NCBI RefSeq assembly: GCF_002234675.1 | Contig: NC_019872.2 | Span: 15,705,575-15,769,574 of the forward strand | Direction: 5' to 3' | Length of the DNA: 64,000 nucleotides | Source of the DNA: Oryzias latipes | Lineage: Eukaryota > Chordata > Actinopteri > Beloniformes > Adrianichthyidae | Shown here: positions 1 through 64,000 of the stretch, in pieces | Numbering within the stretch: position 1 is the stretch's first letter | Layout of the letters: each line of letters starts with the position of its first letter | Position numbers and translations under genes: made by a program | Notes under the pieces: generated by a model | The model's database searches: none | Told to the model about the DNA's origin: nothing | What the model saw: the letters and a program-made list of their open reading frames with translations, nothing else

Positions 1-6628
<6,628 letters not shown>

Positions 6629-8140
6629 AGTTGGCGAAAACTTGTGACGTTAGCTAACAAGTTAGCTAAAAAATAATAAGAAGAAGAATAACAGAATAGC
6701 TAAGGAGGGGGAATTAAGAACCTGTTTAATAGATTATGCGGAGTTAATCTACATAAATGGGGAAAACTGAGTTTGCAGTGTGCCGAAGCTGCTGCGGAGC
6801 AACGTTTGCATTAAGTCCATCGCAGAAAACCACAGTCGCACCCAGCTGGCTAGCTCACAACTGTTTATGGTCCAACGCTGCGATCTGCAGTCGTAAAAAA
6901 ATAAAAAAGAATAAAAATACAAAAACCTGCGAAAAATATTAAAAACGTCGCTGCTAGCCGGCCATAAGAGATATATTAGAACAGACAGGTTTTCACGCAG
7001 TGCACCGACCTACACTGTTGTTAAACACCTTGCTGCGTTTGTTTTTGTTTTTTTTTTACAAGACGTATTCCCTGCCGAAAAACCCAACCAGAGTTTCATT
7101 TGTCAAAACTATCCATGTCGAGAAAAAAATCGTGCTAAATCCCAGCTGGCGGCTTCGTTAGTACGCTTATTATTATTATAAGGTTAAAAAAAATCAGCGT
7201 GAAGGCGACGCAGCGCGAGCGATCATCTGATGTGATGGCGTCCGGGTCCGTCCAGCACCAGAACCGAACGTCAAGCTGTCATTCCTGCCGTAACATTTGC
7301 TGCTCTGAAAATAAATAGGTTTTCCTTAAAAATAAAATCCTCGTTCAAAAAGACACAGCTTCCTGCGTCAGCACTTTACAAACTTGAATAATTCCTTAAT
7401 TTTAGCGGAAGCGCGAAGTAATCCCAAACTCAGGTGAGCGCCGTTAACACATCCAACCTCAACGGGCCAGCTAACAGCTAAGCTAACACGCTAAATTATT
7501 ATTTTTTGAATGTTGTATTTTGTTTTTTAAAAGAACGGTGGGGAAAAAACTTTCCCTCTTCGCCCATTTTCTGTTTACAGTCGCGCCTAGGCACTGCCAA
7601 CCTTGCGGGGAAAACACAGACGAACAGGCAGGCACTATTTTTCCACCCAGACACCGTACTTGCTGGCTGGAGCACTCCACTTCTTAAAGTTAAACGTCGC
7701 TCTACTTGCGTCCAGTTCTTTTTTTCTTTATAAGTTGGCGATGCTATCAAATGGTTGGGTTTCAGTCAGCAGGTAAAATCGAAACTTGCTTTTTCGCCAT
7801 GTTTTGCCACCCTAGTACGGTCCTTCCTCCCACTTCCAGCCGTGTTGTAGTCCTGTCGTTCTGTACTGACGATTGGCTGAACGCAGCACTCCTCAAGTGT
7901 TTTGGCCTCGTGAAGCGCTACGGTGCTGCGTCAGGGACAAATTACCTGAAGGTGTCATTACAGTGGACTTCCACCTACGCAACCCTGTCTGGGATGGACT
8001 ATTTGCATGCACTTACAAGCTTGCCCATTATAACATTTGTCATTATTAACCCAAGAAGTATCAACACGTTCAATGTATCTGTTCTGTATTTGCTATACCG
8101 CATGATAGAGCAAAAGTCGTTATGAAAATATTAGTTTGGA
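6629..8140. promoter_or_regulatory. MINK1 upstream region, likely promoter
   Basis: Sequence directly upstream of the MINK1 start codon. CpG-containing segments lie at about 6930-7300 and 7430-7950, unlike the AT-rich introns. Short frames on both strands here do not resemble any protein family. The transcription start cannot be fixed from sequence alone. Confidence 0.4.
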
Positions 8141-10318
8141 CCTTAATTATTGAAAAGCATAATCATTTCAAAATATCCCCCCTCCCTACTGCATAAAATA
8201 CTTTGTATTTAGGTATTTGAAAGAAAATGTTATTTTATGTTTTATATTAATTAGTAATTGATACTGCATGAAGTTAACCAAATCAAATCATAATTTCCAA
8301 AATTATTGAATTAAGAATTCAACAGAGCACTTGGTGCAGTAAGCTTTATTAAACTTTGCATCCTCAAAAGTATGTTTCTAATTCATTAAAAAGGAAACAT
8401 TTACATATGTCAGTGTAATACAGCTTTGATGTAAAAAATAAAAAAGACCATGTTAAACAGTATGCAGAAAAGCTTACATTGTACATCTTGGAATTAGTTT
8501 TTTTCCTTCATCTACAGTTCACTTGGATTGGTCAGATTTGGTCCTATTTTTGTGTTTTGGATAGGTACTTCAGAATTGTTTAACAAAAATTACAACTACA
8601 CAAATCCAGTTAAGATCAGCCAAATATAAAAAGTTTATTGAACAAGTTTAAAGGTCAAGTGTATTAAGAGTATTCTTGATTCAGGTAAGTATTTAAAAAG
8701 CATCAATATGTTACAAAACTGTTTTGCGCATTAAATGTAAAGTATTGGTTTAAAGAAAGTATTACTCATACTTACTCAGTGTAAGTCACTTATTGGTTAA
8801 ATTTAAAAAATGCTACAACTACAATAAAGAGCACATTGAACCAAATGTTCCAGTGTTCCAGGACCCAAAGTGCTTTTTAGACTTTTTTTTTAAAGAAGCA
8901 AAGAACAGTCGGAAACACAGTGACAGGCTTTTCTGTGAAAGTGGCTCCTTGTTGAGTGAGGGAGTGTTCACATGAGGGATCTGTTATCAGTCCTATTTAT
9001 GGACCTGTTTGCGCTGCAACTACCAGCATGGTGATGTTGACCTGCGGAGACCTGTGAAAAGCTTATACAACCCGTCTGTGCAGCCGAACTTGATTTCCCA
9101 TGGACACATCACATCAGTACATTTTCTGGGTATATAGTGGCTCATCCTGAAGCCTGTTTCACCTGAAGATTGTACATGAAGGACTCATTGCACTGCTAAT
9201 GGAATACACACAGTGATGTAATGTTTGACAGCCTCACATCTTGCTCTTTCATGTAAACAAAAATAAAAGCAAAGACTCACAGATTATTATTTGGAGACCG
9301 TTAAAATCTGACATTTGCTAACATGTATAAATGTCCAAACTTTTATACTTAAAAATTCATCTTTGTTGCTCATAATAATATTGTGAAAATAACAGATTAT
9401 ACAAAAAGGGAATCTTCTGTTTCCTACTGGATCTGTTCAATCTCAAACAAATTTACCTTCAGTTTTCATTAGAAAAATATCTCATCTTTCTTGCTTACAG
9501 TTAAAAATTTCCCACTTTAACTATTTAAGCAGCATTTTAACAAACACTGTCATGCAAAAGTGCTGCCACAACCAGAAGAAATGACAGTTCTCCCAGTTGT
9601 CATGGTGACACGAAGAAATGCAGCAATTAACAGATGGAAATGCAGTGCACCTTATTTTGTTCCCCTCAATACAAGAAGAAAGAAAAAAAAACATGAAATG
9701 ATTCCTGAAGGATTTTCAGTTCTGTGAACAGATTACTTTCCCTTTTCTGGTGCAGCGTCCACATTTAGCAAGCTATCGGCCTTCTCCCTCTTTTCTGCCC
9801 TATCCAGTCTTTATTTCAGCTACATTCCACTCATCTCTTTATATCCGTCACCATAACAACCACAAATGTTCTGACAGATTTTCTGGCACTGCAGTGAGAG
9901 GTGAAGCCTCGGAGGGAGAGAGTGAGAGTGTGAGGGAGAGAAAGAGACAGAGCCACCCACCCACCCAAAAACCCAGCATCAATAAATGTACACAGTGTTC
10001 CTCGATCGAGAAAGAGGTTGAATTTCCGACTGCATTCCTTTTCTGAGAAAGGCACAAACGGCATTAGCTCTGGCCTCAGTGTTCAGGTGGCACTGTAACA
10101 AAGCACACACTACCTTCATAATTAGGAAGAAAAGCAAGGATTCATCTACAAACAGTCATTAGTTTGTCTGTGTAGTGCCGTGTTCATAAAATATATTTAA
10201 GGTTAACATAATTTAACATTTACATAAGTGCTGATAATGTAACTATTCGATCTAGTGTGATAGATGCTAGTCCAAACATGTGAGCTATCCTGCAGATATG
10301 ATCTTTGGAAAACTGTGG
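8141..10318 (-). other. PLD2 3' side: probable 3' UTR and spacer
   Basis: Between the PLD2 stop codon and the MINK1 promoter side. AT-rich, with no exon-like frames. On the minus strand AATAAA hexamers occur at 8634-8639 and 8345-8350, which could end a long 3' UTR; neither can be proved without transcript data. Confidence 0.4.
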
Positions 10319-13300
10319 CTATGTCCACATCTCCACAGGAGCCATGCCTTCCTTGGTGTTAAGAGGAGGCAGCAGGTTTTCTTCACACAGGAAATTCAGG
10401 GGAAAATGAACCACTATCCCTCGGATTGCCTTCAGCTCTTCCGCTGCTTGCTCATAATTGGTGTCACAAAGGCGTTCCTGGCTGGAGTGCTCCTTCAGCT
10501 CCCGCTTGTTACGGACAGAGTCGCAGGGCAGACATCTGAAGACCTGTAGAGACACCAGCACCCAATTGAAACGCAGGTAAGAAAACTACCAAATAAGAGT
10601 ATGTGGTCTTATAATTTTAGCTTCTTACCTTGTCGTAAATGCTAGAATTCAGTTTAGCCGTTTCATTCCATACCATATGGAAGAAATCATCACTGATTGG
10701 GTCATCTATATTGATGCTGGGATCTGAAGTTGCACCAACAAGAACACTGTTGCAAAAGATAAAATAACAGAGTCTACAAAACACTGTCTTTAAAGGATGA
10801 AATGATTCAAGCTTTCCGTTGTGCCAGTAAGATTTAAGGAAGTATTCAGACTGCAAAGTCAGTGGTTCTGGACCGAGTCCACTTAATCTGGTCGGGATTA
10901 AGTTCTGAACCTTGCATTTGGTCTGTTTACAGGCCTCCGCCAACCATCCATTTCTAATTTGAATCAAAGCTTGTAAACAAAACTTTGTGACTAATGATCT
11001 CTTCAGTCATTGGCCAAGGATTACAAGGGCGGGGCAAAGCAACAAGAGAAAGAATAATGGAAGTCTAAAGCTTTACAATCCTCGTCAGGGTAGTTCACCG
11101 ATTCAAATTTATAGATTTCACTGAGCAATTTTGAACGTCTGTATCAACGTCATGAACAACACTTTTTTACTTGCTACTTTGGTACAGTGGAAGCATGCTG
11201 CAGAACGGTCACTGAAGAGACAACGGCTAAGGAGGTACGTTGATAATTGTCCATGACATATAGCTTGTCAAGAAAACAGTGTGAGAAGCAATGTGCATCA
11301 CATCGAAAGTTGTTTTAAGGAGCTTGCATTAACCTGACCAAATTTCAGTGAGTTGCTGTCTCATCATTGCCCCACATTTGTCCATTGCACATGGTTGCTT
11401 CCTTCTTACTTAGTTTACTTCCTGTAATGCCCAGCTACGGTGGCCGTTTGGTTCAGTTGTTCAACTCCAAGCTCCAAGAACAGAGCCTATTCAGACTGAG
11501 AAAAAACTGAGTGAACTGGAGCTTAGTAGGATTGAACAAGCAAGCAATTGAATTGGTGAGCAGTTAACACCACCCAGTGAGGGCCCTTGGGCAAGACCCT
11601 TAATGCATGAATATGCATGGATGGTGTTGGTCCCGGTATTGGTCAGAGGGACCGTAGGAGCGAACTTGCAGTCACACCTCTACCATCACCAAGTATGAAT
11701 GAAGAGTGAATGAATAATGGCCACATTGTAAGCGCTTTGAGCGTCTGGAAAAGTGCAGATAAATCCAATCCATTATGATTATTAGTCCGATTGGACACAA
11801 ACCAAAACCACCTAAAAAGATGGGTCCAAGAGCTGTTCCTGGTCCCGGATCAGGGTCCGCTTGAATGCATTCAGACTGAAAATTTGTTCCAGATTATCAG
11901 GGGAAACCAACTCTGGTTCCCTTTAAGCAAAGCAAATGTGTCCAGTCTGAATACACCCTAAGTTAACAATTAATACACAGACAGCTACTTTATACATTTT
12001 TTTGTAAAAAAAGGATGTTTATGGTGAATAACAGCTCAAGCTTCTCTTCTAACCTGAAACACTCTTTGCGCAGAGCAAGTGTGAGCCGGCCTGCCTGATA
12101 CGGCTCTCCTCCCATGATGGATGGTACCTTCTCCTCATCCTCCACAAGCACGGCCACCTCACTATCTCTGGTGCCCAGCATGCTGCGGTCATTGATGTTG
12201 GCAGAGCCTGCAATGCAGGACAAGAGTATAAGCTTTAGAACCAGTCTTTCAGTGTAGCTTCTACCAGGTTAAACTACTGTAAAAAAGAAATGTAGAGTTA
12301 ATATAATTTCCTACATCAGTGTTTTTCAACCAGTGTGCCGCGGCACACTAGTGTGCCGTGGGAGATGGTCAGATGTGCTGTGAGATGTGGTCAGGTGTAC
12401 CTTGGGAAATTACCCATTTTCACTGATCTAAAAACATTTACCATCTCCAGGTTATCAGCTATGTGTTCATCCAAATAGGCCCTGATAAAACACTGAGTAG
12501 TTAGGAATATGAAAGAGAATAAAATACATTTTTCTTTGTTTTTATTTGATTTTATTAAAGACACTTTGATAAGAATGACGGAACCGCAGCTTTAGCTCTG
12601 TTTTCGGCAAAGTCCCGCCCCTTTAACTGTCTCCACCAATCGTTCTTGGAGGCTTAATCATACGTCATCAGTCTGACCAATCAGAGGTGGTTAAAGTCTT
12701 CATTTCCATGTTCCGATTCAGCTCGTAAAGTCTCTCAGTTCCAACAAAAATACCAGCTAAAGCTCGTCTTTAGCGGTGTAGCTTTCCACAGAATCCGGTG
12801 TCAGACCGTGGAACAAGTGAACAAAACAATGAAGCTCAGAGAAGAGTGTCTGCCCTTGGCGGCAGTTTTGTTGATGAAATCAGAGGTCAACAGTTTAGTT
12901 CTGCTTCAAGGTTTGTGTTTGTTAACAGCCAAACATCCCAGAGTTTGGTCCAAGTCATCTTTCTAACTGAAACACTTTTCTAATAATGCTTGGATTATTT
13001 TATATGTTAAACCTAAGAAGAAGTAATATCAACATTTAAGAAACAGGATTAAGGTGAAGTGGCCAACAGACACAAATAAACTAAGTTTAAACAATTTAAT
13101 CATCTAAAAAGAAAAAAAAAACTTTTTGTTTTCAAAGACTTCCTCTTTGATGAAGACAAAAGAAAAACTAAGAAAACCTCAACATGTTCACTTTTTGTGA
13201 AGCTACAGAAAACAAATATAATGTTAGCTTTTTTATGGTAAAAAAAATCAAAGATATTGGGATCATATTATTCAAAAATTATAGTTGCCTTTGCACTAAC

Positions 13301-16300
13301 ATTGAAATAAATATAAAAAATAAATTAATCATTATTTAGAAAGAACATATTTGGTTTTTTGAGGTTACATAAAATTGCATGTTAATAAACTGGAGAGAAA
13401 AAACCACTGCCAGGGTAAAATGTCAAAATTTAGTTGAAAATTATAACTGAAAACTAACTTAACTTTTATTACAACCTTTAGAAAAAACAGCTGCAACTTC
13501 CAGCTTTTTCTGCCACAATCACCACAAAAATGCATGTGAGATTGTGGAGAGGCTGTGGATCAATGCAGACTATGAGTTTCTACTTTTTAAATTTTTGGAT
13601 GCTGATGTGCTGCGGGATTTTTGTCAAGGTTAAAGTGTGCCTTGGCTCAAAAAAGGTTGAAAACACTGTCCTCCATCACATGAAGTAGAAACAAGAATCT
13701 ACTAATTTAAGGTTTCAGTAATTAATTTAAAAGACTATAAAGCTAAACCACTTTAACCATTAAAATTCAGATTCTTTGATCCGGTTTTATAGTTTAATAA
13801 ACATGATTCAGACAAATGTAACTCATAAATGTGTCATAGAAAGGTACCTTCTCCTCCCTACATTTGGATATCAACATTTAAGTAGCACAGACCTGCTCAG
13901 ACACTGGCATGCCATGCCTTAAATTTGCACTCCAATGTCCAGGAAGAGGTCTATTTGTCGATTTAGGTGACCCCACCACAGTCTTTTCCACATGTGACAG
14001 CTCTTTTCTTGAAGGTTTGTGACCAATTTAAGACAAACGTCTGTCTCTCAAAAGTCCTGGCTCTTTATCGTGCACCACTTTCCAGTGCGATAAGCTTAAA
14101 ATCCTTCCAGTATGGGGTGTTTAGACTGCACATGACCAACCCAGCCGATCTGGCTCTGTTTGCTTGTTTGATGAAGCAAAGGAATGTCTGTGATAAGCTC
14201 CACCTGGATAACTGAGCTCTTCACTAAATCCCCCTTGATAAACCTAAACATCCTGTGTCCCTTGTATTTGCGATCTCATCAGAGGTCACGACCACTGTGA
14301 GCTTTGTAATGTAGATCGAACGGTAAGCTGACGGCTTTGGCTTTCTGCTCAGTTTCTTTTCTCTGTGAAAGATTGGTACATATTCTCCCTACTTTCTATC
14401 CTTGTAAACACGACTTCAGGACAGTTCAGCTCATCCAGTGGATGTACAGACTCTTCCTAAGTCCAAATAAAATCCACTTTTCAACTGATGACTATAAGCT
14501 TAGTATTATCAACTGAATGAAACAAACAGAACACAATTCACTTAAAGCAGAGGTCCAATCCTACACTGTCAAAACCCAAAAAACAATACTAGCATTTAAA
14601 AATCGAATTGTTTTTAGCTTGTATTCAATTTCTGACCCATCCCTAAAAGTAATCTCTCTTGAAATAGCAGGTCAAAGTGAAAAAGGTTTTTTTTTTTTAA
14701 ATCTAGATCACCCATATAAAACTATGACAGATTTATCACAGTCTGCTAAAACAGCTCAGAGTGGGAAACCCTAAATATGACCCACTAAATGCAAATTTAT
14801 ATGTCCAAACTGTCATTTATGACATGTAATTTATAACAACAGAAGACGTTTTAAATTCTGCAAGGCTGGAATGGTTCTGCATCAAGTGTTGCTTATCACA
14901 GCTCAGGTATTGATGAGCTCTTTGATTAGTGGAAGGTTTTTTTGGCCAGAGCCTCAGAGGTGACTCACCGATGATGTAACAGCGGTCATCAGCAATGAGT
15001 GTCTTGCTGTGAACATAGATGAGCTCTGTGACAAGCTTCTGGGAGAGCTGGGAGTGCGTTCTGAGGCCGCAGAAGGTGATGTACTCAGTCCACTGGTCCT
15101 TTACTAGGGGGAACAGAATCAAGATTAAAAAATGTTTGTAATGGAATCTCACCCAGGAACAGTAGAAGTCGGGTAAATTGGTACTTTGATCTACTTGATT
15201 TAATGTAAAGGAGTAGCAGTGGGGCAGGGGGAGTGAGTCAAAAGAAGGGGCGCTACAAATCAAAATAAAGCAGACAATTAAGAGAAAGCTCACCATCACG
15301 CAGTCTTTGCAGAATGGATTGCTCTCCGCGGCAAATTGTCCTTGAAGATGAAAACAAAGCTGTTTACACAACAATGTGACAGCACATTATGACAAAACTA
15401 AACCTGTGCTAGTAAAAAACTTTGCATGGACAACTTCAGAAACTAAATCTAAAATAATCCTAACTTTCACCAAATATGTGGTGGAATGGCGTCTTTAGTG
15501 TTCACTTAAATGTAGGAAACATTTTAATGTGCATTTATGCAAACAAATATGCAAACATCAAATTTGTCAAAATAGAAATATTAAATATTTTATATCATAA
15601 GCCATAATGTATTTAAGACAGTTCCTATAAACAAAGCACCGATTTACTTGAGGGGAAAAAAGAAAAAATATATATATTTTTGTGCAAATTTTATAAACCT
15701 ATGCAACCCTGTTGGCAGTTATAATCCAGTTCATTAACCACTTTAACTGTAGTTTAGCAATGGTCTTTAGTAATGACTGAAAGATTACACAGAAGAAGAC
15801 ATTAATCCCACCTACTCAGCATAGAATCGGGCAACCTTAGTAACACAGACTCTGTCATAAACACAAATTTGGGCAAAGAAACTGAAAAAATGTCAATCTG
15901 CAGCACTCATGTATGACTAATGGGATTTCCAGAGCTGCAATAGTCTGTGGCTGTAAAATCCTCTCTGTTGTGCACACCTAAAGGAAAGTGATAAGGGACA
16001 TAAAAGGCACTCACCTGAAAGTGAAATGCAAAATGGCTTGGATGGCATTTCCAGTGTTTGCAGTGAGATCTCCCTCAAATCCAGGAAGCAGAGGAATAAC
16101 CACAAACACCCTGTACTTCTTTTGCTCTCTGCGGAATCACAAGAGAGTGGAAGTATTTTATTGTATTTTAATTTCCAAAAGTCTATGTCATGAGTTTGTT
16201 GACTCAAAGTGTTTCAGCTTTCTAACAGTAAGTCAACACCCCATCACAATCCCATTGAAATCCACCTTCAGCTCAAACATTTTTGTTTGCTGCTTGATAA

Positions 16301-19300
16301 CTTTAACTTTCATAGTTGGGAAACAACAAACTAATAAAAAATGAAAATAGCGTAAAGTGAGTCTCACCTGTGAGCCCGCAAGATTCGATTTACAATTGCG
16401 TCACCGATGCCATTGTACACATTTTCGCCGGCACAGCTGATGAAGAACTGGTTCTGAAGGAGAAAAGGCAGATGGCGGCTCAGTATGAACTGAAGGCCAG
16501 AGGAGGAAGCTGGCAAAGAAAAGAGCTATTCAAGCTCAGGAAACCTCCTAATTAGGTCAAAGATTCTTATGGAGTAAACATGAATGAACAGCAAAACTGT
16601 TTTTCAATGGGTTCTTAAAGCCAGCTGGTAGTTTGCGGTCATCTACATCATTCTCAGGCCGTTTTTCAACTAATACCAGGGGAGTTGTCTCATTACCTCG
16701 ATGTAGATGTAGTGCTGGCTTTTCTCAATTGTTTGGATATAGGCGTTGAGGATGGAATTCTCACATGTTCCGGTTGACCAACGATCAGCAGAGCGCAGCA
16801 CCTGAGGAAATTGTGCATGGAAGCTTAGGACACGGACTTGCGTCGATTTCGCACTTTAACAGAATTTTAGCATAAAAATCAGACAACAGGACCGTTTATT
16901 TATGTGTTTTAGAGTTAAAACAACCTTCTTAAAAAAATGATTCAACAATCTGTTTGAAGTTTTGGGTTCAGTACTGAATACAGTGGCAAATTTAAAGTCC
17001 CCTCCGATCATCTCTTGATCTTTTGTAAATAGTTTTCCGGTGGTCTTTTAATTATGATGATGCCATTTTTAGCCAAAATCAAAAACCTGGGTGGTTTGCT
17101 TGGACAAAGTTTCTGTAGAGCAGCAGTAGTAGTTCATTAGAAATTCCCCCTCTGTGTTGTGGGCAGGATCGCTGCCTCTGAGTAAGCCTACTCCTACTTC
17201 CCATCATCTCTGTTTATGAGCTCTCCCGCTAGCTTACAGCTCCTCACAGCCCCAACCTAATAATAACGGTGCAACAAAAATATTGAGCAAAATTGGAGCT
17301 ATCCAGCTGTAGAGTTTTTAGCCAGATGTTTTAAGGAAAACACAGACGTAAATGGATCTAGTTATCTCCAAGGGGATGCATCAGAATGGAGCGAAGCAGG
17401 GAGCTTGTGGCCCGCTGACTGTGGTTTCTACGTCACTGCTACGTCTTTTTCAAACAAGCTTTTTTCTTCTGCTCCTAATTCACCACTATTTGAATAAAGA
17501 AGTCCTCAGAATTGCAACTCTATGTTTAATTTTCTTCCTCAGTCCTAAGAAAAAGGCCCCAAGAATATGCTTAAAACACCAATAGCATAATTTTAATGAG
17601 GTGGGTCTTTAACACGGATGAGAATTCTGGGAACTTTTTTAACTAACACACATGAAGTTGAGTTTGAATTTATCTTTGAATTATTGTGTTGGGATTCAAT
17701 TCAGTCTCCTTGAAGTTCTGAAACTCTATGCAGTTCATTTATCTAAAATTTAACATTAAACTGAAACTGACTTGGCATGCTGTGCAGACTAATAATAAGA
17801 AGCCTTCTGAAAGCCTGTTGCAGACAGAATGAAGTGCAGTTGTTTTCTCTGGCTATTCTGAACAAAGGCAGAAATGGTGGAAGCTCTTATTTTCTGTACA
17901 GTTTACTTTTCTTCAACCACCTGCAGCAAATAAACTCAAAATATAAGGAAAAAAGACATATTTAAACGTTTGACTTGATTTAAGAACATAAGGCCTTATT
18001 TTTCCTATAATTAATATTGATCATGTAGTAATCAAAAAGAAAACACTCTTTAAAGATCAACTGGAGAATATAATCACTTTCTCATGCAGGTAAACATGAT
18101 CTGAATGCAACTAAAAGACCAAACACAGAATTCTAACAATTTGACATTATTATCACTTAAAATAGTATATTGTTTGAGTGAAATAGTTTTTTCTGAAATA
18201 TGATCCCCAAACAAGTGCTAAACTGTGAACTTACAAAACAAATGAAGAGAACTTTATTTATGCAAAGTTAACCTGTTGATTGAAGACTGACACCAAAAAT
18301 ATACTAGATTAACAGACACTTCAAATGTTTTTGCAACCAGAATCTTTGCAGTTTTTACTTTGATTTCCTTTAGACCCAATCTATTCTCCCTCAATTAAAA
18401 ATGGAGCCTACAGCCTCATAAACTACAGGACCTGAAATATTTTATATGAGCCATAAACAATGAAAATTTTTAATTTTAACATAAATCATCTTTCTCTAAA
18501 CGCTAATTAACTGTCAAGCCAGATGCATGTTGTGATTTAAAATAATTGGATTAAGCAATTTGTTGATCATGTCTGTCATTTTTTGCAGACTTTTTTTTTT
18601 ACAGGAGTTGCCTGCTTCTTCTGTGCATGCTTTCCATACCTGGACTTTTGCCTTCTTGGATCCTGGTACAACGTATGAAAGCGGGTCTTCGACAGAGTGA
18701 GACTTGGGAAGCAGGTATGGGTAGTAGTCATCTTTGTACTTGATTTTGAAGATCTAAAGAAAAGATAAATGAGCAGATTTAAATTTGTGTATGTGTTGGA
18801 TCTTTCGCAATTCCTGCTAAAAGCTTTTTCTTTAAACTGGTCGGTGTAGAATGGGGTTCATATTCCAGTTGGTTTCAGGTAACAACCACCAAAGGAAGAA
18901 TAGTTTCACTTCAGCTTCTATTTGTTCTAGAATGTTTTTTTTATAAAAATAACAAACCTTTTCAAAACATCTCCACACACCATCATTGTATGTACAAATC
19001 TTTTCATTTTCCAAATACTAAAATGTGATCATTTGAATCTTTTGAGCAGAACCTTGTGCCTCCTCCTATACCACACACCTTTTTCAATTGGTAACTTTTA
19101 ATTTATTCCATCATTTTTTACACCGATTTTCTTCCACTAACATATACTTAAAGGCCAAATCCCCCCAATTCTTAAAACATTATAGTATTTTTCCACACAA
19201 AGGGAATATAAAGAACAAAGAAAATGTGTGTACTTTTTTCCTCTATTATTACTCTGTATGTACATTAGGCAAATATTCGTTAAAATGCTCTCTGTCCTGT

Positions 19301-22300
19301 CTGACCTTGGTGAAGTTCCAGCGCTGGATGAAGTGGCGGGCGACATCCCTGGCAGCTTTTCCGTGAATGGATGCAGACAGATCGCGCCACGGCATGCGGG
19401 GAACCTCAGAGCGATCAACATTGTCTGATAAAAATGAAGCAGTCCTTTAGTCCTCTAAGTTTAAATCTCACATTCACAGGGACTAAGCTTATGTACCTTC
19501 AAAGGGCTTGTCCAGCTGGACCCAGTCTTTCTTGACAAAGTTGTTGTAGTCTTTGCCAAGCCAAAGTTTAGTGTTTCTAGACAGATCAAGTGGTTCCTGG
19601 TTTGTGGAGTTTTCCAAAAGGGGATCCTGAGCTGCACCAGTGTCCTATTGAACAGAGTCTCCCATCAGATTCTGCGGGGTGTGACACTCTACAGTAATCG
19701 ATCTGTGACAAACTACAAGCTGAAGAGAACACTTACTTGTACCTCTGCACCTGGTTGCTCCTCATTCTCACCGTTTGCCAAACAAAGGTCAGTTAGTCGA
19801 TACTGACTGTCATCCCACCTCCCAAATGCTAGATCAATCCCCCCTACAAAGGCCACAGTTTGATCAATGGCAACTGTTTTTTCATGGTGGGCCCAAAAGA
19901 GGACAACAGACGATAAATGGTCAGGATGCCGCATTACCTAATAGACCACAGGGGCAAAAAGCACAAATTAATGTTAGTTTAAAATCTTTGACCGTTTTAA
20001 TGCAGGGGAGCAAAAAAGTATTTATCAGTTACTAATTCTGCAAGTCGTTTTACTAAAAAAGATGACAGAGGGCTATAATGTTCATCATAGATACACTTCA
20101 ACTGTGTCAGTCTGAATGTGAATATAATCCAGGAAATCACATTTTTGTATAATTTTAAAGAATTTAATTGTAAAATGGTTCAGATAATGAATACTTACCA
20201 ACTACAAATGATTACAAATTCTGTCCATCACTGACCTGTTTCTTCATCTTTAAGAAGCTCTTCTATCCCCACATATTACCTGTATCAATAATACCTGTTT
20301 GGACTGGTTATCTGTACACAAGACACCTATCCAGTAAGCCTGCAACCTTAATATTAAAGGAAGGATGAACAAGATCATGTTTGGTGAGAGTTTGAGATAA
20401 AAGCTTCTTCCATCAGTGAAGATGAAACGTAGCAGGATCCTCGAGCATGACAATAATTCCAAACACGTCGCCCAGGCAACGAAGAAACTGCTACATAAAA
20501 AGCATTCTACAATGGTTCTAGAATGAACTAGCCAGACTCTGAACCTCAATCTAATAAAAAATCTTTGAGAGGGTTAAGAGTCCGTGTTCCTTAACAGCAG
20601 CCCCAAAACATCAGTCTTTGAGATCTGCATGAAAGAATGGACCAAAATAGCAGCTACAGAGTCTCCAACCTGGTCAAGAACTACAGGAAACGTTTGACCT
20701 CTGTCATCGACAACCAGGGTCACAAAGTATTTTGTTACTTAGCATATACTTATTTATACTTATCTACATAATTATATTACACTATTTTTTACATTCCGTC
20801 TCACATAATTGAAGTGTTCCTATAAAAAGCATTAAAGAGCTATCTCATCTTTTTAAGTGGGACAACTTAGAAAACATGTGACTAAAATACTTTCTTGCCA
20901 CTTGTGGCTAAGTCAACAAAGCTGTCCAAAAAGAGAATAGACCTTGATGTTTGTGTTCAAATCCATCAATGTTCTCTTGCTGTAGTCACTGCTGATGCCA
21001 AGAGCCACCTCAACCTCTTTGTACAGCAGGATGCACACTTTCACCCCCTGTTCCTGCACAGAAAAGGTTTTAATGGAAACTTTACCACGTAAGATAATGA
21101 AAAATCAGGGAAATTGCCTAAAGGTCAATCACTAGTTTAAAACCTAAAATGGCATTCCCTAGAAAGTAAGATAGCTTCATAGTCACTAAATTACTGCATT
21201 TTTACTTATGTCCAACAAAGTCTAAGAAATTCATGATTTTGGATGGTAAGGGCTACAAAGAAAAACCAAGCATGAAAAGAATGCCTACTGCTTTTCGTTT
21301 AAGCAGCTCATCCAGCCTCCAGTAGTTGTCAGTTGCTGGTCTCTTCAGAAAAACTTCTGGGCTGAGCCTTAACCAGAAGACAAAAAAATCTGAATCTGAA
21401 TTATATTATTGTTCAGTCAAACCATAATATTTAACATAAAAAAATAGATCTTTGTGTTAGATACATTGGTAAGGACTCAGAAAATCCTTCTTATTCAAGG
21501 AAGATCTGCTTTATAAAACTGATCTCTCCAACTCTTACCACCAATCAGTAATGAAAATCTCCTCCTTGGCTTGTTCAAGAGCATCAGCTAGGTCTGCAAA
21601 GTAGTCTCTTCCATTCACATACCTAAAAAGAATTTAAAGTGAAGGTAGTGCAAAAATGCTCATATGTGGTCAAATCATAAAATGTAGTAAGTTAAAATAG
21701 ACTGAATGAATAAAACATAAGTGTTAAGATTTAAACATCTTGCACTGTACAATAAATATTAGTAGAACTGCATTACTGACCACTTGGTGAGAGTGTTTTC
21801 CCGTGGGGGAAAAAATCCCCCATAGTCTTGCACTTTGCAAAAGTCGCACTCATCTTTTATCTGGTTTATCTGATGGCTCCACCAAAGACTTTGCCTGAAG
21901 TTGTTGCATTTAATAACTAAACTCCTAATGAAAAATGAAGAAAACATATGTTAAAAATAAGATAGCCCACTTTGCATACAATCATAGCCCATTAAGTTTG
22001 AACTAAAAAGCAGATTGATCTAACCGAGTAAAGTTCTCAAAGCAGACGCCATCTCTGATGTCTGTGTTGGCATGGCCAACTTTCACACAGAACTCTGGGT
22101 CAAACAGCAGCACAAAGTTGATTCTGCAATTATCCCGGCTCATATACATGAGGAAAGAGTCTTTCACCACCAGCCAGCGCTGAGACCAGCGGAGACAGAA
22201 CTGATGATGGCCAAAGCAGTTCAGACCCTGAATGCGGTGACCACCTGACCTCTTGTAAATAGGCCCCTCCCTAAAAAAGAAAAACCACAAATGAGCCGGA

Positions 22301-24594
22301 TGAACCGACGCGATCAAGTCAGTCATCTTGGTCAGCCACTCTGGCTGAAATGTTTCGCTTACAAGCCCTTGGGCCCCAGATCAGCTACAAAGGAGAGAGC
22401 ACTGATAGAGAGGAACTCCATCTGTCAAGGGACAAAAAGACAATTCAAACACACAACACACAATGTTCCACTAGTACTTCATTCAAACAGATTAAGGTGG
22501 GGTACGCAGTTACCATGCTGTGGTCATTTCTACAGAATTCAATCTCAAGAAGGTTATTCAGGTACTCCTCGAGGAATTTCTGTGTCAGAGAAGCAAAACA
22601 ACATTGTCAAATTGGTTGTGACTTTTTAAGGGAAAACGAGTGAAAATAACAAGCATAGGTCTAAAACAGCAACCAACAATAGAAAGCATACCAACACAGA
22701 TTTGTATGAGATGAAATGATATCTAATCACACTTGTAAAATTCCTAGTGACTGTTACAGAAATCAGTCAGTTGTGCAACAAAACACAACATCATTGTGTT
22801 TCATTATTTTGTTAATAAAATGACTATCAAACCCCAATTCAATAGCAACATCGGATTTTTATCCATTCATTTATTTATTATTAGACCTTGTTCACAACTA
22901 TTAGGTCACATGTTGATGACTAATAGTCACATCAGAGGAAAAACAGCAGAATGAACTGCATGGAATGAAACATAATTTGGGCTTAAAGGAAACTAGGAAA
23001 TACACAAATTACATCATTTATTTTGTGTGTTTGTAGCATGAGAGGAACCTAAAGGTGACGGGGTCAAATCAAAACTCTGTTTTACATTACATCAGTTCCT
23101 TGAAATTAGGTATAATAAAATGCTACCAAAAAAGAATAATAGGTAAAGACAAAACAAAAAAAGCATAACTTTCTCTTGTCTTGGTGATAAAAAAAAAGAT
23201 TGTAAAAAATCTTCAAATCCTGCTACCATTTTGCTGGAGGTTCTTCTGGCTCGCTCACTCCCATGAAGATTTGGCATTACTTCTGTCATCAACCTCAGCC
23301 GCTGCCGTTCCTTTGAAAACCTTTGAGGGAAATATGAATATTAAAAATATACAAGTACTTTTAAGGATGGCCATTGAAAATGCAAAGCAGCCCGGATTTG
23401 TGGAAAGTGATTTGCATGAGTGAGATGAACAGAATAGTGTACCAACCTTCCCAGAGGATTCCACTGGTGCAACATCTTATGCTTGTAAATGTCAAGATGC
23501 AGCTCCTGAAAGTGCTTGTACTTCCTCTTCACTGTCCAGAGGAATGGACCGTGTTTCACCTCCACTGTGTAGAGGGTACTCACCCTGACCTGCAGGGAAT
23601 TGAAATGCACATTATTCATAACAGAAATTCTTTTTCACAAAAATGACCATTTTAACAGAAGTATTTATTGAGTCACTGGCTTAGTTTGGGGTAACCAAAA
23701 CTCAAAATGTGGGATTACCTGTACATTTTGCCTGTCACTCATTTTGTGCTGGTACTCATAGAGTAGATGGTTGTTATGATTTCCTTGAAATCTATGGCCT
23801 TTAATTAAGGCAATGTATTCAAACAGAAAAATGACATCACACTTCATTTACGGTACGCTCACCCGCCTAGAATTTTTGGGGTTTTTGTTCTTTCATTTTT
23901 CATTGAACCACAGCTCATCCACATCGCCAAAAACCACTTAAAGCATCAGTTCTTAACTTTAGAACTGAAAATCTTCAACAACAAAAAATTGGGATAAAGT
24001 TTTACTTACTGACCCAACATAGAAAGGATGAATTATAAAGACAAAGTTTGAATAGTTTAACATTCCAACCAGCTGTTGTTATTTTTGTCTGGCTGTATTT
24101 TAGGAATTGAAGCCACACTTTCTGTTTTAATGAAAAACTTCTACTGTATTAAAAAGTAAACACAATTTATCGTATGCCTTTTAATACCACATTTGCATAA
24201 AAATACAGATAGGAACAGCTCAGGTTTACTTAAGAGAATCACCCTGTAAATGGTGTACCTTGGAACGGGTGGTGTGTCTCTCTGTGTTGTCCACTCTGCA
24301 TGTGATAGGAACACCTGGTATGAGGTAAGGTTTGCCTGCTTCTTTTATTTCAGGAAGATAATGAACCACCAGGAAGTGATGACCCTCTGCAATGTTGAGG
24401 ATTGAAACATTTTTGTTCAAGCACTAACATGTTGAAGTAAAGTTGTTGAACTTTGCCTCACCCTTCCTTGACATGAGGCCATCTAACTCGTCTTGGTTGA
24501 TTATGTGGAGGTCATGAGAAAAGCGCCGTCGGTCCAGGGTTTGTGCTCTTGTGCTCACAGCCAGTGGCTCAATCACATCTTCTGAACTGGCCAT
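10319..24594 (-). CDS. pld2: PLD2 (phospholipase D2), complete, 23 coding exons
   Basis: Hydrolyses phosphatidylcholine to phosphatidic acid and choline at membranes. CDS exons in transcript order: 24462-24594, 24259-24386, 23447-23589, 23227-23320, 22514-22579, 22363-22421, 22025-22270, 21781-21924, 21539-21622, 21289-21367, 20943-21053, 19737-19937, 19497-19644, 19306-19424, 18640-18753, 16697-16801, 16368-16453, 16015-16128, 15294-15340, 14969-15103, 12054-12207, 10629-10746, 10319-10543. They sum to 2853 bases in one frame: 950 aa, close to the 933 of human PLD2. A PX domain lies at about residues 50-200, a PH domain at about 209-325, HKD motif 1 at 447-454 and HKD motif 2 at 772-779. The C-terminus matches the family end (PVEMWT). 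All introns are GT-AG. PLD2 rather than PLD1 is supported by length, the short loop between the HKD halves, and synteny with MINK1 and CHRNE. Confidence 0.97.
10842..11954. mobile_element. Inverted-ended, MITE-like element in PLD2 intron 21
   Basis: The left end reads GTATTCAGACTG and the right end CAGTCTGAATAC, an inverted pair 1.1 kb apart. A third related ATTCAGACTGAG motif at about 11490 suggests a composite, with a SINE-like piece inserted to its right. No transposase frame is seen. The boundaries are approximate and the superfamily is not assigned. Confidence 0.4.
11560..11790 (+). mobile_element. Fish SINE-like repeat, tail with GCGCTTTGAGCGTCTGG
   Basis: Contains the segments CCCTTGGGCAAGACCCTTAA and ATTGTAAGCGCTTTGAGCG that mark a common teleost SINE. 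A related copy lies at about 45.0-45.24 kb. It sits inside the inverted-ended element of PLD2 intron 21. Confidence 0.6.
12317..13668. mobile_element. hAT element (non-autonomous) in PLD2 intron 20
   Basis: It starts CAGTGTTTTTCAACC and ends GGTTGAAAACACTG, a hAT-type terminal inverted repeat. It is flanked by an 8-base duplication, TCCTACAT on the left and TCCTCCAT on the right (7 of 8 match). Just inside the left end is the GTGTGCCGCGGCACAC palindrome common in this hAT group. At 1352 bp, with no transposase recognised, it is probably non-autonomous. Confidence 0.8.
14969..15103 (-). CDS. pld2: PLD2 exon 20: second HKD catalytic motif
   Basis: Residues 742-785. [15 protein letters not shown] supplies His772, Lys774 and Asp779; the following GSANINDRS is split by the intron and continues at 12207. 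The exon starts after a split Val codon from the 47-base exon 19. Confidence 0.95.
16802..18639. other. PLD2 intron 15
   Basis: An intron of 1.8 kb between two well-defined PLD2 exons. It is AT-rich, with no recognised repeat and no exon-like frame. Confidence 0.6.
19737..19937 (-). CDS. pld2: PLD2 exon 12: first HKD catalytic motif
   Basis: Residues 430-496. [10 protein letters not shown] supplies His447, Lys449 and Asp454, followed by the family signature [14 protein letters not shown]. All catalytic residues are present, so this half-site looks functional. Confidence 0.95.
20002..20903 (+). pseudogene. Decayed Tc1/mariner-family element filling PLD2 intron 11
   Basis: The left end (GCAAAAAAGTATTT) and right end (CTAAAATACTTTCTTGCC) resemble an inverted terminal pair of fish Tc1 elements. 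Inside, at about 20440-20570, a plus-strand frame reads [18 protein letters not shown], which matches the Tc1 transposase block around its second catalytic Asp; stop codons and frameshifts interrupt the rest. The element is internally deleted to about 0.9 kb. It takes up about 0.9 of the 1.0 kb of this intron and ends about 40 bases from exon 11. Confidence 0.8.
22025..22270 (-). CDS. pld2: PLD2 exon 7: PH domain
   Basis: Residues 209-289 hold the core of the pleckstrin-homology fold, including [17 protein letters not shown] and the conserved LLFDPEF strand. In PLD enzymes this domain binds phosphoinositides. The exon starts and ends in split codons that match both neighbours. Confidence 0.9.
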
Positions 24595-24617
24595 TGCACT
24601 TTAGCTCCAGATGACAA
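24595..24617 (-). other. pld2: PLD2 5' UTR piece and its splice acceptor
   Basis: Directly 5' of the PLD2 start codon the minus strand reads TTTGGTTTTGCAG, then TTGTCATC, a strong acceptor ending at 24618. At least one non-coding exon therefore lies further upstream. Confidence 0.6.
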
Positions 24618-25559
24618 CTGCAAAACCAAACAGAAAAGCTCACTTATTTGCAGCAATGTTAGCAGCAAAAACAAATCATTCCATCAAATAAAAACCTGAC
24701 TGCATAGTAACTGGTTTAGTATATTAAGCGAAAAAATTAATAAATCAGAAAATCAAAATAGCACATAACAACTGCACACAATTTGGTAAAAACGGAAATA
24801 TAAAGGAACCAAAAACAATCAAAAGGTTGAAAACAGAGGTTTTGTATACCATAACCATTGAGATCATTCAACCTGATGATCAAGTGCTCAACATGATCAC
24901 ACATGGGAAGTAAAAACAGTGTGTAAGCAGACAACAGGGTGTGGAGGACGCCTTTTGTATGGTGTGGGAAGGCTTCTTTGAATGGCTGTTTCCCTGGAAA
25001 CGAGGCAAGGGGAAAGGGGAGTGTTTGTGTCAGAAGACAGGAGATAAAGATAAAAAAAAAGAAAAACACCTGAATACAACTACATTGTAATGTATTTTGA
25101 AAAAACATCTGCAGAAGTAAGAAAAATTGAAGTTCAGTCTTTTTAAGCAACATAGATTTATGCATCAAAACAATCCATACCATCTTGTTGTTATTTTGTA
25201 GGAATGAGAACAAAAGTTTAGGTGCATTCCAAAAATCTAAAAGCCTTCATGGTTCAGTGATTAGTTGTTTTGTGTCTGATTTTATCAGTCTGCTCCATCG
25301 TTGTAGAGGAATTCTGTTTTTTCTCCTATACATGTTTGCCTCAGCTCACTGAGATTTGCAAGCATTTGTTTAGCCAAAGCTCTTGACTCGAGCACTCGCT
25401 GTAGGTGGCTATGTTTTTGATGAAAAACTAACTTATTTTTAACCGTTTGCCTCTAGGTGACTGTTGGTATTGGATGTTTGCAAAATGCCGTTTTCGGTTT
25501 TTGTCAACAAATGTAATTTTTTGTAATTTGATTCATTTTCACTAAATATATGCATAATC
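24618..25559. other. Spacer or PLD2 5' intron, no feature seen
   Basis: AT-rich sequence with no recognised exon or repeat. It is probably inside the first PLD2 intron if the upstream non-coding exon is real. Confidence 0.5.
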
Positions 25560-25727
25560 CATGCACGGTGGGGCAGTGGTTAGCACTCTTGCCTCACAGC
25601 AAAAAGACCTCCGGTTCAAGTCCCAGCTGGGGGACCTGAAACAGAACCCTGTGCATGCGTGGGTTTTCTCCGGAGACTTCAGCTTCCTCCCACCATCCAA
25701 AAACATATTTCATGGGTTCATTGGTTA
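25560..25727 (+). mobile_element. tRNA-headed fish SINE, 5' part
   Basis: Plus-orientation head (GGGGCAGTGGTTAGCACTC) and B-box-like GGTTCAAGTCCC, then body up to TTCATTGGTTA. It stops abruptly where the pogo-type element begins, which suggests the latter was inserted into it. Confidence 0.75.
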
Positions 25728-26645
25728 CCGTATTTTCACGACCACAAGGCGCACTGGGTTATAGGGCGCAGTCTCAGTTATGGGGGATTTTTCAGTATTT
25801 GACACATGCAAAAGGCGCACCGGGTGTTAGGGCGCGGGCACGTTAAAAATACCGGTAAAACATGCATGCTAGTGTTGAAACTTTCCTGCAATGAAGTTTC
25901 TGACCGTGGTCCGAAGACGCAGGGAAGATCCCCTGCTGGGCGCCTTCAGGGTTCACTTCCCCGTTCAGGCCCTTAGAACCGCCAGAGTGGGTTAATAAAT
26001 GAACCAGTCTCTGTTCTTTTTAAAGAAACCTTCTTTTTTATTACTGTTCACCGTAACTGAGTAACACAAACTGAATGCGCGCTCACACACTCACTCACGC
26101 CGAGTGCTATGCCCCCCTCCTTCCAGCACACGCCCTAGTGCAGACACACCGGCTTCAGCACACACACACACACTCATTTGACAACACTAGTGTGTGTTCT
26201 AAAAAAGGCGGCAGGAGCAAAGCTAATCTGGTTGTGATTTATCTTTTATTTTATCAATCATCACTCAGAATCCAAAAATCCATCAAAGTCCTCATATTCT
26301 GTATCTGAAATGAGCAGCCGGGCTAAATTTCCATCAAAAACGCCAGGTTCCCTTTCGTCATCGTCAAAGTCCATCTCGTTGTCGTGCGGCTCCTCCTGAA
26401 TGACTTTTCTACACTTTGAAAGCAGTGCAAGCAGACACGTTACCCCAAGCTTCTACCATCCATTCACAAACTGTGGCGTAAATCGCCTGGCGCTGCCTCT
26501 TACAACAATAAACGCAGACTTTTCCTGCCCCATTGTGCGCATCGCTACAGTGCGACCCACCAGGATGTCAAAAGTCAGCTGCACGTCGACCATGTTGGTG
26601 ATGTGGCCGGAGGTGATTGTCTGCGATCTTTTTGCTGCAGTATGA
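25728..26645 (-). pseudogene. Decayed pogo-type DNA transposon with transposase relic
   Basis: The left end CCGTATTTTCACGACC and the repeated AAGGCGCACYGGG blocks are a common fish transposon end. At 26240-26640 the minus strand gives a degenerate frame with VQLTFDILVGRTVAMRTMGQ and an acidic tail (SDTEYEDFDG), resembling the DDE domain of pogo/Tigger transposases. The DDE core after SAFIVV is lost. The opposite terminal repeat is not visible, so the right boundary is uncertain. About 300 bases of CA-rich and GC-rich filler lie between end and relic. Confidence 0.55.
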
Positions 26646-26790
26646 GCAAAAGATAATAAGAATTTCATTGTAATCATTGTAATTGTGGAACTGAATACAA
26701 TTTTCCATGATATTCTATTTTTTGGAAAGGGTCTGTACTTGATTTGCAGCTGTGGCTGGTTCCTTGAACCATTAAATTTTCTTAAATTTT

Positions 26791-27412
26791 CTAAAATACA
26801 CAAGTATTAAAAATTATACATTGTTGCAATGACATCCTTTTTTAGATTAATCCAATTTCTGCCATTAATCCGGTAAAACCATTTCTACTGAAAACATCTA
26901 CAACTGAAGCTGTGGGACAAGGACACTCATGGGCAAATGTTGCTAAAAGTACCGGATCTTTTTTGAGACAATGAACCGGCTACAGTTACAGAGCTCCCAG
27001 CAAGCTAGCTTTTTTTTTTCTCTTGACATTTTTTACCATAAACATAGCATGTCTTGGGTGTGGTTACAGCTGAAATGCAAATACCTGATCTAAATTGCAA
27101 ATAAAAGCAAGTTTGTAAATACCTTTATAATATCCTTTTTTTTAACTGCTGAGTCAAAATATGCCAACAAGTAACGTCATTAGTTCTTTCGGTATCTGCA
27201 AAAGTGACACCAAAATGTCGCCTCTTCAAAACGTTAGAACATTTTAAGGGAAGAATTTAGAGAGGCAACATTTTTCTCTTTGCACCAGTCTGTTTTGCTA
27301 ATAAGAATAATGTTACAGAAGGCAAGGTTGTCTCGTCTCCTCCCTGCTCTCTGTTTCTGACTCTGTCCCAGTCCCCAAAGAGATACTGTTAAATGACGCA
27401 CAGACAAAATCC
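26791..27412. repeat. Local duplication, unit 1 (parts A and B)
   Basis: Part A (26791-26885) is repeated at 27421-27785 around a SINE insertion. Part B (26903-27412) is repeated at 29414-29946. Shared landmarks of B include GGACACTCATGGGCAAATG, AGCATGTCTTGGGTGTGGTT and CCCCAAAGAGATACTGTTAA. Confidence 0.8.
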
Positions 27413-27422
27413 TACATCTTCT

Positions 27423-27703
27423 AAAATGCACAACATTCATTCATTCATCTTCTTTACCGTTTATTCCCTTTCGGGGTCACATGGTTGCCGGAGCCTATCC
27501 CGGCCACATGGGCGTAGGCAAGGGATGCCCTGGACTGGTCGCCAGTCTGTCGCAGGGTAGAATATCCTCAATCACACATCCATTTGCTCTCACACTCACA
27601 CCTAGGGACAATTTAGAGTTGCCAATCAACCTATGAAGCATGTTTTTGGACGGTGGGAATAATACATATACATATAATACATGTTGTGCAAAATGCACAA
27701 CAT
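27423..27703 (-). mobile_element. 5'-truncated SINE with 14-bp target-site duplication
   Basis: AAAATGCACAACAT flanks the insert at 27423-27436 and 27690-27703. The insert carries the ATTC tail at its low-coordinate end and stops within the body, as expected for a truncated target-primed insertion on the minus strand. The paralogous sequence at 26791-26830 (CTAAAATACACAAGTATTAA) is the empty site. Confidence 0.8.
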
Positions 27704-27710
27704 GTATTAT
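27674..27710. repeat. Perfect 17-bp-arm hairpin at the SINE 5' junction
   Basis: Arms 27674-27690 and 27694-27710 are exact reverse complements with a 3-base loop. The right arm includes the target-site duplication, so the left arm looks like a fold-back copy of the flank made during insertion. Confidence 0.8.
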
Positions 27711-29946
27711 AAATTATATCTTGTTGTAATGACATCATTTTTTGATGAATCAAAGTTCTGCCATTTATGCAATTAAAACCATTTCACAGTCATGTTATTT
27801 ATATTTGGAGCCTTTTTCATGCTTTTTACAAGAGAATCAACATGCAAAGAGCCTGTTTTAATGTAGGGGATACACATAATCATCAGTATAATGCCATCAG
27901 CCAGCTTAGTGGCTCGCCCAAGGAAACACTGCCTACTATTCCACTATTCACCAAATAATGTTAAACAACTAAATTTAGGTCAACAAATAGTGGGTGTGAA
28001 TAAATACATATGTGTTTGTTTGTTTTTTTCCAATTGGAGAATGTTTCAGGGAGAACAGGTTAGGCTAACTTTCTGTCTAAAAAGCAAGAATGCAGAAACA
28101 AAGTATTTACATTTAAAGGGCAATTGCTAACTTTAGGACAACTGTTTTTTGTTTTTTTTAGAATTTAAGATTGGGCTATAAAGTTTCTACAGGTATTTGT
28201 GTTTTATACAATTAGCAAATCGAGCCAAAGAAACCTGTTTCTGTCAAAAATAGATAAAAGTGAGAATGTCGTTGGTGTTTGGCCAAAACATTTATGCTTT
28301 TTAAAAGGCTGATCATTATGCGAGTCATTTAAAAAGTTGCGTGGCCTTTATTTAATCATAACTCTATACGACACGTTTTTGCAAGATGAGATCTTTAAAG
28401 GAAGAAAAAAAAATCTAATGTTTGATCTTTTTATTACTTGAAATCATTGGCTACTGTATTACTGTATCACTTTGATGTTAATTCACAAATACATCCATCC
28501 ATTTTCTTATTGTGCTGTGTGCCTTTCGGGGTCATGGGGTTGTTTGGAGCCTGTCGCGGGCAGGGTGCACCCTGGACAGGTCGGCAATCTGTCACAGGAC
28601 TAATTCACAATTCTATCACCATCATTTAATAAATATCAAGTTATTTGTCAAATTTCCATTCTAAAACCAATGATCAAAAAGTGTTTTCTCGAAGCTATGA
28701 AAATAATACAACTTCTTATTTGAAAAACAGAAAGAAAATATGTTTTTTTTTTTGCCAAATAAAAACATAGGAACTTGCTTTGAAAGAAATTTGACAAATG
28801 TATTTAATAAATTGAGGCAGGTTTTTTTTTAAGTGAAATAAGTGTAAACAAACCCTTAAAAATCCACTTATAAACATGACACAAGTGAGATAAGTTCCCT
28901 TTGTTTAAACTATGTTAAAATTGTGTGCAAACAAACAAACAAACAAAAAGTATTCACAAAAATCTATTAGAAATTATCAGGAAAATCAAAAGGTGTGTGG
29001 GTCTAAATGTCAACCCGGATTCACTTCTTTAAAATCTACTTTTGGTCTAGCCCAGTATTTTCTAATGGAAATGTTTATTGTTGTAAGCAAATTGGTACGA
29101 TTGATGCTGAAAGCCATAGGTCATCATAATAAACCCTATTTAACAATACTTTTGACAACATAAGAGATCAAATTCAGATTTTTCAAAAACATAAGTCAGA
29201 GAAAACACGGATATTGTACCTTTCTTTTGTAAACAATGATAACTTTTGACTGAATATCTGTGCGCGCGCGTGCGAGAGTACCGCGTGGGTGAAACCAGCG
29301 GGTTACCACTTATCGCAATAGGTTCCTACACAATGTGTATGTGTGTCTATGTGTCCAAAAGGCCACCTTAGTTTTCCCCAGATGTCATTCTGATTTGAAA
29401 AGGGAAGGAAAACTACTGAAGCTGTGAGACTAGGACACTCATGGGCAAATGCTAAAAGTATCTGATCTTTTCTGAGACACAATGAACCGGCTGCAGTTAA
29501 CTAACACAGTTCCCAGCAAGCTAGCTTTTTTTGTTCTTGACATTTTTTGCCATGAAGATAGCATGTCTTGGGTGTGGTTAGGTGAAATGCAAACACCCAA
29601 GTTGCAAGTAAAGGCAAGTTTGTACCTTTATTCTTTTTTTAAACTGCTGAGTCAAGAGATTATATGCCAACTATCACTATGTCATAGTTCTTTCGGTATC
29701 TGCAAAAAAAAGTGACACCAAAATGTCGCCTCTCAAAAACGTTGGAACGCTTTAAGGGAAGAATTTAGGGAGGTCGACATTTTTCTCTTTAGCATCAGTC
29801 TGTTTCGCTACTAATAAGCAACTTGAAAAGAGCAAAATGTTACAGAAGGCGAGGTTGTCTCGTCTCCTCCCTGCTCTCTGTCTCTGTCCCAGTCCCCAAA
29901 GAGATACTGTTAAATGACGCTAAACGTATAATAACAGACAAACCCT
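27704..29946. repeat. Local duplication, unit 2 (A' and B') split by 1.6 kb
   Basis: A' continues from 27705 to 27785, and B' runs 29414-29946. The sequence between them has no counterpart in unit 1. Apart from a small SINE fragment at 28495-28600, that middle part is unrecognised AT-rich sequence. Confidence 0.7.
28495..28600 (-). mobile_element. SINE 3' fragment, diverged
   Basis: Contains GCCTTTCGGGGTCATGGGGTT and a CACCCTGGACAGGTCGGCAA segment of the same broad fish SINE family, minus orientation. It lacks the head and most of the body. Confidence 0.6.
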
Positions 29947-29959
29947 AGGCTAATGCAAC

Positions 29960-30480
29960 TTTTCCCCCTTCCGACATAACTGGGTACGTCAGTTCTGCTG
30001 CCGTCGTTTGAAAAAGCGATTCATTTTTTCGCGTCAAAGAGATATACTCACTCCGACTTCAGCTAGCACCGCTGCTCCGCATGCAGGACAGCAGAAAAAC
30101 GTTATTTCTGGGCTGAAATGTCAGCATTCCCAAAACTGTTCCAGAGAGAAGTCATCTATATTCCATTCGGGTCACGGGTGATGTTGTGTTAAGCCCCTCC
30201 CCCCCCTCGCCTTGTGATGGGACGGTCCGACAAGGAGGGGAACTATGAGGAAAAGAGTTTGGTCATATGGGAGACGTCCGGTGTGCGGTCAGCTCATCTG
30301 CCCCAAAAACAAAACAAAAAAACCCCGCTGCGGTTTAGGTCAGGACGTGACTGTGCAGCTCGTTCTTGTCATGAGGCAAAAATAAAAAACGATCACGCCA
30401 CAAATCACAACTTGAGCAGGCAAGTGAACCATCTTCAGATGTGGATACCAAACATGGCGCAAACCCTTCTGAAAATATTA
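29960..30480 (-). promoter_or_regulatory. Candidate PLD2 promoter and non-coding first exon
   Basis: A CpG-richer island in AT-rich surroundings. On the minus strand a good donor, GTCGGA then GTGAGTAT, lies at 30052/30051 and would close a non-coding exon that could splice to the PLD2 acceptor at 24618. The distance is 5.4 kb. Inference only; a minor or unrelated transcript is equally possible. Confidence 0.35.
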
Positions 30481-30772
30481 TTGTGGAGACAATAGAAACC
30501 GAACAACAACGAAATAAAAGTGACACAATCGTAAAATGTCTTCTCTTTATTATCCATTTTTAAATTTACGACAAAAAGAAATCTATATGTTATCTATATA
30601 TGACCATTTCGATCAGGAAATATGCTTGAACCGACATAAAACAACAAAATGGTTCAAAAAAAGTAAAGGTAGCATTGCCAAAATAAAATAAAAACTCGTT
30701 AAAAAATCTAAGTTTAATCAACAAACATCTTTCAACAGGTCAAACAGGGTTAAAACCAGTGTGTGCTGCAGT

Positions 30773-30845
30773 TCACACACACACACACACGCACGCACAC
30801 ACACACGCACACACGCACGCGCGCACACACCCACACACACACACA
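30773..30845. repeat. CA/CG-interrupted microsatellite
   Basis: Alternating CA repeats with CG steps, a possible Z-DNA-forming tract. Confidence 0.9.
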
Positions 30846-30849
30846 ACAA

Positions 30850-33800
30850 AACCATCAAAGGAAGACAAAATGATATTGCCTGGAGGAGTTATGGTAAAGA
30901 AATTCAAGTCGAAACTCAAATGTTTCTAGTTGAGTGCAAGAATTCTGGATTACCATGGCCCAGTGACCAGGGTTGGGAAACACTGCCATTGCCCATAGAA
31001 AAAAAATAATTCTAACCGATGATCGCCATGTTTAGGATATGTCCTGCCAAGAGGATATAATTACATACAAACGTACAAATAAAGCTTCCAAAATATCCTT
31101 TACAATGTGGTTGAATATTATTCTAGATAGCTTTCTTGAAGAACTACAGTTTGTAGTTCTTTGTCACACGGCACCTGAGCCTTTCAGACAGGGTTGTCCA
31201 AAGCCCGGCCCAATGTGTTCTGTCCCCAGCACTCTCTCAGAACCTGTGAGTATGTTTTCTCGATTGTGATTGGCTAAATTACATTATAAGCGATCGTAAA
31301 CCAGTGGCAACAACCTGTGGCTGCTTGAAAGGGTATTAACAAATGAGAAGAATATATTCATTTGTTTCTGTGATCAAAACCACTTTTAATTAAGAATACT
31401 ATTTGTGTTATTTTACTGTTCACATGCTTGAAATGGTTTAGTGAATATTTAACCCTGAACAATATATAACATTTCATATGAACTCAGGTTTAATGTCGAC
31501 GAAAGTTTTTTCTACATACAGAGTTTTTCTTTTTTTTATTCCTGGTCATTTAATATGATATTCACAGTAATTTGGGTAAAATGTTTTTAGATTTATTTCT
31601 GTTCTATGCGAAAAAAGAAAATGTATCCCATTGCAAAAAAATGTCCATAGAGTTCATTTGCATTTCATGTTATTATAGTAAACCCTCGATGTAAAATTAA
31701 AGCGAAACTTCAACAATGTTAACAGTATTCCTGTTATGAAGAGTGGCTTAAAGGCGTTGTTCTGAAGTTCGCCACTAGAGGGCGCGGCCGTTTTTTGAGT
31801 TAATAAATCATAATTTGTAAGCAGAGGTGAACAGAGGAGTAAATGGCGAAGTTTCCAGATCAGTTCAGTTTAATTAGCTCGTGTGTGCGTCCATGAGAGC
31901 GGTGAGCCCATTTTTCATGTTTTATATTAGGACAAAATATGTTGTTTATTGGTGTGGACATTTTCTGCTAACTTAACAAGTTAAGCTAGTTTTGGTTAGA
32001 AGTTTATTGGATGTATTTAGCTCCTACAATTATAAGTTTTCTTGGTATAATATTTTGAATATTGATGCTATCGAGGGTTGTGGAATGTTATTAAGACTTA
32101 TTATTATTGAATTTGGTTTATTATAATTGTATTATTTGTTTTCTTCATTCTGTGTTTAGAACCACACACACATAAACCCAAACCAGAAATATACATGTGC
32201 TGGACTGTAAAGCCAAACCCAGATTAAAGAAGGAACAGAAAAAGTCATCCTCTGGTCTGTCATTGCTTGGGAGAATACACACACTTGACCACCAGTGTGC
32301 TCTCTGCGATCATCCAAATCCGAAACCCTTAGTAAAGACTGAAGTCTTCAATACAATTCCACTGTTTTCCTTTGGCAAAGAATCATATTGTAAACAGCAA
32401 TGAAACCTGGGAGAAAATCTTACAATGTTCTGCTGTTCGTTGCCACATTGTAAATATCAATGCTACGTCGAAAAAGCAAAAAGGAAAAATCATGTGATTT
32501 ACAGGAACGTCCTGTAAACAACTTAGCATATGAGAGAATAAAGAAGTGCATGATTTTATTTTAAAATCAGCTCCTCAAGAACATACTGGAAATATTTAAT
32601 TTGTCTCCCAGCCAGTTTCTGCCAGTCTGGCAGAAAACTTAGATTGTTCGATTTTTTTCCTGGAAATAGCAGAATGCATTAAGAGAGTTAAAGTCTGAAT
32701 TTGTTGCATCAAAAAGTTAGTGGTTTATGTTCAGACATGACATTGCAATGCTGTTTCTGTGCAATTTTGCTTGTTCAGGATTGAAAGGCTTTTCAGATGG
32801 GCTCACTGAGGTCATTGAACTCTGCTATTTGTTGTGTCTGTTGAACTTGAAGCTGCCCAGACTCACACTGTGAGTTTGACACAGATAAGTTCCATTTTTT
32901 GTACCTACTAGTATGATTAAGGTAACAGTTGCTAAAATGTTGGTGATCATTTTAATTGATAGAAAAAAATCAGTAAGGCACTGTACAACACTAAAATAAT
33001 CAACTGTAAATTTAAAATGATTTAAATTAGTGACGATAAATTACTGTAAAATAATTTACAGCCCCTTACTGTAATTATATTAAACTAAACTGCAGTATTA
33101 AAAAATGCATTTTACTGGTAAAATGTTATTTTTACTGTAAAAGTTTTACAGTAATGGTTGGCCCTTCACAAAATCTGTCCCTCTTTAAAAATGTCTGGAC
33201 CCCCCAGCTTTAAGACTAACAGAAATGAAGATGATGGTAAGTATAACACATACTACTTACCCAAACTGGGACTGGCTTTATTGCTTTACATCACCCAAAC
33301 AAAAATTGAGACAGTAATTAAGTAAACAGCTTTCACCAAATAATGATGGAGTAAATAAAGTATTTATTTATACAAAATGGCACAATGATATCAGACAAGA
33401 GAATGAACCCTCTACATAAAACAACAAGACTTCTCAGTAAATAGGTCTTCAAAAAACGATTTTTTTTTTGGCTTTTCATACCAACACAGGTTCCTTTAAG
33501 ACAATGAAGCGTGCATGTAAAAACTTAAGCACATGTTTGTTTAATTTACAACAGATAAGATTTGTAACTCTCAAGTTGTTGTCCAAGCTTGCCTCTATTT
33601 GTGGAAATTTTAAAACGAAATTAACAAGAAAACAGAAACGTTCTTTTTTTATTTTCAGTTTCCTTGCAATCCCATGAGTTTTAAAAAAACTGGATTGTCA
33701 ACCAGAAACCTGAAATGAACAGTTTTCAAAATAAGGGTGTGATTATAATCAGTCATTGTCAAACCTTTACAAAACTAAAAAAAAAAGAAAAAACTTTTTT

Positions 33801-34362
33801 TTTAAGATGGATTATCTTAAATTGATGGTTACACTCTAAACGGTACATGGTTTGAAAAACCTTATTAATGTAAATCACCGTATTAGATTTACACTTCCTC
33901 ATGTGTGGACTAATGTTAAATATGACACACGTCAATGCAGCTTTTCTGTGAACTGGCTTCATCATGTGTTTCTTAATGAGTCAACCCTATAACCTGAGTT
34001 GTTGACTATTTTAAAGCTGATATTAAAAACTTTTACATTTTAGCACAGAATCAAACAATAATTTGCTCAGAATTGTAACATTTTGAAATGAATCAAATTA
34101 TTTTCAACAAAACATAGGATCTGAAATATGCATCTCAAGACATCCCTTCAATTTGGAAATATTAAGGATAAGATCTATCCTCTTCCTGATATGACAAGTG
34201 AGCATGGACATGAACATGGATTCACCTGAATCAACTCGACCTCTTAAATCCATCCAGGATTTCACCCTAGAAGCATTACATTTCAGAGAATACATACCCT
34301 ACTCACTTCAGACTGAACAAGGCACAAATACATATATAAATGTTTCAGCAAAGACATTTCTT
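30850..34362. other. Spacer between PLD2 and CHRNE
   Basis: AT-rich, with no exon recognised. It holds a CTCF-like motif at 31772-31786, a TTACTGTAAAA-rich dispersed repeat at about 32990-33160, and the probable CHRNE 3' UTR at its right end. Confidence 0.5.
31772..31786 (+). promoter_or_regulatory. CTCF-like motif
   Basis: CCACTAGAGGGCGCG matches the core of the vertebrate CTCF consensus at all but the last position. It lies between PLD2 and CHRNE, where an insulator would make sense. Binding is not shown by sequence. Confidence 0.3.
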
Positions 34363-37300
34363 TTATCTTGGGACATACTTCTTATCTTCCCCTGGAAATG
34401 GGAATTCTGGTGCTTTGTTGACGTGTCCAGTTAGGAAGATCCCCACAGTGCCAACGATGAAGAGGAGCATAGCAGCCCAGAAACAGACCTTGTCAATCAT
34501 CTTTCCAATCAATACCCAGCTTTCAATTTCCTTTCAAAATAACAAAAAAAAAAAAGATTTTAAATACATAACAGTTACCCAAGATTACATGCAGTTGACA
34601 TACTTACAGATCCTATGTCATTTTGCTGCTTTGTGCTCTCAGCAATGAAGTTACAGGCGTCCACACATTGCTTTATTTCCGGTGCAGCTTGAGCCAAGCT
34701 CTTGTAAAGGTTGGCTGTGCTGCTGACATCAATGTTGTCCACTAGGGGGCAGGAGATACTTTCAATTAGATAACTTTCAAGCAGGGTGTCCAATACCAGC
34801 CAAATGGCCACTGCCCTACTTCTTAGACAAAAGCCATTGATAACTAGAGATGGATATCTTAGCATTAAATGGAGTGTATGAAAAAAAGGTTTAATTGTTC
34901 TGTAATTTTAAATTATGATTAGAACAGGTAACGTTACAGAGTGGGCCCCAAGGCTGCCAATTCAGAAAATCCACACAGGAGCTATAATTGTGCTTTTTAA
35001 GGGAATTTGGGAAAGTTTTTATTTATATTTGTTAACTGCAGGAAGAATTTAGACAGGTTGAATTTCCAGATTGATAATACTTGCAGTCCCAACATTACTG
35101 TGTTTATGTACACAAGACAACAAATTTAATATAATTCTGATTGGATGAGTTTGATGAGTAAAAACTTTGATAGCCCACTCAAAGCTCTGACCTTAACTCA
35201 ACAGAAAATATTAGTACATTTACAAGAACCAAATTATTTCATATTCTAAGCGATTTTCTAAATAGAGAAAAAAAATGAAAGTGCAGTTGTGTACAGTTTT
35301 TTTTGTTTAGTGTTGGATGCAATCGTTTTAATACAATATCATTAAAATCTCTGTTTTTTAATGATTAGATGTAGAAATGTTTTCAATACTATTTCCTCTT
35401 AAATGGCGAGGCAAAATCTTTAAGCAGTTGCAGCAATGTGCAATTATTTCTGTAAAAAAAGTCAAGAACTTGACTGAAAACATGGGGCAAAATTTATAAA
35501 CAGCTCACCAATTGACCGCGTCAGCCCGTGCCTCTCTCTTTGCTTATCGAACATCATTTCACTGCGTGGTTGTTTTAGCACATATTCCTCTGCTCTCTGC
35601 ATGAGACCAAAGGAGCTGCGGCGACGCTCTCTTATGCCGTTTACCTCTGCAGTCACCTCACTGTCATCCACCAGAGGAGACATGCCCAGGAAACGAGGGA
35701 CCATTTCCAAGCACAGCTGGACACACAGAAGGACAGCAGTCCAGAATAACAGAGGAAAAGACGTTTTTGCTCAAATTTCACGTTTTCTTACATGCTTGAT
35801 GGAGTAGGACATTGTGTGTGTACTAGGGCTGCGCAGCGAGAAGTTTAGCACCACAATTTGGTTTGTTGCAATCAGAGTGGTGACACACATGACAAAAATC
35901 AGGTATCTGAAAGGCAGAAGAGAATGTAGGTGTAAGAAGCAAAAGCAGCAGGTTTCAGCAGAAATAAAAAAACGACTCACTTTCCAATAAGAGGGACAGC
36001 GAGAGATGTCTCAGGGGTCTTCTGAGCAATGAGGAAGAGGAAGACAGTCTGAGCCAGCAAGACGGAGATGGACACAGTCAGCTTCTGGCCTCCAGCTGTA
36101 AGACGGGGGTGACAGAGACATTGAAGATCCTGATCCATCTTTCTGGGCTGATGCTATACAAACTAAACCTTAAAAAAAGGTTCCAATAGCAACATCCTTT
36201 TAAAATAAATTACAACCAATTTGGTAAAAGGTTTGTTGAATCTCCCCACCCCGTTCACACCTGGGTGGGGAGACAATGAGAAAAAGGAAATAGGCTGAGG
36301 ACGAAAACAAAATTTTTTTTTATTGGAAACGCTAATATTGATTGGAACCTGTCTTTCTGTAAAAAGCTGCATAACCAGCCAAATGCAGCATCACAGGCGG
36401 GGATCAGCCCACCACAGCATCATTGCCAAAAACTTTGACTGAGCAATAGGCAAAAATGTTTTTCTTGTTTTCTGACATGCAACCCTACAATCTAACTGAA
36501 ATGGCAATAATTTGGACTCATCTCTGACCTCCACACTCCTTCACATTTTCAGGTTCTTGTGCAGGCCTGACAGTGATGAGGGATGTCCTGGTAGGCCTCC
36601 TAAAAGCTCCCCTGAAAGACCGGAACGTCCTGGTCTTTTAGGGGAGCTAGGTACTAGAAGGTTGATGCAAAAAACAACTTTTGCATCAATGATGATTCAA
36701 GCTGGCTTGTAAAAATTGTTCAACATTTTTCTCGAGTGCATCTCACATGCTTAGCTCTACTGCATTTCCCACAAAACAATACTTCCTACGAACGTGTGCC
36801 ACTTAAAAGGGAAACACTTGTATGAAAGGCAGCATTTTTCTTCAGATAAACCCATGTAAGGTCTTTACTGACCCTGTGCAGGCAGAAAGTAGGCCAGTAC
36901 GACCAATGAGGAGATGAGGGAGCATGGCAGGATGACGTTAATGATGTAGAACAGGGGTTTTCTTTGAATGACCAGATTGAAGATGATCTCCTGATACTCC
37001 AGGTCATCTGGGGAATATCGAGTGTTGATCACTTTCCTGGCTGGACGATGGACAATGGCCCACTCCCCATTCTCTAAAAGATTGAAAGCCATTAAGCCAG
37101 ACAGGACTTCTGTTTTGCTGGTACAAACTATGTGTTTAGAAAGTACCTGTGAAAGCTTCAGGATCAATGTCCACCCACTCAATAGTAACATCTTCGTCTC
37201 CAGTGGCCAGAACTAGGTCCACTTCTTTGGCGCTGTACGTTTGAGACCTGTGATTGTTGTAGTGTTTCAAATATTAATGCAAAATCTTTACAAACATCAG

Positions 37301-40300
37301 TCATGAGTCAAAGTCAGTATAAAATCTTTTCATCTTTATTTTCTTTTTTTCATTTAGGAGGGGGATGTTTATTTGCATTTTGAAAAACGTAAATAATCTA
37401 ATTGTGGTTGGTCAGTTTAGTGCAATCGTTGACAGAAAAACAAAAAGTAATTAATCATGCCAGTACCAATTTACCCAAAATCAAGAAAACAAATAGGTTT
37501 TCCTACATACCACTTTACTGCTTCCATATGTTATGGCTTACAGCAGTCCTGGACTGCAGGGACCATATTGTTTTTGAACGTTTTCTGTCTTATTGCGAAT
37601 TTTAGCGAAAATGTAACTTCAGCCACATACTCTAAACCTCACCAAAATGTGTGCCTTAGTTCCTGATGAAAATGAATTTTGGGCATTGTGAATGATCCCC
37701 CACCCCCACCCCCCATCATAGCAGGAGAAACTGTCAAAAAATGAATGGGGTCAAAATCTCTTATGGGGCTCAAAAAATAATTCAAACCCAGGTAACAAAA
37801 CCAAAGCACACATGTCAGCGATATCCAAAGGACGTTTTAAAATTATTATCGGAAATGTGGCAATTTTCAAATTTTCAAATATCGAAAAATACAATTTATT
37901 CCAGCAGTGACAGGTAACCGTCTGAAATTAGAGCTCTGTCTCCCCCTCTGGTCACCAGCAGGAGCAGTCTTCAGAGTACTGAACATGCGGGTGTGTGCAG
38001 GGTTCTGCACACCTGACTCATTTGCAAAATCAATCACAGTCTACTTAAGCACTGCACCAAGCCTCAGTGTGGAGCATTGTTTGTGTCAATCTGCCTTCTT
38101 TGCTGAGCATTATATCCTTTCATGCTGTCTGATTCCATCCAGTTGTAAACATCCACGCATGTCTCACAGAAAAGGCAGACGGCTGGTTCAGATTGCAGCC
38201 GGTTTTATTGGCACAGCTAAAGGGCCACAAAACTAAATCATAGCGTGAGAGCATCAGAGAGGAAACAGGAGTGGTCAGAATCCAGGCAAGATTCTGGGCA
38301 GAGAAACAGGTTCAGAAGATCAGATCAGGCCAGGATGTAATCCAGGCAGTGGCACAAACAATACTTCACACTGAGACAGGCTCAGTACAGTGCTTAAGTG
38401 TACTGTGAGTGATTTCAAATAAAAGTCAGGTGTGTGGCTTTCTTGAACTGTGCGCCGGGGTTGCTGGGAGATGAAGTGCACTCTAAACTCTGGAGATGGT
38501 TCTTGCTGGTGACCAGAGGGGGAGACAGATTTATGAGGGGCCGTATAAGACATTATTTATTCTGAACCATTCACATTCATACATTCTTGCTCTCACAGTC
38601 ATATATACTCTCTTTCGCATACATATATTCTCTTACGCATCCATATATTCTCTCTCTCACATTCATACATTCTTGCTCTCACAGTCATATATACTCTCTT
38701 TCGCATACATATATTCTCACTTGCACATCCATATATTCTGTCTCTCGCATGCATATATATTCTCTTACGCATTCATATATTCTCACTTGCACATCCATAT
38801 ATTCTCTCTCTCGCATGCATATATATTACTTTACACATACATACATTCTCACTCTCATTGTCACTCTTAAAAAAGAATGTATGTATGTGAAAGACAAGTA
38901 TATATGAACGTGTGAGGAAGAGTTTATATGTGTGTGTGAGAGAGGAGTATGCATGAAACGGAAGTTACTTTGCATGAAAAGGAAGGCACTTTGAATGAAA
39001 CGGAAGGCAGATGATTTCTCGTGCTCTGATTGGACGAGAGGCCGCCACCTCCCATTTTGAACAGACGCTAACACGAACCAATAAGAAGGCCATCGGAACC
39101 TTAAGAAATATTTTATCTTCACCTCAAGTGGTCACAAATCTGTCTGCATCTCTAGAGACACAAAGGAATGTCTCAAATACCAATAATGGTAATAGAAGTG
39201 CCACCGAAACAGAAAATCCGTATCCACCTTATTCCTAGCCCCCATGAGCCTTTGCGTGAATTATGGGCGACACTTCCTGTAGACGCTGGAACACGCATTT
39301 ACATTAAAACAAATTCCTCTTGTTTTCGATCCATAACTACATATAAATGTGGGAAAACCAGCTGTCATTTCTTAAAAAAGGCAACGGTGAGGTGGAGATG
39401 AAATATTTGTTAAGGTTCCGATGGCTGCAGGACCCCCGTGGCTACTTCTTGCCGGTTCGTTTTTTTAAAAAAATAAACTTTATTAACAATATCTTGCACA
39501 TACAAAATACCAAACACAAAACTCCACTGTGTGCAAAATACAATCTTCACGTTCGCCATGAGAATGAACAAAAAAACATAATGATAACCATGTAAAACAG
39601 GTTATGCAAAAAGAAAACAAAAATAATAAGGCAAAGGAATCTGTTAAAGTTTCAGGAGAGACCATGTTTCAACTGTTCTGACAGCTTTTTTGTTAGTGGA
39701 AGATTTAATACTGTTCACATACAAAACCATTTCTTTCTGAAAAACATAAAACACGGTTTTTTTGTTGGCATATTTACACTTGTGTATAAAGTATTTAGCC
39801 ATAATTATAAGTAAATTAACTACATATATTTTTTCTGCAATAAGTCTTTCTTGTGTAAAATATCCAAAAATAATATGCTCGTAAAATAATCTATAATCTT
39901 CACATAGATGAGTTCTTATAAAATGTATCACATCTTTCCAAAATAGTTGAGTGAAAGAGCAAAACCAAAAAAGATGAGGCACAGTTTCTGGTGAGGAATG
40001 ACAGAATGAACAGTTTATGTCCAGATCTTTTTTAAACTTAGTAAAGAAATGTTTCACTGGATAAAATTTGTGAAGAATTTTGAAAGAAATTTCTCTGATT
40101 TTATTGGTGATGAAATACTTTTGTGGCAGGGTCCAAACCTTTTCCCACTGAATTCTACATCCAAAGCTGTTCCAGTATGAGATAACGGTTTTGTGGCAAT
40201 CTCATTTTGAAACAGAGAACGGATACTTTGATTATTCCTGCTAGCTGAAAAACATACCTTTCCACAACACAAGTCTGTTAATTTGGGATTTCTTGCTGTT

Positions 40301-43300
40301 TCATGTTAGCGTCTGCACTGTAATCCCTAGCGAGTTGACTGAACTTAAAAATTATTTTGTAACAGATTACGCAACAGTTAAGTTATATTATTAAAACTTT
40401 TAAGTTAACATTTATTAAAATTCATATTGTCAGTTGGCTTACATTTGTATTATTTCATGTAAAAAATATTAAGATTCCTCAACTTATAAAAGAGAGATTA
40501 TTTACTTAAAGTTTTTAATATTTTCCAACTAAAAAACGCTTTAACTAACTATATTTTTATATTACTCAACTCATAAAATATGTAAAATTCACTCAAATGC
40601 TTTATAAATTCTTTAACTCATTAAATGTATAGCATTGAAAATATTTAAAATTCTTCAGCTTAAAATGTATTCTAAACAGAGATATTGATACTGCCCCACT
40701 ACATTTTAAAGGCTAACATTGATAAAAACCAACAAACGTGAAGGCCACACAATATTGATTGCTTAATACACTTTTTTTAATTGCTCTTTAAAAAAAAAGC
40801 ACAAATATCAAGAGGATGAAGAAACAATAAGTGCAATAAAACTGCATTATAAGAGTGCCACACAACATATTGACAAAAAGAGTTGGTTTTGTATTTTACG
40901 GCAGAAAAAGCAAATGATCACAACAAAACACATTAGTTACATAACACTTAAACCAACAAATAGTCCATTCTGGAAGACTCACTCAACGAAACATTCTCCA
41001 GCGTCAATAAATGTCCTTTCAGTGGTTTGCTGTCCTCAAGGCTCAAGACAGCATTCTGAATAAATATGAAGGCAAGTTCAAGTTTTTTGGGGTGCTGTAG
41101 GTCCAGAGCATAGATGTCCCCGAAGAGTTAGAAGAGATTAGTCAGCCAGATGTGTGGGACCACTGACGGCAGCATCAGGAGCATCACCACGACAACTGAG
41201 AGGTCTGTGAGGTCTGGTATTCTGGAAAATACAAAACAAAAAACACAGATGAGTTCAGACCCTCAAAGATATTCATCACACTAATGTCCAAAACTGACAT
41301 TCCTGCCATCTGTCAATAGGAATCTTTTCATGCTAACATTCTGTTAGCTTTTAATCAACTGGCTATGATGTTTTAAGGACCAACTCCAATTAAAATTGTG
41401 TTTTTAAAAAGTTCTTTAGCATTTTTCTGAAGGAGGACATTTATAAAATAATTTAAGACTAAAGCTTCATTTTTCTTTATTCAAATAATGATGGATCAGG
41501 AGCAGAAAAGGTAAACGAAACTCCACTCCTTCCAATCAGGAGTCCCTGATGTTCGCCTTTCATCTTCCGTCTCAGTTTTAAAACCATTTAAAAATATCAC
41601 TCAGTTTACAAACTACAAACAATTGCCCTATTTATTATGTCACTCAATAAAATCTCAATCAATATTAAAGGATTAGTGAAAACCATTGACAGGGAGTCGT
41701 GTGCACTTACTGTACAGGTCTTGAAGAAGTTGGAGGCATCTTCATGCAGATAAACAGGAAGTGCAAGGAGGACAAGTGCCCGTCTCATGTTCAGGTCACG
41801 CTGGTCCTAAAAGAATAAAAAGAAATATCCATTACCTTTGAAGCAAATGCAGAGCAAACACTTCCAATATTTACTTAAGGAACTTTAAGAAATAATAAAA
41901 TGATACCTTTTCTAGATGTCTATTTCTAGTAAGAGGACAATACAGTGTTTATGTCATGATCCACTTCAGGTCAAAGACCCAAAGTCATTTGAAGGCAAGT
42001 TACACCGTGGCTTCTTACAGCTGTTTACAAATGATTTGTTATCCGTTTTTGAATTATGCACATTAGAAATTCACCTGGAGGTCATAAATCCTAACCAAGC
42101 TGGCCAGTTCCTGTCTGTTTTGGTGGACTTAGTCTCAGAAAAGGGCAGCTTTAAGTTACACAAACATGTAAAAACTGCACAATTTCCTCTGACTGCATCT
42201 ACTCTACATAAATCCATTTCAGATCTTGACAGATGAGTTTTCATGGTTTCAAATGATGGAATGGTGCTAATGCAACATCATTTTATTATTGTAATATACT
42301 GTCATAAAGACATGACAATATTCCAAAGTGTCTCCACATACATGGCAGTGGAAACACTTTGGAATATTGGCTATGTAGTACTGCAGTATTATATGTAGTA
42401 CTGCATAGTGCCAAAGTAACAGAACACAACTTGCACCTCCATTCCATTGTGCCACCTTCAGCCTGCAATCTAAATATGTTTAGTTAAATTGTAAATAATT
42501 TCAGCTCTATTTAGACCTTTGGCTAGTTAAAATGTGCATAAATGTTTCCATGCTGCCGTATAAATCTAATAATGGTAATAGTTCAGGATGAATGTATTAA
42601 ATAAGTATAAAACTCACCCACTGACAGGTCTTTTCTGGTGAAATGGTGACTTTCTGGTGAACTTTCTGAAGTTCAGTATCTGAAAAAGTCCAAGAGAGAT
42701 TTTTCAATGTTAAAAAATGTTTCAATTATATTCTGATCAAAAAACATTTATTGCACTACACAACCTATTGCATTTTTTGTTTTTTTAAAATAGCTCTAGA
42801 CAAATAACTGAGACAAGTTACCTCGCTGGCCTTGGCGTCTATCTGGAGGTGAAACACTGAACACTCTGTAGTTCGGTACCTGAACACAACACGAGCACGT
42901 TGATTAATTTATTTTTACAAAAACCTTTTTTATAACGGAGATCAGTGATTTATAAAAGCTTAAAGCTGCATTCAAAACCCAATGCTTCCATGTAGCAACC
43001 AGGCTTAAAACTGTTGGCGGTAGCTCCTCCCACACAACCGTTAGAGGCTTTGAGTGACATTTTTGGACAAATGTCCAGCAGCAAACTTTAGCCACAGACA
43101 GAGGCCTCCAACGCGAATTTCACACGCGGATCATGTTTAGTGTGATTGCAGCTTAACAGATCATTTCTACCTCTGAAAAAAAAAAAAAACCTCACTGTCG
43201 TAACTTACGGGCAGAAATGCATTTTGGGTTTGGCTCGCCATACGTCTGCTATGACAAACTAATCATGTATACATTTCCACATTAATCTCTAAAACAATCA

Positions 43301-46300
43301 TAACACACATATGTTTAAACAACAGTAAACCACATTTACGGTAGTATAAGAGCATTTTTAAAGCATTCATTCATAAACCATGAACGATACTTACCAAATT
43401 AAATCAGGGCTGAAGACAAGACGGCACCATCAGCGATGAGGCGGATGAAAAAAAAACCGAGGTTGGGGCGTCTTGAAGCGGGACGAAATCGCAACGCTTT
43501 GCAGAATAATAAAATGCTCGACTTTCAATTTCAAACGTCGCATACTCGCATTCGGCAAATCCAACATGGCCACCTGAGCTAACGTAGAGAAAACGAAAGA
43601 CCCTCCCACCAGTACGTGATGACGTCATGACGCTACTTCACGGATCTTAAAATTTTTGAGTGCCAGATACAAATAAGCTTTAAAATATTTAGCACTGTTA
43701 AGTTAAATTTGAAAAAATCTTGATAGAGCTTAATACTTTATAGTTGAATCAACTACAAAATGACATTTAAGTTGTGTAACCTTAATAGTTATGAGTCAGT
43801 ACAAGTGATAGGGTTTAGAGGGTGTTCAAAATGGGAGGTGGCGGCCTCTCGTCCAATCAGAGCACGAGAAATCATCTGCCTTCCGTTTCATTCAAAGTGC
43901 CTTCCTTTTCATTCAAAGTGCCTTCCTTTTCATGCAAAGTAACTTCCGTTTCATGCATACTCCTCTCTCACACACACATATAAACTCTTCCTCACACGTT
44001 CATATATACTTGTCTTTCACATACATACATTCTTTTTTAAGAGCGACAATGAGAGTGAGAATGTATGTATGTGTAAAGTAATATATATGCATGCGAGAGA
44101 GAGAATATATGGATGTGCAAGTGAGAATATATGAATGCGTAAGAGAATATATATGCATGCGAGAGAGAGAATATATGGATGTGCAAGTGAGAATATATGT
44201 ATGCGAAAGAGAGTATATATGACTGTGAGAGCAAGAATGTATGAATGTGAGAGAGAGAATATATGGATGCGTAAGAGAATATATGTATGCGAAAGAGAGT
44301 ATATATGACTGTGAGAGCAAGAATGTATGAATGTGAGAGAGAGAATATATGGATGCGTAAGAGAATATATGTATGCGAAAGAGAGTATATATGACTGCGA
44401 GAGCAAGAATGTATGAATGTGAATGGTTCAGAATAAATAATGTCTTATACGGCCCCTCATACAGATTTCTGATTTCTGACAGCATGTTGGAAAATGAAAA
44501 TGCACAAACATTTTCTTAACTTTATGATTTAAAGGATCAGTTCAACCCCCAAAAAGATAACACTGCCAAATGGTACAGAGAGTTGCCCCCTACCTATTTT
44601 GGGCCACAAAAAGAACATTTCTGTAAAAAGAAATAGAAAATTCCCCTGATTTTAATGACAGTGACCTCCCCATGTTGAAACCTTTGAGCTACAAGCCAAC
44701 AAAATAAGTAAAATGTTTTGAGGTTCTGAGGTTTAGTCTCAATTTTGGTGTTTTGTCATAGTTCATACTTTTCCCCAAAAAACTCCACTTGACAAATGTG
44801 GATCTGTATCCTCTATCTCAATAAAAACCATTAGTCATCAACAGGCAATGAGAAGAGTTTTTTCATCTTCTCATTAGAGAACAATTTACAATGCAACCAA
44901 GGCAAAAAAAAAAAAAAAAAAATTTCTATGCCTTTTTGGCTTGGGTGAATAATATCCACAATCAATGTTTCTAAAAATGTGTTCTACCATTTTGTGCTAC
45001 AGAGTTAGGGCAATTGACCTCTGATTGGAAGGTTGTATATTCGGGTCCTGTCTTGCCTCCCCATGTGACAAAGTGTCCTTGGGCAAGACACTGAAACCCA
45101 CATTGCTCCTGGTGGTTACAAGTTAGCACCTTGCATGCCAGCTGAGCCACCATCAGTGGGTGAATATGTGTGTGCATGGGTGAATGAGACTGCGACCTCA
45201 ACCAAAGCAGGACAATGCTAAACGTGTAAATGCCATTTAATTAAAGGGCATGGATTTAAAAAAAGATGGATATACTGGAAGAATTCTCCAAGTTGTCAAT
45301 AGTTTCCATACATGCCAGGTAATCAAAGTTACCTAGATTAAATTCTGGGAACTAAAAACTGTTGAATATACATATATTTTCTCAAAAATGAAATGAAAAG
45401 ATAACAGTATGATGGGATTGCCCCCATTCTGTTCCAAGTGTAGAGAGATCATCCGCTGAATCATGCTGGACTTTTAGACTAATTTTATGAGTGAAAATAA
45501 AGTAAAAGCAGTTGTTTGTCTGTGGATCAACTTATCATAGTTTTATGCGAATAAAAACATCCCACTTGATTAAAAAAGAAGCTCAAAATGTTTGCACATG
45601 ACTGCCCGTAATGTTTAAGCATGAGTAAGACTAAGTTTTGAATGATGTGAAGACCATACTACACCTGAATGCAAGCGTGCAGTTTTGGTAATCGAATGGA
45701 AAGTAGGTGATTTCAATTGCACAAGTGCTGCGATAAATAGCAGGAGGGAGCCAGTACATCCAGCCCTCGTTACTGATCAGCACATTGGCGTAGTAAGCCA
45801 CATCAAATTTGCCATCAATGCTGCAAAGAGAGAAGCAACATCAAACCAGGTTCTGCTAACAATGAAAAGTTCACACTTTCATGTTTTTTCTGTCCTCACT
45901 TGTTTTCCAGGACAATGTCAGGGAGCCAGACAGTGTTGTATGGGACACGGATGGTTTTAATGCCGTAATACTGAGACGTGTTCCAGACAAGCCGATAATC
46001 GGTCCACTGCTGCAGATGAAAAAAAACAACATGTATGACCGAGAAGGGCATTTGATGACAATGCCATGTTGACAAAATGGGAAACGTCTGATTGGGAATT
46101 GCTTAAATCAGTTAATCACGAACATTTGAAAAGAAAAGAAAAAACTTACAATCTCAATCCACACATTCGTTGTAAGGGTTTCCTCCTTCTCATTCTGTTT
46201 TTAAAGAGCACACATATGAATATCTGGGAAAGCTACCTTTGTTTTCACAAGGCAAGAAAAGAAGAGCTCTTACCAGGGAGATAAGGTTGGTAAGTGTCAG

Positions 46301-49300
46301 CTTGATCATAACCTGTACCTTGTCCTCAGGATGCTCCACAGGGCGAATATTCTTGTTGTAGTTTCTGAACAAGTCACCGATCAGCTGTGATTCTTCATTA
46401 CAGTGGACTGCATAAAAATACATTGTCTCAGTTAATTTAACCTTTTTGAAATCCGTAGGAAAGCATAATTTTTTTGTTATGAGCCTTTTTTATAGTGGAG
46501 GTCCACCCAAATCTCCTATGACTTGTCAGAAATATATTTTTTAGAAACTCTCAGCAAGCTTATATACTTTACCACTGTACTGTTGAATGTGTAAAAAGTT
46601 TTTTATGGAAAAAAGAGTAAAAAAATAAAATGCTTAAAATATATAAAAATGACCAAAAAAGCTAAAAACATGTGGTTACCCTTTTGGGATTTTGTTTGCA
46701 AATTATATTGGATACATAAAACATAATTTTTTTTTTCTTTTGAAATTTGAGGTATTTTCAATCAAATGTTGGCTTTAAACTTAAATCTTTGCGTATTTTG
46801 CAGTAAAATAAATGATTTGCCAGTCCATGGACATACCACGTTTTGATATGGTGGTAATTTAGATTTAAAACTTCGACAAAATATTCTCAGGCAGTGAAAC
46901 TTGATCATTGGAATTTCAGAGCAATTTATTTTTTATTTTATATAAAGAAAAAAAAAACACGTTATTTTTTGATGCTGCACTGACTACAATCCCTATGATT
47001 CATGACCGTCAACCACATACCTATTTCTATCATAATATATTGCAGCAGAGGGGAGCTAAACACCGGCATAAAATTACTTTAGGTCATTTACAATCATCAT
47101 TAATGCTGACATTTTGCAAATTGGGAACGGAAACACATGTCTTCTAATAATCCAATTATTCTTGGGTCAGACACATCAAACATAGTCATGAAAAAGAAAT
47201 CCTCAAATGAATTTGAATGTTTATATTTTGTTGCATTCTATTTAATCTTAATGTTTTGCTGATTTTAAAATATTTAGATAATATTACAACAGAACAATGA
47301 ACAATAAAGGTTCATTGTTAGAAATGGCTTTTGAAATACACAGCATGAACTACATGCTACTTTAATTTTTTGAGAGCTTTGACGCTGTCACATCCTGCCG
47401 TGTGAACAGTCTGAGAAAAATACCCCACAAAGATGAAACAGAGGCAGAACATTCAGGTAATCATTGAGGGGATCTGTGGCTTTGGTATCCCCAAACAAAG
47501 CAAATACTAAGTGAACCCTAATCAGTATGACTGAGCTGACCCTTCAACCTGGCATGAAAGGACGAAATGTCAGAGCAGCATGATCATAAGTAAATATCAA
47601 ACTATCATTGTTGGAAAGCAATAAACTCTTTCAAACTGACTAGGTTTACAATGTCATTAAATAGTTGAAAAAGAAATTCGGTTTCGAGTACCGGTAAATA
47701 TAAGAGATAAAACTGATGGGACCTGGTGCTTTTGAGCAAAGCTAGTAGTCTTGCAAGCTTTTTATGTGCGTGTGTGAAAGAGTGAGAGTGTAACATAACG
47801 AAACCAAATAACAGAAAGTCCATTCCTAAATCTGAAATAAATCCAGAAAAACGAAATATTAGAGTTCCTCAAATCCTTCTGGCAGCAGAATGGGAGTAAT
47901 TTCTTGTGCACTCCTTTAAAAAAAAAAAAGTCTTCAAAGTTCATTTGTCACAAAGTATTTTGATGTATATTGCTTTGTTTTCTATTAATGACAATTTTGT
48001 GTGTTGGAGGGACGGGACAATTTTTATGATTTTATTATAATTCAAATTTCTGCAGTAAGAGTGGCACATTTCTTTATTGGCATTTAGGTGTACCCACTGA
48101 TGTTCTTCTTGAGGAGTATTTCTTTTCTGAAGAGGGGGACAAGACAACTAATCCCCCTTAAGGGATGATTGACTGGGCCGTGAAATCTTAGATGAGAACA
48201 TTTATGCCTCAGCCAGGACATTGAAAATGAATCATGGACAGACACACAACATGACCTAAACATACAGTGCCAAGACAAACAAATAAATGATAAGGTGTGA
48301 GAAAAAAAAATTATTTCCTGATACAGCAGGAGTTTAATTCAACAAAAATGAATCTGCTGAAGGAACTAAAACTTTTGTGACTCGCAGAGAATCCAACGAT
48401 ATAATATGTCCAAACCTCACACTACAGCTATGACCTTTAGTTACTGGATTATTCTTCAAGTATTGAGACATGTTTTAAGGAGCTGTAATATGAGATAACT
48501 TCCTGGAATTTAGCGTAATGAAAAGTTTAGTTTGAAAACGTATTATTTTTGTTTTTCCGTATTAAATAAATACAATTAAAACTGTGGACTGTAAACTTTT
48601 TCGGCATTAGGCAAACATCAATATTAATCATAGGTTCAAAAGATTGTATTCTCTTATTGTAAATGAACCAAATCATATCATAGTCTATCTTCAAAGCCTA
48701 CATGAATTCAAGTTTATCTTTGGCCCAAGACCCCACTTCAAGACCCCAGTTTGTTTTCAACAATGACATGTTTTCATCCCTTCACATGCCACTGTAACGT
48801 AGAGCCTGCATTACAGGATTAATTCTATCCTTGAATTTTGTATTGCTTTAATGACCTCTGTCAAGAAGATAAACTTAACATGGATTTTGTTTAACCGTCA
48901 AAAATATCCTTCCATCCTTTGTGGTCAACTTGAATGGTTGTAAGCACTCCATTCATATCCCACCTCTCAGTTCTGCCTCTGCAGCAGATTTCTGACATAC
49001 TGTGGCTCTTTTTTGTTTTCCTATCATCAACAAAGACTTGTTCACCTGCTTTGTCGATGCTTTCTTGCTAAAGTATAGGGATTTTCTGCTTCTCTAATGC
49101 TACTTTAAGTCTGGAACACAGATTCTGTGACTCAAGGTTAATGGCAATTTATAAAAATCTATTTAAAATGAGGAGATATTCCATTATTTTACTGACTTGT
49201 ATGAATGTAGAATTATAGAAAACGTTTCTACATGCTGATGACCAACATTATGAATGTTTCAGAGCTACTTTTTCTCTCAGTACAGACATTCTGCTTTCAA

Positions 49301-49460
49301 AAAATGCATAAAGAAGAATGTTGTAGTCTGATGAGGGGGAAACATGCCCAGGTTTTCTGGTATATATATAAAAGTAAACATGCAACATACCCAGGCCCAG
49401 AGAAAGCCAAAGTATTGTTAGAACTCCTGAAAATATCCAAAAGTTACATACAGCCATCAT
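34363..49460 (-). CDS. chrne: CHRNE (nicotinic acetylcholine receptor epsilon subunit), complete
   Basis: A subunit of the muscle endplate ligand-gated cation channel. CDS exons in transcript order: 49391-49460, 46274-46407, 46150-46194, 45900-46009, 45665-45820, 37147-37247, 36873-37073, 35981-36095, 35792-35906, 35509-35716, 34608-34741, 34363-34530. They sum to 1557 bases, 518 aa (human 493). Seen: a signal peptide, the Cys-loop Cys153-Cys167 with an NCT glycosylation site in it, TM1 about 247-270, TM2 about 278-297 ([20 protein letters not shown]), TM3 about 312-333, a cytoplasmic loop, and TM4 about 479-500. There is no vicinal Cys pair, so it is not an alpha subunit. Gamma and delta are alternatives; NFIAEST and CFWAAMLLF before and in TM4, and synteny with PLD2, favour epsilon. 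Intron 5 (37248-45664) holds a 5.9-kb mobile element. Confidence 0.93.
34739..34753 (+). promoter_or_regulatory. CTCF-like motif over CHRNE exon 11 acceptor
   Basis: CCACTAGGGGGCAGG matches the CTCF core closely. On the minus strand the same bases are the C-rich acceptor (CCTGCCCCCTAG). It may be coincidence caused by the polypyrimidine tract. Confidence 0.25.
36605..36647. repeat. 17-bp-arm imperfect hairpin in CHRNE intron 7
   Basis: Arms AGCTCCCCTGAAAGACC and GGTCTTTTAGGGGAGCT pair with one mismatch across a short loop. Confidence 0.75.
37935..38529. mobile_element. Fold-back element with inverted arms of about 170-190 bp
   Basis: The left arm starts TCTGTCTCCCCCTCTGGTCA and the right arm ends with its reverse complement. 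Both arms share CACAGT, CTTAAGCACTG and ATTGTTTGTG landmarks, with visible divergence. The middle, about 230 bases, shows no coding. The large element at 38533 was inserted at its right tip, so this one is older. Confidence 0.65.
38533..39063 (+). repeat. Left terminal inverted repeat (531 bp)
   Basis: Built of an outer unique tip, two copies of an 86-bp minisatellite unit (CATTCTTGCTCTCACAGTCAT at 38582 and 38668), further ATATATTCTC-rich units, and an inner part ending in a CCAAT-box-like CTGATTGG segment and CCCATTTTGAACA. Confidence 0.85.
39455..40280 (-). pseudogene. L1/Tx1-like LINE ORF2 3' fragment
   Basis: An open minus-strand frame at 39644-40057 encodes the C-terminal zinc-knuckle region of LINE reverse transcriptase proteins: CSFC, then [11 protein letters not shown], then QLFWKDV. 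The part upstream of it needs a frameshift near 40057. An AATAAA and an A-run close the element near 39455. Most of the LINE is missing (5' truncation). It sits inside the long-TIR element. Confidence 0.7.
40980..42879 (-). pseudogene. Relic of a fish multicopy (SAMD3-like) gene inside the element
   Basis: Three exons join in phase on the minus strand: 42822-42879, 42618-42679 and 41711-41806. The last reads [20 protein letters not shown], then FKTC, a motif I recall from the large teleost family annotated as sterile-alpha-motif-domain-containing protein 3-like. A downstream block (about 40985-41221) has [17 protein letters not shown], the C-terminal part of the same family, but with an in-frame stop at 41128-41130. 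The 5' exons are not identified; a GC-richer segment at 43400-43650 may be the old promoter. The family assignment is from memory. Confidence 0.5.
42316..42369. repeat. 21-bp-arm hairpin inside the long-TIR element
   Basis: Arms 42316-42336 and 42349-42369 pair with one mismatch across a 12-base loop. Confidence 0.8.
43823..44460 (-). repeat. Right terminal inverted repeat (638 bp)
   Basis: Reverse complement of the left repeat, but with three 86-bp units instead of two (44211, 44297 and 44383 on the plus strand) and one extra 21-bp unit (ATTCAAAGTGCCTTCCTTTTC). These two steps explain the whole 107-bp length difference. Confidence 0.85.
44996..45245 (+). mobile_element. Fish SINE-like repeat in CHRNE intron 5
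   Basis: It has a tRNA-like head (GGTTGTATATTCGGGTCCTG), the CCTTGGGCAAGACACTGAA block and the ATTGCTCCTGGTGG block of a common teleost SINE. The tail is diverged. It is related to the copy at 11560. Confidence 0.6.
46408..49390. other. CHRNE intron 1
   Basis: 3.0 kb of AT-rich sequence with no recognised exon or repeat. Confidence 0.55.
49391..49460 (-). CDS. chrne: CHRNE exon 1: signal peptide
   Basis: Two adjacent Met codons, then a hydrophobic stretch ([17 protein letters not shown]), then donor G|GTATGT. The leftover G completes the Val codon that opens exon 2 (VHCNEES), so phase and biology agree. It was chosen because no other minus-strand frame between 46408 and 54500 gives a signal peptide in the right phase. 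Intron 1 is 3.0 kb. Confidence 0.8.
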
Positions 49461-49577
49461 ATCCTGAAACCTGCTGGGTGCAGAGCAAAGTACAAAGACA
49501 GAGAGGAAGAGCGCAAAATCCCTCCACCAAACACCCTGGTCATTGCTCAACCCCACTGTCGCTATCGAATTACACAG

Positions 49578-49583
49578 CAACTG
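49578..49583 (-). promoter_or_regulatory. E-box upstream of CHRNE
   Basis: CAGTTG on the minus strand, about 118 bases 5' of the CHRNE start codon. Muscle acetylcholine receptor genes are known to use E-boxes bound by myogenic factors at such distances. Six bases are weak evidence by themselves. Confidence 0.3.
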
Positions 49584-52195
49584 GCGGCACTAAACCAGGA
49601 CTTCAAATCCCACTCCACACTCACAATAATCATCATCACAATCATTTGTCAACAACTTCAACACTGGACATAACTTTATGATTCTGTGTGACCAACAGAT
49701 TGCATGGTTGAAGCTTTTCTAGAAAATGGGTTTGGAGCTCTATTCTGCGTCAAACTGAGAAACAAGAACAGATTCAGAAACCCCCATGGGGGTTGCAAGG
49801 AGAACAGGTGACTGGCTGGACCAGCCTGCTGCTATGTGTCCTGGGTATTAATACATACTGCAGACTCTTACCACTTCGGCTGTGGAGCTTCAACAGCGTC
49901 TGCAGAGACAGAGCAACAGCTTCAGAGTGCTTAAAATCAGCTAAAAGACTCTGGGATTTGCACTAAAAATAATCAAAAGAGCTTTTGTGTTTTGAAGCTT
50001 GCGGGAAAACAGAAACTGTATCTACCATACAAATCTGTTCAAATCCAGACTAAATTTGCTGTTATAATTAGTTCTGTGAGTAATAGAAGTTGTCTGTAGT
50101 TGCAGTGGCAAGAGCAGCAAACTGTTTTTTGGAATGTGCCATTTGAGTTGCTCAGTATGTAATGTAGTTCTAAATATACAGTTAGGAAAACAGAGATGAG
50201 CTTCTATAAGGTAATTGGAGACTACATACGGTAGATTGGGAGGGTCACACTTCCTTCACTGAGACAAAAGAGGGGCTGGAGATGATATGCTTCATATCCA
50301 GGACTTCTGATAAGAAAATTACTTCATAGAAATATAACAGAAAATGGCTAACTAATGTGTTTTTACATTTTTTTGGGGAAAAAAAACTTTTTAAATATCA
50401 CAGTATTTTTCCCATTATACCTGCTTTGAACTCTTTTAGGCTGGGATCCTCTCCACTACTTAGATTTTTAGATTTCTAATTTTGGACAAAACTTAATATG
50501 GAAGATGGTCAGACGGAAAATGCCTGGACTGGGATGTCTAAAGCTACGTTCACACTGCCCTCAGGAATGTTCAAGTGTCTACTACCGATGAAAAATCTAT
50601 GTAAACCAGGGTAAATGCATGTTTTGGGCTTCCTCGTTCAAAACTCTAACGTTCACGCATTGCTACGTTACTTGCTACGCTAGTTTCTATGCATGTCTCT
50701 ACGTACTTTCCTGGCTCTACGTACAAAATGCGCACCCTTTGAAGTTAAACCAGGTCAAACTTTGACAAATAAAGGACTTGTATTTGGTAGGTATGTGTAG
50801 ATGGCGTTTCTTTTCATCTATGGAAGTATTAACCATTTGAAAACTGATTATGGAGGAGAAATTGATTATTGCGGGGCCCGACCGGAATTATAGGACATCA
50901 AGTCTTTCATAAATTGGAATAGAGCTGTGAAAGACGGCCTGGGGCAAGATTCTCCAGATTTGCACTGCTTCAACATTTCGCAACAAGCATCCTCCAACTG
51001 TCGGTGGCGGACATGCACTGGTAAACAGTAGAGAAAGAAAAAAGAAGAAAATGCTCCTTCCTGCTTGTCCAGTGTGAACACCACAGGCTAAGTAAATGTG
51101 TGTTCAAGAGCCCTAAACACGTGTTCTTGGACACCTATCACATGACTATCATGTTAATGGGTTTTATAATCATGTGTAGATCTGAATACACAGCAGGCAT
51201 AATAATTCAAAATCTCAAAAACCCATCTGTACATTAACATTTTTGAAGGATTTCAAATGACATGTACATTTATTTTGCAAGACAGAACTGCAAAACTTGA
51301 ATTGTACCTCAGCCATTAAGCCATAGGGTGTCAGATAGAACCTGTGATCTTAAGGCCTTTTTTACTTTTGCACTAGACTCACAAGAGCCTTGTTAAAAAA
51401 AAGATGATGTTAAGAAAAACAGACTTTTTAACTTATTTTGCCTCTCAATTTCAGACTTTTGTCGACAGGTTTGGAAAACAAGTCACTGCTTTCCTTGCTG
51501 GCCTCATCTGACTCAAATATCTTCTTTCACTGTTCAGGGAATCTCCCTGGTGTTTTCAGTGTTTTTGTATCCTTTTTCTTTCTTTCAACAATGCTCTTTT
51601 TTACAAAGCTCATGCAGAGTGTCCAGTTTTAAATGGTTCATTGAAATACTATCTGTTCTTTAGTTCTCTAAGAGTTTATTTGGCTTCAGTGTTTCCCCAC
51701 TTGTGAAAGCCTTCTCTGTCTAATCCAAAGGTTTTGCAGAGCTGCTCCATCATGGGAGAGATGCCAGCCTGATGTTTTATGAGAGAATTTCATTTTGCCC
51801 CTTTTGGAATCGTGGAGTTATAAACTCATTAACAGCAACTTCATTATTTAAATTACACATTATAAATATGAGAAACACAGGAGTTTTTGAACATCATCAA
51901 CATTCTTGATGCTGAAGATTTATTATTTTTACTTAGATTTCCACCTTAAACTCCAGTCGACATGTGGGATCCTTAAAGGGAACTCTTAAGTTTTTTAGAC
52001 CTTATCTGGTTTTGTGTCTGCTTCTTAGCTAATGGCCAGGAGTCTGTTGGCCATTTGAACAATAGACAAACATAAATAACTGTAAAGCAGCATGAACCCG
52101 TTTTCTTGTGGAAGTCATAGTTTGTTTATGTTTAAAGAAATATTTGTTTTCTTTGTGAAAAAATATGTATAAAAATAAATAAATAAATGAATATA
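49584..52195. other. CHRNE upstream spacer
   Basis: No exon recognised. It includes a possible inverted-ended element at 50536-51095 and otherwise unassigned sequence. Confidence 0.45.
50536..51095 (-). mobile_element. Candidate DNA transposon remnant
   Basis: The left part reads AGCTACGTTCACACTGCC and the right part CCAGTGTGAACACCACAGG, an imperfect inverted pair. Between them a minus-strand frame (50866-51084) of 72 codons reads VRHRQLEDACCEMLKQC, not firmly matched to any family. The GC and CpG content differs from the flanks. Confidence 0.35.
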
Positions 52196-52445
52196 GAGCC
52201 AGTTTAGTGGCCTTGTGGAAGAGTGTCCACCCTGAGACTGGGAGAGTGATGAGTTTAAATCCATGGTCGAGTCATATTAAAGACTCTAAAAATGGGACTC
52301 AATGCCTCCCTGCTTGACAGTCAGCATTATGGGGTTTGGGAGGTTAAACCATCAAATGAGTGCAGACACAGCTGCACTCAGCTGTATCCCCCCCTGGGGG
52401 ATACAATGCAGTGTGACATCTAATGGGACTTCAACTTTTTTAAAC
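52196..52445 (+). mobile_element. tRNA-derived SINE
   Basis: A head with GTGTCCACCCTGAGACTGGG, a B-box-like GAGTTTAAATCC, then GACTCTAAAAATGGGACTCA and CCTCCCTGCTTGACAGTCAG, the body of a widespread fish SINE. The end is diverged and holds a 9-bp-arm hairpin (GTATCCCCC with GGGGGATAC). Confidence 0.65.
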
Positions 52446-54658
52446 TTGGCAAAACAAAATTACACAATTACGTTTTCACAGCAAACAACTGCTTTGACAT
52501 TTTCTAATGAGCTGATTGTTTATATGTCTTTATGCTTTTGGAGTTCACTGGGGGGTGTTGGTGTTGTCTGAGTTTTAATGCAGGACATGTCAAAAGTGTG
52601 TCCCGTTTGTTAAAGTTCTCCCCACTCAGCCAGTGGTGTTTCTGTGTGACAGGTCACACCACTAAACCACTAACCGATGAACAACAGCCACAGAGTGGTA
52701 CCCTGAGACATCTACTAATCAGATAAGACCCTGGGTCAGTAGGGACAAGATTTAAAGCTATACAATAAAAGTATTAAATAGCACTATCTGCATTATATAG
52801 TTTCCTTTTTTAGATTTCTTTTACAACATATTTGTCTTTCCAACCCTGTACATTTTCTGGGTTAACATGTTTTAACCCTCAGGTAGTTCTCTGGTCTTGT
52901 TAAACACTAAATGTGTTTATTTATTTATTTTTTAGTTCAATTTACTTCTTATTGAGTTTCTCAAATCTTTTTTTTTCGAGGGGAATTCTGGCCAAGAGGC
53001 AAATTACTTCACAACCCAGGACAATTGAGACAAAAACAAACAAACAATAAAATAAACCGTGTTAGTGATTTCATTTCCAGGCTTTCAGAACAGCATCAAA
53101 CCAGGACAAAGTTGAGGGTTGTGGGTGTTGAATTGTCCTATGCAGATATGTCCAGTCAGTAAGTGCCTAAAACATTGTTTGACTGACTAAAGATATATTT
53201 TTTCCCCCTGCTGATGAACTATGCAGGTTTAAATGCATCAAAAGTTTGCAATTTCTCATAAAATGCATGGTGCTAAAAGTGTTTGTAAATGTTTGGTATT
53301 TTTATTCACTTTTTGAGCCAATTTAAAGTCTAAAATGTTCCAGTGTCGATCGGGTATACTCCAAAAGTGTCACAGGTTTCCTCTTACTCCCCTCGTTTGG
53401 TGCTGCCTGCATCAGATGGGCTCTATCATCGGTCTTACAGAACAAAAGCCCTGAGACCAGCCCCCCTCTCAGCCATGTCTAAATTTCCCTGCTTTCACTA
53501 ACCCCCCACATTGCTCCTGTAATAGAAGAAGCCATTGTTAACTCCTCTCCATCAGCCCACACGTGGTTTGGCTTGAATAAAGATTTTAAATCCTTGTAGA
53601 CCCCCCCCCCCCCCCACACACACACACACACGCACACACTCACACACATCCACATCCACACTAGAGACTTATGACAAGGTTTCTTTTAATCAGAGATGAT
53701 AAACAGACGAACTTCTTTTGTGCCTCATTAACTGGTTTATTGGCATGACTCATATGTCAGGCCTCAACCATTAAAAGGACTATTTTTATGTAAAAGTCTA
53801 CAAAGTAATTGAGCTTAAATCACTTTGACCTGAAGAGAGAAGATATTGGATCATGTGTTGCTCCAGCTAAATAGATTTTCTTGCTTATAGTGTTTTTCAC
53901 GAGTAACATCTAGATTCAGATCAGCACAAATAGTCACCTTTGGTCCATTTTCACTCTCAGCTGAGATAGACAGCGTTAGTCATTGATAAACAAAAATTCT
54001 GCATTGCATTCCTTGAAGCCAAATTGAGACTGTGGATTAATAAATCAGTCAGAGCTCAAAATCCAGTTTGTTTTGTGAAATGCTGGTTTGCACTTTTGGG
54101 ATGTGAGGGCAGTGAGTGAACGGGTTAAAGAATAAGACCCAGGAGGAGGGAGCGTGGGAGAGGTAGCACATGTTTTTCAGAGTTGACGGGGAATAAAAAG
54201 CAAATATAGACGATGTGTCTGGAGTAACTTACAGCCAGTCATACTGAACTGACTCTCCTTTATCAGCTTCTGGCTGAACCGAGTTGATCTCTGGACTCTC
54301 TGGCTGAGTAGCATAAAAAAGGGGGAAGGCAGCTGCAAAATCATTCAGACAAAAGCAGGGTGGGAACAGGCAGTGCGTTCAAGACAGTGTGCGTATAAAG
54401 CAAAAGGACCCCCTCAAAACATTCAGGTTCAAATGTAGAAAGGCTCTTTGAGGTAAAATGGCGGGCATAGGGTTTTATTTGAAGTTTTGGGGAGGGGTGT
54501 GATGGATTTGGGAGAACAAGGGGGTTATAGGCTTGGGCCTAGTAGAGAGTGATTGTGGTGACAGCCGGTGCAGGGGGACGAACCCTCATGTGAGACACAG
54601 AGGAGGAAACGACAAAGAAAAGGAATAAATGCGTTCAGGCCTCAACGTGGTGCTCAGC
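52446..54658. other. GLTPD2 upstream region
   Basis: No exon recognised. It contains a poly-C/CA tract at 53602-53648. The last 500 bases are purine-rich and likely contain the GLTPD2 promoter, which is divergent from CHRNE. Confidence 0.4.
53602..53648. repeat. Poly-C then CA microsatellite
   Basis: About 15 C residues followed by (CA)n with interruptions. Confidence 0.9.
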
Positions 54659-57600
54659 ATGGGTGTGAAGAGGAGGGCTGCTGCTGCTATCTTAGTCGTG
54701 CTGCTGCTTCTGGGCTCACTCTGGTTGCGTGAGTATGTCTCTTTAAATTTGTATATTAGTGTGGGATTTTTTTGGGATTATGTTCTGTTTAATGAATTTA
54801 ATCTCCCTGCTTTGCCTTAAATATTTTCTATGTCTGGAATGTGTCACATGGGGGACAGATGAAAATTCAAGCACATAAATCAAAACAATTATTCCCTAAA
54901 ATATTCTACAATATTTATTTTATACTTTTAAAAAAAGGATTACTTTACAGAAAAGGCATGTAATGGGTTTAAAGGTTTTTACTCAAATTCTGTTTAGTCA
55001 ATCCATTCAACCTTTATTTTACTTTTGATATTTGCCATACACGTATCCAACCAAGATAAATATCTATATTAAATAATATATTAAAGGTTAAAATTTTATA
55101 TGAAATGCACAGAACACTAAATATAAAATAAAAATACATTTTCTTTTTTTTTTAATCCCTGAGTTTACACATTCATGAAAAAAGGAAGAGACACTTGCAT
55201 GCACAAAACTAACTCTGAACAAGGGATTTACTTAAATGAAAGTTATTAAGAAACTTTAACACTGCTAAATACTGACAAGATTGAATGTCGTATCTTCAAA
55301 ATAATATAAACTTTTGTTGTAGAATTACTCTGGATATTAAAATGCGGGAATAGAAAACAGTCAATATCTTAATACTAGAAATCTAGAAATCCTTTTTAAC
55401 TGTTTGTCAGTTAATGTTGAGTATAACTTTACTCTGACAAGAAAAAAGGACAGCAACTATGGAATAGGTATTTTTAAGCATCCCTCAGCATATTTATTAG
55501 GGTAGTCACTGTAGTAGCATCAATCAAAGTTGGAAATATGTGACAAAAACACATTTTAAGGTTTTTTATATGAAAGCAAACCTTTTGGAAAGTGTGAATC
55601 CTGGCAGTCATTTTGAACCATTTATTTTTTATAAAAGTACTCCCAAAACCGTCTGTTTAAATGTCATTTATAGTGTGAACTGTTTCTATATTTTATTGTC
55701 AGTACATGGCCATAACATGTAGTTTTAAAAGAATGTAAAATTTTCACCAAAACAATTAATTTGAAACATTTTAAAAGTTTTGTAATTAGTTGATGAAGTG
55801 AAGTCTTTTTTGATATAATTGTCAACAACTATTAAGTATTTATTCTTCACTGTAGGGAACATGAAAATGGAATTATTTGCTAAACAGACAGACTGAAGGG
55901 ACTCAACACATTTGAAAATTGCAATGGTAACTAACAGAGAGCAAGTTAGCAACAATGGCAAGAAGTTTAAGTAAACAAAACAAAACACATTGTACACAAA
56001 GAAAACACCTACATCAGCAAAAATGCTAGCTCAAATAACAAGATCACATGTTGAGAAACCAAAGTGTACATAACTCCCGTACCACTCACTGTACCAGCTT
56101 GATTAGAAGTTCCAGAAGTGCTTATGAACTTTGATCAGAACTGACATTAAGCACGTTGAGTTGCAGCAGCTGCAGTTTGATTTGCTGCTTTTTGTTCAAA
56201 ATGTGTCAAGAATTGATCAACCAAGATAGCTGCCATGCTAACAAATTATGACTTGGACTTCTTCAGCACTATAGTCATGATATTATTAGGACAACATCAA
56301 GACAACACTGTGGAACCAGGTGGGTTTAATCAGATAAAAAAATGCCTTCTTTCTTGGTTATTTTGCTTGTTTAGTTGCTTTTTCTAGGGCATAAAAACTG
56401 TGTTGCGGTTTCATGAAAAGAATCATTTTTATTCTAAATATACCACTGGTTAAAAAAATTGTTTCTTTTCCGTTATACAGAATAACTTCTGCAGTTTTAC
56501 AAGTTCTGTTCACCAGTTTTTTTTTTGTTTAGTTGTTTGATCCTGGGCTTGTAATATTGAAGCACAAATTTATTTGTTGTTTTTTTCATCTTTAGACTCT
56601 TTTCAGTTTACAAGTTGGGGTTAAGGCTACTTTGCATCAGTGTTTTTCATTTGTTTACATTTTGCAAACCAACTGTCTGACCTCCTTGTGGTCCTGTGTG
56701 TTTCTGCAGATGGAAGTTTAGGTAACCACTGGGACTCTTGTTTTAAAGGATACAACCAGTGGAATAAGGTGAGAGTTTGAGTTGATTGTATAGAGAAAAT
56801 GAATTAGTTACACAATTGACTATATGAAGCAGATTGGTTGATAAAGAAAAACTCTACCTGGTTGTCTTTTTTCCTTTATCCCCTGATGATTGTCTTCGTG
56901 TTCCTTCCCTCCCTCAACCATCAGCTTCCTCAGAAATCCAACAGCAGTAAAGCAGACGATGAGACTGCGTTTGTCCTCACGAGATGCCCCGGTCAGAACT
57001 TCCAGGTGTCGTTGCTGCTCTCCCACCTATTGGCTGCCACAGTTCTGGACTCTGATGTGTTACTCCAACCCTATCTGTCCAGTTGGGATGAGCTCGTGAA
57101 GTAAGACCATCTGCACTAACAGTAGCACACTGAGAAATGTCAGCTCACAAACACCAGAAAAAAGTTCTGTTTGATGACTCATTCTAGTCCGTTTCCATTT
57201 CAGGTTCATGGATTCTTTGGGTCCAATGGTGGGTCTCATATCTAAAGAAATAGAAAGTAAGACCACTATAATCCGCCAGCTGGCCCTGTTATCTGGGGAG
57301 AGCCGTGAAGCAGAACTTAGCTCGAATGTAGACGTGATTAAGTCGGTGAAAACACACACAGACGGATACCACTCTGTGCGTTCCATGATCTCTGTGGAAA
57401 TGAGCCAGGGTTTGGTTGACTTCCACCACCAGACAGACTCGGGATGCCGGACTATTCTGCGCCTTCATCGAGCTCTGCTTTGGCTGAAGCTCTTCCTGCA
57501 GAAGCTGGCAGAGACACCAGAGAGTGGACGGCTTAGGAGCCCATCTGAGCTCTGTCGGGAGGCCTACCAGGGCACACTCGCCATGCACCACACTTGGTTT

Positions 57601-57786
57601 GTTCGCCGAGCTGCCGAGGTGGCCTTCATTGCCATGCCAGAGCGGGGCTTCTTTTTTAGGTTGGTTTGTGCTCAAAACCAAGAGAGGCTGAGCTTGGTGC
57701 TGAACAGAGTGGTCAAGGCCATCGGAGAGGTTTATGACAGGACACAGTTGGCCCTGGAAGAAAATGGAATGCTGGACTTACCTTAG
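54659..57786 (+). CDS. gltpd2: GLTPD2 (glycolipid transfer protein domain containing 2), complete
   Basis: A lipid-transfer-fold protein with an N-terminal membrane anchor. CDS exons 54659-54728, 56710-56768, 56925-57100 and 57204-57786 join in phase: 888 bases, 295 aa (human about 291). The start is MGVKRR before a hydrophobic segment (AAAAILVVLLLLGSLWL); an in-frame upstream Met at 54629 is an alternative. The GLTP fold begins around residue 100 (FMDSLGPMVGLISKEIESK). Residues aligned to the ceramide-1-phosphate transfer protein headgroup site are Lys121, Arg188 and Arg191 (RLHRALLWL) and the His in HHTWFVRR (230/231). The GLTP-type Trp is absent, so a phosphate headgroup rather than a sugar is likely. 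Glu117 stands where the related protein has Asp. Neighbours: CHRNE divergent, ATP1B2 convergent. Confidence 0.93.
54729..56709. other. GLTPD2 intron 1
   Basis: AT-rich 2.0-kb intron with no recognised repeat or exon on either strand. Confidence 0.6.
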
Positions 57787-60700
57787 AGTTATGAAAGTGG
57801 ATGCTCTCAAACTTGGCACTGCCTCCACAGTCAAGCACCTTGTGAATTCACTAAAAAGACACAAAGCTTTGAAAAGCGCACTTTTTTGTATCTGTAATCC
57901 CTGGAGACAAAACCCAAAGCGCTGTGCTGAATGAACGCCATTTCAGTTTTATTCTGATCCAGATTATAAAGAGAGTCTCCTCATCTCATGGGGTTCAGGC
58001 AGCTACTGATTTATTTTTAATGTGAATTATTTAAATATGTGACATCACAATCCTGAATGATCTGTTCTATGATGTAAAAAGCAAGTGCAGTTTCAGTTTT
58101 TTTTAATGTGATGGATGTTTCATACTTCCTATTGTGTGCATTATTAGACAATCAATTTGTATCTATTTTAGGGTAGTTCATGCTGTTGATTTAGTATGCT
58201 ACCTCAAAGCTGGCAACGTTCAGTTACTCTTTTACACCTGCAAGACCAATCTGTATAATGAATGAGTAAAGAAGAAAAAGAAAAACTGCAAGTCTGTGCT
58301 TTGTTTGTAGTCTTTGTATGCATCTTTTCACAGCTACTAACAAGACAGTTTCTGTTAGTCTAGAAATATGTGTTGTAATGTAGTACTTTTACATTAACAG
58401 CTAAATCCAGATGTTTAAAACATCTGTTTTAAACCAATGATGATAAAAAAAAGTTGTCAAAAATCCTTTTCAACCAATTACAATCTTAAATGAACAACAG
58501 CACAAGTTAAATTGTTGTTTTACATAAGTGACAGAACTGCTGTCTTCTGCCTCTTAAAATGTATCAAATATTTTTGTGAAATATTTATCTAATATTAAGA
58601 GGCCTTTATTTAAGCCAATGCTAATGATAAGCTCATAATAGTAGCATCTGTTTATAGTTCACTCTCCTAAATGCCATAAATTCACAGTAAATGTTTATTA
58701 TCATTACTGTATATTCTCATAAAAAGAGAATTTAAAGTGGTGGCAGTGACTTTAATGTGTTGTTAAACTCGATTTTCATAGTTTTGCTGGCATCCTAAGC
58801 ATAAAAAGTACAGAACTCCAAACAGACCAAGTGGGTATCAGGACACGCTGTATTTTAATGAAGGGCGTAAACAGAGAATAGCATGCAAATGTCACATGCT
58901 GGTCCTCAACACACTATTTAAAACCAAGAAACACTTCTAATGCTGCGTAATCCCTGCTCACTTCCGTTCCCTGCATTTATCTCTTTCTGAGACAAAGACA
59001 AGGACGGAGCTCAAAGTCGGAGGCTGTGTAGGTGGCAGGAGGTGGGTGAAGGTGAAGCACATTTCACCAGATAATTGAAGATGGTTTGAAATAAGCTCCA
59101 ACTGGGGAAAAAAGCATGACCAAAAAAAGATTCAAGAAAAAGGGTTGAGATGTATGTATTACCTGTTACGCAATCTGTTGTGAGATTGAGCAATTTGAGC
59201 AGTCTGTCTTCCTCCCACACTTCTGCTTTTTATTTGAACACAAAGATACACTTATTCTGTAAGATCCCTTACAGACATTTATCTGTTAACCAACAAAAAT
59301 TAAGAGCTGTTACTATACATTTTTCTTTATTTTGTTGTTAATATTTAGGCTGTGTGCAAACACTGGATGTATGCCATGAGAATTAGTTTTATGCCAAACT
59401 AAAGTCATTTTTTCCCTTTTGTGATAGGTTCTCCTGTTTTACCTATATGGAATAAAGAAAACACATTTTGTAAAAGTCAATAAAAGGAAGACAAAAGTAA
59501 TGTTTGAGTTCCCTTAAATTATATTTATTAATTTCTATATCTTGGTTAACAATAAACATGAGCAAAAATATACATAGAGTTGCAGCAGAAAAATAAATCA
59601 ATATTTGCAACATTTTTACCTGCTTGAGGGGTTTTTGAACAGATTTGGTACATTTCATTCTTTAACAACCCTTTCCCCATATTTGTAAGCAACAGTGCAG
59701 TCTGGAAGATATGCGCAGGCAAAGGCATTCAGCTTTGTTGCATTTCTTTCCTAGTCAAGACCGGACCAGGAGGCTCTCTTTCCCGTTTCCTGTTTTAAAA
59801 GACTTTCAGGGATCTAGCAATAAATATGATGCTTATTAGAGACATATTTTATGTGCAGAAGAGATTTGAATTATTACCAAAAGATAAAACAAAAGTGTAT
59901 TTTTGCTTAGTTAAGTGCACTAAATAGAGAAAAAACTTTTGGGACAAGTTTTAAACCAAGCTTATACCCCTCAAGACAACAAAAATATTCTTTCATAAAC
60001 ACGCTTTTTTTCTCTGTTGCTCTTGATGACACTCATTGCTAGAGTTTCATTCAAGCCTCTCTATTCATTAGTCATACATTCACACAGGAAAGAAATATAT
60101 TGCTCTTTTGGGACATCCTAAACTATCACAGAAAAAATAGTAAATAAAAGGAGTTTAAGAAGAAAAAAAAACATCCAGTGACAATAACCCTGTCTGTCCA
60201 CCAGGAGGCACTGATTTGTTGTAGAGTTTCATGCTCCATATGTGCGTGATATCCAACAACTTCAGGGTTTTTAAGCCCTCCAACTGGGATTCTAAGGTAG
60301 AACCAGCAACTGAGGATGTTTCAGTGCACCAAAAATAAATACAACTTAAGATGCCGTAAAGATCTTTGGTTAAAAGTGGCCAATCCTCGAGCACACGCAA
60401 AGATTTAAAAATAAACATCCAGTTTGGTAAATAAAGCAAGTGTTGCTGAATCTGATTACGACTGGAGGTTTGAGTTTACTGGAAAATCATGTCAGAGAAT
60501 TCAAGCTGGCGTTTGACACGTGGAAGAGGGGCGATAAAGTAGGGTAAAGAAGTTCAGCATGCCTGCTCTGGATTAGTTGACCAGATTAAAAGATTACAGA
60601 GAAATTAAGTAAGTGTTGTAGGGAGGGGAAGTTTCTGTGAACTTGTATGTGTAGTCTCAAAAAGCTTAAAATAAATAAATAGAATTAAAAGCCAGTTAAA

Positions 60701-62516
60701 GCACATCCTTAACTCTGAATGATACAGTTAATCACATTAGATCTACTCGTCGTCATTTTAAATAAAGTTTGGAGGATAACAAATTCCTCTTTTGACTTCT
60801 GAGACAAAGCACATCATATAAACGTCAAGATAGACGCTTATATGAAGATCAGCTGCTCCATCTTTGTTGAGACAACATGGTAGAATCCCCATTCGGTTGA
60901 TTTAATTATGATTATGAATGTGGTATTCTGCAAAATTATCCAGCAAAAATGTAGATGTTTTTTTTACAATAAGTAAAAATAAAAACAGCAGAATAAAAGA
61001 AGCAAGACCAATGAGAAAACAGACAAAAAGAAAATACTGAATATGTGTGTAATTCTGAAAGAAGTCGTTGTCTTTCCATAAGCCTACAAATTCACTCTTA
61101 GTCAATCAGACACAAACTATACCTTCCAAAGTCTCAAAAATATACTGCAGATGATGACTATGACAACTAATGGGAAAAAATTCCGACTTTCTACTGCTTC
61201 CTCCTCCAAAATATTAAAGAGAATAAAACAAATCATCTTCATAAAAGAAGAAAAAATGCACACTTTCATTGCAAAACAATTTAAAAAAAAATTTGAACAA
61301 ATAACTATAGATAATAAGAAAAGGAAAAGGAGTTTTAATATTTTCATTTTAAATTATTGAAATTGAGATAATGTAACAATTTGTTGTGGTTTATTTGAGG
61401 ACTTAGGTGTCCGTCATCATATGGTTATGCATTAATCCAGGAAGTGACTACAATTTTGACCTTTTAAAATCAATTAAAAATATATATATTAGGCTAGACT
61501 CCTAACATGTCTGGCACATGACTGAAGAGTGCAATTTTTGTTTTGAAATGACTAATCTGACCACTTATGTTGTCATAAACGTATTACCTGTCTGGTTCCT
61601 GTCTCCACTCAGAGTAGCAGTGTAAATATGACGCGATCCAAAACGATTACTAATTCATATGAGCCTTCTGATGAATGGGCGCAAGCATTCATAATGTATG
61701 CCAATTAATGAATATTGCACATTGCATGCAACTTCCCGACCTACAGTATGAGAGCAAAGTGTGAGTTGCAACATTTTCACAAAAATACACGCATCCATCC
61801 TCTGACCTCTGCAGACTACTTCACCCTTATTTATCTTGGATTGTTGGATCCTTTTTTTTCCCCAAACAAGCAAACGCTCAGCATTAAAGCTGACAGTGTG
61901 CTCCTTCCTGGTGGTCAGTCACTCAACACAACTGTCACTGAGGATAAAGGTGCAGTGCAGAAACCTCCTGCTCTCTTAGCACGCCAGGAGCGATACACAC
62001 ATGCAAATGATGTAATCTCTGCATCCACCCATTCATCCATTCTTGAGGATAAAAGCAAGTCTGTGCATTATTCCTTTCAAGTGCAATGATAGACATTCTG
62101 ATATAACTTTATAAATACTGTAGATATACACACTGGAAATGTGTTTGTGTATATAGGGGGATGCTCTGTAAAGAGGGGCAGCAGGTGGAGAGCTGAAATA
62201 CTGTGATGATGTTGCTGGTCTTTGCAAAACGCACCCAAATGTCTCCTAGGTTATCATGCAGTATAAATACCTCAAACTAATTTACAGAAAAAAAAATTGC
62301 CCGAATGCTCACAGACAGGAGAAAGAGACAGGATTAGCACCCTTTTTTTTTCTCGCCTCCTCATGCCACACAACTGGAAACAATTGCTGCCCTACCAAAA
62401 AGAAAGATTGTGTAGGGGTTGTAAACAAATCCAAAAAAGGGTGTGAATGCTGCAATCTTTTTTCTGTGAATGTGCAGAGTTGCAGAAAATGAAGAAAAGT
62501 AGGTTCCAGGGTTAAC
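57787..62516. other. Convergent 3' region between GLTPD2 and ATP1B2
   Basis: GLTPD2 3' UTR at the left and probably a long ATP1B2 3' UTR at the right. No protein-like frame. It contains a CTCF-like motif at 60198-60212 (CCACCAGGAGGCACT, two mismatches) and AT-rich simple sequence. Confidence 0.45.
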
Positions 62517-64000
62517 CTAGTTAATAGTGTTGATCCTCAACTTGAAAGAAACCCGGCCCGCAAACTTGTCTCTGTCTCCTCCGAGAGGAATGTTGTTAGC
62601 GTTGATCTTGCACTCAATGTTGACTTCTTGATTGACAGTGATGTTAAGGAACTTGACGGCAACCAAAGGCTGAGAATAGTTCACCTGAAACAGCAAGGAC
62701 ATGTTTTATCATCAAATGTCACAAATCTGAGCTGTCATTTATGCAACTAAAAGCACGTTTTGAGTGCATAAGGATGTAAAATACAGTCCTACCTGAGCTT
62801 TCTTTCCATAGTATGGGTAGTACATGAGGTTAAAAGTGCCATTTGGTGGAAAATAAACCAGCTCTCCGAGTTTGTCAGAGTCATCTCTCTGAAAAGGGGA
62901 AAGCACTCTATCAGATAATCTGCTTACGCGTGATTCAGACATGTACTCCATCCACACAAGTAGCTCTCTTACTTAAAATTAACCTAACATGTATAAATAT
63001 CCCATACTAAAACACGTTTCACCACTTCTACGCAGATAGAAAGAGTATCTTTACTCTAAAAATGTATGTCATGCCCTGCTCTTACCCATGTATCTTTGCC
63101 CACTTTGTATCTCTGAGAGATGGCAAAGTAATGGAAAACAGTTACATATGGATGACAAACACAGTTGGTACAAATGGAAATGAATCATAAAAAATTATAG
63201 AATGGATAAAAAAGGTAGAAAAAGACGGACTACACATGAGAATGATGTGCACAAACTACAAACGGGCTGGAATCCAAGTTCAGGCCTTTATTATGAAAGA
63301 CAAAAAGGGATTACCTTAGCAGCACAGGTGACTGATGGAGTCTGTCCATCCTTCCCTGGCAACATCCCTATCACCTGGTGAGAGAAAAACACCATTTTTT
63401 ATTTTTATTTTTATGGACTGAGATGCATCACAAGTAAGTAAACAGCAACTCTGCTGATTTTCTCTTTACAGGGGCCTTTTCCTCAATTCTAGCCAGGCTT
63501 CATTATTTCAGTCTCTCAATGTCTCCTAGCAACACCATCTTTTTCCCTCTTTTTCCATCATACCCGATTCATCTTGATGATGATGCATGGTTGGCCCTCT
63601 CGGTAACCATAGTAACGGTCGTTGAGTCCAGAGCACTCCTCAAGAATGGTGCGGTTGAACTGACAGGAGCGCTTTGGGTTGTTCTTAACATCACCGCTGT
63701 CTTCCTGCTGGAAGTACTGGTCTGGGGTGCATTCATGGTTTTTTTGGGCCTGGAGGGTGTCATTATAGGCTGCAGGGGAGATATATATATATATTTGTAT
63801 ATTTCCCGTTTTTAAAGTCTTATGACTCAACACCTTTAAGACAACCTCCTACTCAACCTCAGTAAATAAACAATCTGCTTTTATGTAAAAGCTGTAAATA
63901 CATAAGCTGTAAATCAATAGACCCAAGTCCAACTTACGTGCCAGGAACTTGTCCAGTGCCTGAGCATACATGTCCCAGCTCTCAGTGTTCTGGATGTTGT
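62517..64000 (-). CDS. atp1b2: ATP1B2 (Na,K-ATPase beta-2 subunit), 3' part, runs off right edge
   Basis: The beta subunit matures and traffics the sodium pump and, as beta-2, acts in glial and neural adhesion. Exons in transcript order: 63938-64000 (partial), 63564-63769, 63315-63374, 62793-62888, 62517-62684, with a possible 27-base exon at 63086-63112. All are in phase and encode the extracellular domain. Family marks: [59 protein letters not shown], and a terminal [14 protein letters not shown]. Conserved Cys pairs and NRT, NGT and NIT glycosylation sites are visible. The cytoplasmic and transmembrane exons lie outside. Beta-2 is favoured over beta-1 by the C-terminus and by human 17p13 linkage. 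Confidence 0.92.
63086..63112 (-). CDS. atp1b2: Candidate 27-base micro-exon of ATP1B2
   Basis: The minus strand reads CTCTCAG, then nine codons (RYKVGKDTW), then GTAAGA. Both flanking introns are phase 0, so inclusion adds nine residues between CAAK and RDDSDK without a shift. Mammalian ATP1B2 as I recall it has no such insert. It could be an alternative exon or a chance splice-site pair. Confidence 0.4.

Follow-up and report, generated by a model that had tools for sequence, protein, structure and literature searches.

A composite foldback transposon family with nested insertions and near-identical outer arms in medaka

IS3EU and GingerRoot transposons have TA..TA ends and 6-bp target-site duplications (TSDs) (PMC10045372), and the ends of one fungal IS3EU set read TAYGG..CCRTA (PMC12730594). 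The medaka element described here shares the TA..TA ends and the 6-bp TSDs. On the other hand, its ends read TATGA and not the TAYGG of that fungal set, it is without a detected transposase, and the portions of the literature available make no mention of tandem-array foldback arms for IS3EU/GingerRoot. In architecture, it resembles Tetris and Galileo of Drosophila, which, in the available parts of their descriptions, have a middle of variable content between long arms that contain a tandem-repeat domain, and show arm-length variation and exchange between copies (PMC4079207, PMC4168063, PMC3573991). However, the TSDs of Tetris and Galileo are given there as 8–10 and 7–8 bp, respectively, and both are placed with Mutator and P, whereas the medaka element has 6-bp TSDs and TA..TA ends. 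Other transposons are likewise inserted inside the long arms of Galileo, but nesting is reported for a few copies in the part of that source available (PMC4168063), and in medaka it occurred in 31/31 aligned copies. The element was not found described in the available portions of the open-access literature on Zisupton, IS3EU, GingerRoot, and fish foldback elements.

The window (the whole stretch of DNA analyzed, 64,000 nucleotides) contained the element within an intron of a minus-strand gene for a muscle acetylcholine receptor of gamma/epsilon type, between the exon-bearing frames at 45634–45840 and 37139–37273, in agreement with the receptor-gene insertion proposed in the initial annotation. 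Its parts and the host frames are as follows.

37139..37273, minus strand: frame containing the host exon that follows the intron, identified by eye
38526..38531, plus strand: left TSD, CAGATT, its 6-bp length set by other copies
38532..44461, no strand: whole element, TATGAGGGGC...GCCCCTCATA, 5930 bp, its ends and 6-bp TSD common to other copies in the same genome
38532..39061, plus strand: outer part of the left arm (530 bp), matching the right arm at 528/530 bases
38571..38857, plus strand: 22-bp tandem array of the left arm, 13.1 units, also with a period of 66
38950..39009, plus strand: 21-bp tandem array of the left arm, 2.9 units (right-arm partner 43877–43954, 3.7 units)
39062..39126, plus strand: left arm, inner part, differing from its right partner at 6/65 sites and by a gap of ~20 bp
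39127..39387, no strand: loop at the center of the original foldback (261 bp), also in copies L044 and L052
39388..39459, minus strand: inner part of the right arm beyond the LINE insert, including the 3' target copy at 39446–39459
39460..40289, minus strand: nested 5'-truncated LINE 3' end, with a zf-RVT domain in 39644–40201 (E 2.8e-07); boundaries from arm alignments and the LINE-free site of L044
40290..40304, minus strand: LINE target duplication, 5' copy, 15 bp, with 3 mismatches to the 3' copy when compared by eye
40304..40315, minus strand: right arm, inner part between both nested inserts, from the arm alignment
40316..43822, minus strand: nested CACTG-ended (CACTA/EnSpm-like) element, 3507 bp, with TSD TG at 40314–40315 and 43823–43824; L044 and L052 have contiguous insert-free sites
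43825..44461, minus strand: right arm, outer part, 637 bp, from the arm alignment
44050..44422, minus strand: 22/86-bp tandem array of the right arm, from tandem-repeat analysis
44462..44467, plus strand: right TSD, CAGATT, its 6-bp length set by other copies
45634..45840, minus strand: frame containing the host exon that precedes the intron, Neur_chan_LBD, nicotinic acetylcholine receptor gamma/epsilon

The long, near-identical inverted ends are real, with 528 of 530 aligned bases identical, and the arm lengths of 531 and 638 bp first given for them are correct; these figures count in the CA/TG on either side of the nested insert. As had also been noticed, the arms differ by few substitutions (2/530) and by tandem-unit copy number, the indels of 86 and 21 bp in the window copy both being tandem-unit differences. 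Very long inverted arms with tandem repeats and a middle domain between them place the element in the foldback structural class. In the window copy, the arms run ~65 bp further inward (39062–39126 vs 40304–40315, 39445–39459, and 39388–39425), where the right arm is broken up by two nested insertions; the inner-arm letters of 39062..39126 are the same on both sides in most copies.

Other copies with the same tips, on which the proposal of a mobile element depended, are abundant: the tips occurred at 169 forward and 170 reverse places of the 734-Mb genome with up to 3 mismatches, and at 0/0 in a reversed control. A 15-base tip search gave 151 + 157 places (control 0/0) and no second element group among 100 matches listed, and the one extra single tip followed up (L055) proved to be a diverged family arm that runs into non-matching sequence. 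Tip and arm searches of genome-contig, viral-contig, phage, and plasmid collections returned no match. When the window copy was aligned with 30 others, taken as the best-scoring matches, all contained the same core and each carried the LINE and the CACTG sequence; therefore, the 5.9-kb unit is itself a mobile family. The 31 copies lie on average 0.37% from their majority, with a mean pairwise core distance of 0.72%, a uniformity that is overstated because the copies come from the best-scoring matches; the distance from the majority was 0.23–0.45% in core regions vs 0.19–0.26% in the arms. The composite appears to have amplified recently to ~100 copies, which upholds the earlier view of a mobile, recently active family. 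The core, previously regarded as old and decayed, turned out to be not a transposase core but the 261-bp loop, the LINE fragment, and the CACTG-ended element, nearly as uniform as the arms.

Both nested elements sit in the right arm. CACTA/EnSpm elements have CACT ends and short TSDs of 2–3 bp, and the 3.5-kb piece starts with CACTG, has CACTC at its other end in 23/31 copies (CCCTC in the window copy), and is flanked by the 2-bp TSD TG; its two ends are weakly alike, as 17/500 shuffles score as well. In its ends it resembles non-autonomous CACTA/EnSpm elements, but it is a passenger only. A search of viral contigs found no relatives of the LINE frame. Relatives lacking these inserts also exist: L044 (1305 bp) has neither the LINE nor the CACTG insert, and L052 (2147 bp) has a different LINE, no CACTG element, and the TSD GAATTA by eye. 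The composite-specific CACTG/arm junction was found at 57 + 52 places and the insert-free arm junction at 75 + 88, with 0 in the controls.

We propose, with a probability of about 0.82 for the account as a whole, that this foldback-shaped DNA transposon is non-autonomous and relies on a trans-acting transposase. That enzyme would probably be an IS3EU/GingerRoot one, cutting at TATGAG/CTCATA ends with a 6-bp stagger. The ancestor would have been a palindrome of ~1.3–1.6 kb, with two arms bearing 22-bp tandem arrays, possibly binding sites, around the 261-bp loop. A LINE fragment and the 3.5-kb CACTG-ended element would later have inserted in the right arm of one copy. This nested copy would have retained working ends, and its outer arms may have been re-made identical by gene conversion between arms that was unable to cross the 3.5-kb insert. 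The composite would then have been amplified recently, one copy reaching the acetylcholine-receptor intron. A more specific version, namely a vertebrate foldback driven by an IS3EU-like transposase, in which an old, nest-damaged copy won after insert-bounded arm conversion restored its ends and triggered a burst, is less likely than not and is offered tentatively.

The arms carry the evidence for conversion. The majority left and right outer arms, outside the nested insert, were identical over 551 bp, whereas the inner arms differed at 6/65 sites (Fisher p = 1.1e-6); within the window copy only, the outer arms differed at 2/530 sites vs the same 6/65 (p = 3.2e-5), an inner-arm excess that rests on few sites (3/50, p = 0.005, without the 15-bp stretch beside the LINE). 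In the insert-free L044, the inner arms were no worse than the outer ones (2/85 vs 12/354). These patterns are best explained by conversion between the two arms that halted at the insert. Alternatively, the outer-arm identity could have come from selection on transposase binding sites or from a single-event replacement (new-end capture). Ends required for movement would be under selection, and the tandem arrays might serve as binding sites, a role reported for those of Galileo in the part of that paper available (PMC4079207), but the identity of the majority arms takes in the non-repeat parts as well and stops at the nested insert. Furthermore, most of one array haplotype is common to the left arms of L010, L031, and L037 and the right arm of L039, and for each of these copies the nearest core belongs to a copy outside the group; one haplotype on opposite arms of copies whose cores are not nearest points to exchange between arms. 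Selection or end capture is therefore considered an unlikely, if credible, source of the identity. The few arm differences cannot serve, as once suggested, as a sign of a recent insertion: both window substitutions look inherited because they are also present in L009 and L012, and the arms seem to exchange sequence.

The assignment to a superfamily depends on the termini. The window copy is flanked on both sides by the direct duplication ACAGATTT, which the initial annotation read as an 8-bp TSD and which by itself permits that length, with the ends then reading ATGAG. This would suit a superfamily with TSDs of ~8 bp or longer (hAT, P, Mutator-type foldback, Zisupton), and the Drosophila foldbacks placed with Mutator and P are, in the portions of their accounts available, precedents for it. 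However, an 8-bp TSD fits only 4/31 copies, the window copy included, whereas an exact 6-bp TSD adjoins TATGAG...CTCATA ends in 26/31. Two copies (L021 and L036) are off by 1 base, and L029, L035, and L042 have no in-register match, L042 being offset by one base. The flanking T/A of the window duplication is, judged from the other copies, part of the element, and the TSD is CAGATT; the 8-bp length is rejected on the TSD lengths of copies in the same genome, and an 8-bp superfamily is very improbable. All 31 elements start with TA and end with TA, partly by selection because they were picked by tip similarity (up to 4 mismatches); TGAG follows except in L035 (TAAGAG) and L036 (TATGAA). Polinton/Maverick elements also have 6-bp TSDs, together with AG..CT ends and polymerase/integrase genes; the ends here are TA..TA, and no such domain was present in 10 core frames. 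The TA..TA termini and the usual 6-bp TSD are those of IS3EU/GingerRoot, although membership is unproven because no transposase was found. The available portions of PMC3706591, PMC10853768, PMC9297572, and PMC4746887 contained nothing that alters this assignment.

The element is apparently non-autonomous. Among the ten core frames compared with Pfam, only zf-RVT scored above its cut-off and no transposase domain was detected; the 81-aa loop frame (39156–39401) matched no Pfam entry even with E allowed up to 1. An Rfam scan of 36000–47000 and a tRNA scan were empty. Copies of 10.5–12.2 kb were considered as autonomous candidates and rejected, the four that were sampled or partly read having composite or LINE-like content. 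C5:4469513 (three 551-bp samples) contained composite sequence and other material with LINE-like frames by eye, and C2:7895495 (three 551-bp and two 501-bp samples) composite sequence plus extra material. In L032 (7.4 kb of C7:19836268), the composite matched in three pieces with ~1.4 kb unmatched, and C5:28820511 had a LINE-like frame by eye in one 551-bp sample, arm junctions of both types being listed for its two ends. No transposase was recognized by eye in the sampled parts of larger copies, and no autonomous copy was found among those sampled. Movement in trans is suggested because no transposase domain was detected in the ten core frames or recognized in the sampled parts of larger copies. 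Searches with the integrase families rve_3 and IS481 could not tell an IS3EU enzyme apart from numerous long-frame matches: most matches were in long frames resembling LTR-element pol, scoring covered only the best candidates, and none of the matches listed lay, by eye, between listed tips of contigs C1–C8.

An old insertion in the intron, on which the LINE and the CACTG element landed at the locus itself and whose arms look young only through local gene conversion, would account for inner arms (6/65) and LINE target copies (3/15) far more diverged than the outer arms. However, 30/30 other aligned copies elsewhere have the same inserts and 25/30 an exact TSD of their own; therefore, the composite predates its arrival in the intron, and in-situ nesting is rejected as very improbable on the same-genome copies carrying both inserts. 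The duplication of one end in inverted orientation during assembly, a concern raised in the initial annotation, has the near identity of the arms in its favor and nothing else, and is hardly credible given that copies with differing TSDs are spread over many contigs, that the two arms are of equal length in only 6/31 copies, and that relatives without inserts exist.

The composite family is well suited to testing cleanly how arm identity is maintained in foldback elements: the apparent stop of homogenization is marked by the nested insert, the insert-free relatives represent the starting state, and the ~100 copies, 31 of them aligned, are replicate outcomes. A transposon bearing two older transposons can become the amplifying form, and the arm identity of such elements is unfit for dating an insertion. 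So many long inverted repeats that are so alike may also be candidate causes of rearrangements and strain differences.

From its sequence, the element is best described as a foldback-shaped element with IS3EU-like ends, and its amplified form is a nested composite of arms, loop and two inserted elements.

Features of the element and its host gene (window coordinates)
37139-37273: frame of the next exon, recognised by eye
38532-44461: whole element, 5930 bp, its ends being inverted repeats
38532-39061: left outer arm, inverted repeat of the right outer arm
39460-40289: nested 5'-truncated LINE end, zf-RVT domain
40316-43822: nested element starting CACTG, 3507 bp, TG duplication
43825-44461: right outer arm, inverted repeat of the left outer arm
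45634-45840, minus strand: host-gene frame, Neur_chan_LBD match

Alignment of 38532-39061 with 43825-44461 confirmed the coordinates and arm lengths in the initial annotation, with identity at 528 of 530 aligned bases plus one 86-bp and one 21-bp indel. Tandemly repeated units of about 22 bp make up most of each arm, followed by a short run of reversed units and a 21-bp array. Every arm has its own internal inverted repeat of array units and reversed units (window 38571-38943), and the left arm as a single DNA strand folded better than 100 of 100 shuffles (z -3.99). Beyond 39061, the left arm runs on as CAGACGC... up to 39126. The right-side partners of this inner arm lie in three pieces (40304-40315, 39445-39459, and 39388-39425), split by two insertions. 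The target copies on the two sides of the LINE are 15 bp long, with three mismatches between them. In the central loop between the arms (261 bp), the scanned frame yielded no recognised domain. The best PDB matches of the 45634-45840 frame were the gamma and epsilon chains of the muscle acetylcholine receptor. Because exon-bearing frames lie on either side, the element is placed in an intron of a gamma/epsilon-type acetylcholine-receptor subunit gene; of the earlier "CHRNE intron 5", the intron of such a gene holds, while CHRNE and the intron number are plausible.

A search of the window's own genome (G000; 734,051,031 bases in 25 contigs) with the 28-base tip (up to three mismatches) found 169 forward and 170 reverse matches, and none in either direction with the reversed control. 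Thirty-five regions were taken around the best-scoring arm hits, and both tips were found within 30 of them; L013, L014, L023, L027, and L032 were excluded from the alignment, though holding composite sequence. The aligned set, including the window copy, comprised 31 elements of 5.7-6.7 kb. Twenty-seven of the other 30 matched the window copy in a single piece of >5.3 kb and three (L018, L030, and L034) in two pieces, with identities of 97.8-99.3%. By region, distance from the majority sequence of the 31 copies came to 0.19% and 0.26% for the two arms and 0.23% for the inner part plus loop; among the nested elements, it was 0.45% for the LINE and 0.40% for the CACTG element. The overall mean was 0.37%, in a set drawn from top hits in which older copies are therefore under-represented. 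Both substitutions between the arms of the window copy also occur in the copies L009 and L012; they look inherited and are no measure of how long ago this copy inserted. A young burst is better judged from the 0.37% distance from the majority.

Two arrangements of copies were also seen. Junction coordinates at G000:C14:18422496-18433136 in the same genome apparently place two composites in a tail-to-tail arrangement, with the right arms of both coming together in a span of about 1 kb. If the arms have their usual lengths, these coordinates make the right tips adjoin or overlap, a layout that would amount to a very large palindrome. At G000:C10:18650323 and 18651195, two same-orientation CACTG/arm junctions 872 bp apart suggest that part of a right arm was duplicated in tandem.

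An exact 6-bp target-site duplication (TSD) was present in 26 of the 31 copies, and these lengths set the element ends as TATGAGGGGC...GCCCCTCATA. The 8-bp duplication proposed initially was rejected, since only four copies, the window copy among them, allow it. The TSDs of L021 and L036 were one base off, and those of L029, L035, and L042 failed to match in register. G or C was preferred at both ends of the TSD sites (36/52 end positions in the 26 copies with an exact TSD; p = 2.6e-5 against 0.40). In L029, the right tip recurs in slightly altered form (GCCCCTCATG) 184 bp past the first (L029:6398-6582), and the two ends of this copy had no TSD in common.

Relatives with other contents were identified. 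L044 (1305 bp) has the tips, arms, and loop of the composite and neither insert, both insertion points being contiguous; no exact TSD was found in its flanks. L052 (C7:23615700-23617910; 2147 bp) lacks the CACTG element, has the TSD GAATTA on both sides, and carries a different LINE at almost the same arm position. This LINE end (about 1020-1660), whose 12-bp target copy was identified by eye, lies a few bases from the composite's LINE site and seems to have inserted independently at that spot of the arm. Genome-wide counts were 57+52 for the CACTG/arm junction and 75+88 for the insert-free arm junction (controls, 0 for both); if each composite has one junction of each kind, some tens of the insert-free ones belong to other forms. 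At L055:49-407 (C1:24467850-24469850), a diverged family arm with an intact tip is followed by sequence unlike the family, so that the locus would be either a solo arm or an element whose interior differs. No autonomous core was found in four larger copies (10.5-12.2 kb, sampled or partly read).

The fixed ends and 6-bp duplications show that the composite is a mobile unit that carried older nested elements along. No transposase was recognised in the element, and cut-and-paste movement would be by an enzyme acting in trans. TA..TA ends with 6-bp TSDs are reported as marks of IS3EU and, mostly, GingerRoot (PMC10045372), and one fungal IS3EU set ends in TAYGG (PMC12730594), which the element's TATGA matches incompletely. 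Its architecture is that of foldback elements (PMC4079207, PMC4168063, PMC3573991); the two whose TSDs were compared have TSDs longer than 6 bp. No description of this element was found in the open-access literature searched.

The outer arms are homogenised. In the majority sequence, left and right outer arms were identical across 551 bp, whereas the inner arms of the window copy differed at 6/65 sites (Fisher p = 1.1e-6), with the same inner letters in most copies (right 38-bp piece, 27/31; right 15-bp piece, 29/31; left, 25/31). The window copy by itself gave p = 3.2e-5, or 0.005 without the 15-bp stretch beside the LINE. The change from identity to divergence coincides with the point at which the CACTG element is inserted. 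Inner arms do not appear intrinsically faster, since insert-free L044 differed at 2/85 inner and 12/354 outer sites. Within single copies, left and right arms differed at 61/16,707 sites (0.365%), against between-copy values of 0.348% for left arms, 0.337% for right arms, and 0.377% for left against right; the arms are thus not split into a left and a right lineage. Ten of the 31 copies had no left/right substitutions, and in three the arms were letter-identical.

In the part of the alignment seen, most of one array haplotype occurred on the left in L010, L031, and L037 and on the right in L039. The nearest core of each was never another of the four, L039 being third nearest to L037. Conversion could account for this placement on opposite arms, as could a core that inverted between its arms; exchange between long arms was proposed earlier for Galileo (PMC3573991). 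The homogenisation boundary is the most useful property of the element.
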